From contig NZ_RBWU01000007.1 of the NCBI RefSeq assembly GCF_003634705.1, forward strand, positions 496,001 to 560,000: DNA of 64,000 nucleotides, given 5' to 3'. Each line of letters opens with the position of its first letter. Positions within the stretch are counted from its first letter, which is position 1. The translations under genes were made by a program, and so were the position numbers. Below the pieces are notes generated by a model that saw nothing but the letters and a program-made list of their open reading frames with translations, was not told the origin of the DNA and ran no database searches. This document shows, one piece after another, positions 1-64,000 of the stretch. The DNA comes from Actinomadura pelletieri DSM 43383 (GTDB lineage: Bacteria; Actinomycetota; Actinomycetes; Streptosporangiales; Streptosporangiaceae).

Positions 1-695
1 AGCTCGACGGCCTCCGCGGTGACCGGCGCGGACCCGTGGGACAGCTCCGCGAGGTAGGCGGCGGTCTCGCCGGGCCCGAACGGGGAGACCATGACGCCGG
101 TCACGTTCGGCAGCCGGAGCAGTTCCGCCACCACGGGCCGCAGCGGATGCCGCCGGTGCAGGTCGTCGGACCGGTACGTGCCGACGAGGCAGACGCGTTC
201 GCGTTGCAGCACGCGGCAGAGGAACGTCAGCAGGTGCCGGGTGGACCGGTCCGCCCAGTGAAGGTCCTCCAGGACGAGCAGGACGGGCCGTTCCCGCCCG
301 AGTTCCCCGAGCAGACCGAGCACCGCCCCGAACAGCTGCTGCTGCCCGAGTTCGGCGGCGCCCGGGTCGGCGTCGCCGTCGGGGAGGAGCCGTCCCAGCA
401 CGGGCCGTGCGTCGAGCACCGCGCGGACCGCGTCCGCCTCGGGGGAGCCGCCGTGCGCGGCCGACCACAGCGCGTCGGCGAGCGGCAGGTAGGGCACGCT
501 CTCGCCCAGCTCCGCGCACTGCCCGACGAGGACGGCGCAACCGTCGTCGCGTGCGGCGCGCACCAGCGCGTTCACCAGATGCGTCTTGCCGACGCCCGCG
601 TCGCCGCTGACGAGCACGGCCCCGGCGTGGCCCGCGGACGCACGCGCGAGCGCGGCGGTCAGCTCCGCGAACTCGGCGGCCCTGCCGATCAGCAC
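1..695 (-). CDS. LAL/MalT-like ATPase regulator, C-terminus beyond window
   Basis: N-terminal part of a large signal-transduction ATPase (LAL/LuxR-type regulator family). The reading frame runs off the left edge. It starts at a GTG (695) six bases after a GGGGG ribosome site, with no good ATG in frame. The product begins LIGRAAEFAEL, the usual opening of this family. It continues through a P-loop GDAGVGKTHL near residue 35, a Walker B-like segment LLVLEDLHWAD near residue 145, and a following GTYRSDD. This order (AAA/NB-ARC ATPase, then TPR-like repeats, then usually a C-terminal LuxR helix-turn-helix) matches the complete homologue at 54851-57880. The helix-turn-helix itself cannot be seen here. 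Substrate and regulon are unknown. A SARP- or cyclase-type member of the same ATPase class is the main alternative. Confidence 0.85.
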   Translation of the reverse strand, partial: MLIGRAAEFAELTAALARASAGHAGAVLVSGDAGVGKTHLVNALVRAARDDGCAVLVGQCAELGESVPYLPLADALWSAAHGGSPEADAVRAVLDARPVLGRLLPDGDADPGAAELGQQQLFGAVLGLLGELGRERPVLLVLEDLHWADRSTRHLLTFLCRVLQRERVCLVGTYRSDDLHRRHPLRPVVAELLRLPNVTGVMVSPFGPGETAAYLAELSHGSAPVTAEAVE

Positions 696-760
696 CAACG
701 GCCCCCTTCGTTCATCCCGCCCAGTATCCCACCCGGTGGACTTCGCGGGGCGGACATGAA

Positions 761-794
761 CGGGCCCCGGATCCGGGGAGGGATCCGGGGCCCG
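761..794 (-). terminator. Perfect 14-bp hairpin after the glycosyltransferase gene
   Basis: Bases 761-774 and 781-794 form a perfect 14-bp GC-rich inverted repeat around a 6-base loop. It lies just downstream of the minus-strand glycosyltransferase stop at 810 and upstream of the next minus-strand gene. There is no T-run, which is common for actinobacterial terminators. Confidence 0.75.
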
Positions 795-809
795 CGAGGG
801 CGGCGCTTC

Positions 810-2087
810 TCAGCCGGCCAGGGCGGGGGTTCGGCCGGTTTCGTGCTCCGCCTCGTCCAGTTCGGCGACCAGGTCGACGTCCGGCTCCGGCTCGACCTCC
901 TCGGCGGGCAGCACCCGCTGGTAGGCGCGGAGCGTCTCGGCGGCGGTCCGCTCCAGCGAGTACCGGGAGCGGGCGCGGTCGGCGGCGGCGATCGAGTAGC
1001 CGTGCAGTGTGGTCTCCTCGTTGAGCAGGTGCCGGATCATGCGTCCGATCACGACGGGACGTCCCGCGGGGACGTGCACGCCGGTGATGTGGTCGAGCAC
1101 CTCGTCGGCGTTGCCGCCCGCCGGGGTCGCGACGACGGGGACGCCGCAGGCCATCGCCTCCAGCGGCGCCGCCGGGCACGGCTGGTGCGGGGACAGGCAC
1201 AGCGCGAGGCTCGCCGTGCGCAGCAGCTTCGGCAGCGACTTGCGGGGCAGCCGCCCGAGGAAGATCACCCGATCGTTGACGTGCAGTTCCTTGGCGAGCA
1301 GCACGAGCCGGTGCACGACCGGATCGTTCTCCAGGTCCTCGCGGGCGGGACCGCCCGCGACGGTCAGCTCGGCGTTCGGGACGTGCACCAGGGCGCGCAG
1401 CGCGGTCGCGACGTCCCCGGCCTCCAGGTCGCCGCACACCATCACCAGACGGCGCCGGTCGCCGCGCGGCATCGCCGGTCCGACCTGCGTGAACAGGTCA
1501 CCGTCAACGCCATAGGGGACGACGCGGATCCGGGGGCGCGGCACGCCCGTCCGGACGAGCGCGTTCGCCTCCTCGACATGCCCGGCGAGGACGATGTCGG
1601 CGTCCCGCGCGATGGCCTTCTCCAGCCGGTCGCGGTGCGGGTGGACGGGGAGCCCGGCGCGCCGCTCGGTGGCGGCCACGCCGTGGTAGCTCTGGGCGAA
1701 GGGGATGCCGAGTTCGCGGGCGACGGCGCAGGCGGCGATCCCGCCGATCCAACCGTGCGCGTGGACGATGTCGGGGCGACCGGCCCCGCTCCAGCGGCGG
1801 CGCAGACCGTCGGCGAACTCGCGGAGGTGCTTCAGCAGCTCGTCGTCGGGAAGGGGGCGGGCGGGCCCGGCGTCGAGATGGACCAGTGCGGCGCCCGGCG
1901 CCAGCCGGGTCCGGGCACGCGCGGCCTTGTTCTGGCGCCGGGCGTACACCGTGACCTGGTTCGGCTCACCTTCCGCGGAGAGCGGACGGGTCAGCGAGCG
2001 GGCGAGGTCGCGTACGTGGACCGAGTGGAGGTGCTCGCCGTCAAGGTCGGAGGCGGACACGAGTGCGATGTTCAACGGGCGGTGCAT
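810..2087 (-). CDS. GT4-family glycosyltransferase
   Basis: Retaining glycosyltransferase of family GT4 (GT-B fold), transferring a sugar from a nucleotide-sugar donor to an unidentified acceptor. The ATG at 2087 is chosen because GGAGG lies six bases upstream; an upstream start at 2108 would add seven residues without a ribosome site. The roughly 425-residue protein has the N-terminal acceptor domain with HAHGW near residue 120, a family-typical linker VVPYGVDGDLF, and a C-terminal donor-binding domain with PLEAMACGVPVVATPAGG, which carries the EX7E-like signature. No signal peptide or membrane helix is visible, so it should act in the cytoplasm or at the membrane face. Close relatives include MshA-like enzymes, but the length and isolated position do not allow assignment to mycothiol synthesis. 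It is followed by a strong hairpin, so it is probably monocistronic. Confidence 0.9.
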   Translation of the reverse strand: MHRPLNIALVSASDLDGEHLHSVHVRDLARSLTRPLSAEGEPNQVTVYARRQNKAARARTRLAPGAALVHLDAGPARPLPDDELLKHLREFADGLRRRWSGAGRPDIVHAHGWIGGIAACAVARELGIPFAQSYHGVAATERRAGLPVHPHRDRLEKAIARDADIVLAGHVEEANALVRTGVPRPRIRVVPYGVDGDLFTQVGPAMPRGDRRRLVMVCGDLEAGDVATALRALVHVPNAELTVAGGPAREDLENDPVVHRLVLLAKELHVNDRVIFLGRLPRKSLPKLLRTASLALCLSPHQPCPAAPLEAMACGVPVVATPAGGNADEVLDHITGVHVPAGRPVVIGRMIRHLLNEETTLHGYSIAAADRARSRYSLERTAAETLRAYQRVLPAEEVEPEPDVDLVAELDEAEHETGRTPALAG

Positions 2088-2266
2088 ACGGATCCTCCGG
2101 GGCAACACAGGGGAAGCACGGAGGTATCTGCGTCGTAGACACCTGCTCGATCAGACTCTTATCCGGCCACACCTACCGTCAAACCTCGCGAATCGGATCT
2201 CCTGCCCCGCGCGGCCCGCCGATCCGCCTCCGACCAGCGAGGACACCGGACGAGATCCCTGACCGA

Positions 2267-3949
2267 TCAGGAGACGACGGGGAGGGTGATCGCGGACGGA
2301 TGGGCGGGGGAGTGGAAGATCTCCTGGTCCGCGGTGAGCATCTCGGTGGCGGCGCCGATGGGCGCGCCGGTGCCGGGGTTGCGGGCCACGCGGGGGTAGG
2401 CGCCGCTGGCCACCTGCACGCGGACACGATGCCCGCGGCGGAAGCGGTGACCGGCGGGCCACAGTTCGACGGCGATCCGCCGGACGCCGTCCGGCCCCGG
2501 TTCCGGTGAGCCGGGGACGAGCCGGCGCATGCCCTCGCACAGGTTCATCGACGCGCCGTCGGGGGTGACGTCGCACAGCCGGACGACGAAGTCGGTGTGC
2601 TCGCGGTTCGAACGGATGTGCAGGTCGGCGGTGACCGGGCCGATGATCTCCAGATCCTCGTCGAGGACGTCGGAGGTGTAGGTCAGCACGTCCCTGCGAC
2701 GTTCCAGGCGCCGCTGGTCGGTGGACGGGTGCGTCTCGCCGAGCAGGGTCGGCCCGCCGAGGAACGGCGTCGGGTGGTTCGGGTCGTACCGGTAGGTGTC
2801 GGGCCGGTGGGTGTCGGGCCGGTGGGCGTCGGAATCGGACTCGGAATCGGACTCGGGCGGCGCCTCGGGGGACAGGGCGCCGTCCTCGCGCAGGTGCCAG
2901 CGCTCCTCCCGCATCCCGGGGACGGGCCAGTCGGGGAACTCCCGCCACTCCTCCGCGCCGGTGACGTACAGCCGGACGGGCTGTTCCCGCAGCTGGGACG
3001 GGTCGTCCAGCAGGTGGGCGCGGAACCAGGCGATCGACTCGCCGATCGAGCCCCGCATCATCCGCTGGTCGGCGTGGAACCACGGCCCGATCGTCAGGTA
3101 GGGGCGGCGGCCGGCGGCGCGGAGCGCGGCGTAGTCCTTGATCTGCCAGGGCAGGAAGATGTCGTACCAGCCGCCCGTCATGTTCACCGGCGCCGTGACC
3201 TGGGAGACGGTCGGGCTGAAGTCGCGTTTGTCCCAGAACGGGGTATCGGGGCCGTTGATGAGGAGGTCCTGGAAGAAACGCTGCTGCGCGCCGGTCGCGA
3301 GCCGGTCGAGTTCGGCGAGGGGACGCCCGGACAGGGTGGCGCGGCGGGCGCGGCGCGGCGACAGCACCGCGGTCGTGATGCCGGACAGGGAGTTCTTCAT
3401 CCGCGCGGTCATGTCGACCCAGATGAGGGCCGACTCCAGCGCGAACGCCCCGCCGACGTTCACCGCGTCACGGAACGTGGACGCGGTGACCTGCATCGAC
3501 AGCGCCCGCAGCGCGGGCCCGGCCTCGGCGGCGACGGCCCACTGCACATAGCCGAGGTAGCTCGGGCCGTGCATGGCGAACGTTCCACCGAACCACGGCT
3601 GTGACCGAAGCCACTCGACGGTGGCGAGGCCGTCCTCGCGCTCGTCCAGCGCCTCGAACACCCCGCCGGACCCGAAACCGCCGCGGACGCTCTGCACCAC
3701 GACCTGGAACCCGTGCGACGCGAAGCCCTGCCCGCACATCAGCCCGAACGGCCCGCGCCGCCCGTAGGGGGAGCGGACGAGCACCGTCGGCGCCCGCTCG
3801 ACGCCCTCGGGGGCGTAGTGGTCGGCCAGCAGGGTGACGCCGTCCCCCGCGGGGACCTCCAGGTCCCGTTCGACCGTGACGCGGTGGGGGCCGTTCCGCA
3901 GTCCCAGCGCCGTGACCCCGAGCCGGCGCATCATTCCCACGCCTACCAC
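2267..3949 (-). CDS. CocE/NonD family (S15-like) hydrolase
   Basis: Alpha/beta hydrolase of the X-Pro dipeptidyl-peptidase/cocaine esterase class (S15-like, CocE/NonD). The N-terminal catalytic domain shows the expected order: VRSPYGRRG, the nucleophile elbow GPSYLGY (Ser near residue 135), an acid-containing GGWYDIFL, and GPWFHAD with the likely catalytic His. A C-terminal beta-sandwich (residues about 360-555, with FVVRLCDV and GHRFRRGHRVRVQV) matches the family's jelly-roll domain. Before it, residues about 385-420 hold an Asp/Ser-rich low-complexity linker with repeated SDSES and HRPDT units, encoded by short DNA repeats. The physiological ester or amide substrate is unknown. The start may be this GTG or the paired ATGs 15-18 bases further in; the ribosome site is ambiguous. 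No signal peptide is seen. Confidence 0.9.
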   Translation of the reverse strand: MVGVGMMRRLGVTALGLRNGPHRVTVERDLEVPAGDGVTLLADHYAPEGVERAPTVLVRSPYGRRGPFGLMCGQGFASHGFQVVVQSVRGGFGSGGVFEALDEREDGLATVEWLRSQPWFGGTFAMHGPSYLGYVQWAVAAEAGPALRALSMQVTASTFRDAVNVGGAFALESALIWVDMTARMKNSLSGITTAVLSPRRARRATLSGRPLAELDRLATGAQQRFFQDLLINGPDTPFWDKRDFSPTVSQVTAPVNMTGGWYDIFLPWQIKDYAALRAAGRRPYLTIGPWFHADQRMMRGSIGESIAWFRAHLLDDPSQLREQPVRLYVTGAEEWREFPDWPVPGMREERWHLREDGALSPEAPPESDSESDSDAHRPDTHRPDTYRYDPNHPTPFLGGPTLLGETHPSTDQRRLERRRDVLTYTSDVLDEDLEIIGPVTADLHIRSNREHTDFVVRLCDVTPDGASMNLCEGMRRLVPGSPEPGPDGVRRIAVELWPAGHRFRRGHRVRVQVASGAYPRVARNPGTGAPIGAATEMLTADQEIFHSPAHPSAITLPVVS

Positions 3950-4114
3950 CTGATCGATCGTAACCGTCCCCCTGTCTCCCCCCGGTCCCCGGTGTCCCGG
4001 ATGTGCGTCGCGCGCTCCGGGCCTTCACTACGATCGAGGACGCACAACATGGCAAATCGGGACGGGACGGGGCAGGCCGCGGGCCGTCCCGAGGGAAGGG
4101 GAGACGCGCGCGTC

Positions 4115-5164
4115 ATGGGTGACCTGAGCTGGGAGCGGATCATCGCCGCCGCGGTCGTGCTGGCGGTGGCCCTGGCGATCGCGGTCGTCCTGCGGCTGCT
4201 GACCGGACGGTTGGCGAAGCGGGCGGACGGCACCCGGTGGGACTGGGACGACATGGCCGCCCGGCTGGTCAAGGACCTGGCCGTCCCCGTCTCGGTGATC
4301 CTCGGCCTGTGGACCGCGGCGAAGGTGCTGGACCTGCCGCGCGGCACGCTGGACGTGACCGCCAACGTGCTCACCGCCGTGACGATCTTCGTGGTGTCGG
4401 TGGCGCTGGCCCGGCTGATCGCGAGTTCGGTCAGCGCCTTCGCGATGAGCAAGCAGGGCGTGGCCGCCAATGTCACGATCTTCGCCAACATCGCCAAGGT
4501 CGTGGTGATCGGCGTCGGTCTGCTGATCATGCTGCAGAGCCTCGGGGTCTCGATCTCGCCGCTGCTCGGCGCCCTGGGCGTCGGCGGTCTCGCGGTCGCG
4601 CTCGCCCTCCAGGACACCCTGGCGAACCTGTTCGCGGGCGTGCACGTCCTGGCGTCCAAGACCATCGAGCCCGGCGACTACATCAAGCTGGCCACGGGCC
4701 AGGAGGGGTACGTCGTCGACATCAACTGGCGCAACACCTCCATCCGGACGCTGTCGGACAACATCGAGGTCATCCCGAACCAGCGGTTCTCCGACACGAT
4801 CCTCACCAACTACCACCGTCCCGCGCAGGACATGTCGATCCTGGTCTACGCGAAGGTGGCCTACGAGGTCGACCTGGACCGGGTGGAGGAACTCCTCGTC
4901 GAGGTCGGTCAGGACGTGATGAAGGACGTGCAGGGCGGCGTCGAGGACGCGAGCGTCCTGGTCCGGTTCGACGACTTCAACGACGCGACCGTCGGCTTCC
5001 ACGTCATCCTGCGGTCGACGGAGTTCGGCGACCAGTTCCTCATCAAGCACGAGTTCCTGAAGCGGCTGCACCGGACGCTGCGCGAGGAGGGCATCGCGCC
5101 GCCCTACTGGCACCACCGCGTCGTCGTCGACGCGCCCGCCCGCGAGGACGAGCTAGCCCTCTGA
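4115..5164 (+). CDS. Mechanosensitive ion channel, MscS family
   Basis: Small-conductance mechanosensitive channel that opens under membrane tension to release solutes on osmotic downshock. From the ATG at 4115, preceded by the purine-rich GGGAAGGGGAG, it is 349 residues. An N-terminal helix (residues 8-27) is followed by further membrane segments around 57-70, 90-110 and 125-150. The pore helix region is Ala/Gly-rich (LLGALGVGGLAVALALQDTLANLFAG), as in the MscS TM3. Next come the beta domain with EPGDYIKL and the PNQRFSDTILTNY segment typical of MscS, and an alpha/beta cytoplasmic domain. An upstream in-frame ATG at 4049 is less likely. The last 12 bases overlap the 3' end of the convergent HATPase-ankyrin gene. 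Confidence 0.92.
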   Translation: MGDLSWERIIAAAVVLAVALAIAVVLRLLTGRLAKRADGTRWDWDDMAARLVKDLAVPVSVILGLWTAAKVLDLPRGTLDVTANVLTAVTIFVVSVALARLIASSVSAFAMSKQGVAANVTIFANIAKVVVIGVGLLIMLQSLGVSISPLLGALGVGGLAVALALQDTLANLFAGVHVLASKTIEPGDYIKLATGQEGYVVDINWRNTSIRTLSDNIEVIPNQRFSDTILTNYHRPAQDMSILVYAKVAYEVDLDRVEELLVEVGQDVMKDVQGGVEDASVLVRFDDFNDATVGFHVILRSTEFGDQFLIKHEFLKRLHRTLREEGIAPPYWHHRVVVDAPAREDELAL

Positions 5165-6001
5165 CTCCGCGTCGAACCAGGCGAGGAACTCGGTGCCGCC
5201 GAACATCCGCGCCGTGTCGACGGCGGACGGCGACCCGGCCCTGGGGTCGGCGCCCGCGTCCAGGAGCGCCCGCACCACGTCCGGTTCCCGTTGGAGCACC
5301 GCGCCCGGGAGGGGCCGCAGCCCCTCGTCGTTCGGACGTTCGGGGTCGGCGCCGCGCGCCGCGAGCGCCCGCACGGTGTCGGCGTGGCCGTGAGACGCGG
5401 CGAGCATGAGCAGCGTGTCGCCGCCGTCGTCGGACAGATTCGGCGGCACCCCCGCCTCGACGTACTCGACGAGTTCCGCCGTCCGCCCGGCGCGCGCCAT
5501 CTCGAACAGCCGGTCCGCGAACTCGTCCATCGCCGGGTCGGCCGCGGCCACGAAGGGGGCCGCGTGGTCCGCGGTGAGCCGCACGCCGAGGCTGTCCGCC
5601 CCGTACCGCAGCCGCTTCTCCAGGGCGACGAGCGCGCCGGCCTCGGGAAGGGAGCGGAAGCGCACGTCGTCCGCCAACGCCTTCATGATCAACAGCCCGC
5701 GGCCCCGCTCCTCCCGTGGCCCGGGGTCGGGCACGCCCGTGGGGTCGAACCCGCGGCCCGAGTCGATCACCTTGATCAGGCAGCGGCGATCCTGGATCGT
5801 GGCGCGCACCGTGTAGCCGACGCCCCGCTCGGCGTGCCGGATCACGTTGGTGCACGCCTCGGTCAGCATCACCTCGATGTCACCGCGAATCTGGTCGTCC
5901 ACCCCGAGGGCGGTCAGCGCCGCGTCCAGCAGCCTCCGTGTCGCCGGGACACTGGCCGCGTCCCGGGGTAGCAGGAGGTCGAGGCTGATCTCCACGTCCA
6001 C
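5153..6001 (-). CDS. HATPase_c_2 (anti-sigma-like) protein fused to ankyrin repeats
   Basis: Two-domain protein in one uninterrupted frame. Residues about 1-130 are a GHKL/HATPase_c_2 domain of the RsbW/SpoIIAB type: N-box EACTNVIRHA, G1 box DSGRGFDP and G2-like RGRGLLIMKAL. Members of this class are serine kinases or anti-sigma factors that bind partner regulators. Residues about 150-280 are ankyrin repeats with the hallmarks DTLLMLAASHGH, VRALAARGADP and VRALLDAGADP. The ankyrin half resembles small stand-alone actinobacterial ankyrin proteins that begin where residue MDEFADRLFE lies here; that internal ATG has no ribosome site. The GTG at 6001 follows AAGGACGGA; an ATG at 6052 is an alternative without one. 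It lies 77 bases after the GPP34 gene and may be cotranscribed with the SPFH cluster. Partner proteins are unknown. Confidence 0.85.
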   Translation of the reverse strand: MDVEISLDLLLPRDAASVPATRRLLDAALTALGVDDQIRGDIEVMLTEACTNVIRHAERGVGYTVRATIQDRRCLIKVIDSGRGFDPTGVPDPGPREERGRGLLIMKALADDVRFRSLPEAGALVALEKRLRYGADSLGVRLTADHAAPFVAAADPAMDEFADRLFEMARAGRTAELVEYVEAGVPPNLSDDGGDTLLMLAASHGHADTVRALAARGADPERPNDEGLRPLPGAVLQREPDVVRALLDAGADPRAGSPSAVDTARMFGGTEFLAWFDAESEG

Positions 6002-6078
6002 TCCGTCCTTCACCGTCCTGTTCTTCGTGCCCCACCGGTCACCCTCAAACATGGACGGTCCGGCCGTCGCGGGGGAGT

Positions 6079-6705
6079 TCAGCCGCCGCCGTCGGAGCGG
6101 TCCTGGTCGAGCGCCCGGCGGACCGCCGGGGCCGCGGGGCCCGTCCGCGCCGTCAACTCCGCGATCCGCCGCCGGTAGCGCCGCCGGTCCGCGCCCGGCA
6201 GGACGGTCTTCAGCTCGCCCGCCGCGGCCAGCGCGACCGCGGCGGCGTCGAAGCTGTTCACATGGGCCACCGGACGTCCCCGCAGCGCGGAGGACGCCCC
6301 GCCCCACAGCGTCTTCACCACCCGGGGATCCTTCACCGTGATCTCGTGCCGCGGGAACACCCCGAGGACCGTGCGCCTGCGCACCCGGATCCAGCCGTCG
6401 TGGACGAGTTCGTCGCGGACCGTCCGCACGATCGCCCTGCTGTCCTTGCGCACCCAGTGCTTCCACGTCCGGGGGCGCGGGGACGCGGCGATCTGCGCCA
6501 GCACCCCGTACGGGTCGTCGCCGGGCGTCCCCGGGACGGGCCCGCGCCGCCCCTCGCCGAGGCGGCCGTCGAGGTACAGCTCGGTCAGGGCGGCCGCGCG
6601 CAGCACGTAGCCGAGCTGCGCGCCGCCCTTGGTCATCTTCTGCTTGTTCGTGTCGTAGGCCAGCAGGAACATCCGCGCCGGCAGCGTTTCCGGAACCCGG
6701 ATCAT
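6079..6705 (-). CDS. GPP34/GOLPH3 family protein
   Basis: GPP34 (Golgi phosphoprotein 3-like, PF05719) protein of 208 residues. In eukaryotes this fold binds phosphatidylinositol-4-phosphate. The bacterial role is not established, and many actinomycetes carry several copies. Recognisable points are the N-terminal LPARMFLLAYD, the segment GYVLRAAALTELYLDGRL near residue 30, WVRKDSR, and a C-terminal block of Arg-rich helices ending in a hydrophilic tail. The ATG overlaps the stop of the upstream ribbon-helix-helix gene (ATGA), with GAGGACG as the ribosome site, so the two are translationally coupled. Its place in an operon with SPFH and RHH genes suggests a membrane-associated process. That role is inferred. 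Confidence 0.85.
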   Translation of the reverse strand: MIRVPETLPARMFLLAYDTNKQKMTKGGAQLGYVLRAAALTELYLDGRLGEGRRGPVPGTPGDDPYGVLAQIAASPRPRTWKHWVRKDSRAIVRTVRDELVHDGWIRVRRRTVLGVFPRHEITVKDPRVVKTLWGGASSALRGRPVAHVNSFDAAAVALAAAGELKTVLPGADRRRYRRRIAELTARTGPAAPAVRRALDQDRSDGGG

Positions 6706-7001
6706 GACTCGTCCTCGCCTCCGCGGACCGGCGGGTCGTTCTCGTCCCCCGCGTCGTTCTGGTTCTCGGTGTCGTCCCGGTTCTCGGGGTCGTCCCGGTC
6801 GCCGTCGTCGGACTTGCGGGGACGGCCCCGTCCCCGCATCCGGCCCGCCGACGCGGGCATGCGGCCCGCGTCGGCGAGCGCCCGCCGCAGCAGGAACTCG
6901 ATCTGCGCGTTGGTGCTGCGCAGCTCGTCCCCGGCCCACCGTGCCAGCGCGTCGTGCACCGCCGGGTCGAGCCGCAGCAGGATCTTCTTGCGCTCAGCCA
7001 C
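6702..7001 (-). CDS. Ribbon-helix-helix (Arc-like) DNA-binding protein with AT-hook-like motif
   Basis: Small 99-residue protein. Residues 1-45 match an Arc/MetJ-type ribbon-helix-helix: a beta strand KKILLRLDP followed by two helices with STNAQIEFLLRRAL, the helix typical of Arc-like repressors. Immediately after it is RGRGRPRK, which fits an AT-hook core (GRP flanked by basic residues). The last 35 residues are acidic (Asp/Glu/Asn). Such proteins bind short inverted repeats as dimers. Candidate sites lie 945 bp upstream in front of the SPFH gene (7946-7982). The GTG start lies 11 bases after the SPFH stop without a strong ribosome site, so translation is probably coupled. It overlaps the GPP34 start by 4 bp. 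Confidence 0.85.
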   Translation of the reverse strand: MAERKKILLRLDPAVHDALARWAGDELRSTNAQIEFLLRRALADAGRMPASAGRMRGRGRPRKSDDGDRDDPENRDDTENQNDAGDENDPPVRGGEDES

Positions 7002-7012
7002 GGGTAAGGGGC

Positions 7013-7927
7013 TCACTGGTAGAGGCTGCCGGTGTTGACCACCGGCTGGGCGTCGCGGTCGGCGCACAGCACGACCAGCAGGTTGCTGACCATCGCCGCC
7101 TTGCGTTCCTCGTCCAGTTCGACCACGTTCTCCTCGTCCAGCCGTTCCAGCGCGAGCTGCACCATGCCGACCGCGCCCTCGACGATCCGCTGCCGCGCCG
7201 CCACCACCGCGCCCGCCTGCTGGCGCCGCAGCATCGCCTGCGCGATCTCCGGCGCGTACGCCAGCCGGGTGATCCGTGACTCGATGATGTCGACGCCCGC
7301 GGACGCCACCCGCTGAGCCAGCTCCTCCGACAGCTGCGCGGTGATCTCGTCGGCGTTGTCGCGCAGCGAGGTCCGGTCGTGCGCGTCGTAGGGGAAGCTG
7401 CCCGCGATGTGCCGGACGGCCGCCTCCGTCTGGAACGCCACGAACTCGACGAAGTCGTCGACCTCGAACACCGCCCGCGCGGTGTCGGCGACCTGCCACA
7501 CCACCACGGCCGAGATCTCGATCGGGTTCCCGTCCAGATCGTTGACCTTGGCGAGGCCCGTCTCGTGGTTGCGGATCCGGGTCGACACCCGCCGCCGCTC
7601 GGTCAGCGGGTTCACCCAGCGGAGCCCGTCGGTGCGGACCGTGCCGGAGTAGCGTCCGAGCAGTTGCAGGACCCGGGCCTCGCCGGGCGCCACGGGGGTC
7701 AGTCCGGCCGCGATGACCAGCCCGACGAGCGTGAGCAGCGTGCCCGCGACGATTCCCGCCGCGATCGCGGCGGCGCCGCCCGTCGCGATCCCCGCGACCA
7801 CGGCCACGGCGGCCAGCAGGATCAGCAGCAGCGCCAGCCCGAGCATCGCCCAGCCGCCGCGGTCGGTCGCCGCCCGCTCCTCGATCTTCGGTCGTGGCAT
7901 CTCGACCTGCGTCGTCGCGTCCGCCAT
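7013..7927 (-). CDS. SPFH/Band 7 domain membrane protein
   Basis: Prohibitin/flotillin/HflK-class membrane protein of 304 residues. The ATG at 7927 follows GAGGAAGGGG; a further upstream GTG is less likely. After a short cytoplasmic lead there are two hydrophobic segments (about residues 26-48 and 52-75), then the SPFH domain (about 80-260): [22 protein letters not shown], strands ending [13 protein letters not shown], and the helical part with [10 protein letters not shown] and [18 protein letters not shown]. These proteins assemble into membrane scaffolds that organise microdomains or control membrane proteases. No protease gene adjoins it here; instead it leads a cluster with a DNA-binding RHH protein and a GPP34 protein. 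Confidence 0.9.
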
Positions 7928-7945
7928 CCCGTCCCCTTCCTCGTT

Positions 7946-7982
7946 GTGATCTATCACCAATCTAGCAAAGTGATATCACTTT
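7946..7982 (-). promoter_or_regulatory. Paired GTGAT...ATCAC palindromes in the SPFH promoter
   Basis: Two palindromic sites lie between the SPFH start and the end of the MFS gene. Site 1 (7967-7982) is a perfect 16-bp palindrome, AAAGTGATATCACTTT. Site 2 (7946-7957) is GTGAT-CT-ATCAC. Their centres are 23 bp apart, about two helical turns. The shared GTGAT half-site and the distal gene encoding a ribbon-helix-helix protein suggest autoregulation; this is inference. Confidence 0.6.
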
Positions 7983-7984
7983 TC

Positions 7985-9529
7985 CTAGGGTAGGGGTGTG
8001 CCGACCGGTTCGCGCTCCTCGGCGTCCGGGATCACCTTCGGCACGCGGCGCAGCGTGACCAGCGCGAACACCGCGACCAGGGCGGCGAACCCGGCGCTGC
8101 ACAGGAGCGCGGCGTGCATGCCGTCCACGAACGCGTCCCGGGCCGCCGCACCGACCTCGGCGGCGAGCGCGGGCGGAAGCTCCACGGCCGCGCGCAGGGC
8201 CGCGCCGAGGGAGTCGCGGGCGGCGGACGCGGCGGGCGCGGGCACACCCGCCGGCAGGTCGAGCACGTCGCGGTACACCGCGTTCAGGACGCTGCCGAGG
8301 ACCGCCATACCGAGCGCGCCGCCCAGTTCGGTGGCGGTCTCCGAGATCGCCGACGCCGCCCCGGACCTGCCCTTCGGCACGGACGCGAGCACGGTGTCGC
8401 CGGTGACCGTGAGGCCCATGCCCATGCCGACGCCCGACAGCAGCATCATGGGGACCATCGCCCAGTACGAGGTGTCCGTCCCGACGGTCAGGAAGAGCCC
8501 GAACCCGCAGGCGGCGAGCAGCAGCCCGGCGGCGACGACGCGGGCCCGGCCGAGCAGGGCGATCAGCGGCGCGGCGAGCAGCGCCCCGCCGACCATGGCG
8601 CCCGCCGCGCCCGGCAGCCCGGCCAGGCCCGCCCGCAGCGGCGACCAGCCGAGCGCCAACTGGAAGTACAACGAGAAGATCAGCGACTGCGCGACCAGGG
8701 CGAACATCGCGAACATGGTGGTGACGACCGAACCGGCGAACGCGGCACGGCGGAACAGCCGGACGTCGATCAGCGGCTCGTCCAGCCGCGTCTGCCGGAC
8801 CAGCAACGCCGCCAGCGCCACCACGCCCACCGCCGCCGAGACGGGGATCCGGGCCTCGTCGAGACCGTGCGCGGCGGCCTCCTTGATCGCGTACACCAGG
8901 CCGAGGACGCCGACGACCGACAACGGCACGCTGAGCAGGTCGAGCCGTCCGGGCACCGGGGCGCGCGACTCGCGCAGCACGACCGCGCCCGCGACCGACG
9001 CCAGCGCCATGATCGGCACGTTGATCAGGAAGACGGAGCCCCACCAGAAACGGTCGAGCAGCGCGCCGCCGAGGACGGGTCCGAGCCCGACCCCGAGGCC
9101 GACGACGCCCATGAACGCGCCGACCGCCATCGTCCGTTCCCTCGGCTCGGTGAACGCGCGGCGGATCAACGACAGGCACGACGGCATCAGCGTCGCGCCC
9201 GCGACGCCCAACACGGCGCGGGCCGCGATGAGCAGTTCGGCGCTCGGCGCGTAGGCGGTCACGGCGGACGCGGCGGCGAACAGCGCGGTCCCGACCAGCA
9301 GCAGCCTCTTGTGCCCGATCCGGTCGCCGACGCCGCCCATCGTGATCAGCAGCGCGGCGAGCGCGAAGCCGTAGGCGTCCGCGATCCACAGCAGCTGGGT
9401 GGACGAGGGGCGCAGGTCGGCGCTGAGATGCGGGACGGCCTGGTTGAGCGCGGTGAGATCGATGTTCGGCACGAGCGCGACCAGCAGGCAGATCGCGAAC
9501 GTGCCCCACTTGTGTGCGGGGGTGTCCAT
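7985..9529 (-). CDS. MFS transporter, DHA2 family (14-TM drug exporter)
   Basis: Proton-coupled exporter of the DHA2 (14 membrane segment) branch of the major facilitator superfamily, 514 residues from the ATG at 9529. The family motifs are in order: motif A as GDRIGHKRLLL near residue 70, and the antiporter motif C as GLGVGLGPVLGG near residue 145. About fourteen hydrophobic segments follow, with a longer extracytoplasmic segment near residues 430-465, then a polar C-terminus. Homologues export drugs, dyes or antibiotics in actinomycetes; the substrate here cannot be read from sequence. It follows the truncated SARP-type gene on the same strand by 90 bp of repeat-rich DNA. No TetR or MarR regulator adjoins it. 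Confidence 0.92.
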   Translation of the reverse strand: MDTPAHKWGTFAICLLVALVPNIDLTALNQAVPHLSADLRPSSTQLLWIADAYGFALAALLITMGGVGDRIGHKRLLLVGTALFAAASAVTAYAPSAELLIAARAVLGVAGATLMPSCLSLIRRAFTEPRERTMAVGAFMGVVGLGVGLGPVLGGALLDRFWWGSVFLINVPIMALASVAGAVVLRESRAPVPGRLDLLSVPLSVVGVLGLVYAIKEAAAHGLDEARIPVSAAVGVVALAALLVRQTRLDEPLIDVRLFRRAAFAGSVVTTMFAMFALVAQSLIFSLYFQLALGWSPLRAGLAGLPGAAGAMVGGALLAAPLIALLGRARVVAAGLLLAACGFGLFLTVGTDTSYWAMVPMMLLSGVGMGMGLTVTGDTVLASVPKGRSGAASAISETATELGGALGMAVLGSVLNAVYRDVLDLPAGVPAPAASAARDSLGAALRAAVELPPALAAEVGAAARDAFVDGMHAALLCSAGFAALVAVFALVTLRRVPKVIPDAEEREPVGTPLP

Positions 9530-9551
9530 GCCCGTGACCTTCGCGGGCGGC

Positions 9552-9624
9552 GCTGACCGTCCGCGCACCGTCCGCTGACGGTCCCGAGGCCCGCAGGTCG
9601 GCGGACGGTCGGCGGACGGTCAGC
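9552..9624 (-). terminator. GC-rich nested inverted repeats between SARP-type and MFS genes
   Basis: A perfect 13-bp inverted repeat pairs 9552-9564 with 9612-9624, and the intervening DNA holds further copies of the CCGTCCGC/GCGGACGG core. The right arm overlaps the last codons of the SARP-type gene at 9620. It could be a large hairpin terminator, or simply a cluster of a short repeat. Confidence 0.4.
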
Positions 9625-12172
9625 GGACGGCCAGCAGCGCGTGCGCCTCCTCGCGGGACAGCGCGGCGCCCCGGCCGAACGCCGCCTCGTACGCCGGATC
9701 GCCGAGCAGGCCGCGCGCCCCGGCCGCCACGCGCGCCGCGTCGACGTCACCGGCGACCTGGACGCCCCGGAGCACCGCCGACGCGCCGAGCAGCGTCGCC
9801 GCCCGCTCGCCGTCGCCCTCGGCGACCGCGACGCCCGCCAGCCCGACGCCCGCGTTCGCCCGGTACATGAAGATCGGATGGTCCAGGGACATGTCGAGGG
9901 CCTCGAAGAACAGCGCGCGGGCCCGGTCGTGGTCGCCGTCCGCGGCCGCCAGCCGACCGAGTCCGACGAGCGCCGAGCCGCGGACGGCGGCGGCGATGAA
10001 CCGTTCGGAGGCGTACCCGCTCAGCGCCGTCTCGTAGAGCCGCCGTGCCGCGGCGACGTCCCCGCGCAGCCGCGCCACCTCGCCGAGCCCGTGGTAGCCG
10101 CCCGCGACCTTGTCGGGGGTCCCGGCGCGGCGGGCCGTGTCGATGCCGCGTTCGAACTCGGCCCGCGCCGCGTCCAGGTCGCCGTCGAGGATGTGCACGA
10201 AGCCGCGCTGGTACAGCAGGTCGGCGGTGTCCTCCAGCGCGCCGAGCCGTTCCATGAGCGAGACCGCCTCGTCCAGCAACTCCAGGGCCCGGTCGCGGTC
10301 ACCGCGCCGCGCGGCTACCTGAGCGAGCGGGTCCAGCGAGTTGGCCGTGCCCCAGCGGTCGCCGCACTCCCGGAAGCCGCGCAGGGCCAGGGCGCCCGCC
10401 CGCTCCATCTCCGCGACGTCGCCGTTCGCCTGCGCGATGAACACGTCGCTCATCCGCACCAGCGCCCGCGACCACGGATCGTCCCCGACCTGCTTGGCGA
10501 AGATCTCCAGGTCGGTGCGGCCGGGTCCGGCGGTCAGGGCCCACAGGACGATGGCGACCGGATGGGCCAGTGGCCGTTCGATCCGCCGCAGGAACGCCTC
10601 GGCCCGGTCGAGCCACGCCACCGTGCGCTCCCCGGTGACACCGCCGGCCACGGCCGAGGTGACGCACAGGACGTACTCCTCTTCCAGGCCTTCCGGCGGG
10701 TCGTCGACCGCGTCGAGCAGTTCGACCGCCAGCGGCGCGCCCTCGACCCGTCCGCGCAGCCACCAGTACCAGGTCAGCGCGGCGGTCAGCCGTAGCGCCG
10801 GCGCCGGGTCGGCCCGCACGGACCGTCGCAGCGCCGCGTGCAGGTTCCCGTGGTCGGCCGCCAGCAGCTCCAGCCATTCCAACTGCTCGGACCCGCGCAG
10901 TCGCGGGTCGGCGCGCTCCGCCAGCGTGAGGAAGAACGCGGCGTGCGCCCGCTCGAACCGTTCCGTCTCACCCGCCTCGGCGAGCCGCTCCGCGCAGAAC
11001 GCGCGGATGGTGTCGAGCATCCGGTACCGGGTGCCGTCGCTCAGCACCAGCGACTTGTCGGCCAGCCCGGCGACGAGTTCGCCCGCGTCGCCGACCCCGC
11101 AGACGTCGGACGCCGCCGCCAGCGTGAACCCGCCGGAGAACACCGTCAGCCGCCGGGCGAGCGTCCGCTCCGCCTCGTCCAGCAGGTCCCAGCTCCACTC
11201 GACGACGGCCCGCAGCGTCCGGTGGCGGGGCGCTGCCGTCCGGTCGCCGCGCGACAGCAGCCGGAAGCGGTCGTCGAGCCGCGTCGCGACCTCGGTCACC
11301 GGCAGCGAGCGCAGCCGCGCGGCCGCCAGTTCGACCGCCAGCGGCAGCCCGTCCAGTGCCCGGCAGATGCCCGCGACGGCCGCGGCGTTCCCGTCGTCGA
11401 CGGCGAATCCAGGACGCACCGCCTCCGCGCGGTCGAGGAACAGCCGTACCGCCGGGTACGCCGCCATCTCGTCCGCCGGGACGCCCTCGGGCGGCGGCTC
11501 CAGCGGCGGCACGGGCAGCAGCGCCTCACCGGTGATGCCCAGCGCCTCCCGGCTGGTCGCCAGCACCCGCAGCCGCGGGCACGCCCTCAGCAGCCGGTGC
11601 GCGAGTTCCGCGACCGGCGCCACGACATGCTCGCAGTTGTCCAGGACGAGCAGTGCCCGCCGCCCGTCCAGCGCGGTGACCAGGCGCTCCACCGGGTCCG
11701 GTGGCCCACCGGGCACCGGCCGCATCCCGCCCTCCCGCAGCCCGAGCGCCCCGAGCAGCGCCTTCGGCACCTCCCCACCGCCGACGGGGGCCAGGTCCAC
11801 GAAGCAGATTTCCCCGTCCTCCCGCTCCGCCGCCTCGACCGCCAGCCGAGTCTTTCCCGCTCCGCCCGGTCCGAGGAGGGTGACGAGCCGCCCGTCCATG
11901 AGCATCTTCCCGACCCGCCGCAGTTCCTCCTCCCGTCCGACGAAGCTGGTGAGCCGCGCCGGAAGGTTCGTCCGGGCCGCCCGCGTCGGCTCGCCGCGCA
12001 GGATCGCGACATGCGCGTCGGCGAGTTCGGGTGACGGGTCGGCGCCGAGTTCCTCGGCCAGCAGCCGCCGCCCGGCCTCGAACACCCCGAGCGCCTCCGC
12101 CTGCCGTCCGTCGCCGTGCAACGCCCGCATCAGCAGGGCCCGCGCCCGTTCCCGCAGCGGCTGCGCGTCCAC
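9620..12172 (-). CDS. SARP/AfsR-type regulator lacking its DNA-binding domain
   Basis: ATP-binding transcriptional regulator of the AfsR/SARP class, 5'-truncated. What remains begins in the middle of the bacterial transcriptional activation domain ([39 protein letters not shown]). It continues with an NB-ARC-type ATPase (P-loop [25 protein letters not shown]; the [14 protein letters not shown] segment) and a C-terminal TPR region of about 450 residues. The winged-helix domain and first half of the activation domain are missing. The frame upstream stops at 12242-12244, within a fragment of an unrelated gene. The GTG at 12172 has only a poor ribosome site. The ATPase/TPR part is otherwise intact, so a product lacking the DNA-binding region may still be made. 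Its natural target would have been secondary-metabolism or export genes. The neighbouring exporter is a guess. Confidence 0.75.
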
Positions 12173-12212
12173 CAGTTCCCGCAGCGACGGGACGACCGCG
12201 CCCGCGTCGCCG

Positions 12213-12471
12213 TCAGCGAGCCGCGCCGCCGCGAGGCAGACTCACCCGTCCGCCCGGCGTCACCAGCACGTCGTGGAACGACACGTTCGGCAGCAGCCGC
12301 CGCGTGAACGCCATCGGCAGGAAGACCAGCAGCCGGTCGGCGAGCCACGGCTCGACGCCCGCCCCGGTCAGCCGGTGCCACACCTCCTGGTCGCCGGGCT
12401 GGCTCCGTCCCCGCGCAGAACGCGGCGACCCCCGCCTCGACGGCTCCGTCGAATCCCACTAATTCGATCAT
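12213..12471 (-). pseudogene. 5' fragment of a conserved hypothetical gene, frameshifted
   Basis: The ATG at 12471 opens a frame reading MIELVGFDGAVEAG. After about 22 residues, the natural-looking continuation DQEVWHRLTGAGVEPWLADR and LLVFLPMAFTRRLLPNVSFH lies in the +1 frame and stops at 12213-12215. The two pieces look like one acidic/hydrophobic protein with a single frameshift near 12400. Its 3' end is lost where the SARP-type remnant begins (about 12244). The family is unknown to me. The arrangement indicates a deletion that joined the front of this gene to the middle of the regulator. Confidence 0.55.
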
Positions 12472-12502
12472 CGCGGAACCCTATCGCGGCCGGTGGCACC
12501 GA

Positions 12503-12536
12503 CGAGACCGCCCGGTCCGGGGGACGGGCGGTCTCG
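12503..12536 (-). terminator. 12-bp hairpin after the epoxide hydrolase gene
   Basis: Bases 12503-12514 and 12525-12536 form a perfect 12-bp inverted repeat with a 10-base loop, placed 9 bases after the epoxide hydrolase stop. A likely rho-independent terminator without a T-run. Confidence 0.65.
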
Positions 12537-12544
12537 GCCGGGGG

Positions 12545-13711
12545 TCAGCGCAGGGGCCGGAAGAAGGCGCGGACGTCGGCGGTGAGCAGCTCGGGGCGCT
12601 CCAGCGCGGCGAAGTGACCGCCCTCGTCGAAGTCGGACCAGTGGACGATGTTGTTGGCCTGCTCGGCGTACCTGCGGATCGCGACGTCCTCGGCGAAGCA
12701 GGCGACACCGGTCGGGGTGGTCGGGGGCTCGGTGTTCCAGGAGCCGTCACCGTGCATGTTCTCGTAATACATGTTGGCGGCCGAGCCGATGGTGTCGGTG
12801 AGCCAGTACAGCATCACGTCGGTGAGCATCCGGTCGCGGTCGATGGCGGTCTCCGGAAGGTCGGTGGACGGGTACGTCCACTCCTTGAACTTCTCGACGA
12901 TCCAGGCGAGCTGACCGACGGGGGAGTCGGTGAGCCCGTAGGCGAGGGTCTGCGGCCGGGTCGCCTGGATCTGGAAGTAGGCGCTGCCGTCCCGGTTCCA
13001 GTTCGCGAGCCGGTCGAGGCGGGCGCGTTCGCGGTCGTCGAGGGCGGCCCTGTCCTCGTCGGGCACGTCACCGAACGGGATGAAACCGTAGGTGGCGGCG
13101 TTCACATGGACGCCGACGACGCGGTCGGAGTCGATGCGGCCGAGTTCCGGCGCGACGAACGCGCCCATGTCTCCGCCCTGCGTGCCGTAGCGGTCGTAGC
13201 CGAGGCGGCTCATCAGCTCGGCGAACGCGCGGGCCACGCGGTCGGTGTTCCAGCCCGACTCGCGGGTCGGGCCGGAGAAGCCGAAGCCCGGCATGGACGG
13301 GATGACGACGTGGAACGCGTCGGCGGGGTCACCGCCGTGGGCGCGCGGGTCGGTGAGGGGGCCGATCATGTCGAGGAACTCGACGACCGAGCCGGGCCAA
13401 CCGTGGTTCAGCAGCAGCGGCAGCGCGTCGGGCTCGGCGGAGCGCACGTGCAGGAAGTGGACGCTCTGCCCGTCGATCTCGGTGATGAACTGCGGAAACT
13501 CGTTCAGCTTGGCCTCCTGGGCGCGCCAGTCGTAGGTGGTGCGCCAGTACTCGGCGAGTTCGCGCAGGTAGTCGGTGGGGACGCCGCGCTCCCAGGCCGC
13601 GCCGGGCAGGGCCGCGCCCCACCGGGTGCGGGCGAGCCGGTCGTGAAGGTCCCGCAGATCTGCTTCGGGGACGTCGATGCGGAACGGACGAATCTCGCTG
13701 GCGGCGCTCAT
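12545..13711 (-). CDS. Epoxide hydrolase (EHN-domain alpha/beta hydrolase)
   Basis: Epoxide hydrolase of the microsomal/juvenile-hormone type, adding water to epoxides. The 388-residue protein has the N-terminal EHN domain ([20 protein letters not shown] and the [18 protein letters not shown] region). The alpha/beta-hydrolase core follows, with the oxyanion segment [11 protein letters not shown], the loop [11 protein letters not shown], and the nucleophile elbow GGDMGAF where Asp attacks the epoxide. A C-terminal His is expected in the segment [15 protein letters not shown]. Lid tyrosines are plausible within the middle part but cannot be assigned. The ATG at 13711 is preceded by AGGGAG. A perfect inverted repeat lies 24-49 bases upstream of the start, so the gene is probably controlled by a TetR-like repressor. 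No such regulator gene is adjacent. Confidence 0.92.
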
Positions 13712-13734
13712 GTTGCTCCCTGTTTGGAACGGAT

Positions 13735-13760
13735 CGTTCTGTTCTCATACTAACAGAACG
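13735..13760 (-). promoter_or_regulatory. 9-bp perfect inverted repeat operator upstream of epoxide hydrolase
   Basis: CGTTCTGTT (13735-13743) and AACAGAACG (13752-13760) are perfect inverted repeats with an 8-base spacer, directly upstream of the epoxide hydrolase start. Half-site and spacing resemble TetR-family operators. The cognate regulator is not in the window next to it. Confidence 0.65.
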
Positions 13761-13794
13761 GAATCATCTATTCCAGTCAGGAGTCGAACGAGGG

Positions 13795-13815
13795 GCTCCG
13801 GGGCGGAGCCGGAGC
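13795..13815 (-). terminator. Short hairpin after the beta-propeller gene
   Basis: GCTCCGG (13795-13801) and CCGGAGC (13809-13815) can pair around a 7-base loop, 9 bases after the minus-strand stop at 13825. Confidence 0.45.
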
Positions 13816-13824
13816 GTCCCTACC

Positions 13825-15189
13825 TCACTTCTTGCCGGCGGGCTTCTCCGTCGGCGGTCCGAAGGCGGCGAGGACCGGCTCGGGACGCGTCCGGAACTCC
13901 TGCCGGACCAGGACGAAGTGCCCGTTCACCCAGTACGGCCGGGCCTCCTGCTTGATCATCTCGTGGACGCCGGCCATCGACGTGGGGATCGACAGCAGTC
14001 TGGTCGACCGTCCGGTGCGCGGGTCGAGGGCGACCACGGCGCCGGGGTTGGGGGAACGGCGTTTCAACGTGAGCGGTGGATGCGCCGCGATCAACCGGCC
14101 GCCCTCCCAGGCCACCGGGACCGGCTGGGCCTGCGCCCCGAGGTCGCTCTCCCACAGCAGGCGTCCCGTGCTCAGATCGTGGGCGACGACCTTCTGTCCG
14201 CTGAAGGTCCCGGACGCCACGCGCAGGTACACCGTCGTCCCGTTGAGCACGATCCCGTTGCACCAGGTGACCTCCCCGTCCGGGCAGTGGACGAAGCGGC
14301 TGGTGTCACGGCTCAACCTCACCCGCCCGACCGGGGCGCCGGCCTCGTCGAGCATCATCACTTCCTGGACCTGACCGCCGTACCCGTCGCCGAGGCCGAC
14401 GATGACGGGGTCCGTCGAGAAGATCCCCGACAGACCGGTGTCCTCACCGAGCTGCCGGGTCCATCGCGGCCTGCCGTCATTCGCGCCGAGCAACTGCATC
14501 GCGGTGGTCAGGCCGCCCCGGCACTTGAGTTCGGCGACCAGCGCGGCGCCACCGCCGACCCCTGAGTACAGGCAGCCCTTGAGCAGCCCGATGTGCCGCC
14601 AGACGGGCCGGCCGTCACGCAGCCGGAACGCGTTGATGCCCTCGTCCTCCCGCTGCACCGCGACGGTCTCGTCCGCGATGACCACCTGGGTCTCCTTGTC
14701 GTCACTGGAGTCCCACGGCGGCAACGGCCGCTGCCACACCGTCGCGCCACGCCCGACGTCGATCACCTGCACGCGGTCGCATTCGAACGTTCCACCACCG
14801 TGCAGCACCGCGATCCGGCCGCCCGACATCACCTTGGACGCGGCGCACAGGTCTCCGGGCAGCGCCACGGCCCAGCGCCTCGTCCCGTCCACGACGCCGT
14901 ACCCGGTCACCTGCCGCCCGGCGGCGAGCACCAGCGCGTCCCCGGACGGCCACGCCAGGGGATCGTGCGGACTCGACGGCGCCCTGGCATTGTCGAGCCA
15001 CCACGCCAACCTCGCCGTCGGCCCTGACGATGTTCCGCCACCGAAGAAGACGTCCCGCACGACGAAGAACGCCATGACGGCGAACATCACCGGAAAGATG
15101 AGAAAGACCAGGTACCGAGGGTCCTGAAGCTTCCGGCGACCCCGTTCAGACCCCGGTGGCAGAGCAGAGGAGTCAAATGGCGAAGGCAC
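13825..15189 (-). CDS. Membrane-anchored PQQ-like beta-propeller protein
   Basis: A 454-residue protein with a cytoplasmic N-terminus (about 25 polar residues), one membrane anchor (about 26-48, YLVFLIFPVMFAVMAFFVV), and an extracytoplasmic domain. That domain resembles a PQQ/quinoprotein-like beta-propeller. Repeated blades carry motifs of the type DGTRRWAVALP, DGRPVWRHIG, DGRPRWTRQLG, TGRLLWESDLG and DPRTGRSTRLL. The residues binding a PQQ cofactor in true quinoprotein dehydrogenases are not evident, so this is probably a structural or binding propeller. The Cys-containing blade segments (for example KGCLYSG and ELKCRGG) may form disulfides. The GTG at 15189 follows AGGAA. No adjacent gene suggests a function. 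Confidence 0.75.
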   Translation of the reverse strand: MPSPFDSSALPPGSERGRRKLQDPRYLVFLIFPVMFAVMAFFVVRDVFFGGGTSSGPTARLAWWLDNARAPSSPHDPLAWPSGDALVLAAGRQVTGYGVVDGTRRWAVALPGDLCAASKVMSGGRIAVLHGGGTFECDRVQVIDVGRGATVWQRPLPPWDSSDDKETQVVIADETVAVQREDEGINAFRLRDGRPVWRHIGLLKGCLYSGVGGGAALVAELKCRGGLTTAMQLLGANDGRPRWTRQLGEDTGLSGIFSTDPVIVGLGDGYGGQVQEVMMLDEAGAPVGRVRLSRDTSRFVHCPDGEVTWCNGIVLNGTTVYLRVASGTFSGQKVVAHDLSTGRLLWESDLGAQAQPVPVAWEGGRLIAAHPPLTLKRRSPNPGAVVALDPRTGRSTRLLSIPTSMAGVHEMIKQEARPYWVNGHFVLVRQEFRTRPEPVLAAFGPPTEKPAGKK

Positions 15190-15359
15190 GCGTAGTTCCT
15201 ACCACGAAAACCATTCCCGAGACGCATCCGGGACCGATTCGTGTTAACTCAATCAACAGACAGATCAAGAGACATACTGGTTTGACGACCACCCCTGCGG
15301 CCTACGGTTTCCCGAAAGCTCGTCACCCGGCGGCTTTCCGGGGCCTCATCTGAGAAGCC
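15190..15359. other. Intergenic, no gene seen
   Basis: 170 bp between the beta-propeller start and the decayed helicase. It should contain the beta-propeller promoter on the minus strand; no consensus promoter or repeat was recognised. Confidence 0.4.
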
Positions 15360-16020
15360 GTGAACGGGCGGGGCGGGTTGGACGTCATCGGCGTGCACGA
15401 CCGGCTGATCGAGGACTATTCGAGATACACCTCCTCCCTCGTCCAGGTCCGTGACGTGAAGATCGCCGAGCATCTGCGGCACGAGCATGAGGACAAGGTC
15501 CACTGGCCTCCCACTGCGCACGCTTCTTCCGCGCGAAGAAGCACGAGTCCGACGATGGCGCCCGCACGCTCACCCTTCACCAGCACCAGCGGGACGCGAT
15601 CGAGACCGCGAAGTCAGGTGACAGCTACGTCCTGACGACCGGCACCGGGTCCGGCAAGACTGCGGGACGCCCTGCGACGTGCCCGGCCTCCAGTGTGTCG
15701 GCACCTCGGCCACCATGGCGAAGGGCGCGACGTTCGCAGAGGCCCGAATGCGGATCGCGGCCGTCGCGTCCAGGCTGTTCGGCGCGGACGTGCGACCGGA
15801 CCGGGTGATCGGTGAGACCCTGCGCCGCGCCACGACGGAGACCGACCCGTCCCCGGACGACCTTCGCGCCGCAATGACCGCCGTCCTGGAACAAGGCCCG
15901 GCCCGCGCCTACGAAGCCCGGACCGCTGACCCGCTGTTCGGGTGGATCGAGACGACGTTCGGCCTGCGCACCGAGGACGACAGGTTCGTCCGCCGCCGCC
16001 CCCGCACGCTCCCGAGTGCC
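15360..16020 (+). pseudogene. Remnant of a DEAD/DEAH-box helicase (defence-type)
   Basis: Three pieces of one helicase in different frames. (1) 15360 to about 15510: N-terminus with VHDRLIEDYSRYTSSLVQVR. (2) About 15515-15660, in another frame: RTLTLHQHQRDAIETA followed by the P-loop LTTGTGSGKT. (3) 15679 onward, in a third frame: the SAT motif VGTSATM (motif III), then ASRLFGADVRPDRVIGETLR and WIETTFGL. The segment between P-loop and SAT motif (motifs Ia-II, including DEAH) is deleted, and the whole C-terminal RecA domain is gone. The N-terminal sequence is of the type found in large helicases of actinobacterial anti-phage loci beside Eco57I-like methyltransferases. Assignment to DISARM, BREX or another named system cannot be made. 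Not functional. Confidence 0.75.
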
Positions 16021-16401
16021 GCAGGGGATATGGCCGCCTTCGCCCATGAACCGGGAGACAGCACTGCGCCGTTCGTGTGGGATGAGGGACGGCGGTTCGC
16101 GATGCAGGCTGAGTTCGATGCCGCCTACTCTCACCTCTATGGCGTCAGCCGTGATGATGCGGACTACATCATGGACAGCTTTGGGGCGTTTCGGCGCAAC
16201 GATCCCGAGCGGTTCGCGCGTACCAAAACGCCGATCTCGGATGTCTACGATGCAATGGCGCAGGCGATGGAGACGGGAGAGCCGTACGAGACCATCCTTG
16301 ACCCGCCCCGGAGAAGGGCCGCGCCATCCAGACAGGTGGGCGCGGACGGCCAAGAGATGCCAGCGGCCTTGGTACGAGTCGAACTCGTCCAAGGCCACTG
16401 A
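16021..16401 (+). pseudogene. C-terminal remnant of an Eco57I-like DNA methyltransferase
   Basis: In frame with the last helicase fragment, but unrelated to helicases, is the C-terminus of a large N6-adenine DNA methyltransferase. It reads PFVWDEGRRFAMQAEFDAAY, SHLYGVSRDDADYIMDSFGA, FRRNDPERFARTK, then YDAMAQAMETGEPYETILDPP. This tail is characteristic of PglX/DrmMI/Eco57I-type enzymes. A +1 shift after ILDPP puts the natural ending (GEGPRHPDRW) in another frame. The N-terminal catalytic part (SAM-binding and NPPY motifs) is absent. Helicase and methyltransferase pieces were apparently joined by deletion of everything between them, so this is a relic of a defence locus. Confidence 0.75.
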
Positions 16402-16413
16402 TGTTCGGAGGGG

Positions 16414-16608
16414 TCAGAAACCGTCAGTGCGGATCGCCTGGAGGAAGGTCCGCCATTCGTCCCTGGTGAACTCCAGAGTTGGGCCCTTGCCCTGAAGCTT
16501 GGTGTCGCGGATGCCGATGGTGCCCCTGTGGCCACGGGTCACCTCGACGCACCCGCCGTCAGGGTTGCTGTGCCGTGACTTGCGCCAGCCGTGGAAGGTC
16601 TTCGTCAC
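16414..16608 (-). CDS. DUF397 domain protein
   Basis: Small 64-residue DUF397 protein with the family signature WRKSRHSNPDGGCVEV near residue 7, IGIRDTK in the middle and a C-terminal LEFTRDEWRTFL. DUF397 proteins accompany XRE/DUF5753 regulators throughout Streptomyces-like actinomycetes; members such as BldB affect development, but no general biochemical role is known. The GTG at 16608 follows GGATTGGG. It lies 13 bases downstream of a second DUF397 gene, with which it forms a tandem pair behind the regulator. Confidence 0.9.
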   Translation of the reverse strand: MTKTFHGWRKSRHSNPDGGCVEVTRGHRGTIGIRDTKLQGKGPTLEFTRDEWRTFLQAIRTDGF

Positions 16609-16621
16609 GTACCCAATCCTG

Positions 16622-16810
16622 TCAGGTGCCACGACGAATGTGCTCGAGGAGACGAGCCCATTCGGCCGGTGAGAACTCGAGGATGGGGCTGTGGTGAAGC
16701 TTGGTGTCGCGGACTCCGATGGTTCCGTGGATTGCTCGGCCCACCTCGATGCAGTGGCCGTTGGGTTCGCTGTGGCGTGACTTGCGCCAGCCGTGGAAGT
16801 GCTTGGTCAT
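16622..16810 (-). CDS. DUF397 domain protein (second copy)
   Basis: A 62-residue DUF397 protein very similar to its downstream neighbour: FHGWRKSRHSEPNGHCIEV, IGVRDTK, and LEFSPAEWARLLEHI. The two probably arose by tandem duplication. The ATG at 16810 is 14 bases after the stop of the XRE/DUF5753 regulator, consistent with one transcript for regulator and both small proteins. The ribosome site is weak. Confidence 0.9.
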   Translation of the reverse strand: MTKHFHGWRKSRHSEPNGHCIEVGRAIHGTIGVRDTKLHHSPILEFSPAEWARLLEHIRRGT

Positions 16811-16824
16811 GTGTCCGATTCTGT

Positions 16825-17688
16825 CTAGTCGGTGAGCCGGTTGGCTACCCGATCGAAGAAGGCGATGCTGTCCTCGGTGGATAGCGCGACCTCCCGGAGG
16901 CGGTCGTATATTCCGGTATACCGGGCCACCTCGCCGCGTTGGGTAACCACGAGATCCGTGGTAACGGTGTCGACGATTGCGATGGGTGGGTCGGCCGGTT
17001 CGGCGAACTTGTACAGGTAGAAGGATGACTTCGGGAGGAAGCCTCCAGGGATGCGGGCGCTGTGCAGCAGCACCCGAACCGTGATCCGCGCGTCGTCTGA
17101 GACCGTCGTGATCATGTGCCGGAGTTGGGCGATCATTACCCGTGGCGGTACGGCCAAGCGGTGAATCACGCACTCGTCCAAGATGGTCTCGTAGGACGGG
17201 CCGTCCGGTCTGAGGAGTTCGCGCTGCCTGTGCTCGCGGGCTTCGGCCATCCGTTCTGGCTGGTAGTCGAGAGTCCTGTGACTCTGGTCCAGTTCGACGA
17301 GAGCCTTGATGAACGGACGGCACTGGAGCGCGCCGGGCATCGCGGTCTGATCGTAGCTGCGGACGGTCTTGGCGTTGTACTCCAGGTCCGCCGCGAGCTT
17401 CTGCCTGGGGCCCATGGACATGCCGTACCGGTCCCACCAGCCCTTCTGAGCGGCCTCGTGAGCGAGCTTGATGAGTCTGTCGTACTCGCTGCCGGTGATT
17501 TCGAGGAGGTTGAGCATGTTCATGATTTCGGCGAGGTCCGGGCGGCCCTGGGCGTTCTCCAGCCGGGAGACCTTTGAGCGGGTGTAGTACATGAGATTGG
17601 CTAGGGCGTCGGCCGTGAGGCCACGGCTCTCGCGGAGTTTGCGGATCTCGACCGCCAACTGACGGCGGCGGACGTAGGGGCTTGGCAT
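16825..17688 (-). CDS. XRE-family regulator with DUF5753 domain
   Basis: Transcriptional regulator of 287 residues. Residues about 10-65 form a Cro/C1-type helix-turn-helix (LAVEIRKLRESRGLTADALA then RSKVSRLENAQGRP). Residues about 95-280 are the DUF5753 domain, shown by YGMSMGPRQKL, the YETILDECVIHRL segment, the MIAQLRHMI helix and ITVRVLLHSA. The ATG at 17688 follows GGGAGGA. In actinomycetes these regulators are typically linked to DUF397 partner proteins, as here. Target genes are unknown. Codon use and GC content are somewhat lower than in the flanking core genes. Confidence 0.92.
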   Translation of the reverse strand: MPSPYVRRRQLAVEIRKLRESRGLTADALANLMYYTRSKVSRLENAQGRPDLAEIMNMLNLLEITGSEYDRLIKLAHEAAQKGWWDRYGMSMGPRQKLAADLEYNAKTVRSYDQTAMPGALQCRPFIKALVELDQSHRTLDYQPERMAEAREHRQRELLRPDGPSYETILDECVIHRLAVPPRVMIAQLRHMITTVSDDARITVRVLLHSARIPGGFLPKSSFYLYKFAEPADPPIAIVDTVTTDLVVTQRGEVARYTGIYDRLREVALSTEDSIAFFDRVANRLTD

Positions 17689-18149
17689 GATCGTCCTCCC
17701 GATATCGCGTCGGACATGATCCGTGGTGATCGCTATCCCTGTGCGATCCTTTGACTATCGAGCAATCATATGGTCACGCTCGGTCAAAGCCGCGACATGT
17801 AAGCGCGGGATCGAAAATCGGCACGTCCACGATTCGAGCACCATAGATTTAAGCCCACTCAGTCGACACCAATATCTGTCGAATGGCAGCAAATGTCGGA
17901 TTCAGATTCGAGCGTTCGCGCCTATCCTCCACCGCATACCGGCCGAACTGCCCAAAACAACCACATGCAGGCAAGCAGGCCGATCTCTCCCAACTGCGCC
18001 CCCGCCTCGCTAGTGCGTGAACGGCAAGGTTCGTTCATCTGCGGCGTGTCGGTTATCCGGCCTCCCAGAACCCCGACTCGCCGCAAGTGAACGCATCCAG
18101 TGAACCTTGGCGGACACCGGGACCGGTCGCTCTCTCCAGACCGCCGCTC
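17689..18149. other. AT-richer intergenic stretch, nothing recognised
   Basis: 461 bp of lower GC upstream of the XRE gene and downstream of the small-protein operon. Short open frames exist on both strands but show no recognisable protein, ribosome site or biased codon use. It may contain the XRE promoter and degraded sequence. Confidence 0.4.
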
Positions 18150-18659
18150 TCAGACCGTCCCCGAGGAAGGTGCAGCAGACGCCTCGGCCCGCCGCGCCGC
18201 CAACCACTCCTCGGTGTACGCGACCGCCTCATCAATGAACTGCTCCAGCCCCGCCCGACCGAGATCGGCTTCGGTGATGAGGTGGAGGAGGACGTAGACC
18301 TCGACATGAAGGGCGACACTCACGTCGTCCGGGCCACCGTCTTTCAACGGGGGTGCGCCGATGGCGCGGCGGATCATGTCCTCGGCCACGAGCGGGTTGA
18401 TCAGACCCGCCTCCTCGCCAGAATTGATCCGTAGCTCCGCTACGAAACGCACGATGTCGCCTACGGTGTAGATTGGTGCGAATTTTCGGCGCACAGCGAC
18501 GTTAAATGCCCCATAGAGCAGCGACATGTAGCCTGCCGCCGTCTCATCGTCCTTTTGCATCTCGCTTTGTAGGGACGCCCACGTCACCGGCCCCTCCAAG
18601 AGGAACGCCCGTAACGCCAGGATATTTTTCTCGCGAATTTCGACGGCTGAATAGTCCAC
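18150..18659 (-). CDS. Small helical protein A, third gene of overlapping operon
   Basis: Uncharacterised soluble protein of 169 residues, predicted mostly helical. Notable blocks are KDDETAAGYMSLLYGAF with VAVRRKF, then a mid-protein GLINPLVAEDMI and a C-terminal EQFIDEAVAYTEEWLAARRAE. It is clearly homologous to the protein at 24838-25332, with well over half the residues identical by eye. It is more distantly related to the preceding gene product, sharing the A(L)LxGAF/LFxAxxRRF and INP/VNPxVAExxI patterns. The GTG start shares its G with the stop of the preceding gene (TAGTG), giving strict translational coupling. No catalytic motif, signal peptide or membrane helix was found. Function unknown. 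Confidence 0.8.
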   Translation of the reverse strand: MDYSAVEIREKNILALRAFLLEGPVTWASLQSEMQKDDETAAGYMSLLYGAFNVAVRRKFAPIYTVGDIVRFVAELRINSGEEAGLINPLVAEDMIRRAIGAPPLKDGGPDDVSVALHVEVYVLLHLITEADLGRAGLEQFIDEAVAYTEEWLAARRAEASAAPSSGTV

Positions 18660-19105
18660 TATTCAAGCATCTCTTCCGCGTCCGCACAAATCTTTCTCAT
18701 GAAGGCATTGAGTTCAGCTTCGTTGTAGCGGGCCTGTGCCACCAAACCGGCCAACAAGATGATTTGGTGGCGTGTAATGGCGCTGCTATCTATCCCGGAA
18801 AGCGAGCCCTTGCCCAGTGCATGCAGGATGATTTGCTCTGCCACGTCGGGGTTTACTTCGTCTGGAGAAGACTCGCTTCTTGCGCGTACCGTAGCGATGA
18901 AGTCGATGACCTCAGAACGATCCGCAACTTTGCCGTCTTTGACAAAGCGCCGCTGGATCGCTTCGAAGAGTCCGGCGGCGAGCAGCGCCGCGTATCCGAT
19001 GTGATCGGTCTCGTCGAGTGCGTTGAACAGCCGAAGGTGCTCTTCTGCGGGTCGTCCCGCGAGTTGAACATGCAGGGCTTCGACTTGCCTATCGTTTATG
19101 GTCAT
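18659..19105 (-). CDS. Small helical protein B, second gene of overlapping operon
   Basis: Uncharacterised 148-residue helical protein, distantly related to A and C. Its blocks are YAALLAAGLFEAIQRRF, then VIDFIATVRARS, VNPDVAEQIILHALG and AELNAFMRKI. The ATG overlaps the stop of the upstream disordered protein (ATGA) with AAGGAAGA as ribosome site, and its own stop overlaps the start of protein A. The three genes therefore form a compact operon. Similar proteins appear to be widespread in actinomycetes as hypothetical proteins, but I know of no assigned function. Confidence 0.8.
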   Translation of the reverse strand: MTINDRQVEALHVQLAGRPAEEHLRLFNALDETDHIGYAALLAAGLFEAIQRRFVKDGKVADRSEVIDFIATVRARSESSPDEVNPDVAEQIILHALGKGSLSGIDSSAITRHQIILLAGLVAQARYNEAELNAFMRKICADAEEMLE

Positions 19106-20910
19106 TCTTCCTTGTTCCTAGATCGTTTCCTCAAGCCGAAACCTAGACGAACTAGTTCCGTCCCCAAGATGACGCTGCCGATGATACCGACCAGCGCGTC
19201 GCCAGCCTTGAGTGGCTGTTCCACGCTGTTGATATGGTCCGAAATGTTACGACCAATGCATGGCTGTGACTTTGGGGGACGTGCATCGAATTGTTCGAGC
19301 GCAGGCTTGGCGGTCTCGTTGACGTCCTTCTTGAAGGTTGGGCCGGCCTCCATCATCTCCCGGCGTAGGTCCCTAGGACTACGTGGCCGCTCGGGGTCTC
19401 GCTCCCGCGGGTCGCGGTCTGCGGGGTCGTCCTCGGGGCGGCGGAGCTCGCCGCGTCCCGGCGTATCGGTGTGAACCTCATGGCGACTCGATGGAATCGG
19501 CTTGCCGTCGCTGTCAACAGGGATGGTGATGCGTTCCTTGTAGCGGCTAGGCTCGATTTCTGTCGACTTTTCTCCATGGGGAGCTAACTCTTTGCCAGAT
19601 TTCGTCGTTTCACCGGATTGGCCGGAGCGTTTAGTCTCTTGGATCGTCGGCTCGGTGTTGTCGTCTTCGGCTTTTTTACCACGGTCGTCGTTTTCGGCGC
19701 CGGGTTCTTGCGCTCCGGTGGGCTGGTCGGTGGTCTGGCCCTCGGGAGCGGATTCCTGTTCGCCGGGCCGGTTGTCGGGTGGGGACGGTGTGTGGTCGGT
19801 GTCCCCGTCCGGGGCCTGCGGGGTGTGTTCGGCGTCGCGTGTCGGCTCTGTGGTGTGGTCACCCGGCCGGGGGTCACCTGGTGTGGTGTCCGGGCGGGCC
19901 TCCGGCTGCCCTGGGGATGCCTGATCGGTGGCCTGTCCGGTCTGCTCGGGCGGGGTTTCGCCGCTGTCGCCCAGAGAGGCGCGTGCGTCCCGGGTGTCCT
20001 GCTCGGTGGTGGCGGGTTCGGGAGCGTCCTGCCGGGGGAGGGGCTGGTGTTCCCGGTCTTGGGGGCGGTCGGCCTCGGTGGTCCGGGCGGCTGGTCCCTC
20101 CTGATCGCGTTCGCCGGAGGCGGTGCGGCTGTCGTCGGAGGTGCCGTCGTCCTTCTGCGGTTCGCTCTGGTCGTTGTCCTGCCTGAGGATCTCGGGTTTA
20201 CCGGCCGCTTCGCCGTTCCGGGATGTGGCGGGCCCGTCCTCACGGTCGGTGGCGGGTTCGGTGCCGTCGGTCTGGCGGTCCTGTGCCGCGTGTTGTTGGG
20301 CTTCGCGGGCACGGGCGAGACTCTCCAGGCGGGACGGCTGCTCGGGTGATCCCGGCATGTCGCGTTTGGGCCATTCGCTGGTGGCGGGCTGTTCGGCCCG
20401 TCCGCTCTCGGACCCGGCTTCGCTGTTACCGGAGTCGCGGTCCTTGCCTTCGGGTGTCTGGGCGGCGGCGGGTTCGTCGTCGCGGTCCCGTCCGGCGGTG
20501 GCGCTGGAATCCTTGGTTTCGCCCCGCTGGGTTCCGTTGTCCTGCTGGGCCTCACGAGCTCGCGCTTGGCTTTCCAGCCGGGACGGCTGCCCGGGTGATC
20601 CCGGCATGTCGCGGTACTGCTGGTCGCGCGGGCCGGGCCGTTCGCCCCCACCTTCGCCGCCGGAGTCGCGGTCTTTGCCGCTCTCGCGTGGCTGCCCGTT
20701 GGTGGTCTGGGGCTTGTCGTGGCGTTCCCCGCCCGGCGGGCCCCCGTTGTCCTGCTGCGCTTCGCGGGCGCGCGCCCGGCTCTCTAACCGGGACGGCTGC
20801 TCGGGCGAGCCGGGATTGTCGGCCGGGGGCGTGTACGGCCGTTCGGACGAGGATGACTTGTCGCTGTTCTCAGTACGGGTGTCGGTCCCGCTGCCCTGCT
20901 CCACGCCCAC
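19102..20910 (-). CDS. Long disordered repeat protein with C-terminal membrane helix
   Basis: First gene of the operon, 602 residues. Roughly the first 480 residues are low-complexity and highly charged (Asp, Glu, Gln, Thr, Pro, Arg), so almost certainly disordered. Three copies of a conserved motif, PGSPxQPSRLESxARAREAQQ, occur near residues 33, 108 and 187, separated by variable linkers. A more ordered basic/acidic stretch follows (SRYKERITIPVDSDGKPIPS, then DLRREMMEAGPTFKKDVNE). The C-terminus carries one hydrophobic segment, DALVGIIGSVILGTELVRLG, ending with a basic RKRSRNKEE tail, which suggests a tail-anchored membrane protein. The GTG follows GGAAGG. The conserved repeats in a disordered chain look like docking motifs for a partner, perhaps proteins A and B. 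No known family recognised. Confidence 0.75.
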   Translation of the reverse strand: MGVEQGSGTDTRTENSDKSSSSERPYTPPADNPGSPEQPSRLESRARAREAQQDNGGPPGGERHDKPQTTNGQPRESGKDRDSGGEGGGERPGPRDQQYRDMPGSPGQPSRLESQARAREAQQDNGTQRGETKDSSATAGRDRDDEPAAAQTPEGKDRDSGNSEAGSESGRAEQPATSEWPKRDMPGSPEQPSRLESLARAREAQQHAAQDRQTDGTEPATDREDGPATSRNGEAAGKPEILRQDNDQSEPQKDDGTSDDSRTASGERDQEGPAARTTEADRPQDREHQPLPRQDAPEPATTEQDTRDARASLGDSGETPPEQTGQATDQASPGQPEARPDTTPGDPRPGDHTTEPTRDAEHTPQAPDGDTDHTPSPPDNRPGEQESAPEGQTTDQPTGAQEPGAENDDRGKKAEDDNTEPTIQETKRSGQSGETTKSGKELAPHGEKSTEIEPSRYKERITIPVDSDGKPIPSSRHEVHTDTPGRGELRRPEDDPADRDPRERDPERPRSPRDLRREMMEAGPTFKKDVNETAKPALEQFDARPPKSQPCIGRNISDHINSVEQPLKAGDALVGIIGSVILGTELVRLGFGLRKRSRNKEE

Positions 20911-21851
20911 GCTCGCAGCCCTTCCGGTTGGGGGACGCGAACCGGCCCGGACGAGATCGTCCAGCGAACCGCTCGCCGGGCGTGCCCCTCAACGCGCGGG
21001 GCCGACATCCAAGGGCACACCGCCCCCTATGAAATCGCGCACGTCCAAACTTTGCACCCTTCAGAATCACCCACACCGCACCCGCCCTCCGCCTCAGCCG
21101 CCGAGGTGCCCGAAACGCAACGGCTTCGTCCTGAGAGTCGGTGTTGACATGGCGAACCGAAGCGCGAACGCTGACCATTCAAGCGATACGACAACGCACT
21201 ATTTGTCCGAATTGAACTAAGGAGACCCCGCCCATTCGCCGCTCCGGACGCTCCCGGAACGACTCGCCTCAAGTAGGGTCACGCACGGTTGGAGTCAAGC
21301 GGCTGTCGCAACGACGCTCTCGCCGAGCGCTCGGGCAGGGTGTCCAGGCGCACCGGCCCCGCGCACGTCGGGGGAGGACGAACATGAACCAGCGGCAACG
21401 ACCCGCAGCTCACTCCGCCAACGGACCGAACCTGGTCTCGTCATCGATCAGGGCACCGTCGTCCGCTCAGCTTCTCCCGTCAAAACCGTGCTTCGCCAAT
21501 CTTCTCCGACAAGTTTCGCCCGGCGCCGTCGGTCAGGATCGCGTTGCCTGGCCCACGCCCGGCTACGACGGACCCGCCCCGAAAAGGATCCCGCGTTCCC
21601 ACCTTTTCCGACGCCATCCGGCACGGTGCGTGGTCGGCGGGTCCGGGTCGCCTGCGCTTGCGCGTCCTGGAGCGAAGCGCGGCGCTGCCGTCGATGTGGT
21701 GCGTGACGTTGCCCTCCCCGTGCAAGCTTCGCTCTCGTCACCAACACCGGCGTTGATTGCGCTGCGGCGTATCCGGGCCTGGGGACCGACCGTCAAGCCA
21801 CCGACCTCGGCCGGGCCCAGCCCCGCCCCCACCGGCCCACGCGCCGGGGTC
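20911..21851. other. Long gene-poor stretch, degenerate
   Basis: About 940 bp upstream of the three-gene operon. No open frame on either strand looks like a genuine gene: amino-acid composition and third-position GC bias are those of shadow frames, and no ribosome site fits. The operon promoter should lie near 20920-21000 on the minus strand; no clear consensus was seen. Together with the relic at 21852-21968 it appears to be decayed accessory DNA. Confidence 0.4.
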
Positions 21852-21968
21852 TGCGGGACGGGGAGCCGCAGTTGTCGGGCGGGGGCGCGTACAGCCGTTC
21901 GGAGGACGCGGGGTCGTCGTAGGTCTTTCAGTGCGGGTCTCGGCGCCGCCGCCCTGCTCCACGCCCAC
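21852..21968 (-). pseudogene. Degenerate copy of the disordered-protein gene's 5' end
   Basis: From 21968 the minus strand reads VGVEQGGGAETRTE, matching the start of the protein encoded at 20910 (MGVEQGSGTDTRTE). After a frameshift it reads SSERLYAPPPDNCGSPS, matching SSERPYTPPADNPGSPE. Nucleotide similarity is obvious across about 115 bp and then fades. It is a relic of a second copy of the operon's first gene, lying about 1 kb upstream of the intact one in the same orientation. Confidence 0.7.
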
Positions 21969-22266
21969 ATTCGCAGGAGAAGGGCCGAAGACATTCTGTA
22001 CGGGGATCATCTTGAGAGTGGGGGGCCTCCCCGACCGGATGGAGCCGGGAACAAACGGGTACCTCGCCTACTCGGACTTTTCAAGACCGAAAGGTTCTGT
22101 GCCACGGTCGACACCTGGACGGGCCACTGCACCACCCCCACGTCGAACGGCGCGCGGACGGGTTCGGGGCCGGGGAGTACCCTGTCGGCAAACGGGGTTG
22201 CCATACGGAGTTGCTCCGCCACGAATACATCGCGGACGCCCTGGTCACGTCAGGAAAGTATCTGTC

Positions 22267-22497
22267 ATGTCGCCCTCTGTCGCCCACGGTCGTCGGCTCG
22301 CCTTCGGGGTGAGTGCGGTGTTCGCTCTCCTGCTCTCTCCTTTAACGGCGATCTTCGCGACGCTGATCGGTCTGGTGGGTTTCCTCAGCACGTTGCTCAT
22401 GCCGAAGAGCCGGAGAGCGACCGTTGCCACGGCCATCTTTGGAGGGCTCGTCGTGGGCAGCATTCCGTACCTCGTGGGCGGTTTGCTCGTCCAGTGA
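22267..22497 (+). CDS. Small two-helix membrane protein
   Basis: A 76-residue hydrophobic protein with two membrane segments: about residues 13-42 (FGVSAVFALLLSPLTAIFAT and onward) and 53-74 (TAIFGGLVVGSIPYLVGGLL). They are joined by a basic loop, MPKSRRAT. The ATG follows AGGAAAG by nine bases, and a strong hairpin begins 60 bp after the stop. No family was recognised. Its codon bias is weaker than that of the flanking core genes, in keeping with this accessory region. Confidence 0.6.
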   Translation: MSPSVAHGRRLAFGVSAVFALLLSPLTAIFATLIGLVGFLSTLLMPKSRRATVATAIFGGLVVGSIPYLVGGLLVQ

Positions 22498-22556
22498 CCG
22501 GATTGGCCGGTTGCCGCGCAGCGGGGCCGGTCATTGCCTGGTGACGACGGCACCGG

Positions 22557-22599
22557 CCACCGCAAGGCTCGGCTCATCGGAGCCCGAGCCTTGCGGTGG
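22557..22599. terminator. Perfect 16-bp hairpin
   Basis: Bases 22557-22572 and 22584-22599 form a perfect 16-bp inverted repeat with an 11-base loop. It sits downstream of the small membrane protein (+) and downstream of the truncated minus-strand frame ending at 22639, so it could terminate transcription from both sides. Confidence 0.75.
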
Positions 22600-22638
22600 C
22601 TCCGCCGTTCGGGGCGCCTCGCCCCGCCCGGCGAGCGG

Positions 22639-22761
22639 TCAGTTCTCCTTCGCCAGCAGGCGCGCGCGTACGTCGATCTCCATCGGTTCGTTGGGCGGAA
22701 GCCCGTCGACCGTCCGGGTGGCGAGTAAGTACGTGTACTCGCTCTTCTGGTCCGTGCCAAT
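22639..22761 (-). pseudogene. 3' fragment of an unidentified minus-strand gene
   Basis: The minus strand reads a plausible protein C-terminus, SEYTYLLATRTVDGLPPNEP then MEIDVRARLLAKEN, ending at TGA 22639-22641 just before the 16-bp hairpin. No start exists: the frame enters directly from the truncated mcrB sequence. It appears to be the tail of a gene whose 5' part was lost when the mcrB fragment was joined here. Family unknown. Confidence 0.4.
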
Positions 22762-23555
22762 GCGTCGAACTGCTCCGCGAACGGCCCCAGCTCATCCTCT
22801 ACGGCCCGCCCGGCACGGGGAAGACCTACCTGGCGCGGCACCTTGCCCGCCACCTGACCTTCGGCCGACCGGAGTGCGTCCAACTCGTCCAGTTCCACCC
22901 CGCCTACTCCTACGAGGACTTCTTCGAGGGCTACCGGCCCGCGAAGGCCGACGACGGCACCGTCTCGTTCGACCTGGTGCGCGGGCCGTTCCGCAGGCTT
23001 GTGGCCGCCGCCCTCGCCCACCCGGGACGGCCCTACGTGCTGATCATCGACGAGATCAACCGCGGCGACCTCGCGAAGATCTTCGGTGAGCTGTACTTCC
23101 TGCTGGAGTACCGGGACGACCGGGTCAACGTCCTGTACGGCGCCGCGGACGACCACGGCTTCTCCCTGCCGCGCAACGTCATCATCATCGGCACGATGAA
23201 CACCGCCGACCGGTCCATCGCCCTCGTCGACACCGCCATGCGGCGACGGTTCTGGTTCACCGAGCTCCACCCCGACGCGCCGCCCGTCCAAGAGATGCTC
23301 GCCCGGTGGCTCCACCGGGAGGAGATGCCGGACGAGCCCGCGCGGCTGCTCGCCGAGCTCAACAGCCGCATCGAAGACCGCGACTTCAGAATCGGCCCGT
23401 CCTATCTGATGCGGAACCGCGCGGCCACCGAGGCCGGGCTGGAACGTATCTGGCGAACCCAGATCCTCCCGCTGCTGGCGGAACACCACTACGGTGACGG
23501 CACCGACGTCCCCGCGCGGTACGGACTGGACGCACTGCGCAGTGGGCTGACGTGA
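22761..23555 (+). pseudogene. mcrB: 5'-truncated mcrB: AAA+ GTPase of a McrBC restriction system
   Basis: AAA+ motor of the modification-dependent restriction system McrBC. About 265 residues remain: P-loop LILYGPPGTGKTYLARHLA at the very beginning, then FHPAYSYEDFFEGYRP, Walker B YVLIIDEINRGDLAKIFGE, and the McrB-specific GTMNTADRSIALVDTAMRRR. The C-terminal helical part includes the DFRIGPSYLM block. Normal McrB proteins carry an N-terminal DNA- or ligand-binding domain and a substantial lead before the P-loop. Here nothing suitable precedes it, and no ATG or GTG occurs in frame between the P-loop and upstream unrelated sequence. The motor part is otherwise undamaged. A product from a non-standard start is possible but would lack target recognition. 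Its stop overlaps the mcrC start. Confidence 0.75.
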
Positions 23556-24754
23556 CCGTCGTCCGGCTCCGGGAGAACGGTCCCTGGACCGAGCACGAGC
23601 TCACACCGGAGCAGGTCACCGCCCTGTCCGCGGCCGGGCTGGCGCGCGTCGCGCCGGGGCCGCGCCCCGGGCTGTGGCGGGTCCGCGACAACGGCCTCGT
23701 CGGCGCCGCGAGGGTTGGACCCACGGGCGATCCGGTCGAGATCCGCGTCGAGCCCAAGACGCCCATTGACCGGCTCCTCTTCCTGCTCGGCCACGCCCGC
23801 GGCGTTCGCGGGTGGCGGCAGGAGGAGGTGGACGCCGGAGGGCGGCCCGACCTGCTGCCCGCCCTCGCGCACGCGTTCGCGCGGGCCGCCGAACGGGCCC
23901 TGCGGCAAGGCGTACTGCTCGGCTACCGCGAGACGGAGGAGGCCCTGCCCGTCGTGCGTGGACGCATCCGCGTGGCCGACCAGCTCCGGCGGCGCCACGG
24001 GTTCCCCGTTCCGGTCGAGGTGCGCTACGACGACTACACCACCGACATCCCCGAGAACCGGCTGCTGCTCGCCGCCGCCCACAGGCTCCTCGTCCTGCCG
24101 GGCGTCCCCGCCGCTACCCGTGGGCTTCTCCGTCACCTGTTGATGCGGTTGGACGGGGTGGAACGGCTCGTCCCCGGCCGCCCGCCGCCCGCCTGGAGCC
24201 CGTCCCGGCTCAACACCCGATATCACACCGCGCTCGGGTTGGCGGCCCTCGTCCTGCGCGGAGCGTCCTATGAAGTCGACGACGGCACCACCGTCCGGGT
24301 GGACGGGCTGATGCTGGAGATGTGGCGGGTCTTCGAGGACTTCGTCTGCGTCGCCCTCGCCGAAGCGCTCCGTCCGTACGGGGGCACGGTGAAACTCCAG
24401 GACAAGCGTCACCATCTGGACCGCGCACGCCGGGTACCTCTCCGACCCGACCTCGTCGTCAACACCGCCGACGGGCGCCCCTCGACCGTCGTCGACGCGA
24501 AGTACAAGACCGGGGACACGCCCCAAGGCGACCTGTACCAGGTTCTGGCCTACTGCACGGCGATGAGGCTCGACCGTGGCTATCTGGTGTACGCCTCGAA
24601 AACCGAGACGCACACCCATGTCATCACCGGCACCGACGGTCTTCGGGTCGCGGAGACCGCGCTGGACCTTTCGTCGTCCCCGGACGGGCTCCGCGCCCAG
24701 GTCGAGCGGCTCGCACACCGGATCGCCGCGGTGGATGCCGCCGTCGTACGCTGA
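23552..24754 (+). CDS. mcrC: McrC-like endonuclease subunit
   Basis: Nuclease partner of McrB (400 residues) that cuts DNA containing modified cytosine when recruited by the GTPase. The N-terminal McrB-binding part includes VEIRVEPKTPIDRLLFLLGH. The central part has the RETEEALPVVRGRI and DIPENRLL signatures of McrC (5-methylcytosine restriction component). The C-terminal nuclease shows a PD-(D/E)XK arrangement: LRPDLVV followed by TVVDAKYKTGD, then a Tyr-containing helix DLYQVLAYC. The GTG overlaps the mcrB stop (GTGA). The gene looks intact although its partner is truncated, so restriction activity is doubtful unless another McrB exists. Confidence 0.88.
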   Translation: MTVVRLRENGPWTEHELTPEQVTALSAAGLARVAPGPRPGLWRVRDNGLVGAARVGPTGDPVEIRVEPKTPIDRLLFLLGHARGVRGWRQEEVDAGGRPDLLPALAHAFARAAERALRQGVLLGYRETEEALPVVRGRIRVADQLRRRHGFPVPVEVRYDDYTTDIPENRLLLAAAHRLLVLPGVPAATRGLLRHLLMRLDGVERLVPGRPPPAWSPSRLNTRYHTALGLAALVLRGASYEVDDGTTVRVDGLMLEMWRVFEDFVCVALAEALRPYGGTVKLQDKRHHLDRARRVPLRPDLVVNTADGRPSTVVDAKYKTGDTPQGDLYQVLAYCTAMRLDRGYLVYASKTETHTHVITGTDGLRVAETALDLSSSPDGLRAQVERLAHRIAAVDAAVVR

Positions 24755-24837
24755 CCGCGCTCATCCCAGACGCCGGCCCAGGGCGGCGCGGGGCTCGAAG
24801 AGCGGATCGGTCGGCCGTTCCCCGTTCGCGGCCCCGC

Positions 24838-25332
24838 TCACGGCTGCGTGATCATCTCGGCCCGCCGTGCGGCGAGCCAGTTGCCGGTGTAGGCAACGAC
24901 ATCGTCGATGAACCGGTCCAGTTCGGCGTCGGAGAAACCGGCCTCGGCGACGAGGTAGAGCAGGATGTGGGCCTTGATGCCCAGGACGGTCGTCAGGTCC
25001 TGCGAGCCGTCGTCGTCCAGTGGCGAGGCGTCGACGGTATGGCGGATCACGTCCTCGGCCACCAGTGGGTTGATCAGGCCCGGCTCGTCCTGGTGACTGA
25101 TTCGCAGCTCCGTGACGAACCGCATGATCTCGGCCGCGTCGCAGTTCGGCGGGAACCTTCGGCGCACCGCGACGCTGAACGCCCCGAGGAGCAGGGACAC
25201 GTACCCGGCCGCCGTCTCGTCGTCCTTGCGGAACTCACCGTGGAGGGGCTGCCACGCCGAGGGCCCGTCCAGCAGGAAGTGGCGCAACGCCATGATGTTG
25301 TTATAGCGAATCTCAACCAGCGAATAGTCCAT
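24838..25332 (-). CDS. Small helical protein C, paralogue of protein A
   Basis: A 164-residue protein strongly similar along its whole length to the product of 18150-18659: same opening MDYSxVEIR, same KDDETAAGYxSLLxGAF and VAVRR(K/R)F, same GLINPLVAED and same C-terminal NWLAARRAE. The short DNA before its ATG (GAAAGAGATC...) also aligns with the end of the gene B/start of gene A junction. It was therefore probably copied from, or once belonged to, the same operon, and its gene B was lost. It now stands alone between mcrC and an HExxH gene. The ribosome site is weak (AGAG). Function unknown. Confidence 0.8.
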   Translation of the reverse strand: MDYSLVEIRYNNIMALRHFLLDGPSAWQPLHGEFRKDDETAAGYVSLLLGAFSVAVRRRFPPNCDAAEIMRFVTELRISHQDEPGLINPLVAEDVIRHTVDASPLDDDGSQDLTTVLGIKAHILLYLVAEAGFSDAELDRFIDDVVAYTGNWLAARRAEMITQP

Positions 25333-25572
25333 TGACCGGGATCTCTTTCGCTTCGGTACCGCGCTGAGCAGCGTGCGCACACGAACCGAATCACGATCGG
25401 GAGCGCCGCATACTCCGGCGGGTGCGGTGGTCGGGGGCTTCGCCATTCTTACCACGGTCTTCGTCGAAGGCGAGGCTGTGTTCGTAAAGTTCGTAAAGAT
25501 CGTACGGTCCGGCGCGCCGGTCCGTGGCCTTCCTGCCATGACCGGACCACGGACTCCGCGCGCCGTCCGTGG

Positions 25573-26502
25573 TCAGTCCGTGCGGTTGTCCTGTGCGTCC
25601 GGGGGGTGCGCGCCGCGGGCGGGTCGGTGGCGTGGACGGTCGGTCTTGGGTTCGACGCGGATCGACGAATGGCCGTAACCGGTCCTGCGGGTGGGAAGCA
25701 TGCCGGGGACGCTCTCGCTCGCCATGAAGGCCAGGCTCTGCCGGAGGTACTCGCGGGGGCCCGGGTTCAGGTGGACCGCCCAGGGCGGGTCGGGCTCGTG
25801 CCGCAGCCAGGCGTAGCAGGCCAGGGCGTAGCCGAACTCCCGCTGGGTGAGGTAGCCGAGCCGTGCGGCGCCGTCGTTGCGGGCCGCGTTGAGCATACGG
25901 TCGTCCAGGTGGCCGAGGGGTCGCACGGACCAGCCCCGGGCGGCCGCGCCGAACCGGAACGCGGCGTTCGTGGTGAAGATCCCGAAGCCGAAGAACACGG
26001 TGAGCAGGTCGGTCAGCCGCTCGCCGTCCTTGCGGTCGGGGTCGACGCGGCCCTCACCGAGAAGCCGGACATGGGACATCTCGTGCGCGATGATCGCCGT
26101 GAGGTACCGCGCGTCCGCGGCCTCCGTACGGTCCAGGCCGATGATCGTCTGACCGTCCTCGACCCGGTAGTGCCCGACGACGCGTTCCGTCCTTCGTTCC
26201 GCCGACCCGTCTTCGTTCGCCCGGTCGAAGAGTTCCAGGGTGAGTTCGGACGCGACGATCGCCATCACCTCGCACACTCCGGCCACCAGGTCCGCGATCT
26301 GCGCGGGCGTTCCCGCGTACCCGTGGGGCAGGAAGCCCGAGGTCGGCAGGACGGGGCCGCGCACGATCGGCACCAGGCCGAACTCGTGGACGCACCAGTT
26401 CAACCACTCCTCGATCCATGCCCGCTGGGCCAGGCTCACCGGGCATTTGGTTTGCTCCTTTCGTAGCCAAGGGGGTGGTTCTTCCGAATTTCTGTACATC
26501 AT
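25573..26502 (-). CDS. Predicted metalloprotease-like protein (HEMSH)
   Basis: A 309-residue protein without signal peptide. Its key feature is YLTAIIAHEMSHVRLLGEGR near residue 165, a zincin-type HExxH. A following DGERLTDLLTVFFGFGIFTTNAAF segment could supply the third ligand (Glu or Asp) in a partly buried helix. The N-terminal part has WIEEWLNWCVHEFGL. The C-terminus is basic and Pro-rich. It could be a cytoplasmic metallopeptidase, but the family was not recognised and the active state is unproven. The paired ATGs at 26502/26499 follow GGGAG closely. It is transcribed towards protein C and away from the HATPase gene. Confidence 0.7.
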   Translation of the reverse strand: MMYRNSEEPPPWLRKEQTKCPVSLAQRAWIEEWLNWCVHEFGLVPIVRGPVLPTSGFLPHGYAGTPAQIADLVAGVCEVMAIVASELTLELFDRANEDGSAERRTERVVGHYRVEDGQTIIGLDRTEAADARYLTAIIAHEMSHVRLLGEGRVDPDRKDGERLTDLLTVFFGFGIFTTNAAFRFGAAARGWSVRPLGHLDDRMLNAARNDGAARLGYLTQREFGYALACYAWLRHEPDPPWAVHLNPGPREYLRQSLAFMASESVPGMLPTRRTGYGHSSIRVEPKTDRPRHRPARGAHPPDAQDNRTD

Positions 26503-26797
26503 GCTCCCGCCCGATCCGTTTCGACGTGGGTCGGCAGCATTCTCTCCGCGTACTCCCCGAATCTGGCCACGGTCGGTGAATAGGGGAGATAAGAGGACCT
26601 GCGCCATTCGGGAGGACGAAATTTGTACAGGGGAAATTCGGAAGTCTGACGACCGTCCGTACCAATCCTCCGGCCGGGGGCCAGGTGTGCGAATTCTTCG
26701 TGCATGGGCGGCGACATCCTGTGACGATCGATGCGCGGACCTGGGGTGACCCCCGAACGATCCGCAACAGATGTCCGTCACGACCCGAGGTGTTCTG
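26503..26797. other. Divergent promoter region
   Basis: 295 bp between the HExxH gene (minus) and the HATPase gene (plus). It is AT-richer than its flanks, as expected for promoters in both directions, but no operator or consensus box stands out. Confidence 0.4.
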
Positions 26798-27223
26798 ATG
26801 TCCCTGACGATGCATCCGGCAACGGAGTCCGCGCCGCTGTGCTGGCGGCGGTCCTTCCCCGGCGGGGCCGAGCAGGCCCGTGCCGTCCGCCGGTTCGTCG
26901 GCTGCCTGCTGGCCGACTGTCCCTACCTCGACGACGTGCTGCTCGCCGCCGACGAACTCGTCGTCAACGCCCTGCGCCACACCAAGTCCGGGCAGGACGG
27001 CGGCTTCTTCGTCGTCGAGATCGCCAGGGACGGCGGGCGCGTCGCCGTGTCGGTGGCCGACCAGGGCGGGCCCGGCGAGCCCGCCGTGCTCGACGCCGCC
27101 GAGCTCGCCGAGTCCGGGCGCGGGCTGCGCACCGTCTCCCACACGGCGGCGAGCTGGGGCTGGTACGGCAACGACCAGGGCCGTACCGTCACCGCCGTCT
27201 TCGTGGGGAGCTGGGCCGCGTGA
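26798..27223 (+). CDS. ATP-binding anti-sigma-like protein (HATPase_c_2)
   Basis: A 141-residue stand-alone GHKL ATPase of the RsbW/SpoIIAB type common in actinomycetes. It has the N-box LLAADELVVNALRHT, G1 VADQGGPGEP, G2-like ESGRGLRTV and the C-terminal strand TVTAVFVG. Family members phosphorylate anti-anti-sigma factors or sequester sigma factors, but most actinobacterial orphans have no assigned partner. The ATG at 26798 has CGAGG seven bases upstream; an ATG at 26771 is possible. Its stop overlaps the start of the next gene (GTGA), indicating a two-gene unit. Confidence 0.88.
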   Translation: MSLTMHPATESAPLCWRRSFPGGAEQARAVRRFVGCLLADCPYLDDVLLAADELVVNALRHTKSGQDGGFFVVEIARDGGRVAVSVADQGGPGEPAVLDAAELAESGRGLRTVSHTAASWGWYGNDQGRTVTAVFVGSWAA

Positions 27224-27858
27224 ACGAACCCGCCGCCTGGACGCACCACCAGGTCCACCACCAGGTCCACCACCAGGTCCACGCCGCCATGACCGCCGCG
27301 ATGCGCGCCGACGTCCACGCCATCGAAGCGGCACTCGTCCGCACCGGGGACCTCGACCTTTACAGCCGCGAGTTCGTCGCCGGGTCCCGGCGTCTCGTGC
27401 TCGCCGGCACGGCCGCGCTCACCTGCGTGCTCTCCGCGCACCGGCCCGGCGACGACCCGCACGGTGGGCAGGTCTGCCGCGGCTGCGACTCCCGCCACTG
27501 CCGCACTCTGCACGGCGTCGCCGACGTCCTTGCCGCCTACACCGTCCACCCGGGGACCGTCGACCGCGCCGAGGCGTGGCGCCGCGCCGACGCCCACTTC
27601 GGTCGCGGCGCCCTGCCCGTCCCGGTGATCATCGAGGAGTTCGCGGACGGGTTCATTGCCCGCGCCGCCGACGGCCCGCAACGACCCCGCCCCACTGCTG
27701 ACCGTCGACCGGCACACCGGGGCGCTCAGTCGCTGGCTTTCCCTGCCGTTCGAAGTCCGCGTCCGCGAGTACACGCACTGCCGGGCGGGGTGGTAGGGGT
27801 CGGCCGGATCCGGAAACGGCCGTGTCACCGCTTTACCATCTCTGTCATGATGTGTTGA
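27220..27858 (+). CDS. Cys/His-containing hypothetical protein, frameshifted near its end
   Basis: Coupled to the preceding ATPase gene by a GTGA overlap. The product starts with three tandem 12-bp repeats encoding HHQV units. It contains the Cys/His cluster VCRGCDSRHCRTLHGVADVL near residue 87, suggestive of metal binding, within a mostly helical domain. In frame, the chain becomes Arg/Pro-rich after residue 152. The +1 frame at that point (about 27680) gives a sensible ending, DPAPLLTVDRHTGALSRWLS followed by FEVRVREYTHC, stopping at 27796. A one-base insertion (or sequencing error) has therefore shifted the last 40 residues, and the present frame runs on to 27858. Function unknown. Linkage to an anti-sigma-like ATPase is the only functional hint. 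Confidence 0.65.
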   Translation: MNEPAAWTHHQVHHQVHHQVHAAMTAAMRADVHAIEAALVRTGDLDLYSREFVAGSRRLVLAGTAALTCVLSAHRPGDDPHGGQVCRGCDSRHCRTLHGVADVLAAYTVHPGTVDRAEAWRRADAHFGRGALPVPVIIEEFADGFIARAADGPQRPRPTADRRPAHRGAQSLAFPAVRSPRPRVHALPGGVVGVGRIRKRPCHRFTISVMMC

Positions 27859-27897
27859 TTTCTGTCGGTCGACCAGTTCGGACGAAAGGTCTCGGCC

Positions 27898-28776
27898 ATG
27901 GGGGAAGTAGGGCCCACTCCGCCGTCGGGCGTCGACACCGCGGTCCCCAACGTCGCCCGGATGTACGACTACTACCTGGGCGGAAAGGACAACTACGCCG
28001 CCGACCGGGAGGCCGCGGAGAAGGTCATCGCGGCGATGCCGGGGTCGCGGATCGGGGCGCGCGCCAACCGGGCGTTTCTCATGCGCGCGGTCCGGTATCT
28101 GGTGGGGGAGGCGGGGGTCACGCAGTTCCTCGACATCGGCGCGGGGCTCCCCACCCAGAGCAATGTGCACGAGGTGGCGTTATCGGTGAATCCGGCCGCC
28201 CGTGTCGTCTACGTCGACTGGGACCCGACGGTCTGCGCGCACAGCCGCGCGCTGATCCGGAACCCGCGCCAGGTGGGCGTCGTCGAGGGTGATCTGCGGT
28301 GTCCGGACGCCGTCCTGCGCCACGAGACGACCCGGGCGCTCCTGGACTTCGACCGTCCGATCGCGGTGATGATGGTGTCGATCCTGCACTTCATCGCCGA
28401 CTCCGACGATCCCCCGAGTCTCGTGGCGCGGTACCGCGACGCCACCGCCCCGGGAAGTCACCTGGTCGTCTCGCATCTGACCGGGGATCTGCTGGAGAAG
28501 GCCGTCCCGGAGGAGACAGAGCGGGCCAAGGAGGTCTACCGCCGCACGGCCAGCCCCGTCCACCTGCGGTCGCACGAGCGGATCCGGGAACTGTTCAAGG
28601 GGTACGACCTGGTGAGTCCGGGGCTGTCGTGGCTGACCGACTGGCGCCCCGACGAGCCGACCCCGGACGGCTCCACCGTGGTGAGACTCGACGAACGGCG
28701 CGGCGCGCCGGTCGAGGAGGCCCCCGGTTACGGCGGTCGGATCCCGGCCTACGCGGGCGTCGGCCGCAGGTCCTGA
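27898..28776 (+). CDS. SAM-dependent methyltransferase (PF04672 family)
   Basis: A 292-residue methyltransferase of the actinobacterial PF04672/DUF574 group. The SAM-binding core shows FLDIGAGLPTQSNVHEVA (motif I) near residue 80, VVYVDWDPTVCAHSRAL (acidic ribose ligand), a GDLRCPD segment, and IAVMMVSILHFI as the motif IV-like strand. The N-terminal NVARMYDYYLGGKDN is diagnostic of the family. Substrates are unknown; members are numerous in Streptomyces-like genomes. ATG at 27898 with GAAAGG upstream. Its stop lies 18 bp from the convergent F420 enzyme gene. Confidence 0.93.
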   Translation: MGEVGPTPPSGVDTAVPNVARMYDYYLGGKDNYAADREAAEKVIAAMPGSRIGARANRAFLMRAVRYLVGEAGVTQFLDIGAGLPTQSNVHEVALSVNPAARVVYVDWDPTVCAHSRALIRNPRQVGVVEGDLRCPDAVLRHETTRALLDFDRPIAVMMVSILHFIADSDDPPSLVARYRDATAPGSHLVVSHLTGDLLEKAVPEETERAKEVYRRTASPVHLRSHERIRELFKGYDLVSPGLSWLTDWRPDEPTPDGSTVVRLDERRGAPVEEAPGYGGRIPAYAGVGRRS

Positions 28777-28794
28777 CCGTCCGGGGCCGGGAGG

Positions 28795-29196
28795 TCAGGC
28801 GGCGGTGCGCTTGGCCATGCCCTCGACGGCGGGGTCGAGGCCCCAGGTGAAGATGGTGTGCGGGTGGACGCGGATCAGGTCCGGGCCGAACGGGGAGCCC
28901 GGCGCGGGGTCCTCCACGAGCGTCTCGGCGCGGCCGCGGATCTCGATGCCGCGGACGTGCCAGGGCCGGACCGAGGCCAGGTCGTCGATGACGAGGGCCA
29001 CCTGGTCGTTTCCGGCGATGTTGCGGTACTTGCGGGACTTCGTGAGGTTCCAGCCCCGGATGTCGAAGGCGCCGATGTCGGCGTTGTAGGTGTACCCGAC
29101 GGGGTTGTTCTGCGGGTCGCCCTTGGGGCCGACCGTGGCCAGCCGGCCCAGACGCTGGGTGGCGAGGTAGTCGCGCTCGATGTCGGTGAGGAACAT
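28795..29196 (-). CDS. PPOX-class F420-dependent oxidoreductase
   Basis: A 133-residue split beta-barrel protein of the pyridoxamine-5'-phosphate-oxidase-like group that binds F420 or flavin. Indicators are RLATVGPKGDPQNNPVGY, RNIAGNDQVALVIDDL and VRGIEIRGRAETL. The C-terminal HTIFTWGLDP is typical of the F420-linked subgroup. Substrate unknown; relatives reduce enoates, quinones or biliverdin-like compounds. The ATG at 29196 is preferred; a TTG 21 bases upstream would add seven residues. Convergent with the methyltransferase gene. Confidence 0.88.
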   Translation of the reverse strand: MFLTDIERDYLATQRLGRLATVGPKGDPQNNPVGYTYNADIGAFDIRGWNLTKSRKYRNIAGNDQVALVIDDLASVRPWHVRGIEIRGRAETLVEDPAPGSPFGPDLIRVHPHTIFTWGLDPAVEGMAKRTAA

Positions 29197-29350
29197 GGCC
29201 CCAGCATGGAACCTCAACTCATCTTCAGGTCAAGCGCGGCATTTGGCGAGATATTCGCCTCCGGGAGACGTGCTCCTTCTGTTGGTATCCGAAGATTTGC
29301 TGTGAACTGGATGTCATGGTGCGGCGGGTTCCACGAGGGAGCCACGTACC

Positions 29351-29983
29351 ATGCCGGAACCACCCCGTTCTCTTGCCGACCGTGTCGCACACCGCTGGTT
29401 CAGGGTGGTCCTCGCCGTTCTGGCCGCGGCCGTCCTGCTCGGAGCGCTCCTCTCGTGCGGAACGGGTTCGGACGAACCTGAACAGGCCGGGCGGCCGGGG
29501 ACGACCGTGCCGCCCACCTCGGCTCCGCCGACGCCGCCACCACCGCCGCGGACGCCACCTCCGCCTCAGCCCGGTGAGGAGTCTCCGGACCCCCGCCCAG
29601 GGGACGGTCTCGACCCGCGCTTCGCTACGTGCGCGCAGGCCAACGCCCACGGCTACGGCCCCTACGTCAGGGGCGTGGACCCCGAGTACTACTGGTACCT
29701 CGACCGTGACCGTGACGGCATCGACTGTGAGCCCTGGACGTACTGGCCGTCGCCGAGCGAGCCGCCGAGTGAGGAGCCGAGCCCCCTGCCGAGCGAGCCG
29801 CCGAGTTCCCCGCCGGATGAGGTTCCGGATCCCTCGTCGCCGGATGAGGCGCCGTCCGACGGAGACACGGGCACGGAACCGCCGTCACCTCCGAGCGAGG
29901 AGCCGCCGGAGCCCGGGGAGCCGCCGTCCGACACCGAGCCCGGTGGGGAACCCTCGGAGCCGGCGCCGGGAGAGCAGCCGTAA
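29351..29983 (+). CDS. Excalibur calcium-binding domain lipoprotein-like protein
   Basis: A 210-residue exported protein. After a basic N-terminus there is one hydrophobic segment (residues about 17-36), ending LLGALLSCGTG, which may be a lipobox with Cys36. A Pro-rich linker follows, then the excalibur domain (about 85-130): FATCAQANAHGYGPYVRGVD and the EF-hand-like DRDRDGIDCE. The last 80 residues are Pro/Ser/Glu-rich repeats (PSEPPSEEPS-type), probably wall-spanning. The domain binds Ca2+ in relatives and often accompanies extracellular nucleases; here it stands alone. Confidence 0.85.
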   Translation: MPEPPRSLADRVAHRWFRVVLAVLAAAVLLGALLSCGTGSDEPEQAGRPGTTVPPTSAPPTPPPPPRTPPPPQPGEESPDPRPGDGLDPRFATCAQANAHGYGPYVRGVDPEYYWYLDRDRDGIDCEPWTYWPSPSEPPSEEPSPLPSEPPSSPPDEVPDPSSPDEAPSDGDTGTEPPSPPSEEPPEPGEPPSDTEPGGEPSEPAPGEQP

Positions 29984-30014
29984 CGCGATCGTCCGTCCCC
30001 GCGGTGGGCGGAGA

Positions 30015-30488
30015 TCAGGACGGGGGCGTCAGGGAGAGGATGAGTGCTCGCAGGCGCGGGGACATCTCGTTCGGCAGGTCGTCCAGGGCGTACCAGCGGG
30101 CCTCAAGGATCTCCGCCGCGTCCAGATCGAGGTGTCCACCGGTCACGCGGGCCTCGTAGTACGTCTCGATCCGGTGCCGGAAACCGCTGGCGACCGCCGC
30201 CGGTGGGCCGCCGACCTTCACCTCCAGGGACGTCTCCTCCCGCACCTCGCGGGCGACGCCGTCCTCCAGCCGCTCACCGGCGTCGACATAGCCGCCGGGC
30301 AGGCCCCACGCCCGGTACGCGGGCCAGAGCCGGTGCCGCAGCAGCAGGACGCGGCCGTCGTCGTCGCGGACGATCCCGCCCGCGTACACCAGGAAGGTCC
30401 GGTGCCGGAGCCGGGCGAGGCGCCACTGCGTCCGCCCGCCGAGCCGTCTCCAGGCCCGCGCGGTCGCGGCGGCGAACCGGATCCTCAT
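30015..30488 (-). CDS. NUDIX hydrolase
   Basis: A 157-residue pyrophosphohydrolase acting on nucleoside diphosphates linked to another moiety. The Nudix box, GGYVDAGERLEDGVAREVRE followed by ET, fits the GX5EX7REUXEEXGU consensus near residues 65-88. LRHRLWPAYRAWGLPGG precedes it. An N-terminal basic extension of about 30 residues is present. The substrate cannot be deduced. The gene is 18 bp downstream of the carboxymuconolactone-decarboxylase-like gene and may share its transcript. Confidence 0.9.
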   Translation of the reverse strand: MRIRFAAATARAWRRLGGRTQWRLARLRHRTFLVYAGGIVRDDDGRVLLLRHRLWPAYRAWGLPGGYVDAGERLEDGVAREVREETSLEVKVGGPPAAVASGFRHRIETYYEARVTGGHLDLDAAEILEARWYALDDLPNEMSPRLRALILSLTPPS

Positions 30489-30506
30489 TGCGCAGATGGT
30501 AGCCGT

Positions 30507-31070
30507 TCAGTCGGTGACGCGGAGGACGCGGAGCTGGTCGGCGACGAGCCGGTAGTAGCCGACGAGCGTCACCAGCTCGTACAGGCGGGGAAGGCCGAGG
30601 ACGTCGGTCGCCGCGGTGAAGCCGTCGTCGGTGAGGTCGCCGCTGGCGGCCAGCTCGCGGGCCGCGGCGAGGACGGCGATCTCCACCGGGTCGTCCAGGC
30701 CGCAGTCGCCGCCCGCGCGGATCGCGGCGAGCTGGTCCTCGGTGATTCCGGCGTGCAGCGCCGCGTGGCTGTGCACGGCCCACTCGTACTCGGAACGTTC
30801 GTGCGCCGCGACCGCGAGGATCGCCAGTTCCTTCTGCCTCGGGGTGAAACCCGTCCCGAAGCGGACGGCGGTGCCGAGTTCCTGCAGCGCGTTGCCGAGT
30901 TCGGGGCTGAGCAGCATGCCGTTGAACGGGCCGCGCAGCCGTCCCTCCTCGTCGGTGATCGGGAACGGACGGCTCGTGGTGGCGCGGGCGCTGTCGAGGA
31001 GCCGGTCGTAGAGGGCGCGCTGTTCGGCGGTCAGGTCGGCGGGCCGGAACGCGTCGACGCGGGCAGGCAT
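30507..31070 (-). CDS. Carboxymuconolactone decarboxylase family protein
   Basis: A 187-residue all-helical protein of the CMD/AhpD-like group. The conserved helix is ELAILAVAAHERSEYEWAVH with HSHAALHAGI following; the peroxidatic CxxC of true AhpD is absent. Members include gamma-carboxymuconolactone decarboxylase and many uncharacterised catabolic enzymes. The ATG at 31070 follows GGGGGA. With the downstream NUDIX gene, the upstream dimeric-barrel gene and a divergent IclR regulator, it looks like a small catabolic cluster. Confidence 0.88.
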   Translation of the reverse strand: MPARVDAFRPADLTAEQRALYDRLLDSARATTSRPFPITDEEGRLRGPFNGMLLSPELGNALQELGTAVRFGTGFTPRQKELAILAVAAHERSEYEWAVHSHAALHAGITEDQLAAIRAGGDCGLDDPVEIAVLAAARELAASGDLTDDGFTAATDVLGLPRLYELVTLVGYYRLVADQLRVLRVTD

Positions 31071-31098
31071 GTGTTCCCCCGGAAAGAAAGGTGGTCGG

Positions 31099-31782
31099 TC
31101 AGCGGGCGCCGGCGGGGTCGCCACCGGTCTGAAAGCTGTTGTGGTAGGCGAAGACCCGGCGTTCCTCGGCCGTGAGGGTGCGCATGACCTCGGTACGCCA
31201 CGGCGTGTTCGTCGCCGCCCGGTAGGCGTCGCCGTCGAAGACGCCCGGATCGTCGATCTCGTGGAGGGCGAGGAAGCGGGGCGCGTCGCCGTCCACGAGA
31301 GCGTACCGCCGGGTCCGGCGCCAGCCGGGCAGCGCGTGCAGGGCCGGGATGTGCTCCTCGACGTACCAGGCGTGGAAATCCGGTTCCCGCGCGGGCTCGA
31401 CGGTCATCGCGCGGGCCAGCAGGATCGGCGGCGGCGCGGCGGCGGGCGCGCCGTGCTCGTCCACCAGTGCGTAGATCCGGCGGTCGAGGACCTCCAGCGC
31501 GGCCATGACCGTGGTCTCCCGCGCGCTGCGCCGCTCGCGCAACCGGCGGTACTCGGGCGTCTGGAGAACGTCCAGGTCAAGGTCGTACCATGCGAGCCAG
31601 GACGGCGCCCGGCCGTCGACGGCGCGGTACCGGTGACCCTGGTGGACGCCCGGCAGGGCGAGCCGTGCGGGGCCGTGCTCGCCGTCGTACCAGTCGTGGA
31701 ACGCGTCCTCGTCGCCGTCCCGTGGCTGGGACAGGACGTAGAGCAGACCTTCGGTCCCGCCCTCCCGCACGTCTTCGGGCAC
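31099..31782 (-). CDS. Two-repeat EthD/ferredoxin-like dimeric-barrel protein
   Basis: A 227-residue protein built from two copies of a dimeric alpha/beta-barrel unit. Repeat 1 contains DAFHDWYDGEHGPARLALPG, and repeat 2 contains DFHAWYVEEHIPALHALPGW. The pattern WYxxEHxPxxxxLPG is typical of EthD-like proteins found in catabolic clusters, which often act as accessory or isomerase/oxygenase-like proteins. The GTG at 31782 follows AAGGAAGG. It is the first gene of a probable operon with the CMD-like and NUDIX genes and is divergent from the IclR regulator. Function otherwise unknown. Confidence 0.75.
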   Translation of the reverse strand: MPEDVREGGTEGLLYVLSQPRDGDEDAFHDWYDGEHGPARLALPGVHQGHRYRAVDGRAPSWLAWYDLDLDVLQTPEYRRLRERRSARETTVMAALEVLDRRIYALVDEHGAPAAAPPPILLARAMTVEPAREPDFHAWYVEEHIPALHALPGWRRTRRYALVDGDAPRFLALHEIDDPGVFDGDAYRAATNTPWRTEVMRTLTAEERRVFAYHNSFQTGGDPAGAR

Positions 31783-31867
31783 GATGGGCCTTCCTTGCTC
31801 GGCGAGGTCCCCGGATCCCGGGGACCGTCCCGGATGCCGGAGACTAGGGTTGTCCACGGAATCCGTT

Positions 31868-31895
31868 CTACTGACGAACTTTCGTGCGTCGGTAG
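31868..31895. promoter_or_regulatory. Imperfect palindrome in the IclR divergent promoter
   Basis: CTACTGACG (31868-31876) and CGTCGGTAG (31887-31895) are inverted with one mismatch and a 10-base spacer. They lie in the 139-bp divergent region between the dimeric-barrel operon and the IclR gene, and are a candidate IclR binding site. Confidence 0.5.
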
Positions 31896-31921
31896 ATAAC
31901 ATTGGAGTCGGGAGTTCAGGA

Positions 31922-32698
31922 ATGTCAAGGCAGGACCCGGATGTGATCGACTCGGTCGAGAAGGCGTTCCGCGTGCTGGAGGCCTTCTCGGCGGACCATC
32001 CGACGCTGACCGTGAGCGAGGCGGCGGAGCTCACCGGCCTGTCCCGGGCGACCGCCCGGCGCATCCTGCTGACCTGCGTCCGGCTCGGGTTCGCGGAGGT
32101 GGACGACCGCCGGTTCCGGCTGCTGCCGCGCGTGCTGCGCCTCGGTTACGGGTACCTCGCCTCACTGCCGATCTGGGAGCGCGCCCAGCCGCACATGCGC
32201 AGGCTGGCGGAGGAGGCGCGGGAGTCGTGCTCGGCGGCCACCCTGGACGGCGAGGAGATCGTCTACGTCGCCCGCGTGCCCGCCAAACGCAGCATGTCGA
32301 TCGTGCTGAACGTGGGCTCGCGGCTGCCCGCCCACCCGACGTCCATGGGACGGGTCCTGCTGGCCGCACTGCCCCCCGACCGGCTCCGCGAGCGCATCGG
32401 CACGATGCGGCTCGACCAGCTCACCCCGCACACCATCACCGACCCGGCCGCGCTGGCGGCGGAACTCGACCGGGTGCGCGAACAGGGCTACGCGGTGGTG
32501 GACGGCGAACGCGAGGAGGGCGTCCGCTCGGCGGCGGCACCGGTCCGGGACGGTTCGGGCGCCGTGATCGCGGCCATCAACATCTCGGCCAACGCGGGCC
32601 GCGTCTCGGTCGCCGACCTGTACGAACGCTTCGTCCCGCTGGTCGTGCAGGCGGCCGACGCCATCTCCCGGGACATCGACTTCGTCCCGTCGAGCTAG
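31922..32698 (+). CDS. IclR-family transcriptional regulator
   Basis: A 258-residue regulator. The N-terminal winged helix (about 8-65) reads SVEKAFRVLEAFSADHPTLT, then VSEAAELTGLSRATARRIL. The effector domain (about 80-255) contains the conserved LPAHPTSMGRVLLAAL and EEGVRSAAAPVRDGSGAVIA. The opening is similar to PcaR/PobR-type activators of aromatic-acid catabolism. ATG at 31922 with GGGAG seven bases upstream. Divergent from the dimeric-barrel/CMD/NUDIX operon, which is its probable target. The gene ends exactly where the repeat block begins. Confidence 0.92.
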   Translation: MSRQDPDVIDSVEKAFRVLEAFSADHPTLTVSEAAELTGLSRATARRILLTCVRLGFAEVDDRRFRLLPRVLRLGYGYLASLPIWERAQPHMRRLAEEARESCSAATLDGEEIVYVARVPAKRSMSIVLNVGSRLPAHPTSMGRVLLAALPPDRLRERIGTMRLDQLTPHTITDPAALAAELDRVREQGYAVVDGEREEGVRSAAAPVRDGSGAVIAAINISANAGRVSVADLYERFVPLVVQAADAISRDIDFVPSS

Positions 32699-32700
32699 TC

Positions 32701-33200
32701 GCGGCCCACTTCGCTCGCCTTGCGGCCCACTTCGCTCGCCTTGCGGCCCACTTCGCTCGCCTTGCGGCCCACTTCGCTCGCCTTGCGGCTCGCTACGTGA
32801 CCGTTCCTGAAGCGAACGCGGTATCGCTTCGCGATCCGCCCGGCTCCGCTCGCCTTCGGCTTCGCTGCACGGGTAGTTAACGCGTTTGCGGGCTGAGGTC
32901 GCTGTGTTCTTGCAGGCCTGGCCGACTGCGCTCGTCTGGCGGCTCGCTGCGTGGCCGGGTCTGGGGCGAGCGCGGTATCGCTTCGCGTTCTGCCCGGTTT
33001 CGCTCGCCTTCGGCTTTGCTGCACGGGTAGGTAACGCGTTTGCGGGCTGAGGTCGCTGTGTTCTTGCAGGCCTGGCCGACTGCGCTCGTCTGGCGGCTCG
33101 CTGCGTGGCCGGGCTTGGGGCGAGCGCGCATCGCTTCGCGATCTGCCCGGTTTCGCTCGCCTTCGGCTTTGCTGCAACTGGCGGTTACGCGTTCGCGCGT
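32701..33200. repeat. Dispersed GC-rich intergenic repeat block
   Basis: Begins two bases after the IclR stop. 32701-32784 is four perfect tandem copies of a 21-bp unit (GCGGCCCACTTCGCTCGCCT plus T). 32785-32880 is a longer unit with hairpin-forming ATCGCTTCGCGAT. From 32881 a 153-154 bp unit, recognisable by CGCGTTTGCGGGCTGAGG, is repeated at 33035 and begins again, diverged, at 33188. The same elements occur at 47545-47765, where about 100 bp (from CGGCCCACTTCGCTCGCC to CGCCTTCGGCTTCGCT) is nearly identical. No open frame here is credible. It resembles a REP/miniature-element family lying at gene ends. Confidence 0.85.
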
Positions 33201-33359
33201 GGGTTGAGGTCACTTTGCGACAGGTCCTGCGCGTGCTTCTTGGGCAGGGTCATGCCTGACGGCTCTCGCTTGGCGGGCTCTTGACCCTGATCGGTACGTC
33301 GGTCACACTCGCCTTCTAACCGGCGTACATCTGTGCGACTGACGAACAGAGGTGGAGCG

Positions 33360-34700
33360 ATGTCCAGGGCCACGTCCGCGCTGCGGACCGCCTTCACCAC
33401 GAAGCTCTGGCTGACGGTACTGGTCGCCCTCGCGCTCGGCGCCCTGCTCGGGTTGGTCGCGCCGGACGCCGGGGCGTCCATGCAGCCGCTCGGCGACGGC
33501 TTCATCTCGTTGATCCGGATGCTGGTCGGCCCGGTGATCTTCTGCACGATCGTGACCGGGATCGCCTCCGCCGGCGCCCTGGCGGGCATGGGCCGCGTCG
33601 GCGTCAAGGCCCTGGTCTACTTCGAGATCATCACCACCATCGCGCTGATCATGGGTCTGGTGGTGATGGACGTGCTGCGTCCGGGCGACGGTGTGCACGC
33701 CGACCCCGACGCGATCAAGCTCACCGGCAAGGCGAGCGAGTACGCGGCGGACGGGGAGAACCAGCACTGGTACGACTTCCTCGTCAACATCATTCCGGAG
33801 AGCGTGGTCAGCGCCTTCGTGGACGGGAACGTCCTGCAGATCCTCCTCGTGTCCGTGCTGTTCGCCATCGCCGTGAAGATGATGGGCGAGCGCGGCGCCC
33901 CCATCGCGCGCGGTGTGGAGCGGGTCGGCGAGGCCGTCTTCGGCATCGTCCGGCTGATCATGTACCTGGCCCCGATCGGGGCGTTCGGCGCGATGGCCTA
34001 CACCACCGGCAGGTTCGGCACCAAGACGCTGACCAGCCTCGGCGCCTTCGTCGGCCTGTTCTGGGCGACCGGGATCGTGTTCTGCCTGCTCGTGCTCGGT
34101 GTCGTGGCGAGGCTCTGCGGCATTCGCATCCTTCCCCTCTACCGCTATTTCAAGGACGAGCTGCTCATCACCCTCGGCACCGCCAACTACGAGGCGGTCA
34201 TGCCGAAACTCATCGAGAAGCTGGAAAAGCTGGGTTGTCCGCGGCCCATCGTGGGGCTGGTCGTCCCGTCCGGTTACGCGTTCAACTCCGACGGCGTCTG
34301 CCTCTACATGGGGTTCGCCGGGCTCTATATCGCGCAGGCGTTCGACATCGGCATGTCGTTCTGGCAGCAGCTCGGCCTGCTCGCGGTCTTCCTCATCACG
34401 TCCAAGGGCGGCGCGGGCATCGCCGGCGCGGGTTTCGTCCTGCTCGCTGCCAGCCTCTCCACCACGGGCGTCATTCCGGTCGCGGGAATCATGCTCATCT
34501 TCGGTGTCGACCGGTTCCTGTCGATGATGCGCGGCATCGTGAGCCTCTGCGGTCAGATGCTGGCCAGCATCGTCGTCAGCAAATGGGAGGGCGTGTTCGA
34601 CCGCGACCGCGCCATGCTGGTCCTCCGCGGCGGTACCCCGACCGACGACCCGGCGCCCGCCGACCCGCTCCCGGCCGCGCCCGTCGGCGGCAAGGCGTGA
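33360..34700 (+). CDS. Dicarboxylate/amino acid:cation symporter (DctA-like, DAACS)
   Basis: Sodium- or proton-coupled symporter of the DAACS family, 446 residues, probably importing C4-dicarboxylates. Membrane helices begin at KLWLTVLVALALGALLGLV (residues about 15-33). Family signatures are FISLIRMLVGPVIFCTIVTG, the substrate-site segment VPSGYAFNSDG near residue 305 (canonical S/TGYxFNxDG), and the second hairpin SKGGAGIAGAGF near residue 350. A soluble loop near 105-145 (DGVHADPDAIKLTGKASEYA and following) is characteristic of DctA-type members. ATG at 33360 with GGTGGAG upstream. No DctB/DctR-type sensor lies nearby. The catabolic IclR cluster is adjacent but separated by the repeat block. 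Confidence 0.92.
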   Translation: MSRATSALRTAFTTKLWLTVLVALALGALLGLVAPDAGASMQPLGDGFISLIRMLVGPVIFCTIVTGIASAGALAGMGRVGVKALVYFEIITTIALIMGLVVMDVLRPGDGVHADPDAIKLTGKASEYAADGENQHWYDFLVNIIPESVVSAFVDGNVLQILLVSVLFAIAVKMMGERGAPIARGVERVGEAVFGIVRLIMYLAPIGAFGAMAYTTGRFGTKTLTSLGAFVGLFWATGIVFCLLVLGVVARLCGIRILPLYRYFKDELLITLGTANYEAVMPKLIEKLEKLGCPRPIVGLVVPSGYAFNSDGVCLYMGFAGLYIAQAFDIGMSFWQQLGLLAVFLITSKGGAGIAGAGFVLLAASLSTTGVIPVAGIMLIFGVDRFLSMMRGIVSLCGQMLASIVVSKWEGVFDRDRAMLVLRGGTPTDDPAPADPLPAAPVGGKA

Positions 34701-34883
34701 CCGGACGGCCGGGACGCGGTGAACCCGAGGAATTCCGACAGGGGAGTGCGGCGGTAATGATCGTTCATTGGTGGTCACTTTCGCAAGGAGTCCCGGAAAT
34801 GTCCTGAGATGTCAAGATCTCAAGGGCGAATAGTGACAAATGATGTTGATCAGATCGTAAGCTTCGGTGAATGGCGGCGAGGG

Positions 34884-34889
34884 TATAAT
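34884..34889 (+). promoter_or_regulatory. Consensus -10 box TATAAT before the SGNH esterase
   Basis: A perfect TATAAT occurs 39 bases upstream of the esterase ATG, in a locally AT-rich stretch. No good -35 hexamer at 17 bp was seen. A second weaker box, CATAAT, lies at 34898-34903. Confidence 0.5.
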
Positions 34890-34927
34890 TTCGACGGCAT
34901 AATTCGATACCTCGCCCCGGAGTGCAG

Positions 34928-35749
34928 ATGCGTCCCATCCGCCCCAGTCTGGTCGCCTTCGGCGCGGCGACCCTCGCCGCCGGATCCCTGCTCTGGCCCG
35001 CGTCCGCCTCCGCGGCCGCCACCAGCTATGTCGCCCTCGGCGACTCCTACTCGTCCGGCACGGGGGCCGGAAGCTACGACCCGGCCAGCGGGTCGTGCAC
35101 GCGCAGCGCGAACGCCTATCCGAAACTGTGGGCGGCGGCGCACGAGACCGCGTCGTTCAAGTTCGTCGCCTGTTCCGGGGCGACGACCGCGACCGTCATC
35201 AGCGGCCAGCTCGGCGCGCTGAGCTCGTCCACGACGCTGGTCAGCATCTCGGTGGGCGGCAACGACGCCGGGTTCGCCGACGTCATGCAGACCTGCGTGC
35301 TGAACTCGGACTCGACCTGCCAGAGCCGGGTGACGCAGGCCGAGACCTATATGAAGAACACCCTGCCCGGCCGGCTCGACTCGGTGTACTCCAAGATCCG
35401 CGACAGGGCGCCGTCCGCCCGTGTCGTGGTGCTCGGCTATCCCCGGCTCTACCAGATCGTCAACGGGTGCGTGGGGCTGAGCACGACCAAGCGCAAGGCG
35501 CTCAACCACGCCGCCGACACGCTGGCGGGGGTGACCGCCAAGGCCGTGAGCCGCGCCGGCTTCACCTGGTCCGACGTCCGGGACGAGTTCTCCGGGCATG
35601 AGCTGTGCTCCGGCGACGACTGGCTCAACGCCGTCACGATCCCGCTCGACGCGTCCTACCATCCGACCGCGCGTGGCCATCGGCTCGGCTACCTGCCCGC
35701 TCTGACCGGCTCCGTCCGCGCCGCCATGAAGCGGCACACCCAAACCTGA
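34928..35749 (+). CDS. Secreted SGNH/GDSL-family esterase
   Basis: Extracellular lipase/esterase of the SGNH fold, 273 residues. A signal peptide (about 1-31, basic start, hydrophobic core, ASASAAA cleavage site) is followed by block I ALGDSYSSGTGAG with the catalytic Ser, block II Gly in FVACSGATT, block III SISVGGNDAGF with the oxyanion Asn, and block V SYHPTARGHRLGY with the catalytic His. Six Cys residues could form three disulfides as in the Streptomyces coelicolor and S. rimosus lipases it resembles. The ATG at 34928 is favoured by GGAG six bases upstream over a GTG at 34922. Confidence 0.93.
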   Translation: MRPIRPSLVAFGAATLAAGSLLWPASASAAATSYVALGDSYSSGTGAGSYDPASGSCTRSANAYPKLWAAAHETASFKFVACSGATTATVISGQLGALSSSTTLVSISVGGNDAGFADVMQTCVLNSDSTCQSRVTQAETYMKNTLPGRLDSVYSKIRDRAPSARVVVLGYPRLYQIVNGCVGLSTTKRKALNHAADTLAGVTAKAVSRAGFTWSDVRDEFSGHELCSGDDWLNAVTIPLDASYHPTARGHRLGYLPALTGSVRAAMKRHTQT

Positions 35750-35767
35750 TCTACAACGTAAAGGCGG

Positions 35768-36844
35768 TCACCGGCGAAGCGTGCGGCAGCTCAGCACGCC
35801 CAGGGGGACCGGCGCCCAGAACGTGACGGCCCGGAACAGCAGCACCGCGTGCAGGGCCGGGCCGGCGGCGAAGCCGAGCGCGGCGAGCGCGGCCACCAGC
35901 GCGGCCTCGGTGGTGCCGACGCCGCCGGGGGTCGGGATCGCCGATCCCGCCGCCGCCCCCACCAGGTAGGCGGTGACGAGCGCGAGGACGTCGGTCGGGC
36001 CCGCGCCCGTTCCGGGCACGGCGAGGACGGACAGCGCGAACGCCAGACCGAGCGCGAGCGTGGTCGCGGCGGACCCGGCGAGGGCGACCGCCAGGTCGCG
36101 CGGGCGGCGGCACAGGTCGGTGACCCCGGCCGCGGCCCGTCGCAGCGCGGCCCGTCCCAGCGGGGAGCGTTCCGGGGCGGCGCGGGCGGCGCGCCTGGCC
36201 CACAGCGCGGCGGCGGGCAGCAGCACACCGCCCGCGACGAGCACCGGCACGGACGGGACGAGTCCCACGGCCGCGACGGCATGGCTGCCCAGCGCGTCCA
36301 GCACGCGGCCGTCGCCGCCGCCGAGGCCGAAGGCGGCGACGAGCAGCAGCAGATCCGCGAGCACGCTCGCCACCTGGAAGACGGTGACGGCGATCGCGGC
36401 CTGCGGGAGCGGCAGGCCCCGGCAGACGAGGTAGCGGGTGTTGACGGCGACGGCGCCGAGCCCGCCCGGCGCGACACGGTTGGCCGCCGCGGCGGTCAGT
36501 TGGGTCAGCGTCGTCTCGTACAGGGGGATCGGCCGGCCGGACGCGGCGCGCAGCGCGACCGCCGAGAACACGAAGTGCAGCGCCGACAGCAGGACCAGCG
36601 CGGGTAGGAACGCCCAGCGCATCCGGGTGAACGCCGTCGTCACGCCGTTCATCGCCGGGAGCGGCGGGCCGCCGGCCAGCAGCACCGTGACCAGAGCGGC
36701 GGCGAGCAGTGCCCCGACTATGGCCCAGCGGGTCCGGCGGGTCCGGAGGGACCGCCGGAAAGGGAATGGTGTCGCGGCGTCCGCGCCGGGACCGGGGAGT
36801 CCGGCGGGCGCCGCGCGTTCAGCGCCTGCGGCGATCGTCTCCAC
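35768..36844 (-). CDS. LPG-synthase-TM/flippase-like membrane protein (PF03706)
   Basis: Integral membrane protein of 358 residues with about eight hydrophobic helices, matching the lysylphosphatidylglycerol-synthase transmembrane domain family (also called flippase-like, YbhN/AglD-type). Conserved points are RVAPGGLGAVAVNTRYL near residue 120 and IPTPGGVGTTEAALVAAL near residue 300. The catalytic lysyltransferase domain of MprF is absent, so it is more likely a lipid or polyprenol-linked-sugar translocase. A Pro/Ala-rich cytoplasmic N-terminus precedes the first helix. Convergent with the esterase gene, stops 18 bp apart. Confidence 0.85.
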   Translation of the reverse strand: METIAAGAERAAPAGLPGPGADAATPFPFRRSLRTRRTRWAIVGALLAAALVTVLLAGGPPLPAMNGVTTAFTRMRWAFLPALVLLSALHFVFSAVALRAASGRPIPLYETTLTQLTAAAANRVAPGGLGAVAVNTRYLVCRGLPLPQAAIAVTVFQVASVLADLLLLVAAFGLGGGDGRVLDALGSHAVAAVGLVPSVPVLVAGGVLLPAAALWARRAARAAPERSPLGRAALRRAAAGVTDLCRRPRDLAVALAGSAATTLALGLAFALSVLAVPGTGAGPTDVLALVTAYLVGAAAGSAIPTPGGVGTTEAALVAALAALGFAAGPALHAVLLFRAVTFWAPVPLGVLSCRTLRR

Positions 36845-37098
36845 ACCTCAGTGATCGACTATTTGACTGAAGGGTACGCGACCTTCAGACCTGCGCGGTG
36901 CGAACGATGGGGGACGTTCGGGGCGTCCGGATCGCCTGTGCTCGCGGGGTTCGGGCGGCGCGGCGGTCGGGCGGAGGGTTTCTTGCGCGGCACGGCTCAT
37001 TGGTCCACGCCATAGTTGAATTTCACACTATGATTAGGCTCCGCTACAGGACGTGACGGTCGCATGACCGAACTTTGGAGGACCGGGGGAGTGAGAGC
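36845..37098. other. Divergent promoter region before the CqsA-like gene
   Basis: 254 bp. CATAGT (37011-37016) and ACTATG (37027-37032) form a short inverted repeat with a 10-base spacer in an AT-rich patch, possibly an operator or part of a promoter. A 12-codon frame from ATG 37063 ends with TGA overlapping the CqsA-like ATG at 37099 (ATGA); whether it is translated is unknown. Confidence 0.35.
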
Positions 37099-38298
37099 AT
37101 GACCGGCGTACATCAGCGGCTGGGTGAGCGAATCAGGCACCTCAGAGGGGGCAGGTCCGGCCGGGGCGGGCGCCGGCCCGGCCCGGCCACGGCCTCCGGC
37201 GGCCGGGCGATCGTGCTGACCTGTGGCGACTACCTCGCGATCGCCGAGCATCCGGCGATCACCGACGCCATGATCGTCGGCCTGCGGTCGGCGGACGCCA
37301 CGGCCCCGCTGCCGGGCCCGTGCCTGCCCGACGAGCATCCGCAGATCGTGCTCGGCGCGGAGTTCGCTCGGCACATGGGCGCTCGCGCGGGGGTGCTGTG
37401 CCCGTCGGGCTGGGCGGCCGGCGCGGGCCTGATGCAGGTGGTCGCGGGGCCGGAGGTGCCCGTCTACCTGGACGTTCTCGCGCACCTGTCGCTGTGGGAG
37501 GGGGCACGGGCGGCGGGCGCCGAGCCGGCGGGGTTCCGCCACAACGACCTCGTCGACCTGCGTCGCCGGGTCGAGGCGGCCGGTCCGGGGGTGATCGTCG
37601 TGGACGCGGTCTACGGCACCGACGGTTCGGTGGCGCCGCTGCCGGCCCTGGTGGAGTTCGCCGAGGAGCACGGGTGCCTCCTCGTCGTGGACGAGTCGCA
37701 TTCGCTCGGCACGCACGGCGAGCGTGGTGAGGGCCTCGTCGCCGCGCTCGGGCTCACCGGCCGGGTCGACTTCCGCACGGCGAGCCTGACGAAGGCGCTG
37801 GCCGGACGGGCGGGTCTGATCGCCTGTGACCGTCCGGGGTTCGTGGACTACTTCGCGCACGCCGCGCTGCCCGCGGTGTTCGGTTCGGCGTTGCTGCCGC
37901 ATGACATCGCGGGTCTGGCGGCGGCGCTGAAGGTCGTCCGGGACGAGAACCGTCGCCGTGACCGGCTGCGTGTCGTCACGCGCCGGCTGCGGGACGGGTT
38001 GACCGAGCTCGGCCACCGGTTGGTGGAGTCCGACACGGCGATCATCGCGATCGAGGCGGAGTCGGAGGCGGACGCGACGCGGGTGCGTGACGCGCTGGTG
38101 TCGGGTGGGGTCTACAGCGCGGCGCTGTTCCCGCCGGCGGCGTCGGCGGGGCGGACGCTGGTGCGGCTGTCCGCGCACGCGGGTCTCAGTGACGGCGATG
38201 TCCGCCGGGTGCTGGAGGTGTTCGCCCGGACCGGTGAGCCGGTGGTGGCGTCGTCGCGGTCCGGGCGGTCCGTTCGTCACGGTGCCGGTCGCTCGTAG
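37099..38298 (+). CDS. cqsA: CqsA-like alpha-hydroxyketone autoinducer synthase
   Basis: PLP-dependent alpha-oxoamine-synthase-fold enzyme, 399 residues. CqsA condenses an acyl-CoA with SAM or 2-aminobutyrate to make the precursor of alpha-hydroxyketone signals such as CAI-1. The resemblance to Vibrio CqsA as recalled is specific, not just fold-level: SGWAAGAGLMQ, AHLSLWEGARAAGA near residue 128, GPGVIVVDAVYGT, and VVDESHSLGTHG near residue 197. The Schiff-base lysine lies in TASLTKALAGRAGLI (Lys232). These features separate it from biotin-pathway AONS and glycine acetyltransferase, although a related synthase with another product is possible. ATG at 37099 with GGGGGAG upstream. No CqsS/LqsS-type sensor kinase gene is nearby. 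It is convergent with the aldolase gene, 9 bp away. Confidence 0.85.
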   Translation: MTGVHQRLGERIRHLRGGRSGRGGRRPGPATASGGRAIVLTCGDYLAIAEHPAITDAMIVGLRSADATAPLPGPCLPDEHPQIVLGAEFARHMGARAGVLCPSGWAAGAGLMQVVAGPEVPVYLDVLAHLSLWEGARAAGAEPAGFRHNDLVDLRRRVEAAGPGVIVVDAVYGTDGSVAPLPALVEFAEEHGCLLVVDESHSLGTHGERGEGLVAALGLTGRVDFRTASLTKALAGRAGLIACDRPGFVDYFAHAALPAVFGSALLPHDIAGLAAALKVVRDENRRRDRLRVVTRRLRDGLTELGHRLVESDTAIIAIEAESEADATRVRDALVSGGVYSAALFPPAASAGRTLVRLSAHAGLSDGDVRRVLEVFARTGEPVVASSRSGRSVRHGAGRS

Positions 38299-38307
38299 GC
38301 CGGGGGG

Positions 38308-39357
38308 TCAGGTGGACAGTTCCTCGGTGAGCGCGGCGGTGAACGCGTCGACGTCGTCCTCGGTGGTGTCGAAGGAGCACACCCAGCGGACCTCGCCGGT
38401 CTTTTCGTCCCAGATGTAGAACGGGAACCGTTTGCGCAGCCGCTCCGCCGCGGCTTTCGGCATGACGGCGAACACGGCGTTGGCCTCGACGGCCTGGGTG
38501 ATCCGGACGCCGGGCACGGTGCGGGCGGCGTCGGCGAGGCGGCGGGCCATGGCGTTGGCGTGGGCGGCGTTGCGGAGCCACAGGTCACCGTCGAGGAGCG
38601 CGGCGAGCTGTGCCGACACGTACCGCATCTTGGACGCCAGTTGCATGCTCGACTTGCGCAGGTACGGGACGCCCCGTGCCGCGTCGGGGTTCAGGACGAC
38701 GATCGCCTCGCCGAGCAGCAGCCCGTTCTTGGTGCCGCCGAACGACAGCACGTCCACGCCGGCGTCGGTGGTGAGGGCGCGGAGCGGCAGGTCGAGGGAG
38801 GCGGCGGCGTTGGCGACGCGCGCGCCGTCCATGTGCAGGGTCATGCCGTGCTCGTGCGTCGCGGCCGCGATCGCCGCGGTCTCCTCCGCCGTGTAGACGG
38901 TGCCGAGTTCCGTGCTCTGGGTGATGGAGACGACGGCGGGTTGTCGTCGTTGGACGTTGCCGAAGCCGGTGGCGTGCGCCTCGACGAGGTCGGGTGTCAG
39001 CTTGCCGTCGGGGGTCGGCACGGTGACGAGCTTCAGGCCCGCGATCTTCTCGGGGGCGCCGCACTCGTCGGTGTTGATGTGGGCGGACTCGGGGCAGATG
39101 ACGGAGCTCCACCGTTCCGACATGGCCTGCAACGACACGACGTTCGCGCCGGTGCCGTTGAACACCGGGAACACCTCGGCCCGTTCGCCGAAGTGGCGCC
39201 GGACGATGTCGCGGAGCCGGGCGGTGGTCGTGTCGTCGCCGTAGGCGGGTTGGTGCCCGTCGTTGACGGCGGTGAGCGCGGCGAGGATGTCGGGGTGGAC
39301 GCTCGCCTGGTTGTCGCTGGCGAACGCCGGGCCGGTGCCGGTCGGGGACTGTGTCAT
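38308..39357 (-). CDS. Low-specificity L-threonine aldolase-like PLP enzyme
   Basis: PLP enzyme of the threonine aldolase/beta-eliminating lyase family, about 349 residues, expected to cleave threonine or related beta-hydroxy amino acids to glycine and an aldehyde. Signatures are FPVFNGTGANVVSLQAM near residue 65, PESAHINTDECGAPE, the cofactor-binding LHMDGARVANAAASL near residue 175, and the Schiff-base lysine in LSFGGTKNGLLLGEA. The closing VRWVCSFDTTEDDVDAF is also typical. Either this ATG (39357) or a GTG 18 bases upstream could start; neither has a strong ribosome site. Next to the CqsA-like gene but on the opposite strand, so a shared pathway is unproven. Confidence 0.9.
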   Translation of the reverse strand: MTQSPTGTGPAFASDNQASVHPDILAALTAVNDGHQPAYGDDTTTARLRDIVRRHFGERAEVFPVFNGTGANVVSLQAMSERWSSVICPESAHINTDECGAPEKIAGLKLVTVPTPDGKLTPDLVEAHATGFGNVQRRQPAVVSITQSTELGTVYTAEETAAIAAATHEHGMTLHMDGARVANAAASLDLPLRALTTDAGVDVLSFGGTKNGLLLGEAIVVLNPDAARGVPYLRKSSMQLASKMRYVSAQLAALLDGDLWLRNAAHANAMARRLADAARTVPGVRITQAVEANAVFAVMPKAAAERLRKRFPFYIWDEKTGEVRWVCSFDTTEDDVDAFTAALTEELST

Positions 39358-39437
39358 GGGTGCATTGTCCGGCACGGTCGTTCGAGGCGTTTCGTCGTCC
39401 GCTGCTCAGCCGTCCGCCGTTCGGTGTTCCGCCGTTC

Positions 39438-40001
39438 TCACGCGGGCCGGTCGGTGATGTTCTGGATCGGGGCGGGCGCGGTGTCGGCCGGGGGTTCGGC
39501 GGTGCGCAGCGCCATGCGCGCGCGCATGGCGTCCACGTCGTCGCCGAGCCTGGCGAGGTTGGCCTGCAGGTCGCGCCACAGTCCGGTCCGGTGTTCCAGT
39601 TGCGCGAGCTTGGTGCGCAGGTCGGCGATGCGTCGTTCGGCGGCCTCGAGCCGGGTCTGGTGGCCCGCGGTGTCGCGGCCGGTGCGGATCAGGCTGGTGG
39701 CGACGGCGGCCAGGTCGCGTTCGGTGTCGTCCATGCGCTCGTCGATGCGCGGCAGGAGCCGGTCGTTGAGCTGGCCGACGAGGGAGTCGAGTTCGGTGCG
39801 GAGCGTCCGCAGCTCGGTATCCTGGTCGCGGACGGTCTGTTCCAGACTCGCGACACGTTCGGTGTAGGAGGGGAGGAACCGGCCGAGTTCCGCCGACCGT
39901 TCCAGATCCCGCCCGAGTCTGACGAGAAGGCCCACGCCTTCTCGCAGCTGACGCTCCGCCTCGGCGGCGGCGCGGCGGACGAGACCCGGGATCACGGTCA
40001 T
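39438..40001 (-). CDS. Coiled-coil hypothetical protein
   Basis: A 187-residue protein dominated by heptad repeats from about residue 40 to 165 (for example RVASLEQTVRDQDTELRTLR and ERRIADLRTKLAQLEH). The N-terminus is amphipathic (PGLVRRAAAEAERQLREG), and the C-terminus is short and Pro/Ala-rich. No enzyme motif, signal peptide or membrane helix. The ATG at 40001 has an excellent GGAGGGAG ribosome site. Probably a scaffold or partner of a neighbouring protein; family not recognised. Confidence 0.75.
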   Translation of the reverse strand: MTVIPGLVRRAAAEAERQLREGVGLLVRLGRDLERSAELGRFLPSYTERVASLEQTVRDQDTELRTLRTELDSLVGQLNDRLLPRIDERMDDTERDLAAVATSLIRTGRDTAGHQTRLEAAERRIADLRTKLAQLEHRTGLWRDLQANLARLGDDVDAMRARMALRTAEPPADTAPAPIQNITDRPA

Positions 40002-40085
40002 GGCGCTCCCTCCAGGGGACGGCTTCGATGGATTCCTCCTAAACTCTAGGCGAACCACGTCTGAAGATTTTGTGGACCGGACGTT

Positions 40086-40241
40086 TTATTTCGGCCGTCC
40101 GAGCCGGTTTCCGGCGTCCGTCGGGCGGGGTGCCGGACGGCACGCGCACAGCCCGCGGCGGACGATGAGCCGGGCGCGTTCGGTGGTGTAGTCGGCCCGG
40201 TTGCGGGCCGGGCGGACACGGTGGCAGGTCAGGCAGAGCAT
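40086..40241 (-). CDS. Small Cys-containing hypothetical protein
   Basis: A 51-residue basic protein with a possible zinc knuckle: LCLTCHRVRP near the start and GLCACRP about 25 residues later, giving two CxxC/CxC pairs. The ATG at 40241 follows GGGAGGAC by nine bases. Similarity to a known family was not recognised, and a chance frame cannot be excluded. It lies upstream of, and in the same direction as, the coiled-coil gene. Confidence 0.4.
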   Translation of the reverse strand: MLCLTCHRVRPARNRADYTTERARLIVRRGLCACRPAPRPTDAGNRLGRPK

Positions 40242-40530
40242 CGGTCGTTCGTCCTCCCGTGGCGCGGGGAGCGGCGGTACCGGCGGCGCCCCGTGCGCGT
40301 TCCCCCGAACAGCCCATATGGGGCGACGCGACCCCCGAACCGGTCCTGCTGCTCCCGGCGTCGGCCACGTTAGGCGCCCGAAGGTTGCATGCACGTTGCG
40401 GTCGATCGGTCACTGTCCGTGTGAGATTTCGCGGTGGGAACCCCGGAAACGGTTGCGCCGCCACGCGGATGGCCCGATCCTCGGACGGGCCGGGGAAGCA
40501 GTCGGAGGATCGGGGTAGTTCGGGGAAGGA

Positions 40531-42051
40531 GTGGTGGTGGTGCACAGTCCGGTGGCCGTCCGGCCGCCGATCCTCGAGTCGTGGCGTCGCTCCCGGGTCG
40601 CCGGTGTCGACGCGGGCGTGGCGGCCGCTCCGCTGGTGTTCGACCGTGACGTCCTCGCCGACGCCCGTGTCGCCCATCCGCTGGAACGTCATCTGCCGAT
40701 GCTCGAGGAGCTGCTCCGGCGCGTCGCCGACGAGACCGAGCATCTGATGGTGATCAGCGACGCCACCGGGCACGTGCTGTGGCGGCAGGGCCCGCCGGCC
40801 GTGCGGCGGGCCGCCGACGCGATCGGGCTGACGGAGGGTTTCCGCTGGTCGGAGGACGCCGTCGGAACCAACGGGATCGGCACCGCCCTCGCCTCGGGCC
40901 GGCCCGAGTACGTGTACGCGGCCGAGCACGTCGCGCACGTCCTGCGCGGTTGGTCCTGCGCGGGCGCTCCGATCACCGATCCGGACTCGGGGCTGGTGAT
41001 CGGCTGTATCGATGTCAGCGCGACGGCGGCGGCGTTGCATCCGGCGACGGTGGCGCTGGTCGCGGCGGCGGCGGGGCTCGCCGAGTCGCGGCTGGAAAAC
41101 GAGATGCGGCAGCGGGACGAGCGGTTGCGTGAACGGCTCCTGCCGCATCTGCGCGCCTCGCGGGAGACCGGTGTGCTGGTCACCGCGACCGGTCGGATCA
41201 TCGGGACCGGGCCGGGGGAACCGGGTGTGGCCGGGTGGCGGGGGCGGCGGGTGCGCGTCCCCGAGTGCGGCCGGACGGTCACGTTGCCGGACGGGCGCGC
41301 CGCCGTCGCCGAACCGCTCGGTGAGGCGTTCCTGCTGCGCCTGCGCGGGGGCCCTCCGCCGCGGGACGCCGCCGCCTCGCCTTCCGGTGGCTCGCCGTCC
41401 CTCGGTGGCGCGCCGGTCGGGGGCGGGTCGCCGTCCGCCGGTGGGAGGCCGCTGCTGACGCTGTCGTTCCTCGGCGACGACCGGCCGCGGGCCCGGTTGG
41501 ACGGCGCGCCGTTGGCGTTGACGTTGCGGCACGCGGAGATCCTGGCGTTGCTGGCCCTGCATCCGCGTGGTCTGACCGGTGACCGGCTCGCGCTGTACCT
41601 GTACGGCGACGACGGTAGTGCCGCGACCGTCCGGCCGGAGATCCACCGGCTCCGCCAGCAGCTCGGCGGTCTCGTGCGCGCCCGCCCGTACCGGCTCGGT
41701 TGCGCGGTCGAGGCCGACTTCCTCACCGTCCGGCGGCTGCTGGACGAGGGGGACGTCGCCGCGGCGGTGCGGCTCTACGCGGGGGAGTTGCTGCCCGGTT
41801 CGGACGCGCCGGCCGTTCGCGCGGAACGCGACGAGTTGGCGGTGCTGCTCCGGCGGCTGGCACTCGACCGGGGCGGCGCCGACGCGTTGTGGGCCTACGC
41901 GCAGACGGAGTCCGGGCGCGCCGACCTGGAGGCGTTGGAGCGGCTTCGGGCCGTCCTTCCGGTGGGTGATCCGCGGTTGCCGGCCGTCGCATCCCGCAGC
42001 GATCGCCTTCTCAGTGAGGAGCTTGGGCCGGGGAGTCGTCCGCGTCGTTGA
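40531..42051 (+). CDS. GAF-domain regulator with C-terminal winged-helix-like region
   Basis: Cytoplasmic regulator of 506 residues. The N-terminus PPILESWRRSRVAGVD and a GAF domain (about 60-205, with VGTNGIGTALASGRPEYVYA and LVIGCIDVSATAA) match the sensor part of AcoR/NtrC-type activators, but the AAA+ sigma-54 domain is absent, as expected for actinomycetes. A Gly/Ser/Pro-rich linker (about 275-310) leads to a C-terminal region. Its LALTLRHAEILALLALHPRG and TVRPEIHRLRQQLGGL look like an OmpR/SARP-type winged helix, followed by a short helical part. The start lies within a run of four GTG codons after GGGAAGGAG. Its last 41 bases overlap the convergent phosphatase gene. Confidence 0.82.
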   Translation: MVVVHSPVAVRPPILESWRRSRVAGVDAGVAAAPLVFDRDVLADARVAHPLERHLPMLEELLRRVADETEHLMVISDATGHVLWRQGPPAVRRAADAIGLTEGFRWSEDAVGTNGIGTALASGRPEYVYAAEHVAHVLRGWSCAGAPITDPDSGLVIGCIDVSATAAALHPATVALVAAAAGLAESRLENEMRQRDERLRERLLPHLRASRETGVLVTATGRIIGTGPGEPGVAGWRGRRVRVPECGRTVTLPDGRAAVAEPLGEAFLLRLRGGPPPRDAAASPSGGSPSLGGAPVGGGSPSAGGRPLLTLSFLGDDRPRARLDGAPLALTLRHAEILALLALHPRGLTGDRLALYLYGDDGSAATVRPEIHRLRQQLGGLVRARPYRLGCAVEADFLTVRRLLDEGDVAAAVRLYAGELLPGSDAPAVRAERDELAVLLRRLALDRGGADALWAYAQTESGRADLEALERLRAVLPVGDPRLPAVASRSDRLLSEELGPGSRPRR

Positions 42052-42754
42052 GGTGGGTGCTGTCGTTGTAGCAGACGGCCCGTGGACCGGACCCGTCCAG
42101 CCGCCACCGGCTCAAGGACGCGTTCGCGACGCGTGCCTTGTCGATCTCCATGATCTCCCGCTCCGACAGGCCTTCCACCAGGTACCGGGTCATGACGACG
42201 ATCACGTCGTGCGCGACGACCAGGACTCGCCCGCCGGGCGCCTCGTTCTCCAGGTCGCGGTAGAAGCTGCGCAGCCGCAGCGCCAGGTCGGCCCAGGACT
42301 CGCCGCCGGGCGGCCGGTGGTAGAACTTGCCGAGGCGGCGCAGCCGGTCGGCCTCCTCAGGGAACCGGCGGCGGACGCCGAGTTCGGTGAGGCCGGACAG
42401 GACGCCCTGCTCACGGTCGCGGAGCCGTTCGTCGACGCGGATCCGCGGCCCGTCGGGATTCTGCGGCGCGGCGTACGGCGTCTGCGCGAGCGCGATCCTG
42501 GCCGTGTCGAGGGCGCGGACGAACGGGGAGGTCACGACGGTGGTCGGGCGTTCGTCCTCGGGGAGGGCGGCGAGCCGGCGGCCGAGGTTCGCGGCCTGCG
42601 CGCGGCCGGTGTCCGTCAGCGGCACGTCCGGGTCCCGTTCGGGAACGTCGATCTCCTCGGCGCCGGCGCCGAGCGCCGCCGCGTAGGCGAGGTTGGCGGT
42701 GCTCTCGCCGTGCCGGGTCAGAATCAGCCACTGCAGCGCCTTCACGCCCGCCAT
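42011..42754 (-). CDS. Histidine phosphatase (phosphoglycerate mutase-like)
   Basis: A 247-residue member of the histidine phosphatase superfamily. The phospho-accepting His is in LILTRHGESTAN near residue 13. Further marks are LTDTGRAQAANLGRRLA, SPFVRALDTARIAL (second Arg), a Glu-containing RIRVDERLRDREQGVL, and the C-terminal VLVVAHDVIVVMTRYL with the second catalytic His. Substrate unknown: phosphoglycerate, phosphoesters and signalling metabolites are all possible in this family. ATG at 42754. Divergent from the small membrane gene at 42831. Confidence 0.9.
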   Translation of the reverse strand: MAGVKALQWLILTRHGESTANLAYAAALGAGAEEIDVPERDPDVPLTDTGRAQAANLGRRLAALPEDERPTTVVTSPFVRALDTARIALAQTPYAAPQNPDGPRIRVDERLRDREQGVLSGLTELGVRRRFPEEADRLRRLGKFYHRPPGGESWADLALRLRSFYRDLENEAPGGRVLVVAHDVIVVMTRYLVEGLSEREIMEIDKARVANASLSRWRLDGSGPRAVCYNDSTHLNDADDSPAQAPH

Positions 42755-42830
42755 GCTGCCACGCCCCCGGACCTCCTGAGCCGCGTCGTGATGAGCCGCG
42801 TCCTCTACAGGACGTAGTACTCTTTTGTCC

Positions 42831-43196
42831 GTGACGGACGCACTGTCCACTGTGATCATCGTGGTGGCGTTGCTGCTCGCCGCCTACGCCCTGGTGACGA
42901 CGCTGCGCAACCGCGCCATGGACGCCGCGCATCTCATCGCGCTCGGCGTCCTGGAACTTCTGCTGGTCGCGCAGGCCGTCGTCGGGTTCGTCAAACTCTC
43001 CGGCGACGAGGGGCCGGACAGTTCGGTGACGTTCGCCGGCTACCTGCTCGGCATTCTGCTCATCCCCGTCGCGGGCGCCGGCTGGGGCCTGCTGGAACGC
43101 ACCCGGTGGGGCTCGGGTGTGATCATCGTGGTCGGGATCGCGGTCGCGGTCATGGTGGTCAGGCTGGGCCAGTTGTGGAGCGGCACCGGTGGCTGA
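42831..43196 (+). CDS. Small integral membrane protein (four helices)
   Basis: A 121-residue hydrophobic protein. Membrane segments lie at about residues 6-23 (STVIIVVALLLAAYALV), 38-55, 67-87 (AGYLLGILLIPVAGAGWGLL) and 95-112. GTG start; no recognised domain. Actinobacteria commonly carry such small proteins of unknown function beside a second membrane protein, as here: its stop overlaps the next gene by 8 bp, so the two are coupled. Confidence 0.75.
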   Translation: MTDALSTVIIVVALLLAAYALVTTLRNRAMDAAHLIALGVLELLLVAQAVVGFVKLSGDEGPDSSVTFAGYLLGILLIPVAGAGWGLLERTRWGSGVIIVVGIAVAVMVVRLGQLWSGTGG

Positions 43197-43719
43197 GCCC
43201 GAACGCGCCCGTCCCTCCGGCGGGGCCCGTGCGGACGACGGCGTCCGCGCCGACGCCGGCACCCGCACGGGCGGCGCGTCCCGCCGCGGCACCGCGGGCG
43301 GGCCGGGACGGTTGCTGGTCGCCGTCTACGCGGTGTTCGCGCTGGCGGCCGGTGCTCGGGCGGGTGTACAGATCGCCACCCGGTTCTCCGACGCGCCGCT
43401 CGCCTACTCCCTGTCGGCGTTCGCGGCGGCCGTCTACGTCCTGGCGACGGTGGCGCTCGCCCGGGGCGGCCGGACGTCCTTCCGGGTGGCCGTCGCCGCC
43501 TGCACCACCGAACTGGTCGGTGTGCTGGTGGTGGGCTCGCTCAGCGTCGCCGACCCCGACGCGTTTCCGGACGAGACCGTCTGGTCCGGGTTCGGGCGGG
43601 GCTACGGGTTCGTGCCGCTGGTGCTCCCGGTCGTGGGCCTGCTGTGGTTGCGCCGCACCGCCCGCCCGGGTGGCGGGCCCGAAACGGGCGGTGGGCGCCC
43701 TGTGGGCGGCGGCGAGTGA
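43189..43719 (+). CDS. Four-helix membrane protein
   Basis: A 176-residue protein with an Arg/Gly/Ala-rich cytoplasmic N-terminus (about 40 residues). Four membrane helices follow, near 42-62, 70-92, 103-122 and 140-160, then a short Gly-rich tail. It overlaps the preceding small membrane protein gene and probably works with it. No known family recognised. Convergent with the NERD gene. Confidence 0.75.
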   Translation: MAEPERARPSGGARADDGVRADAGTRTGGASRRGTAGGPGRLLVAVYAVFALAAGARAGVQIATRFSDAPLAYSLSAFAAAVYVLATVALARGGRTSFRVAVAACTTELVGVLVVGSLSVADPDAFPDETVWSGFGRGYGFVPLVLPVVGLLWLRRTARPGGGPETGGGRPVGGGE

Positions 43720-43768
43720 GCCCTCCGGCCACAGGTGTCTGTCGGTCCCACGGGTGGTCATGGCGTGG

Positions 43769-44536
43769 TCACGCGGCGTTGGGCGGGGTGAGCCGGCCGC
43801 CGATCGGCAGGGCGTGCACGGCGGCGCGGGCGATGGCCTGGACCTCGTCGGGGGAGTAGTCGGCGGACGGGTTGCGGCCCATCCAGCGGATCAGTCTCAG
43901 TGGCGGCGCGAACACGATCCCGTCGGCGGTGAACGGCGTCCGAACGAGTTTGCCGCCGTGCACGGCCAGCACCGGCCGTACCTTCACGGGCACCTCCGCG
44001 ACCCGTGAGATCAGCTCGGCGGCGGCGTCGGCCCGCGCGGTCAGCTCGCCCACCAGCTTGGACTGGGTCCGGCCGTCGATGAACAGCCGCCCGCCGTGGT
44101 GGGAGATCTCCGCGTCGGGACGCCAGGCCTCGTTGTGCACCAGCCACACGCCGCCCGGCCCGACCACGAGTTCGTCGGCGGACCCGTGGCCCGGGACCAC
44201 CCGCTCGTACAGAACCTGGTGTCCGCGCCGCTCCAGCGTGAGGCGCGACCACCGGTTCATCCGCTCCGTGCCGCGCAGTCCGCGCCGCCACACGCTGGAC
44301 GCGTGGTAAACGCGCCAATGGACGAACGCGTCCGCCGACGCCACCAGCACGGCCATCACGATTCCGAATATGGGGTTCACCAGCAGCCCGCACACAAGGA
44401 GCGTCACGACCGCCAGAATTGCGCGGGTCCGCAATCTACCTTTTCGGCCGCGCTGCCACAGGTCCTCGTATACCGCCTGCGGCGAGCCTCCGGTGAACGC
44501 CGCCCTGTCCCTCAGGTAGATGGAGCTGCCGATCAT
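43769..44536 (-). CDS. NERD domain membrane protein
   Basis: A 255-residue protein with two hydrophobic segments near residues 41-75 (AVVTLLVCGLLVNPIFGIVM and onward). A C-terminal nuclease-related domain (NERD) follows, shown by ADELVVGPGGVWLVHNEAWR near residue 125 and VRPVLAVHGGKL. The expected NERD acidic and lysine residues are only partly present (D/E in GSADELVVGP; a KLVRTPF segment), so catalytic activity is uncertain. The ATG at 44536 follows GGGAAGG. Function unknown; the family is linked to DNA processing by sequence only. Confidence 0.8.
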   Translation of the reverse strand: MIGSSIYLRDRAAFTGGSPQAVYEDLWQRGRKGRLRTRAILAVVTLLVCGLLVNPIFGIVMAVLVASADAFVHWRVYHASSVWRRGLRGTERMNRWSRLTLERRGHQVLYERVVPGHGSADELVVGPGGVWLVHNEAWRPDAEISHHGGRLFIDGRTQSKLVGELTARADAAAELISRVAEVPVKVRPVLAVHGGKLVRTPFTADGIVFAPPLRLIRWMGRNPSADYSPDEVQAIARAAVHALPIGGRLTPPNAA

Positions 44537-44898
44537 GACGAACCTTCCCAGCACCCTGCGATGACGCCCTCATTATGGGGAGGTCCGCGGCAATGTGGCC
44601 ACACTTAGCAAGGTGACGTAAATCAAACGTGGAAGCAACTTCCCGGCTGGAAAGCATTGTCTACCTGGTATTTCTACATGGTTGGGCGGGCCGGTCCGCG
44701 GGAAGATTTCTGAAGCGTCCACAGAATGGCTGAAAGGCACGGTGCAAGTCTCACCGCAACGAACAGAGCCTTTTTCATTCGCGTGGCATATCCCGCATGA
44801 GTGGTCACGCAGCGGAACGTTCCGGACGGTCCGCGAAGCCGGCTCTGGGCGGGGCCGGCGGCGCGTGCGGCGGCCCGTCGAGGGGGCGCGCGCCGCTT
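44537..44898. other. Gene-free stretch
   Basis: 362 bp between the NERD gene start (minus) and the TetR gene end (minus). Part of it is AT-richer and should hold the NERD promoter. No coding frame, strong hairpin or known riboswitch was recognised. Confidence 0.4.
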
Positions 44899-45663
44899 CT
44901 AGCGGGAGGCGATGAGGGTCTCGATGCCGTCCAAAATTCGGGCCAGTCCGAACTCGAAGGCGCGGCCGGGGGAGATGGCCGAGTTGTACTCCATGCCGGC
45001 GGCGGTCCCGACGCGGGTGGCGACCGGGTAGTCGTCCTCGTTCACGAACGCCTCGAGGGCGGGGGCGACGGTGTTCCACCACTCGACGTCGCTGATGCCG
45101 CTGCGGCGCTCGGCCTCGGCGGCGTTGACCGACACGCGGGCGGCGCTCTCGGCGAAGCCCGTGACGAGGGCGACGACCGAGTCCATCTCCACGTCGGTGA
45201 GGCCGGCGCCCTCCACCGCGCGCAACTCGTTCTCGTACTTGGCGATCGTGTTCGGGCCGAGCGGCGGGCGCGCCAGCGTCACCCGCAACAGCCACGGGTG
45301 GCGGTGGAACAGGGCCCAGTTGTCGCGGGCGACGTGCTCCAGCCGCTCCCGCCAGGTGTCGCCGGACGCGGGCGTCAACTCTCCGAACACGCGGTCCACC
45401 ATGACGTCGATCAGCTCGGCCTTGCCGGGCACATAGGTGTAGATCGACATGGGGGAGACGCCGAGCTCGTCGGCGATACGGCGCATGGACGGCGCGTCCA
45501 GGCCCTCCGCGTCGGCCAGCGCGATCGCGGTGCGGACGATCTCCTCGGCGGTCAGTCGCGGCTTCGGCCCGCGCCGCGGTGGACGGTTCGCCGCGTCCCG
45601 CGCGCCCCACAGGAGCTCCAGGCTGCGCATCGGGTCGCCGGCCCCGCTGTACTCGGTCGTCAC
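44899..45663 (-). CDS. TetR-family repressor of the adjacent ABC exporter
   Basis: A 254-residue TetR-type regulator. The helix-turn-helix (about 33-80) reads LTAEEIVRTAIALADAEGLD, then SMRRIADELGVSPMSIYTYV. The C-terminal part (WRERLEHVARDNWALFHRHP, then ISDVEWWNTVAPALEAF) resembles the TetR_C_1 ligand-binding domain of tetracycline-repressor-like proteins that control drug exporters. The GTG at 45663 follows AGAGGA. It is divergent from the DrrAB-type transporter genes across a 108-bp region containing several inverted repeats, so it very probably represses them and itself. Confidence 0.92.
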   Translation of the reverse strand: MTTEYSGAGDPMRSLELLWGARDAANRPPRRGPKPRLTAEEIVRTAIALADAEGLDAPSMRRIADELGVSPMSIYTYVPGKAELIDVMVDRVFGELTPASGDTWRERLEHVARDNWALFHRHPWLLRVTLARPPLGPNTIAKYENELRAVEGAGLTDVEMDSVVALVTGFAESAARVSVNAAEAERRSGISDVEWWNTVAPALEAFVNEDDYPVATRVGTAAGMEYNSAISPGRAFEFGLARILDGIETLIASR

Positions 45664-45689
45664 ATCGGGAATCCTCTCAGGGATGAAAC

Positions 45690-45760
45690 TCTGTACGTCG
45701 TACGTTATAGTGTCGCCGACATTAACTCCGTACACCGTCCATAATTGTGGCGTACATAGT
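45690..45760. promoter_or_regulatory. TetR/DrrAB divergent operator region
   Basis: Between the two start codons lie GTACG-T-CGTAC (45693-45703), an imperfect repeat GTTATAGTGTCG/CGACATTAAC (45704-45726), and two further GTAC-containing sites (CCGTACA near 45728 and GCGTACAT near 45748). TATAGT at 45706-45711 could be a -10 for the transporter genes. These are likely repressor contact sites. Confidence 0.5.
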
Positions 45761-45771
45761 TTGGAGGACGG

Positions 45772-46755
45772 GTGACGCGACCGACCTTCGCGGTCCACGC
45801 CGAGGGGCTGCGCAAGCGCTACGGCGACACGGCCGCCCTCGACGGGCTCGACCTGCGAATCCCCGCCGGCACCGTGCACGGCCTGCTCGGCCCGAACGGC
45901 GCGGGCAAGACCACCGCCGTGCGCGTCCTGACGACGCTGACGGCGCCGGACTCCGGCACCGCCGCCGTCGCCGGGCACGACGTCGTCCGGGAGGCGGCGC
46001 GGGTGCGGTGCGCCATCGGGCTCGTCGGCCAGCACGCCGCCGTCGACGAGGTGCTCGGCGCGCGGCAGAACCTCGTCATGTTCGGCCGCCTCTACCACCT
46101 CGGCGCGAAGGAGGCGCGGCGCCGGGCGGACGAGCTGCTCGACCGGTTCCGGCTCGCCGACGCCGCCGACCGGCCCGCGGGCGCGCTCTCCGGCGGCATG
46201 CGGCGCCGCCTCGACCTGGCCGCGTCGATGATCCTCGCGCCGCCGGTGCTGTTCCTGGACGAGCCCACCACCGGCCTCGACCCGCGCAGCCGCATCGAGG
46301 TGTGGGACGCGGTCCGGGGCCTGGTGGAGGGCGGCACGACCGTCGTGCTCACCACCCAGTACCTGGAGGAGGCCGACCGGCTCGCACACGGCGTCTCGGT
46401 GGTCGACCGCGGACGGGTCATCGCCGAGGGCACCCCGGACGCCCTCAAGGGACGCCTCGGCGGCGACCGCGTCGAGGTCGTCCTGGACGATCCCGCCACG
46501 CTCGACACGGCCGCCGCGATCGTCGGCCGGGTCGCGTCCGGCGAGGTCGACGTGGACGCCGACGCCCTGCGCGTCGGCGCCCCGGTCTCCGGGCGGGGCG
46601 CCGCGCTCACCGAGACCGTCCGGGCCCTGGACGAGGCGGGCGTCGGGGTCGCCGACATCGGCCTGCGCCGCCCCACGCTCGACGAGGTGTTCCTGCACCT
46701 CACGGACACGACCGCCGAAACCGAAACGACCACCGAACAGGAGGCACGCGCGTGA
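45772..46755 (+). CDS. ABC exporter ATP-binding protein, DrrA type
   Basis: A 327-residue ATPase of the daunorubicin-resistance (DrrA/CcmA) group powering drug or lipid export. It has Walker A GPNGAGKTTAVRVL near residue 41, Q-loop region IGLVGQHAAVDEVLGARQNL, signature LSGGMRRRLDLAASM, Walker B VLFLDEPTTGLDP and H-loop VVLTTQYLEEADRLA. The C-terminal 100 residues form the usual DrrA extension (LGGDRVEVVLDDP; RRPTLDEVFLHLT). The GTG follows GGAGGACGG. It overlaps the permease gene by 4 bp. Substrate unknown. Confidence 0.93.
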   Translation: MTRPTFAVHAEGLRKRYGDTAALDGLDLRIPAGTVHGLLGPNGAGKTTAVRVLTTLTAPDSGTAAVAGHDVVREAARVRCAIGLVGQHAAVDEVLGARQNLVMFGRLYHLGAKEARRRADELLDRFRLADAADRPAGALSGGMRRRLDLAASMILAPPVLFLDEPTTGLDPRSRIEVWDAVRGLVEGGTTVVLTTQYLEEADRLAHGVSVVDRGRVIAEGTPDALKGRLGGDRVEVVLDDPATLDTAAAIVGRVASGEVDVDADALRVGAPVSGRGAALTETVRALDEAGVGVADIGLRRPTLDEVFLHLTDTTAETETTTEQEARA

Positions 46756-47543
46756 ACGTTCAGACGCTGCGCTGGGCCGTCGCCGACGGCCGGACCCTCA
46801 CCGGGCGGGCCCTCGCCCACTGGGCGCGCAGGCCCGGCGAGGTCGCCGTCGCGCTGCTGTTCCCGGTGATGGTCGTGCTGATGATGGGCTACCTGTTCGG
46901 TGGCCAGATGGACGTGCCCGGCGGCGGCGACTACCGGGAGTTCATCATCCCCGGCATGTTCGCGCTGACGATGGTGTTCGGCGTCGAGACGACGTTCGCC
47001 GCGGTCGCGGGCGACGCGGCCAAGGGCGTGACGGACCGGTTCCGCTCCATGCCGATGTCCTCGTCCGCCGTGGTCGTGGGACGGGCCGTCGCCGACATGC
47101 TGCACTCGGTCGCCGGGCTGGCCGTGATGGCGGTCTGCGGGGTGCTGATCGGCTGGCGCGTCCACGACGGCGCGGGCCGGGCGCTCGCCGCGTTCGGGCT
47201 GCTGTTGCTCCTGCGGTTCTCACTGGTGTGGGTCGGTGTCTTCCTCGGCCTGCTCGCGAAGGGCCCGGAGTCGGTGGCGGTCGTCCAGACGCTGGTGTGG
47301 CCGATCGGGTTCCTGTCCAGCGCCCTGGTCGCGCCGAGCACCATGCCGGACTGGCTCGGCGTGATCGCCGAGTGGAACCCGATGTCGGCGACGGTCACGG
47401 CGTGCCGGGACCTGTTCGGCGGCGGCGCGACCGGCGGGTCGTGGGCGGTGCGGCACAGCGTCCTGATGGCGGTGGTGTGGCCGGTGGCGATCACCGCGGT
47501 GTTCGCCCCGCTCGCGGCCCACCGCTACCGCACGCGTTCATGA
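46752..47543 (+). CDS. ABC-2 type permease, DrrB type
   Basis: Membrane partner of the preceding ATPase, 263 residues with six helices. The ABC-2 signatures include LLFPVMVVLMMGYLFGGQMD, the extracytoplasmic loop with YREFIIPGMFALTM, and RFRSMPMSSSAVVVGRAVAD. C-terminal helices include VVQTLVWPIGFLSSALVAPS, then EWNPMSATVTACRDLF, typical of DrrB-like exporters. GTG overlapping the ATPase stop (GTGA). The gene ends immediately before a dispersed repeat block. Confidence 0.92.
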   Translation: MNVQTLRWAVADGRTLTGRALAHWARRPGEVAVALLFPVMVVLMMGYLFGGQMDVPGGGDYREFIIPGMFALTMVFGVETTFAAVAGDAAKGVTDRFRSMPMSSSAVVVGRAVADMLHSVAGLAVMAVCGVLIGWRVHDGAGRALAAFGLLLLLRFSLVWVGVFLGLLAKGPESVAVVQTLVWPIGFLSSALVAPSTMPDWLGVIAEWNPMSATVTACRDLFGGGATGGSWAVRHSVLMAVVWPVAITAVFAPLAAHRYRTRS

Positions 47544-47544
47544 C

Positions 47545-47765
47545 CGGACCGGCCCACTTCACTCGCCTTGCGGCTGTGTTCACTGCAGGCACGGCCCACT
47601 TCGCTCGCCTGGCGGCTCGCTGTGTTGATTGCAGGCACGGCCCACTTCGCTCGCCTTGCGGCTCGCTACGTGACCGTTCCTGGAGCGAACGCGGCATCGC
47701 TTCGCGATCCGCCCGGTTCCGCTCGCCTTCGGCTTCGCTCCACCGGGCGGGTCACGCGTTCGCGT
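47545..47765. repeat. Second copy of the dispersed GC-rich intergenic repeat
   Basis: Lies between the convergent DrrB-type and anti-sigma genes. It contains three copies of the GGCCCACTTC(G/A)CTCGCC core. From about 47640 it continues with GCGGCTCGCTACGTGACCG, the hairpin ATCGCTTCGCGAT and CGCCTTCGGCTTCGCT, nearly identical to 32756-32873. A partial tandem (CACTGCAGGCACGGCCCACT / GATTGCAGGCACGGCCCACT) is also visible. No gene. Confidence 0.8.
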
Positions 47766-47792
47766 GCGGGCCGAGGCCTCGGCGACCCGGCT

Positions 47793-48551
47793 CTAGCCGG
47801 GGACGGTCAGGAGCGTGCGGGGACCGCCCGCGGGTTCGCCGATCGTGCGGACCTCGAAGCGGGCGATCTCCCGCGGTTGCAGGGCGGTGCCGCCCTGCAA
47901 CGTGAGGCGTGGCCGCGCGGACCCGGGCAGCCCGTACCCGGCGGCGGGCACCGACCAGCCCACGACCGTGTGGGCGCGGCCCGCGCGGTCCACGGCGACC
48001 AGTTCGCACTCCAGTGGCCCGCGGACCCGGCTGAGTTCCAGCGCGATCCGGCTGCCCCACGCCCTGCGCTGCGTCGCGACCGTCCCGGTGACGCCGGTGC
48101 CCGCGTCGGCCGCCGACGCGCGGTGACCGTCCCGCAGCAGCGCGGCCGTTCCGCCGTCCGGCCGGGACGCCGCCCGGTCACGGTCGGCGCCCAGCGTGAA
48201 ACCGGTGCCTAGCGCCGCGCCGACCAGCACGACACCGGCGGCGGCCGTGGCCATCGCCCGGACCGCGCGGTGGCGCCGGTCCCGGCGGCTTCGCCGCCGC
48301 AGCAGGTCGGCGAGCACCGCCGGTTCGGGCGGCGGCGGAACCGCGTCCGCCGGTTCGGGGATCCGGCCGATGCCGTCCAGTGTCGCGGCGACGCCGCGCA
48401 GTTCCGCGAGTTCGGTGTCGCACGCCGGGCATCCCGACAGGTGGTTCTCGAACGCCCGCCGGTCGGGTTCTTCGAGCAGGCCGAGGGCGTAGGCGCCGAC
48501 GTCGGTATGCGACCCGGTATGTGACCCGGTATGTGACATGGCCGCGCTCAT
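47793..48551 (-). CDS. Zinc-finger anti-sigma factor
   Basis: Membrane-bound anti-sigma factor of 252 residues. An N-terminal zinc-binding anti-sigma domain carries the HX3CX2C motif in ENHLSGCPACDTELAELRG near residue 38. A linker leads to a membrane helix at about 97-118 (AMATAAAGVVLVGAALGTGF). The extracytoplasmic domain of about 130 residues (SRIALELSRVRGPLECELVA and following) is of the RskA/anti-sigma-K type. The N-terminus begins with tandem 12-bp repeats encoding SHTG units. The ATG overlaps the stop of the sigma gene, so sigma and anti-sigma are made together; release presumably needs regulated proteolysis or a redox or ligand signal. Confidence 0.9.
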   Translation of the reverse strand: MSAAMSHTGSHTGSHTDVGAYALGLLEEPDRRAFENHLSGCPACDTELAELRGVAATLDGIGRIPEPADAVPPPPEPAVLADLLRRRSRRDRRHRAVRAMATAAAGVVLVGAALGTGFTLGADRDRAASRPDGGTAALLRDGHRASAADAGTGVTGTVATQRRAWGSRIALELSRVRGPLECELVAVDRAGRAHTVVGWSVPAAGYGLPGSARPRLTLQGGTALQPREIARFEVRTIGEPAGGPRTLLTVPG

Positions 48552-49147
48552 GGCGTCACGCCCCTTTCCTCCAGGGCGACGCGCAGCGCCCTGAGCGCGT
48601 AGTAGACGCGGGACTTCACGGTCCCCACGGGAATGCCGAGATGCTTGGCGGCCTCGTTCACCGAGCGGTCCCGGAAGAAGGTCTCGTCGAGGATCTCGCG
48701 GTGGGCGGGGGACAGCGCGAGGAGGGCCTCGGACACGACGACGGAGCGCAGCAGGTCCTCCAGTCCGTCGGGGACGCGCATGTTCTCCAGCGGACCCTCG
48801 CCCGCCTCCTGCGGCCGGGCGTTCTTGCGACGCTGGTCGTCGATGACGATCCGGCGGGCGACCGTCGCCAGCCACGGCAGCAGCGAGGCCGCGTTCTCGT
48901 CGAGCTGGTGCGCGCTGCGCCATGCGCGGATCATCGTCTCCTGGACGACGTCCTCGGCCCAGTGCCGGTCCCCGCCGGTCAGGCGGAGGACGAACGACAG
49001 CAGCGGACGCCCGTACACGCGGTACAACTCGGTCACGATCACCTGGTCGTCCACGTCGCCCGAGGGCCGCGGGCCGCGGAACCAGCTCCACGGACCGGCG
49101 GGACGTTCTCGCGGGGCCGACACGGCGGCCGGTGATCTGTGCGCCAT
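48548..49147 (-). CDS. ECF sigma-70 family sigma factor
   Basis: A 199-residue extracytoplasmic-function sigma factor. Region 2 (about 38-105) includes YRVYGRPLLSFVLRLTGGDR, the DVVQETMIRAWR -10-recognition helix and LLPWLATVARRIVIDDQRRK. Region 4 (about 130-190) includes LSPAHREILDETFFRDRSVN and the helix-turn-helix AAKHLGIPVGTVKSRVYYAL. The layout with an HX3CX2C anti-sigma resembles the SigL/SigK group of mycobacteria and Streptomyces. The ATG at 49147 has GGAG upstream. The regulon is unknown. Confidence 0.93.
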   Translation of the reverse strand: MAHRSPAAVSAPRERPAGPWSWFRGPRPSGDVDDQVIVTELYRVYGRPLLSFVLRLTGGDRHWAEDVVQETMIRAWRSAHQLDENAASLLPWLATVARRIVIDDQRRKNARPQEAGEGPLENMRVPDGLEDLLRSVVVSEALLALSPAHREILDETFFRDRSVNEAAKHLGIPVGTVKSRVYYALRALRVALEERGVTP

Positions 49148-49492
49148 TGCGGGGGTCTCCGGCTGAAGCGGGGGCGGACGACGCGGTGACCGTGCGCCCG
49201 AAGGGGCTTCGAGCGCCCGGCATCGCGTCGAGAAGCAGTACGGGACCCCGGCGCCGGGGGTTCAACGGACCCGGTTGGACCGGTCCTTTCCACTGTGGCC
49301 CTTACTGGTTCGCTATCTTCTCCTTACCGTCGGCGCGGACGGTCCGCGTCCCGCGTCCTAGTTCCGGTGATGGACACGTAGGCCCGTCGCCACCGGTCCG
49401 GAACCAGGGGCAACGCTCACTCCAACCCGTGGAGCGAATGCGGGCATCAGGCCCATTTGCCCAGATCAGGACCGAGGGGCGGGATCGGGACA
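49148..49492. other. Divergent promoter region
   Basis: 345 bp between the sigma gene and the cyclase-like gene. No confident ECF-type -35/-10 pair or coding frame was identified. Confidence 0.4.
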
Positions 49493-50293
49493 TTGAGAGG
49501 GAACGGCGACACACGACTCAGCTACCGCCTGCTGGTGGCGGTGGACATCCAGGGCTACAGCAAACGCGACACCCGCGAGCAGTTGCTCGCGCAGCGCGAC
49601 CTGTGCGACGCGCTCGACCGCGCCGCGCACGCCGCCGGCCTGGACCGGGACCGGTGGGACAAACAGGTCGGCGGGGACGGCGAACTGGCCACGCTGCCGG
49701 ACGGCACCGACCCGGCAGCCGTGGCGGGCGACTTCGTCATCGGCCTCGCCGACGCGCTGCGCGAACTCAACCGGGAGACGACCGGCGCGACCGGCCCGGC
49801 GACCCGCCGCGCGACCGGCCGCGAAACGGGCCGGCATCCGCTGCGGGTGCGGCTCTCGCTGCACCACGGCACGCTGACCGCCGGGCCGTTCGGACCGGCC
49901 GGCGACGCGCCCATCGTCGTCCAGCGGCTGCTGGACGCCGCGCCGCTGCGCCGCCTCCTGCACGACGACGCCGACCGCGACCTGGCCTGCGTCGTCTCCG
50001 ACTCGCTGTTCGAGGACGTCGTGCGGACCGGGTTCTGCGCGCTGTCGCCGGACGCGTTCCAGGCCATCAAGGTCACCGCGAAGGGCACGGCCTTCCGCGG
50101 CCACATCCTCACCGGCCACGCGGCCCGCCGCCCCGCCGAGGCGGACGCCCGCGGCGACCACCACGGGGGCGGCGACCGACACGACGGCGTGCGCGGCGAC
50201 GGCGGCGATTGCGGTGGAGGCGGGAGCGGGCCGGGCGATCGGCTCGTCCCCGAGGCCCGCGTCCTCGACTTCCCGGCCTTCGCCGTCGGCTAG
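49493..50293 (+). CDS. Nucleotide-cyclase-like (class III fold) protein
   Basis: A protein of about 266 residues whose first 200 look like a degenerate class III cyclase domain. RLLVAVDIQGYSKRDTREQL matches the first metal-binding strand (VDI-GYS). KQVGGDGELATLP near residue 58 matches the GGDG loop carrying the second acidic residue. VRLSLHHGTLTAGPFGPAGD then aligns with the VRIGIHxG region. Similar actinobacterial proteins lack some catalytic residues and may be signal-dependent effector regulators; activity is unproven. The C-terminus is a Gly/His/Asp-rich low-complexity tail. The start is uncertain: a TTG at 49493 follows GGGATCGGGA, and another TTG lies at 49457. Confidence 0.65.
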   Translation: MRGNGDTRLSYRLLVAVDIQGYSKRDTREQLLAQRDLCDALDRAAHAAGLDRDRWDKQVGGDGELATLPDGTDPAAVAGDFVIGLADALRELNRETTGATGPATRRATGRETGRHPLRVRLSLHHGTLTAGPFGPAGDAPIVVQRLLDAAPLRRLLHDDADRDLACVVSDSLFEDVVRTGFCALSPDAFQAIKVTAKGTAFRGHILTGHAARRPAEADARGDHHGGGDRHDGVRGDGGDCGGGGSGPGDRLVPEARVLDFPAFAVG

Positions 50294-50369
50294 GCCCGGG
50301 AAGCGAACGGCCGGATGCGCGGTTGACGCCTGCGAGACCGGAAATCCCGGTGGTCTACGGAGGTGGACG

Positions 50370-50798
50370 ATGGCGGACGAGACGGCCCTGGCGAAGCTGG
50401 TGGCGGAGCACGACCTCGGGGTGCTGATCACCCTCAAACGGGATGGCAGGCCCCAGTCGTCCAACATCAACTACCACTTCGACGAGGACCGCCGGCTCGT
50501 CCGGATCTCGATCACCGCCGACCGGGCCAAGGCCCGCAACCTGGCCCGCGACCCGCGGGCGAGCCTGCACGTCAGCACCCCCGACGGCTGGTCGTACGCC
50601 GTCGCCGAGGGAACCGTGGACCTGTCGGCCGTCGCCGCCGACCCCGGTGACGCGGCCGTCGACGAACTCGTCGAGCTGTACCGGGACATCCGCGGCGACC
50701 ACCCCGACTGGGACGAGTACCGCCGCGTCATGGTCGAGGACGGTCGCCTCGTCGTCCGCCTGCACGTCGAACGCCTCTACGGACGCGCCGGCTCCTGA
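50370..50798 (+). CDS. PPOX-class F420-dependent oxidoreductase (second)
   Basis: A 142-residue split-barrel protein of the F420/flavin-binding PPOX family, distinct from the one at 28795. It has HDLGVLITLKRDGRPQSSNI, then LVRISITADRAKARNLARDP and RASLHVSTPDGWSYAVAEGT. The C-terminal YRRVMVEDGRLVVRLHVERL is typical of the subgroup with names such as TIGR03618. ATG at 50370 with GGAGGTGG. Substrate unknown. Followed by a strong bidirectional hairpin. Confidence 0.9.
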   Translation: MADETALAKLVAEHDLGVLITLKRDGRPQSSNINYHFDEDRRLVRISITADRAKARNLARDPRASLHVSTPDGWSYAVAEGTVDLSAVAADPGDAAVDELVELYRDIRGDHPDWDEYRRVMVEDGRLVVRLHVERLYGRAGS

Positions 50799-50889
50799 CC
50801 CGCCCGCGCCCGACGCACCCGGCCGCCTCCCGCACCCGGGACCCCGGGCCGGGGGCCGCGCGACCCCCCGCGCGACCCCCGGCGAAAAG

Positions 50890-50929
50890 GTGCGGGCCGA
50901 GGGCACCCCGCAGTTCCCTCGGCCCGCAC
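50890..50929. terminator. Perfect 14-bp hairpin between convergent genes
   Basis: Bases 50890-50903 and 50916-50929 pair perfectly around a 12-base loop, between the convergent F420 enzyme gene (+) and GMC oxidoreductase gene (-). A good bidirectional terminator. Confidence 0.8.
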
Positions 50930-50996
50930 GACCAGCCCCCCCGGCGCGCCCCCCGACGCGCCCCCTGGGCAGGCCCCCCACGGCACCGGTTCCCGC

Positions 50997-53531
50997 TCAC
51001 ACGAGATCCGGGCCGTACACCTCCCACAGCTCGCCCGCGAAGAACCTGCCGAAGTTCAGCAGCGTCTCCGCGCCGTCCGGACCCGAGGTCCGGAACGTCG
51101 TGAGCTGCCGCGCGAAGTCCGTCAACCGGATGTTCAGCACACCCGCCGCCACGACCTCCGCGCGCCCCTCGTCCTCCTCGTCCGCGCCGACACGGCCGTC
51201 CAGCAGCCGCACGTACAGCGTGGACGTGTCCGGCCAGATCCGCGTCGGCGGACCGTGCAGGACGTTCTTCGTCCCGCTCAGCGTGCGGGCCCGGCCCTCG
51301 CCGTCGGTGTAGAACAGGCGGTACCTCATCAGCCGCCTGTCCACCGTCGCGTCGGCGTCCCCCGAGGGATCGACGAACAGGTTGAACGTGCCGCGCTCGA
51401 CCCGGCGGCGGCCGCCGTGACCGGACACGTCCACCCATCCCTCGGCCCGCGCCTCATGCCCCGGCTCGCGGACGAAGCGGTCGATGTCGTCCGCCGTGAT
51501 CGTCAGACGGAACGACAGCGGCCGCCGCCCCTCCGCCCGGCCGCCCGCGCGCGGATCGGACTCACCGTAGGTGACGAACCCCTTCATCTCCTCGGTGAAC
51601 CACAGCGACGTCCCGTCCCCGCGTGGCGCGCGGCCCCCCACGGACGAGCCGTTCCGGACCGTGCCCCCGCGACCGTGCCGGGTCTCGCGCGGCGGGCCGT
51701 CGCCCGCCCCGTCCGGCGAGCCGGAGTCCCCGCCCGGCTCGGCCCCCGTGGCAGACGGGGCGGTGACGGCCGGACCGCCCGCACCTCCTTGTGCGGACGC
51801 GTGCTCCAGCAACCGCGTGGCCATCCGGTCGGCCTGCGCGGCGATGGTGAGCGAGGGGTTCGGGCCCACCGGCCCCGGCATCGCCGCCCCGTCGGCGATG
51901 TAGAGACCGGGGTACCCGAACACCTCGCCGAAGGCGTCGCAGACGCCCTCGCCCGGGTGCGCGCCCATCGGGGCGCCGCCGAGAGGATGGACGGTGATGA
52001 TGCGCTTGCGGAACCACATCGGATTGTCGGCGTAGTCGGCGCCGAGCACGTCCGCGATGCCCCGCATCGTCCTGCGGACCCGGTGGAACAGGTCCCTGCT
52101 GGTCTCCGTCGTCCACTCCGCGGACAGCATCCCGTCCCGCAACCGCAGCCGTCCGTCGGCGGTGTCGCGGCCCATGCCGAGCAGCGGCAGCGAACTCACC
52201 GTCAGGGCGCCGTCCCCGATCAGCTCCGAGATCTCCTGGGACAGGTTGGTGTCCGGACGGCCCCGGAACATGTCGGTGAACCGCTCCCACAGGAACTTCA
52301 CCACGCGCTCGAAGTCGTTGGCGACGTCGTAGCCGTCGACGATCCAGTCGGTGAACCCGGGGTAGCCGCCGTCCTGGATGTAGGCGCCGCGTCCCGTGCC
52401 GGGCGCGCCGTCCAGCTCGTCCGCCAACCGGATCGCCGTGGTGATCACCGGGCCGCGGCTGGCGTTGAGCGGCCGGACCCGGTTGCGGTCGGTGGCGCGC
52501 AGCAGGAACGTCAGCAGGTCGCCGTTGCCGCTGAACCGGGTGCCGAGCGCGTCGCTGAGCCCCGGGAACGCCTCCCGCGACCGCAACAGCAGGTACGTGG
52601 TGCCGTACGTGCCCGCGCCGAGGACCAGCCGGTCGCACGTGATCGTCCGGACGGGCAGCCGCCTACGCTTCTTCAGCGACACGGCGTAGGGGTCGGTCGG
52701 CACCTCGTGGTGGACGTAGTCGACCTCGTAGCCACCGCCCCGGCGGGGCCGCAGCGCCGTCACCTCGCGGCAGGTGCGGATGTCCGCGCCGTGGTGCGCG
52801 GCCGCCGACAGGTAGTTGTGGTCCAGGCTGTTCTTCGCGCCCTCGTTGCAGCCGATGTCGCACTCGCCGCACAGCTGGCACGTCCGGCGCGGGACGCCGT
52901 GGATGTTGCCGTAGCCCGCGTCCACGATCGGCAGGCTGATCCCGGGTTCACCGCCCGGCCGCTCGGCGAAGCTGACCGCGAGCGGTGGGAGCGTGCACTG
53001 CAACCCCAGCTCCGCCGCCGCGTCCTGCATCGCGTGCGTCTTCGGCGTGTTGTCGTAGGGCACCCGGTCCAGCGGGTACGGCGTCGCGCCGATCATCCTC
53101 TCGACCGCGTCGTAGTGCGGGTCCAGGTCGGCGCGGGAGATCGGCCACGGTTCGTGGGCGCCGCCGGGCAGGTCGTTGACGAACCAGTTCTCGTCCTTGC
53201 GCAGCAGCACGTTCGCGTAGATCAGCGACCCGCCGCCGAGCCCGGCGGACACCACCGAGTCGCAGCCGTTGAAGCTCCACACGTCGTACATCCCGTAGAG
53301 CCCGGCGGCCGGGTCCCAGAACGCCCGTCCCATCTCGGCGGGGGAGCGGGGGAAGGCGCCCGGCGGGTACGGCTGCCCCCGCTCCAGCAGGACGACCGAC
53401 GACCCGGCCTCCGCCAGCCGGTACGCGGCCACGGAGCCCCCGAACCCCGAACCGACCACGACCGCGTCGACGTGCTCCCGGCCCCCCGCGCGGCCTTTCC
53501 CCGTGCCGCCGTTCCCCGTGCCGCCGTTCAT
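50997..53531 (-). CDS. GMC-family FAD oxidoreductase with C-terminal extension
   Basis: Large flavoenzyme of 844 residues. The FAD-binding motif is VVVGSGFGGSVAAYRLAEAG near residue 25, with GGGSLIYANVLLR and the C-terminal GMC block: HPLGGAPMG with the active-site His near residue 520, and GPVGPNPSLTIAAQADR with the paired Asn/Pro. Such cholesterol-oxidase-like enzymes oxidise alcohols, often sterols. CQLCGECDIGCNEGAK near residue 218 gives a CX2CX2CX3C ferredoxin-like cysteine cluster. After a disordered Gly/Ser/Asp-rich linker (about 585-645) comes an additional domain of about 200 residues (RPLSFRLTITADDIDRFVRE and onward) without a recognised family. The hydrolase gene lies 40 bp upstream on the same strand, suggesting a shared lipid or sterol pathway. 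Confidence 0.88.
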   Translation of the reverse strand: MNGGTGNGGTGKGRAGGREHVDAVVVGSGFGGSVAAYRLAEAGSSVVLLERGQPYPPGAFPRSPAEMGRAFWDPAAGLYGMYDVWSFNGCDSVVSAGLGGGSLIYANVLLRKDENWFVNDLPGGAHEPWPISRADLDPHYDAVERMIGATPYPLDRVPYDNTPKTHAMQDAAAELGLQCTLPPLAVSFAERPGGEPGISLPIVDAGYGNIHGVPRRTCQLCGECDIGCNEGAKNSLDHNYLSAAAHHGADIRTCREVTALRPRRGGGYEVDYVHHEVPTDPYAVSLKKRRRLPVRTITCDRLVLGAGTYGTTYLLLRSREAFPGLSDALGTRFSGNGDLLTFLLRATDRNRVRPLNASRGPVITTAIRLADELDGAPGTGRGAYIQDGGYPGFTDWIVDGYDVANDFERVVKFLWERFTDMFRGRPDTNLSQEISELIGDGALTVSSLPLLGMGRDTADGRLRLRDGMLSAEWTTETSRDLFHRVRRTMRGIADVLGADYADNPMWFRKRIITVHPLGGAPMGAHPGEGVCDAFGEVFGYPGLYIADGAAMPGPVGPNPSLTIAAQADRMATRLLEHASAQGGAGGPAVTAPSATGAEPGGDSGSPDGAGDGPPRETRHGRGGTVRNGSSVGGRAPRGDGTSLWFTEEMKGFVTYGESDPRAGGRAEGRRPLSFRLTITADDIDRFVREPGHEARAEGWVDVSGHGGRRRVERGTFNLFVDPSGDADATVDRRLMRYRLFYTDGEGRARTLSGTKNVLHGPPTRIWPDTSTLYVRLLDGRVGADEEDEGRAEVVAAGVLNIRLTDFARQLTTFRTSGPDGAETLLNFGRFFAGELWEVYGPDLV

Positions 53532-53571
53532 CGCACCGAGCCCTTCGCCGCGCCGTTCCGCGTCTCGGTCC

Positions 53572-54666
53572 TCATGAGCCGTGCCGCTTGAGGAAGTCGA
53601 CGATGTGCGGAAACACGTCGAGGTGGGCGTTCTTGCCGATGAGGGGATCCAGATGGCCGTAGCCGGGCAGGACGGCCGCCTCGTGGCGTCCGGGCGCCAC
53701 CCGCTCCAGGATCCTGTGCAGATGGACGTTGGAGTCGGTGAAGACGCGGTTGTTGCTCGGCGCGAGCAGCAGCATGGACGTCTCCACGTCCGCCGCGCCC
53801 GCCAGGTAGTCGCGCGGCAGGGCGGCGTACCGCGAGTCCCGGTCCGCGAACCGCACCGCGCGCCCCGCCTTGATCATCTTGTGGACGTGCCGGTAGTAGC
53901 TCAGCCCGGACGCCGTACAGATGTCGGCGACGCGGGCGTGGGTCTCGGGCAGCAGGTTGGTGTGCTCGTACATCGCGGGCTTGCCCGCGCCCCACTGGAA
54001 GCTCTGCATGTGGCAGGCGCGGACGTTGCACTCGCCGTGGAACAGCGACACCGCCCGCGACAGCATCCACGGTCGGGTGAACCGTGGCGCCTGCCCGAAC
54101 CGCGGGTCGAGGAACGGCAGGCCGACGACGTACTCCAGGAACCAGGCGCCGGGGCCGAGCTTCAGTTTCGACCACGCCGGAACCCGAGGTGTCAGGGACA
54201 CGCTGTTGCAGGTCAGGGTGGCGATGTCGGTGATGATCCCGGCGAACACGCTCATCGCGAACGCCATCGCGCCCAGGCAGTGCCCGATGACGTGCACCCG
54301 GCGGTCCCCGATGTGCCGGCGCAGTTCCGTGAGCGCGGGCGGGAAGTCGTACAGCGCGACGTCGTCGAGGTTGAAGTGGTGCGTCTCGGTGTCGTAGGGG
54401 TAGCGGCCGCTCATCCGGAAGTCCAGGGCCCAGACGTCGGTGAACCCGTTGTCGAGCAGGTGGGACGCCAGGTTCCGGATCTCCGGCATGATGAACAGGT
54501 CGCTGGAGGAGGTGAGCCCGTGGACGAGCAGGACCACGTCGTCGCTCTCCGCGCGTAGGAACCGCGTCAGTTGCAGCCCGAGTCCGTCCTCGGTCGTCAC
54601 CGGATACGTGGAGATCTCCACGTCCTTCACGCCGGCGAACGTGAACCGGGGGATCACGCGTTCCAT
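53572..54666 (-). CDS. Alpha/beta hydrolase with Cys nucleophile elbow (GHCLG)
   Basis: A 364-residue alpha/beta-hydrolase. VVLLVHGLTSSSDLFIMPEI provides the oxyanion His-Gly. The nucleophile elbow is VHVIGHCLGAMAFAMS near residue 143, with Cys in place of Ser, as in PHA synthases and dienelactone hydrolases. An acidic residue follows near LLLLAPSNNRVFTDSNVHLH, and the catalytic His is probably in VLPGYGHLDPLIGKNAH. The GxCxG elbow suggests acyl transfer or thioester chemistry rather than ordinary esterase action. ATG at 54666 with GGAGGTGAG. It is the first gene of the pair with the GMC oxidoreductase; the two are expected to act on the same lipid-like substrate. Confidence 0.88.
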   Translation of the reverse strand: MERVIPRFTFAGVKDVEISTYPVTTEDGLGLQLTRFLRAESDDVVLLVHGLTSSSDLFIMPEIRNLASHLLDNGFTDVWALDFRMSGRYPYDTETHHFNLDDVALYDFPPALTELRRHIGDRRVHVIGHCLGAMAFAMSVFAGIITDIATLTCNSVSLTPRVPAWSKLKLGPGAWFLEYVVGLPFLDPRFGQAPRFTRPWMLSRAVSLFHGECNVRACHMQSFQWGAGKPAMYEHTNLLPETHARVADICTASGLSYYRHVHKMIKAGRAVRFADRDSRYAALPRDYLAGAADVETSMLLLAPSNNRVFTDSNVHLHRILERVAPGRHEAAVLPGYGHLDPLIGKNAHLDVFPHIVDFLKRHGS

Positions 54667-54850
54667 CTCTGCTCACCTCCATTCGCCTCGCAACGATGAT
54701 GCTGGGACCCACCGGTGCGGGGCATCGTGGTAAACCCGTACTTCTCCCCGAGAACTTGGTCGGCGGGAAAGGGACGAATCCGCTCACGTCCGAGACCATC
54801 GTGTTCGTTACTACTGTGATGGTCCAGTGCGCGCAGAGGTTCCGAAACCC

Positions 54851-57800
54851 TCAGTCGGTACCGGGAGCGCCGGGTTCGGCCGTGCCCCGGGTCAGGGCGT
54901 TCACCACACCCACCCGGGAACTCACCCCGAACTTGGCGAAGATGTGCGACAGATGCGTCTCGACCGTGCGGATGCTGACGTACAGCCGGTCGGCGATCTG
55001 TGAGTTCGTGCAGCCCTCGACGACCAGGGACGCGACCTCGTACTCCCGTTTGGACAGCCCGCCCGGCAGCCGGGAGTTCCGGCCGCCCTTGGACCCCTTG
55101 GCCGGCACCCGCACCCCGAGCCGGCGCTGCTCCCGGACGACCTGGGCGTGCAGCGCCCGCGCCCCGCAGCCGGAGAAGATGTCGGCGGCCAGCCGCAGCT
55201 GCGCGCGGGCCGCGGTGCGGTCACCGGCCTCGGCGTGCGCCTGACCGGCGCGCAGCCGCGCGCGGCCGACGTCGATCCGGTGCCCCGCCTCCTCGAACGT
55301 GTCCGCCGCCGCGAGCGCCTCCCGCGCCGCCTGGGCCGCGTCGGTGGACTGGAGGGCGTGCGCGCGGGCCAGCCCTGCCAGCGCGTTGTGCGCTTCCAGA
55401 CCCGGGATGATCAGATGCTCGGTGCGTCGCACCCACCGCTCCGCCGCGTCGGCGCGGCCCCGCCCGGCCTCGACCCCGGCCATCATCTCGCTGATCGACA
55501 GCTGGGTGCGCTGGTCCAGCGGCCCGCTGACCGCGCGCTCGAACGCCTCGGCGGCCTCGTCCGGGCGGCCGAGCCCGAGCAGCGCGGTCGCGTGCGCGTA
55601 GCGGGCCATCGACCCCCACCACTCGCCGACGCCCGCGCCGACCTCGATGGCCTCCTCGGCGTGCCGCAGCGCGGTCCCGTTGTCGCCCGACCAGCCCGCC
55701 ACCAGGCTCTGCTGGGTCAACGCGAACACCAGCTGCTGCCCCGAGTTGAGCAGCCGCGCCTCCTCGACCGCCTCCTCCGCGGCCGCCGCGGCCTGCTCCA
55801 GCCGTCCCAGCATCCCGTGGGCGCGGGCGAGACCCGCCATCAGGTTCGTGACGATGTACATCTGGCCCGTGGACCGGGCGACGGTGACGGCACGCTGGAA
55901 CCGGTCGGCCGCGCTGTGGAAGTGGCCCATGAACGTCTCCGCCCAGCACAGCCAGGCGATCGCGTCCATCCACTCGGCCAGGTGCTCGTCGGGCGCGGCG
56001 TTGGTCAGCCGGTCGGCGGCCTCCAGGTAGCGGATCGCGTCCTGGACGCGGCCCGCCGCCAGCGCGGGCATCGGCCGCACCGCGGCGACCGCCACCTTCA
56101 GGCTGGGCTCCCAGTCCTCGGAGTTGTCGGGCATCAGGTCCAGGACGGCCTGCGCGGCGCGGAAGTCGATCCGCATCATCCGTTCCGCGATGAGCCGCAT
56201 CCGCAGCGGCACCGCGGCCGGGGAACGCGGGTCGGGCATCCGGCGCAACTCGTCCAGCAGCAGGGCGCGCGCCTCGTGCGGGCGGCCGAGCTGCCGCTCC
56301 ATCAGCGCCGCGAGCCGGGCCGCGCGGGCCCGCCGCTCGTAGTCGTCCGGCGGCAGCATCCGCAGCACGTTCCGCGCGGTCTCGCGCCCCTCGATGAGGT
56401 GCCCGCCGACCGTCTGCACCTGCGCCAGCTCCATCATCAGTTCCAGGCGGGACGGCAACGCCGGATCGTCGGCCGTTCCGTCCGCCTCCGCCGCCGCGCC
56501 GGTCGTCGGCATCAGGCTGAGCGCCGACTGCAACCAGTGCGCGGCCGTCGTCGGCGCCTGGGTGGCGAACGCGCGCGCCGCCTCCACCAGGGTCGCGATG
56601 GCGTTGCGGTCACCGACCCGGCCCGACCGCTCCAGATGCCGGGCGCGGACCGCCGCGGGCGCGCCGATCTCGGTGAGGTACGTCGCGATGCGGCCGTGCG
56701 CCGCCAGCCGCCATCCCGCCGCCGCCGACCGGTACGCGGCATGGCGGACGAGCGGATGCCGGAACCGGAACCGCTCCGCCCGGGGCCGCACGATGTCGCG
56801 GGCGACCAGCTCGTCCAGCGCCGCCAGCGCCTCCTGCTCGCTGACCTGCGCCGCCGCGGCGGCCAGCAGCGGGGTGAACTCGTCGGCCGCGACCGCCGCG
56901 CTCTGCGCGATCAGCTGCGCCTCCGGCGACAGGCCGCTCAGCTCCAGTTGCAGCGCCGCGCGGACCGCGGGCGGCAGTTCGCCCTCGGTGTCGCCCGCGG
57001 CGAGCGGTTCCCGGGTGCGGGCCAGCGCCTCCAGGTAGAAGGGGTTGCCGCCGCTGGCCTTGTACAGCTCGCGGCAGCGCGTCCCGCTGACGCCCGGGCC
57101 GAGCAGCTCCGTGACCTCGTCCTGGGTGAGCGGCCGGACCGGCAACCGGCTCCCGCCGACCGCCTGGAGGGAGGCCTGCACCAGCGCGGCGAGGCGGGCC
57201 GACGCCTGGGCGGGCCGGTACGCGAGCGCGATCAGCACGCTGGCGCGCGGCGGATGCCGGACGAGATGGTCGAGCAGTTCGATCGTGGCGTCGTCGGCCC
57301 AGTGGACGTCGTCGAGGATCAGCACCAGTCCCGACGGCGCCGCGACCTGCTCCAGCAGATGCCGGACCGCCCGGTACAGCTGGTAGCGCGCGACCGGTGT
57401 GTTGTCCGAGGGCGCCCCGGCCGGGCTCGGGCCCTGGCCGGGTCCCGCGTGCGAAGGGGCCTCGTTCGGTCGCGGGCCGTCGTGGAGGCCGGTGTGCTCG
57501 CCGTCGTGGAGGGCGGTCGACAGCGCGGGGAACACCGGGGCCAGCAGCCGCACGGTCGTGGGGCTCAGCTCACCGATGTGCTCCTCGAGATGGTCGTCGA
57601 GCGCGTCGACGACGGCGCCGAACGGCATCTCCTGCTCGAACTCGGCGGCCCGGCCCGCCAGGCTGCCGAGCTTGCGGGCGTCCGCGGCGTTCAACAGTTC
57701 GGTGAGCAGGCGGGTCTTGCCCGCGCCCGGTTCGCCGACCAGCGCGAGGAAGCGGAACGAGTCGGCCGCGGTGGCGTCCAGGGCCTCCTCGAAGGCATGG

Positions 57801-57880
57801 AGGACGTCCTGCCGGCCGACGAGGGGAACGCTGTCCGGCGACTCGACGCCGCCGTGGCCGGAACGACCCTCCATGTCCAC
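54851..57880 (-). CDS. LAL-type LuxR-family regulator
   Basis: Large ATP-binding LuxR regulator of 1009 residues. An AAA/NB-ARC ATPase has the P-loop FLALVGEPGAGKTRLLTELL near residue 45, Walker B LVLILDDVHWADDATIELLD near residue 185, and the RALQLEL-containing arm. A long TPR-like helical region fills residues 380-920. The C-terminal LuxR helix-turn-helix reads LSKREYEVASLVVEGCTNSQ, then IADRLYVSIRTVETHLSHIF at about 945-985. Family members respond to small ligands and activate catabolic or secondary-metabolite genes. It is downstream of no operon partner; the hydrolase/GMC pair on the same strand is a candidate target. Start at GTG 57880 or ATG 57874. Confidence 0.93.
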   Translation of the reverse strand: MDMEGRSGHGGVESPDSVPLVGRQDVLHAFEEALDATAADSFRFLALVGEPGAGKTRLLTELLNAADARKLGSLAGRAAEFEQEMPFGAVVDALDDHLEEHIGELSPTTVRLLAPVFPALSTALHDGEHTGLHDGPRPNEAPSHAGPGQGPSPAGAPSDNTPVARYQLYRAVRHLLEQVAAPSGLVLILDDVHWADDATIELLDHLVRHPPRASVLIALAYRPAQASARLAALVQASLQAVGGSRLPVRPLTQDEVTELLGPGVSGTRCRELYKASGGNPFYLEALARTREPLAAGDTEGELPPAVRAALQLELSGLSPEAQLIAQSAAVAADEFTPLLAAAAAQVSEQEALAALDELVARDIVRPRAERFRFRHPLVRHAAYRSAAAGWRLAAHGRIATYLTEIGAPAAVRARHLERSGRVGDRNAIATLVEAARAFATQAPTTAAHWLQSALSLMPTTGAAAEADGTADDPALPSRLELMMELAQVQTVGGHLIEGRETARNVLRMLPPDDYERRARAARLAALMERQLGRPHEARALLLDELRRMPDPRSPAAVPLRMRLIAERMMRIDFRAAQAVLDLMPDNSEDWEPSLKVAVAAVRPMPALAAGRVQDAIRYLEAADRLTNAAPDEHLAEWMDAIAWLCWAETFMGHFHSAADRFQRAVTVARSTGQMYIVTNLMAGLARAHGMLGRLEQAAAAAEEAVEEARLLNSGQQLVFALTQQSLVAGWSGDNGTALRHAEEAIEVGAGVGEWWGSMARYAHATALLGLGRPDEAAEAFERAVSGPLDQRTQLSISEMMAGVEAGRGRADAAERWVRRTEHLIIPGLEAHNALAGLARAHALQSTDAAQAAREALAAADTFEEAGHRIDVGRARLRAGQAHAEAGDRTAARAQLRLAADIFSGCGARALHAQVVREQRRLGVRVPAKGSKGGRNSRLPGGLSKREYEVASLVVEGCTNSQIADRLYVSIRTVETHLSHIFAKFGVSSRVGVVNALTRGTAEPGAPGTD

Positions 57881-58249
57881 ACCCCACCAGTGACAGGCGG
57901 TCGATACGCCGTGATCCGTGCTCTTTGTTGAAGTTCCTGAGAATTGGCGGGATTTACCCTATCGGGTGGAACGTCCATAAGGCGGGGCAACACGCCCCAC
58001 CCGAGCCCCCGGCACCGGGCGGGTGCACTCCACCACCCGCTCCGCCGCCCGGCGCTCCACCCGGATCCTCACTGTGTTGTCCACGCCGTTGTTTCACTGC
58101 TATCAACCGTCCTCCCGGGCCGCGTGTCAAGCTCGGGAGGGTAAACCGTTCCGCCGTCGTGACCTCCGACCGAACTCCGCTCGGCGCCGGGCCGGTCACG
58201 CGCGGCACCGCACCCGCCGAGCATAACCCCGCCCCCGGGGCGGCATCGG
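57881..58249. other. Intergenic with no gene seen
   Basis: 369 bp between the LAL gene start and the end of lutC, both minus strand. The AT-richer 57900-57980 stretch likely holds the LAL promoter. CCTCCCG/CGGGAGG (about 58112-58140) could form a weak hairpin after lutC. Nothing else recognised. Confidence 0.4.
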
Positions 58250-58930
58250 TCATTCGACGAGGAGCACCTCCAGCGTGCGCGGACCGTGCACCCCCTCGAC
58301 CCGGGTCAGCTCGATGTCGCTCGTCGCCGACGGACCCGACACCAACGTCAGCGGCCGGCGCGGATCGAGCCGCTCCAGCGCCTCGGGCACGTCGGCGACG
58401 ACCTGCCCGGCGAGCACGACGACCACATGGTGGTCGGGGACGAGGGACAGCGCGCGCGGCCCCTGGTCGGCGCCGTGGTCGAGGACGATCGTGCCGGTCT
58501 CGGCGATGGCGACGGCGCAGCCGGTGACCGCGCCCGCGAGACCGTCGAGCGACGCCACCGGCGGGTCGCGGACGAGCGTGGCCCGTGTCGCGGACGTCCA
58601 CTCGGCGGGTAGACCGGACGGCACGCCGTAGGAGCCGGCGCGGCCCGCCAAGCGCTCCGCGACCGTCCCCGGCACCTCCGACCCGCGGACGCGCAGGACG
58701 GTCGCGCGGTAGTCGGCGACCCGCTCGGCGAACAGGTCGAGAACAGCGCCACTACCCGCACCGCCACTACCCGCACCGCCACTACCCGCGCCGCCGTGGT
58801 GGCGGCGCAGGTAACGGCGGTCGATCCGGGCATAGGCCGCGGCGACGTCCGCGTCCCCGCTCGCTCGCCGGGCGCCTGCCGCGCTCGCGGCCTCTTCGAT
58901 CCGGCGGAGGATCTCTTCACGCGCGTTCAC
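58250..58930 (-). CDS. lutC: LutC-like LUD-domain protein of lactate utilisation
   Basis: LUD (lactate utilisation domain) protein of 226 residues, third subunit of the LutABC L-lactate oxidation complex. Conserved blocks are AIAETGTIVLDHGADQGPRA, then LVPDHHVVVVLAGQVVADVP and the SGPSATSDIELTRVEGVHGP signature at the C-terminus. Residues 45-60 are a Gly/Ser insert (GGAGSGGAGSGG) encoded by three 15-bp tandem repeats at about 58746-58796. The GTG overlaps the stop of lutB (GTGA). Cytoplasmic; expected partner of LutA and LutB. Confidence 0.9.
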   Translation of the reverse strand: MNAREEILRRIEEAASAAGARRASGDADVAAAYARIDRRYLRRHHGGAGSGGAGSGGAGSGAVLDLFAERVADYRATVLRVRGSEVPGTVAERLAGRAGSYGVPSGLPAEWTSATRATLVRDPPVASLDGLAGAVTGCAVAIAETGTIVLDHGADQGPRALSLVPDHHVVVVLAGQVVADVPEALERLDPRRPLTLVSGPSATSDIELTRVEGVHGPRTLEVLLVE

Positions 58931-60408
58931 CCGCCGTCCTCCTCCCGGCCGCCGGTGCGGGCCCACCAGGCACGGAACGACTCGGGCGGGGGAGCGGGTG
59001 CGTCCCGTGTCTCGGTCCAGGCGCCGAGCGGGCCGGGCAGCCGCCGGATCCGACCGCCGCGCGCCACGACACGGCGGGCCCTGGACGCGGCGCGCTGGGC
59101 GAGCGCGAGCCGCGTCGGGGAACGCAGCGTCCACCCCGCCGCCGCCATCGCGACCCGTTCGAGCGGACGGCGCGGGCCGTCCTCGACCGCGCGGGCCCGC
59201 AGGTGCACCAGCACTTCCGGAATGTCGATCGCGACCGGGCACACGTCGTAGCACGCGCCGCACAGCGACGACGCGAACGGCAACGACGCGTCCACCTCCG
59301 ACCCGACGCCCCTGATCTGCGGCGACAGGATCGCGCCGATCGGCCCCGGGTACGGCGACCCGTAGGCGTGCCCGCCCGCGCGCCGGTAGACCGGGCACAC
59401 GTTCAGGCACGCCGAGCAGCGGATGCACCGCAGCGCCTGGCGTCCCACCTCGTCCGCCAGGGTCGCGGTCCTGCCGTTGTCCAGCAGGACGAGGTGGAAG
59501 TCCCGCGGGCCGTCACCGGGATGGACGCCCGTCCACAGGGACGTGTACGGGTTCATCCGCTCCGCCGTAGACGAGCGCGGCAGCAGCTGGAGGAACACCT
59601 CCAGGTCGCGAAAGCTCGGCACGACCTTCTCGACGCCCATCACCGAGATCAGCGTCTCCGGCAGCGTCAGGCACATCCGCCCGTTGCCCTCCGACTCCAC
59701 CACCACGAGGGTGCCGGTGTCGGCGACGGCGAAGTTCACCCCCGACACCGCGACCTTCGCCGACAGGAACTTGGCGCGCAGATGACGCCGCGCGGCCTCC
59801 GCCAGCTCGGCGGGGGAGTCGGTCAGGCCGGCCGGGACGTCCTCCATCGCCCGCAGGAAGATGTCACGGATGTCGGACCTGTTCCGATGGATGGCCGGGA
59901 CGAGCAGGTGCGACGGACGGTCGTCCCCCAACTGGACGATCAGTTCCGCGAGGTCGGTCTCGTAGGCGGTGATCCCCTCCCCGGCGAGATGCTCGTTCAG
60001 GCCGATCTCCTGGGTGGCCATCGACTTGACCTTCACGACCTCGGTCTCGCCGGTCGCCTTCACCAGGTCCGCGACGATCCGGCCGGCCTCGGCGGCGTCG
60101 CGCGCCCAGTGCACCGTCCCGCCGGCGCCGGTGACCCTGTCCTCCAGCAGCCGCAGGTAGTGGCGGAGATGGTCCAGGACATGGTCCTTGATCTGCCTGC
60201 CCGCCTCCCGCAGGTCGGCCCAGTCGTCCAGCTCGGCGACCGCGCCCGCGCGGCGCGCCCGGATCGTGGTGGTCGCGTGCGCGAGGTTGCCGCGCAGCCG
60301 CGCGTCCGACACCGCGCGGCGTGCCGCGTCCGGAAAGGACGGCATCCCCAGGTACGTCGGCATCGCGCCCGGCCGGTGGGCGTCCCCGCGCGCCGCCCCG
60401 CCCGTCAC
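58927..60408 (-). CDS. lutB: LutB-like iron-sulfur subunit of lactate oxidation
   Basis: A 493-residue LutB-type protein. An N-terminal LUD domain (about 60-310; VVKVKSMATQEIGLNEHLAG, then SGVNFAVADTGTLVVVESEG) precedes two 4Fe-4S motifs, CIRCSACLNVCPVYRRAGGH near residue 332 and the CGACYDVCPV motif near residue 385. A C-terminal extension (about 415-493) carries the PESFRAWWARTGG end typical of LutB. With LutA and LutC it oxidises L-lactate to pyruvate, passing electrons through the Fe-S clusters. Starts at a GTG overlapping the lutA stop; an internal ATG 15 codons in is possible. Ends overlapping lutC. Confidence 0.92.
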   Translation of the reverse strand: MTGGAARGDAHRPGAMPTYLGMPSFPDAARRAVSDARLRGNLAHATTTIRARRAGAVAELDDWADLREAGRQIKDHVLDHLRHYLRLLEDRVTGAGGTVHWARDAAEAGRIVADLVKATGETEVVKVKSMATQEIGLNEHLAGEGITAYETDLAELIVQLGDDRPSHLLVPAIHRNRSDIRDIFLRAMEDVPAGLTDSPAELAEAARRHLRAKFLSAKVAVSGVNFAVADTGTLVVVESEGNGRMCLTLPETLISVMGVEKVVPSFRDLEVFLQLLPRSSTAERMNPYTSLWTGVHPGDGPRDFHLVLLDNGRTATLADEVGRQALRCIRCSACLNVCPVYRRAGGHAYGSPYPGPIGAILSPQIRGVGSEVDASLPFASSLCGACYDVCPVAIDIPEVLVHLRARAVEDGPRRPLERVAMAAAGWTLRSPTRLALAQRAASRARRVVARGGRIRRLPGPLGAWTETRDAPAPPPESFRAWWARTGGREEDGG

Positions 60409-61130
60409 GCGGGAGCCTGTTCGGTGGAGGCGAGGATCTCGGCGAGGTGCAGGGTCCGCACCCCGGCGCGCGTGCGGGTGAGCGCGCCGCCGAGGTGCGT
60501 CAGACAGGAGTTGTCGGCCGCGCACAGCACCTCGGCCCCGGTCCCGCGGACGGCGGTGACCTTGTCCGCGCACATCGCGGCCGACACCTCGGAGTTCTTC
60601 AGCGCGAACGTCCCGCCGAAACCGCAGCACTCGTCCGCGTCCGGCAGTTCCCGAAGGTCGATGCCGCGCACCGCGCCCAGCAGCCGCAGCGGACGGTCGC
60701 CGACACGCAGCATCCGCAGCGAATGGCACGTCGGATGGTAGGTGACGCGGTGCGGGAAGTAAGCGCCCACATCGGTGACCCCCAGCACGTCCACCAGGAA
60801 CTCCGACAACTCGTGGACGCGCCGCGCCGCGCTCCCGGCCGCCCCGGCGGAACGCGGCGCGAGCCTCGGATGCCAGTCACGGATCATCGCGGCGCACGAC
60901 GCCGACGGCGTCACGATCGCGTCGTAGCCCGCGAACGTCTCCTCGAAAGCCGCCACGAGCGGGACGGCCTGGCGCCGGTAGCCGGTGTTGAGGTGCAGTT
61001 GCCCGCAGCAGGTCTGCCCGGCCGGGAACTCGACCTCGTGGCCGAGCCTGCGCAGCAGCCGCACCGTCGCCTTCCCCGTCTCCGGGAACAGGGTGTCGTT
61101 CACGCAGGTGAGGAACAACGCGACCCGCAT
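60405..61130 (-). CDS. lutA: LutA-like (heterodisulfide-reductase-type) subunit
   Basis: A 241-residue protein with two CCG (cysteine-rich) domains: FPAGQTCCGQLHLNTGYRRQ near residue 40 and LPDADECCGFGGTFALKNSE near residue 180, together with VTYHPTCHSLRML. These cluster-binding motifs are those of LutA/GlpC/HdrB-like subunits. It is first in the lutABC order. The ATG at 61130 follows GGGAGG. The gene begins 32 bp after the DinB-like gene and may be cotranscribed with it. No LutR/GntR regulator or lactate permease is adjacent. Confidence 0.92.
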   Translation of the reverse strand: MRVALFLTCVNDTLFPETGKATVRLLRRLGHEVEFPAGQTCCGQLHLNTGYRRQAVPLVAAFEETFAGYDAIVTPSASCAAMIRDWHPRLAPRSAGAAGSAARRVHELSEFLVDVLGVTDVGAYFPHRVTYHPTCHSLRMLRVGDRPLRLLGAVRGIDLRELPDADECCGFGGTFALKNSEVSAAMCADKVTAVRGTGAEVLCAADNSCLTHLGGALTRTRAGVRTLHLAEILASTEQAPA

Positions 61131-61162
61131 GACGCGCCTCCCGGGGAACAGGGTGACCGAAC

Positions 61163-61660
61163 TCAGCGGCCCACCGAACCGTCGATCCGCTCGCGCAGGA
61201 TGTCGGCGTGCCCGGCATGCCGCGCCGTCTCCTCGATCATGTGCACCAGTACCCACCGCATGGACGGCGGCGACGTCTCGCGCAGCGACCGGACCCCCTC
61301 CCGGTCCAGGTCGGGGCAGGCCGCGGTGATCGCGTTGCTCCGGGCGACCGCCTCCCGGTACGCGGCGACGAGGTCCTCGGCGGTCTCGTCGTCGCGGGGC
61401 GGTTCCTCGTGGTCCCACATCGGCACGTCGGCGCCCTCGTACGCCCACACGAACCAGTTCAGTTCGACGCGGGTCAGATGTTTGACCAATCCGAGCAGGC
61501 TCGTGCCGGACGGGACGCCGGGCGCGCGGGCCGCCTCGTCCGAAACACCCGTCGCCTTGGCCACCACCGACTCCCGCAGGTAGTCGAGGAACGTCAGCAG
61601 CGTCGTCCGCTCGTCGGAGTTCAGACTCGGTGGACGGACGTCTCCACGCGGTTCACCCAT
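61163..61660 (-). CDS. DinB-like/DUF664 protein
   Basis: A 165-residue four-helix protein of the DinB/YfiT-like superfamily (DUF664 branch). A metal site is likely from His residues in LLGLVKHLTRVELNWFVWAY and WVLVHMIEETARHAGHADIL, as in mycothiol- and bacillithiol-S-transferases. A thiol-transferase role is possible but not assigned. Situated upstream of, and in line with, lutABC; functional linkage is unproven. Confidence 0.88.
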   Translation of the reverse strand: MGEPRGDVRPPSLNSDERTTLLTFLDYLRESVVAKATGVSDEAARAPGVPSGTSLLGLVKHLTRVELNWFVWAYEGADVPMWDHEEPPRDDETAEDLVAAYREAVARSNAITAACPDLDREGVRSLRETSPPSMRWVLVHMIEETARHAGHADILRERIDGSVGR

Positions 61661-61696
61661 GCCTGGACTCTATTCCCAGAGTCGGGACGTCCTCGC

Positions 61697-62044
61697 TCAG
61701 GCGGCGTCCAGCCGGACGGCCTGGGCGATGTAGCCGCGCAGGGCCTCCTCGTTGATCCCGTCCAGTGACTTGATCTTCACATGACGGGTCTTCTTGCCGA
61801 CGCCCTCCAGCAGGCCGTGCGGGTCCTCGAACTCGGCGCCGCGTTCGAAGGCGAAGGTCAGGTGCGTCTTGCTCTGGCTGATGACCGCGAGGACCCGCCT
61901 GCCGCGCCAGGCGGGCGACCCGTAGGTGAGGCACTCGGCGGCGTCGGGCGCCCCCTCGGCCATCAGCGCGCGCAGCGCCGTCAGGATCCCGGCGTACTTC
62001 GGGTCGAGCTTGGTCGCGACATAGGTGTCGATCTCGGTGCCCAT
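61697..62044 (-). CDS. DUF1801 domain protein
   Basis: A 115-residue protein of the DUF1801/YdhG-like group (alpha/beta fold related to iron chaperone Fra-like proteins). It has YAGILTALRALMAEGAPDAA, then ECLTYGSPAWRGRRVLAVI and LTFAFERGAEFEDPHGLLEG. Relatives are small cytoplasmic proteins without a proven activity. The ATG at 62044 follows AAGGAGA. Divergent from a MarR-type regulator across a 114-bp region with repeated TAGTCA half-sites, so it is the probable target of that regulator. Confidence 0.88.
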   Translation of the reverse strand: MGTEIDTYVATKLDPKYAGILTALRALMAEGAPDAAECLTYGSPAWRGRRVLAVISQSKTHLTFAFERGAEFEDPHGLLEGVGKKTRHVKIKSLDGINEEALRGYIAQAVRLDAA

Positions 62045-62105
62045 CAGAATCTCCTTTTCCGCGCATCCCGGGTCGGGGATGGTTCGGTGCCGTGCGAGTA
62101 AGCTA

Positions 62106-62140
62106 TAGTCACTTCTATTGATAGTCAAGATCAGTGACTA
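62106..62140. promoter_or_regulatory. MarR/DUF1801 divergent operator
   Basis: TAGTCACT (62106-62113) and AGTGACTA (62133-62140) are perfect 8-bp inverted repeats. A third half-site, TAGTCA (62122-62127), pairs with the right arm at a 7-base spacing. TATAG at 62104-62108 could be part of a -10. A likely binding region for the adjacent MarR protein. Confidence 0.6.
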
Positions 62141-62158
62141 AATTCCCGGGAGGAGTCC

Positions 62159-62635
62159 ATGGAGACGGCATCGGAAGACGCGGGTCACGCCGCAGACCCG
62201 ACCCCTGACCTGGGCATGTTGTCCGGTCAGCTGATGCGGGGACTGCAGGAGGAGCTGTTCTCGCGCCTGGCCGAGCAGGGCCATTCGGACGTCCGGCCCC
62301 GGCACGGCACCGTCCTGGCGTTCCTCGACCCCGCCGGTCTGCGCGCGACCGAGCTGTCGGCCCGCTCCGGCCAGCACAAGCAGATCGTCGGGACGATCGT
62401 CGACGAGCTCGTCGCGCTCGGCTACGTCCGCCGCGAACCCGATCCCGCCGACCGCCGCGCCAAGCGGATCGTCCCCACCGAGCACGGCCTCGACGAGATC
62501 GCCAAGGCGCGCGCCATCCTCGCCGACATCGAGAGGCGCCACCGCGAGAACCTGGGCGACGAACGCTTCGACGTCTTCAGAGCCGCCTTCCAGGAGGTCG
62601 TCCAAGGTCAGCGCGCATGGCAGGACTCACGGTGA
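62159..62635 (+). CDS. MarR-family transcriptional regulator
   Basis: A 158-residue winged-helix dimer-forming regulator. LSGQLMRGLQEELFSRLAEQ forms the first helices, HGTVLAFLDPAGLRATELSA and RSGQHKQIVGTIVDELVALG the DNA-binding helices, and the wing is YVRREPDPADRRAKRIVPTE. These follow the MarR pattern closely. ATG at 62159 with GGGAGGAG. It probably represses itself and the divergent DUF1801 gene through the TAGTCA sites. Ligand unknown. Confidence 0.92.
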   Translation: METASEDAGHAADPTPDLGMLSGQLMRGLQEELFSRLAEQGHSDVRPRHGTVLAFLDPAGLRATELSARSGQHKQIVGTIVDELVALGYVRREPDPADRRAKRIVPTEHGLDEIAKARAILADIERRHRENLGDERFDVFRAAFQEVVQGQRAWQDSR

Positions 62636-62717
62636 GCCGGTGGGCCCGTTCCGGGAACACGGATTCGGGTCGCGTCCGCCGGGCAGGATCGCCTCAGCGC
62701 TGCCGAGGAGGGGGAAC

Positions 62718-63548
62718 GTGACCGTACCGAAGGTTGATCTCATGGACGGGGCCGCGATGCCGCAGGTCGGCTTCGGGGTCTTCCAGGTGTCGGACGACGA
62801 GGCCGAACGCGCGGTGGCCACGGCCCTGCGGGAGGGGTACCGCAGCGTCGACACGGCCAGTGCCTACGGGAACGAGACGGGCGTCGGGCGGGCGCTGCGC
62901 GCGTCGGGCGTGCCGCGTGAGGAACTCTTCGTCACCACGAAACTGTGGAACGACGCCCAGGGGTTCGACAACGCGCTGCGGGCCTGCGAGGCGAGCCTTT
63001 CCCGGCTCGGCCTCGACTACCTGGACCTGTACCTGATCCACTGGCCCATGCCGGACCGTGGCCTGTACCTGGAGACCTGGCGGGCGCTGGAACGCCTCAA
63101 GCAGGACGGACGCGTCCGCTCGATCGGCGTGTCGAACTTCACCGTGGAGACGCTGCAGCGAATCATCGACGAGGCGGACGCCGTCCCGGTCGTGAACCAG
63201 ATCGAGCTGCACCCTTACTTCCAACAGGACGGTCTGCGCGCCTTCCACCGGGACCACGGCATCCGCACCGAGGCGTGGGCGCCGCTAGGCCAGGGGCATG
63301 GGCTCCTGGACGATCCCGCCCTCGCCGCCATCGCACGCGCCCACGACCGCACACCCGCGCAAGTAGCGCTCAGATGGCATCTGCAGATCGGGAACGTGGT
63401 GATCCCGAAGTCGGTGACGCCGTCCAGGATCGCCGAGAACATCGACGTCTTCGGGTTCGAGCTCTCCCCGGACGACATGAAGGCGATCGGCGAGCTGAAC
63501 AAGGGCGTCCGGTTCGGCCCCGATCCCGTCACGTTCGGCGCCGCCTGA
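62718..63548 (+). CDS. Aldo/keto reductase
   Basis: A 276-residue NADPH-dependent (beta/alpha)8 reductase, close to the 2,5-diketo-D-gluconate reductase/morphine-dehydrogenase-like group. The catalytic tetrad is visible: Asp in YRSVDTASAYGNE with the adjacent Tyr, Lys in FVTTKLWND, and His in LYLIHWPMP. SIGVSNFTVETLQRI and VVIPKSVTPSRIAENIDVF (cofactor phosphate binding) complete the signature. The GTG at 62718 follows GAGGAGGGG; an upstream start at 62640 lacks one. The substrate is probably a small carbonyl compound, not identified. It follows the MarR gene by 82 bp on the same strand, so it might be part of that regulon. Confidence 0.92.
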   Translation: MTVPKVDLMDGAAMPQVGFGVFQVSDDEAERAVATALREGYRSVDTASAYGNETGVGRALRASGVPREELFVTTKLWNDAQGFDNALRACEASLSRLGLDYLDLYLIHWPMPDRGLYLETWRALERLKQDGRVRSIGVSNFTVETLQRIIDEADAVPVVNQIELHPYFQQDGLRAFHRDHGIRTEAWAPLGQGHGLLDDPALAAIARAHDRTPAQVALRWHLQIGNVVIPKSVTPSRIAENIDVFGFELSPDDMKAIGELNKGVRFGPDPVTFGAA

Positions 63549-63601
63549 CCGAGCCGCCCCGACTCCGATCACGGAATATCACTCATTGTAACGTTCCATG
63601 T

Positions 63602-63814
63602 GTGGAGAGTGATCGGCGGAGTTGGGTGGGGCCGGGCGGTCTGCGGGTGACGGCGGTCCGGCTCGACGGGGCGCACCAAGTGTGGGCCCGGTACACCGGA
63701 GTGCGAGGTCAGAGCGCATATCTGGTGACGCGCGACGGGGCGTTCGTCGGCTACTACCGGACGGTGGAGGAACTGGCCGAGGTGGTCGACCTGGCGGACC
63801 TGCGCACGCCATGA
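63602..63814 (+). CDS. Small conserved hypothetical protein
   Basis: A 70-residue protein with a compact alternating pattern: LRVTAVRLDGAHQVWARYTG, then VRGQSAYLVTRDGAFVGYYR and TVEELAEVVDLADL, probably a small alpha/beta fold. Sequences like this recur as stand-alone hypothetical proteins in actinomycetes, but no function is known to me. The start is uncertain (GTG at 63602, or GTG about 45 bases further); no clear ribosome site. Confidence 0.6.
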   Translation: MESDRRSWVGPGGLRVTAVRLDGAHQVWARYTGVRGQSAYLVTRDGAFVGYYRTVEELAEVVDLADLRTP

Positions 63815-63862
63815 CCACACGGGCGGTTGCGCGCACGCCCCGGCGCCGGTAACGGTTACACC

Positions 63863-64000
63863 GTGCGTTCAACGGACTGGGACGTCGTGGTCGTCGGATC
63901 CGTCAACGCCGACCTCGTGGTGGGCGTCGACCGGCGTCCCGCGCCCGGGGAGACGGTCCTCGGTTCCGACCTCGCCACGCACCCGGGCGGCAAGGGCGCC
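63863..64000 (+). CDS. Ribokinase-like PfkB sugar kinase, N-terminus only
   Basis: The frame opens at GTG 63863 and runs off the right edge (46 codons seen). VVVVGSVNADLVVGVDRRPA with PGETVLGSD and HPGGKGA are the N-terminal signatures of ribokinase (PfkB family): the substrate-binding NAD motif and the GGKGAN loop. Probable reaction: ATP-dependent phosphorylation of ribose, or of a related nucleoside or sugar. The catalytic GAGD motif lies outside the window. Confidence 0.85.
   Translation, partial: MRSTDWDVVVVGSVNADLVVGVDRRPAPGETVLGSDLATHPGGKGA

Follow-up and report, generated by a model that had tools for sequence, protein, structure and literature searches.

The question

What do three overlapping genes encode when their products match no characterised family, and with what might these products work? 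The question arises from an operon of Actinomadura pelletieri DSM 43383 (Table 1), lying in a 64,000-nucleotide stretch of contig NZ_RBWU01000007.1, the whole of which we call the window. An earlier note, made from the sequence of the window, proposed a membrane-linked accessory module, perhaps connected with defence. This interpretation is partly supported by our analysis, which additionally links the operon to a partner machine that the note did not foresee.

Table 1. Positions of the operon, its internal features and its neighbours in the window
Feature	Position	Strand	Description
Gene A	20910..19102	minus	602 aa, disordered, GTG start; from open reading frame and translation
Gene B	19105..18659	minus	148 aa; predicted nearly all-helical
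Gene C	18659..18150	minus	169 aa; predicted all-helical paralogue of B
PSRLES repeat copy 1 in A	20752..20814	minus	about residues 33-53
PSRLES repeat copy 2 in A	20542..20604	minus	read from sequence
PSRLES repeat copy 3 in A	20293..20355	minus	read from sequence
C-terminal hydrophobic segment of A	19138..19194	minus	about residues 573-591; probable membrane tail
XRE-family regulator with DUF5753	16825..17688	minus	downstream of C; Pfam HTH_31 and DUF5753 above cut-off
Small protein, presumably DUF397-like	16414..16632	minus	downstream of the XRE gene; clusters by sequence with other DUF397-like neighbours
Methyltransferase remnant	15982-16336		C-terminal part
Second C copy, without A or B	24838..25332	minus	56-57% identical to C as protein
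Relic of the A gene N-terminus	21860..21968	minus	78% DNA identity to the 5' end of A

The three genes and their products

The window's open reading frames bear out the description of a tightly overlapping trio: A and B share 4 bp, B and C share 1 bp, and all three frames are intact. As the earlier note had also read from the letters, the long disordered product of A carries three copies of PGSP(E/G)QPSRLES(x)ARAREAQQ and ends in a hydrophobic stretch. Repeat copy 1 includes invariant columns in an alignment of the five A proteins of this genome. The hydrophobic segment spans 19 residues with a mean Kyte-Doolittle value of 1.74, is weak in many copies (1.13-1.94) and is followed by a basic tail of charge +3; across 29 copies this tail has a net positive charge in 28 and a charge of 0 in one. 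The segment is a probable membrane tail, and the basic residues behind it could place the long arm outside. Inspection by eye alone revealed no signal peptide at the start of A. A conserved PPTG that precedes the hydrophobic segment prompted a sortase-substrate reading, which was dropped because about 15 or more residues separate motif and segment and because inspection by eye showed no signal peptide.

In nearly all related loci, an A-like open reading frame directly precedes B. Compared with the orthologous operon of A. spongiicola, dN/dS is 0.12 for B, 0.20 for C and 0.41 for A, so that none of the three is a chance reading frame, and B and C are under purifying selection. Profiles built from the genome's own copies of B and C align over 144 columns with a probability of 99.45; the two proteins are homologous, as the earlier note had suggested. 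Their predicted structures (pLDDT 91.7 for B and 88.4 for C, pTM 0.86 for both) each contain seven helices in proteins of about 150-170 aa.

The statement that these proteins lack a characterised family also held. A, B and C matched no family in Pfam at E<=1 (the WXG100, PE and PPE models included), in PADLOC 2.0.0 at E<=1, in NCBIfam or in PHROGs. A sequence search of the PDB with an alignment of 45 B/C relatives returned nothing. No solved structure in the PDB was clearly like either model, with best Foldseek E-values of 0.30 (B) and 2.8 (C) and best VIA-align Z-scores of 4.1 and 4.6, and the B model showed no clear fold in a viral structure library.

Dispersed copies and their surroundings

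The cassette is not confined to the window's operon. The genome holds four further A-B-C operons, C being broken in one, and the nearby second C copy and A relic are present as first described (Table 1), which agrees with a coherent accessory module prone to duplication and decay. Origin from a phage or plasmid is unsupported: B had no match in phage and plasmid collections (protein search), and an alignment-based pattern search found no copy of the cassette in viral contigs. The flanks were previously considered decayed. This is correct for the methyltransferase locus, where what remains aligns to a 923-aa relative over only 118 residues at the C-terminus. Damage to the McrBC locus is likely but not certain: McrC is near full length, and the McrB match covers just the final 265 residues of an 875-aa relative (L061), but the homologue of another locus (L063) is equally short (287 aa).

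Beside the operon stand the XRE-DUF5753 gene and a small protein that we take, recognising the name by eye, to be DUF397-like. We compared the neighbours of 19 of the 21 dispersed A-B-C loci (L059, which is short, and L073 were left out, both having an XRE gene nearby) with those of 19 random regions, 20 having been drawn and one that overlapped an A-B-C copy dropped. Across all 193 random-control genes, an XRE-DUF5753 gene was found near 12 of the 19 loci versus 0 of the 19 random regions, and relatives of UvrD, McrB, McrC or the methyltransferase near 8 versus 0, the latter with queries that were taken from A-B-C loci and therefore favour them. PADLOC was run on 128 of 148 neighbour genes, without open reading frames that lay at locus ends, resembled pieces of A or looked wrong-stranded. 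Its random control was partial (142 of 193 genes, with L191, L192 and nearly all of L190 missing) and gave one PglW match too; an initial control (85 of 92 genes) was not clean, as it contains flanks of A-B-C copies. Dispersed copies frequently have restriction genes or UvrD helicases close by, more so than in the partial random control; this enrichment is moderate. Given these neighbours and the XRE-DUF5753 genes, the cassette may plausibly have a role in conflict or defence.

A motor and protease core linked to the cassette

The cassette is linked in other lineages to a core of three genes, encoding a HerA-type ATPase (H), a protein with two transmembrane segments and a large soluble part (M), and an M48-type membrane protease. 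H carries the Walker A motif GATGAGKS at residue 319; its paralogue H' has the motif at residue 343, and M carries none. The H of locus L079 exceeds the Pfam cut-offs for HerA_C (26.2 bits, cut-off 22) and DUF87 (26.6, cut-off 23.2), whereas FtsK_SpoIIIE (cut-off 24) is not reached by the H of L079 and L083 (20.6 and 21.3 bits) or L080 (15.3). The best solved-structure match of H by sequence is a HerA chain, PDB 8xau (E 6e-8). The M48-type neighbour in A. pelletieri has HELGH, an HExxH motif, and four hydrophobic segments; its L079 homologue scores 26.8 bits at a cut-off of 20.3. Pfam and NCBIfam searches revealed neither a nuclease nor a Sir2 domain in M or in its M48 neighbour, and in M no known domain at all. 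Profile comparison gave no support to the suspicion that M might be an inactivated H.

In Actinoallomurus and some Actinomadura, A-B-C follows M, near a divergently oriented H and the M48-type protease. Four loci (L076, L077, L079, L081) have M and then A-B-C, accompanied by a divergent H gene, a convergent M48 gene or both; L077 has two genes between H and M, and in L081 about 4.7 kb with other genes, including an XRE-DUF397-like pair, separate C from M48. In two other genera (L080, L083), H immediately precedes A on the same strand, and neither M nor M48 was found within these loci. M adjoins B in genomes G015, G019 and G028, of which G019 is probably the same record as L081, their scores being identical. 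The core of the window's genome lies about 370 kb away from the operon. Core loci were examined in 18 of the 26 other genomes with H; in 15 of these, and in the window's genome, the link rests on co-occurrence because no A-B-C adjoins the core.

This co-occurrence is near-perfect in the genus. Among 60 genomes (A. pelletieri and 59 others), an H orthologue was found in 27, one per genome, with an M orthologue in 26 of these, and the B family in 29. Both H and B occur in 27 genomes, H without B in 0, B without H in 2 and neither in 31 (Fisher p 4.6e-15, relatedness ignored). The two exceptions, G007 and G020, each have a solitary B that neither C nor an A-like gene adjoins, and none of the genus genomes without H was found to have a B-C pair. 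In G015, where the core is present, A and B stand beside M without C, and no further B/C match was obtained. A single clade of the 27 H genomes is rejected (AU p 6.6e-47), with 7 changes on the best tree; well-supported branches give only 2 independent pairs, both agreeing and too few for significance. The H' tree has 60 rows, including the outgroup G060, with G027 absent. H' and the paralogue of M, M', occur in nearly all genus genomes, H' not being found in G027 (E<=1e-100) and M' not being listed for G033. Across the class, B was found in 2 of 394 genomes. Our scan of genome contigs, which works by short patterns, is no census.

Proposed model and alternatives

Our preferred reading, to which we give roughly even confidence, is that A-B-C serves a HerA-type membrane motor as a subunit cassette that can be detached and duplicated. 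The core of this motor would consist of H, with its intact Walker A motif, M and the M48-type protease, encoded together elsewhere in the genome. A would be tethered to the membrane through its C-terminal segment and offer short conserved motifs along its disordered arm; B and C would most likely pair and act as a folded adaptor, and the cassette may form a physical complex with the core. Different cassettes could supply a single shared motor with different targets or trigger signals, and this would account for the several diverging cassettes per core. The setting would most likely be conflict or defence.

The same arrangement could arise if A, B and C were substrates rather than subunits, exported by the H-M-M48 machine and processed by its protease, as duplicated PE/PPE and Esx pairs are the cargo of mycobacterial ESX systems. 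A membrane protease within the core, multi-copy and diverging cassettes set against one H orthologue per genome, and a basic tail that by the positive-inside rule could put the P/E/D/T-rich arm of A outside are consistent with export; we nevertheless consider it rather unlikely, given the absence of WXG100, PE or PPE matches, the lack of a visible signal peptide on A and the position of A-B-C inside the core locus where the two are linked, as expected of subunit genes. A machine for chromosome handling, cell division or hyphal sporulation, functions known from FtsK/HerA motors, with cassettes as stage- or site-specific versions, seems doubtful to us. H and B are both missing from 31 of the 60 genus genomes, B is rare in the class, copies decay, and restriction genes stand near several of them, although H belongs to a superfamily of DNA pumps and the wide presence of H' and M' suggests a housekeeping relative. 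In Streptomyces, XRE-DUF397 pairs are also reported to regulate differentiation and antibiotic production (PMC10364602, PMC6262351), which would fit such a role.

Duplication, decay and XRE neighbours could also mark selfish or toxin-antitoxin-like elements moving together with XRE-DUF397 pairs; the H-M link would then be an ancestral one that has lost its function in the window's lineage. The lone B genes surviving without H and the GC3 of A and C (0.75, versus 0.91 for H and M) point in this direction. However, an independent element would not be expected to lack B-C pairs wherever H is missing, B and C are kept by selection, and neither the protein search with B in phage and plasmid collections nor the pattern search of viral contigs found a copy; we regard this explanation as improbable.

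Returning to the subunit cassette, a fuller version is possible, and we offer it tentatively: the cassettes, each an anchored disordered scaffold with a homologous helical adaptor pair of unmatched fold, may be interchangeable specificity modules for one HerA-type motor with its own protease, in an undescribed conflict or defence system. No publication on such a system appeared by title or abstract among the matches listed from the open-licence literature. An anonymous overlapping operon has become a testable part of a named machine, and an unstudied gene family gains a concrete partner. If the fuller version is true, exchangeable membrane-anchored adaptor cassettes would be a new way for one motor to gain many specificities, and B and C would represent an additional protein family without a matched fold.

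Comparison with known systems

HerA-based anti-phage complexes, namely HerA-DUF4297 and HerA-Sir2 (PMC11291478, PMC12198126), share with H the HerA/DUF87-type ATPase region. They differ from the present core in that M and the M48 neighbour showed no match to a nuclease or Sir2 domain, that a membrane protein and a protease belong to the core, and that H reaches 41.9 bits against an NCBIfam antiphage-HerA cut-off of 800. The crenarchaeal Ced DNA import ATPase is similar in that H partially matches the NCBIfam CedD model, at 50.9 bits with a cut-off of 600; A, B, C and M match no NCBIfam family of Ced partners. The XRE-DUF397 pairs of actinobacteria are represented by XRE-DUF5753 and DUF397-like genes beside the window's operon and many copies, but these neighbours lie outside the overlapping operon, and A, B and C match neither family. 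Type VII (ESX) secretion differs in its WXG100, PE and PPE proteins, which A, B and C do not match, in its FtsK_SpoIIIE-type EccC motor, a class whose Pfam cut-off H does not reach, and in that B and C have seven helices in about 150-170 aa. It resembles the system proposed here in its FtsK-HerA class motor, membrane partners and protease, in its paired small helical proteins and in having dispersed duplicated gene pairs with one core.

The A-B-C operon and its relatives

The coordinates of the three-gene overlap described in the earlier note were confirmed, with overlaps of 4 bp between A and B and 1 bp between B and C. As that note describes, A carries three repeats of the PSRLES type; the protein is enriched for P, E, D, R, G and T, and a hydrophobic segment plus a basic tail form its C-terminus. 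B and C, previously read as related helical proteins, are homologous by profile comparison (probability 99.45 over 144 columns), and their predicted structures are helical and confident (pLDDT 91.7 and 88.4, respectively). No family match for A, B or C was obtained in Pfam, NCBIfam, PADLOC or PHROGs, and structure searches found no clear match. Since dN/dS against the orthologous operon of Actinomadura spongiicola (L057) is 0.41 for A, 0.12 for B and 0.20 for C, all three genes are maintained. In that orthologue, ~3 kb upstream of A, lies an additional A-like gene with neither B nor C.

Coordinates of the window operon and associated features
Feature	Locus	Position	Strand	Length
A	window	20910..19102	minus	602 aa
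B	window	19105..18659	minus	148 aa
C	window	18659..18150	minus	169 aa
Short McrB, then near full-length McrC, beside second C copy	window	22596-24754		
Anti-sigma-type ATPase-like gene	window	26771-27223		
A-like gene without B or C	L057	1528-3162		
Second A-like gene	L076	624-2006		
Second A-like gene	L077	2612-3934		
Exonuclease-like gene	L077	1672-2451		
Exonuclease-like gene	L024	1-237		
Exonuclease-like gene	L025	1-309		
Exonuclease-like gene	L073	3347-4024		
M'-H' pair	L087 (contig C6)	8350-15400		

A pattern-based contig scan with the B alignment as query yielded 27 related loci, mostly in Actinomadura and also in Actinoallomurus, Allonocardiopsis and Actinopolymorpha, and nearly all have an A-like ORF directly upstream of B. 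Of 29 A sequences examined, whole or fragmentary, 22 have one or more SRxES-type repeats; the other seven are five short fragments (238-329 aa) and the two most distant sequences (L080, L083). A class-wide sample contained B in 2 of 394 genomes, one being the window's genome. This genome carries four more A-B-C operons: two sit at contig edges (end of C4, start of C10), a third on C11, a contig of 6.4 kb, and the fourth, with a broken C, on C2. Identity to the window proteins is 27-33% for the four other A proteins, 39-52% for B and 37-40% for C. Judging by gene order, the C4, C10 and C11 operons (end of L023, start of L024, and L025) are probably one tandem array split by assembly: C10 and C11 each start with a related exonuclease-like fragment and then an XRE gene, and in L073 of A. 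spongiicola exonuclease-like and XRE genes separate two operons. This exonuclease-like gene, by eye of the DEDD type, accompanies an XRE gene in L024, L025 and L073, and adjoins the ATPase gene H in L077.

Linkage to a HerA-type core

The A-B-C cassette has a fixed setting in distant relatives, beside a core encoding a HerA-type ATPase (H), a two-TM protein (M) and an M48-type membrane protease (M48). In L079, the forward genes M, A, B and C are flanked by two reverse ones, H before M and M48 after C. L077 has this arrangement plus two genes, one exonuclease-like and one further A-like, lying between H and M; in L081, C and M48 stand ~4.7 kb apart, with other genes in the gap. L076 reads M, A, B, C, M48, with its H side beyond the fetched stretch. 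H lies directly upstream of A in L080 and L083, where neither M nor M48 was found within the locus. The second A-like gene of L076 and L077 is upstream of M on the opposite strand. H, whose Walker A is intact, matches HerA/DUF87 above Pfam cut-offs in L079, and its solved relatives include HerA proteins. M has two hydrophobic segments, lacks a Walker A and matches no known domain above any cut-off.

In the window's genome, M, H and M48 form a cluster ~370 kb away from the window operon on one contig; M and M48 are directly adjacent, and M is 64% identical to that of L079. Each of the 18 further genus loci fetched has H next to M; M48 comes next in 16 and was not found within the fetched stretch of the remaining two. 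A-B-C or A-B adjoins M in three of these loci (G015, G019 and G028), G015 having A and B without C, and the other 15 have no cassette parts at the core. On contig C6 of the window's genome, a paralogous M'-H' pair precedes a 612-aa protein that by eye has membrane segments. Relatives of H' and M' occur in nearly all genus genomes (G001-G059) and may represent a housekeeping version of the machine.

Co-occurrence in the genus

H and B nearly always occur together in the genus sample (the window's genome and 59 others). With a cut-off of at least 1000 bits, and with the gene of G050 in two pieces, an H orthologue is present in 27 of 60 genomes, accompanied by an M orthologue in 26 and by B in all 27. 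The B/C family occurs in 29 of 60 genomes, with 1 to 12 matches per H genome (median 4). The two genomes with B and no H (G007, G020) have a lone B, with no C or A-like gene within 1.5 kb, and 31 have neither H nor B. Fisher's exact test, which ignores relatedness, gives p 4.6e-15 for the association. In the phylogeny of the paralogue H', the best tree requires 7 changes of the trait, of which well-supported branches force at least 2, and the hypothesis of one clade is rejected (AU p 6.6e-47). The only two independent well-supported pairs both agree, a number with which a sign test cannot reach significance. For these reasons, direct linkage seen repeatedly, combined with the near-perfect co-occurrence pattern, is the strongest evidence.

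Neighbours of the dispersed copies

Of 19 dispersed loci (cassettes away from the core), 12 contain a gene related to the XRE-DUF5753 regulator adjoining the window operon, often with a DUF397-like gene after it; 19 random regions from genus genomes, matched in mean length, contain no such relative of the regulator. McrB or McrC relatives (L061, L063, L082, window), UvrD-type helicases (L058, L065, L066, L069) and methyltransferase relatives (L062, L065, window) also recur; at least one occurs in 8 of 19 dispersed loci versus 0 of 19 random regions, with queries taken from A-B-C loci and therefore biased in their favour. PADLOC matched 144 families at least once among 128 neighbour genes, including UvrD-like (up to 4 members), type II restriction (3), PglW (2, versus 1 in the random set) and type I methylase (2). 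The 142 random genes matched 44 families, most listed from one gene matching many PD-T4-6 models. Because overlapping models inflate these counts, the PADLOC enrichment is a moderate signal. A conflict setting, in line with the possible defence- or conflict-related role of the earlier note, is thus plausible for the dispersed copies.

The McrBC type found in the window also adjoins A-B-C in L061 and L063. An anti-sigma-type ATPase-like gene, common in actinobacteria, is near A-B-C in 8 of 32 clustered sources (the window and seven other loci), and Pfam HATPase_c_2 matches 6 of the 128 neighbour genes.

Proposed mechanism and comparison with known systems

Most likely, A, B and C serve the H-M-M48 machine as subunits or adaptors. 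The complex would be tethered to the membrane, probably by A; B probably pairs with C, and the motor H would act on whatever the cassette brings. Alternatively, the long arm of A may lie outside, as its basic tail would allow; such a topology would favour an export role. The cassette would have been linked first and dispersed later: in most core-bearing Actinomadura it would have moved away from the core, multiplied and diverged, with a single H orthologue retained. Directly observed are the gene content, the homology, the selection, the linkage and the co-occurrence; contact between cassette and core, pairing of B with C, the topology of A, the adaptor role, the conflict setting and this order of events are inferred from them.

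Known systems closest to this one are HerA-based defence complexes, DNA import ATPases, and type VII secretion with orphan cassettes. Since H is by the tests made a member of the HerA/FtsK superfamily that falls below the curated NCBIfam cut-offs of named HerA systems, and A, B, C and M match no named family, we regard A-B-C with H-M-M48 as a motor system of the HerA class that has new components.
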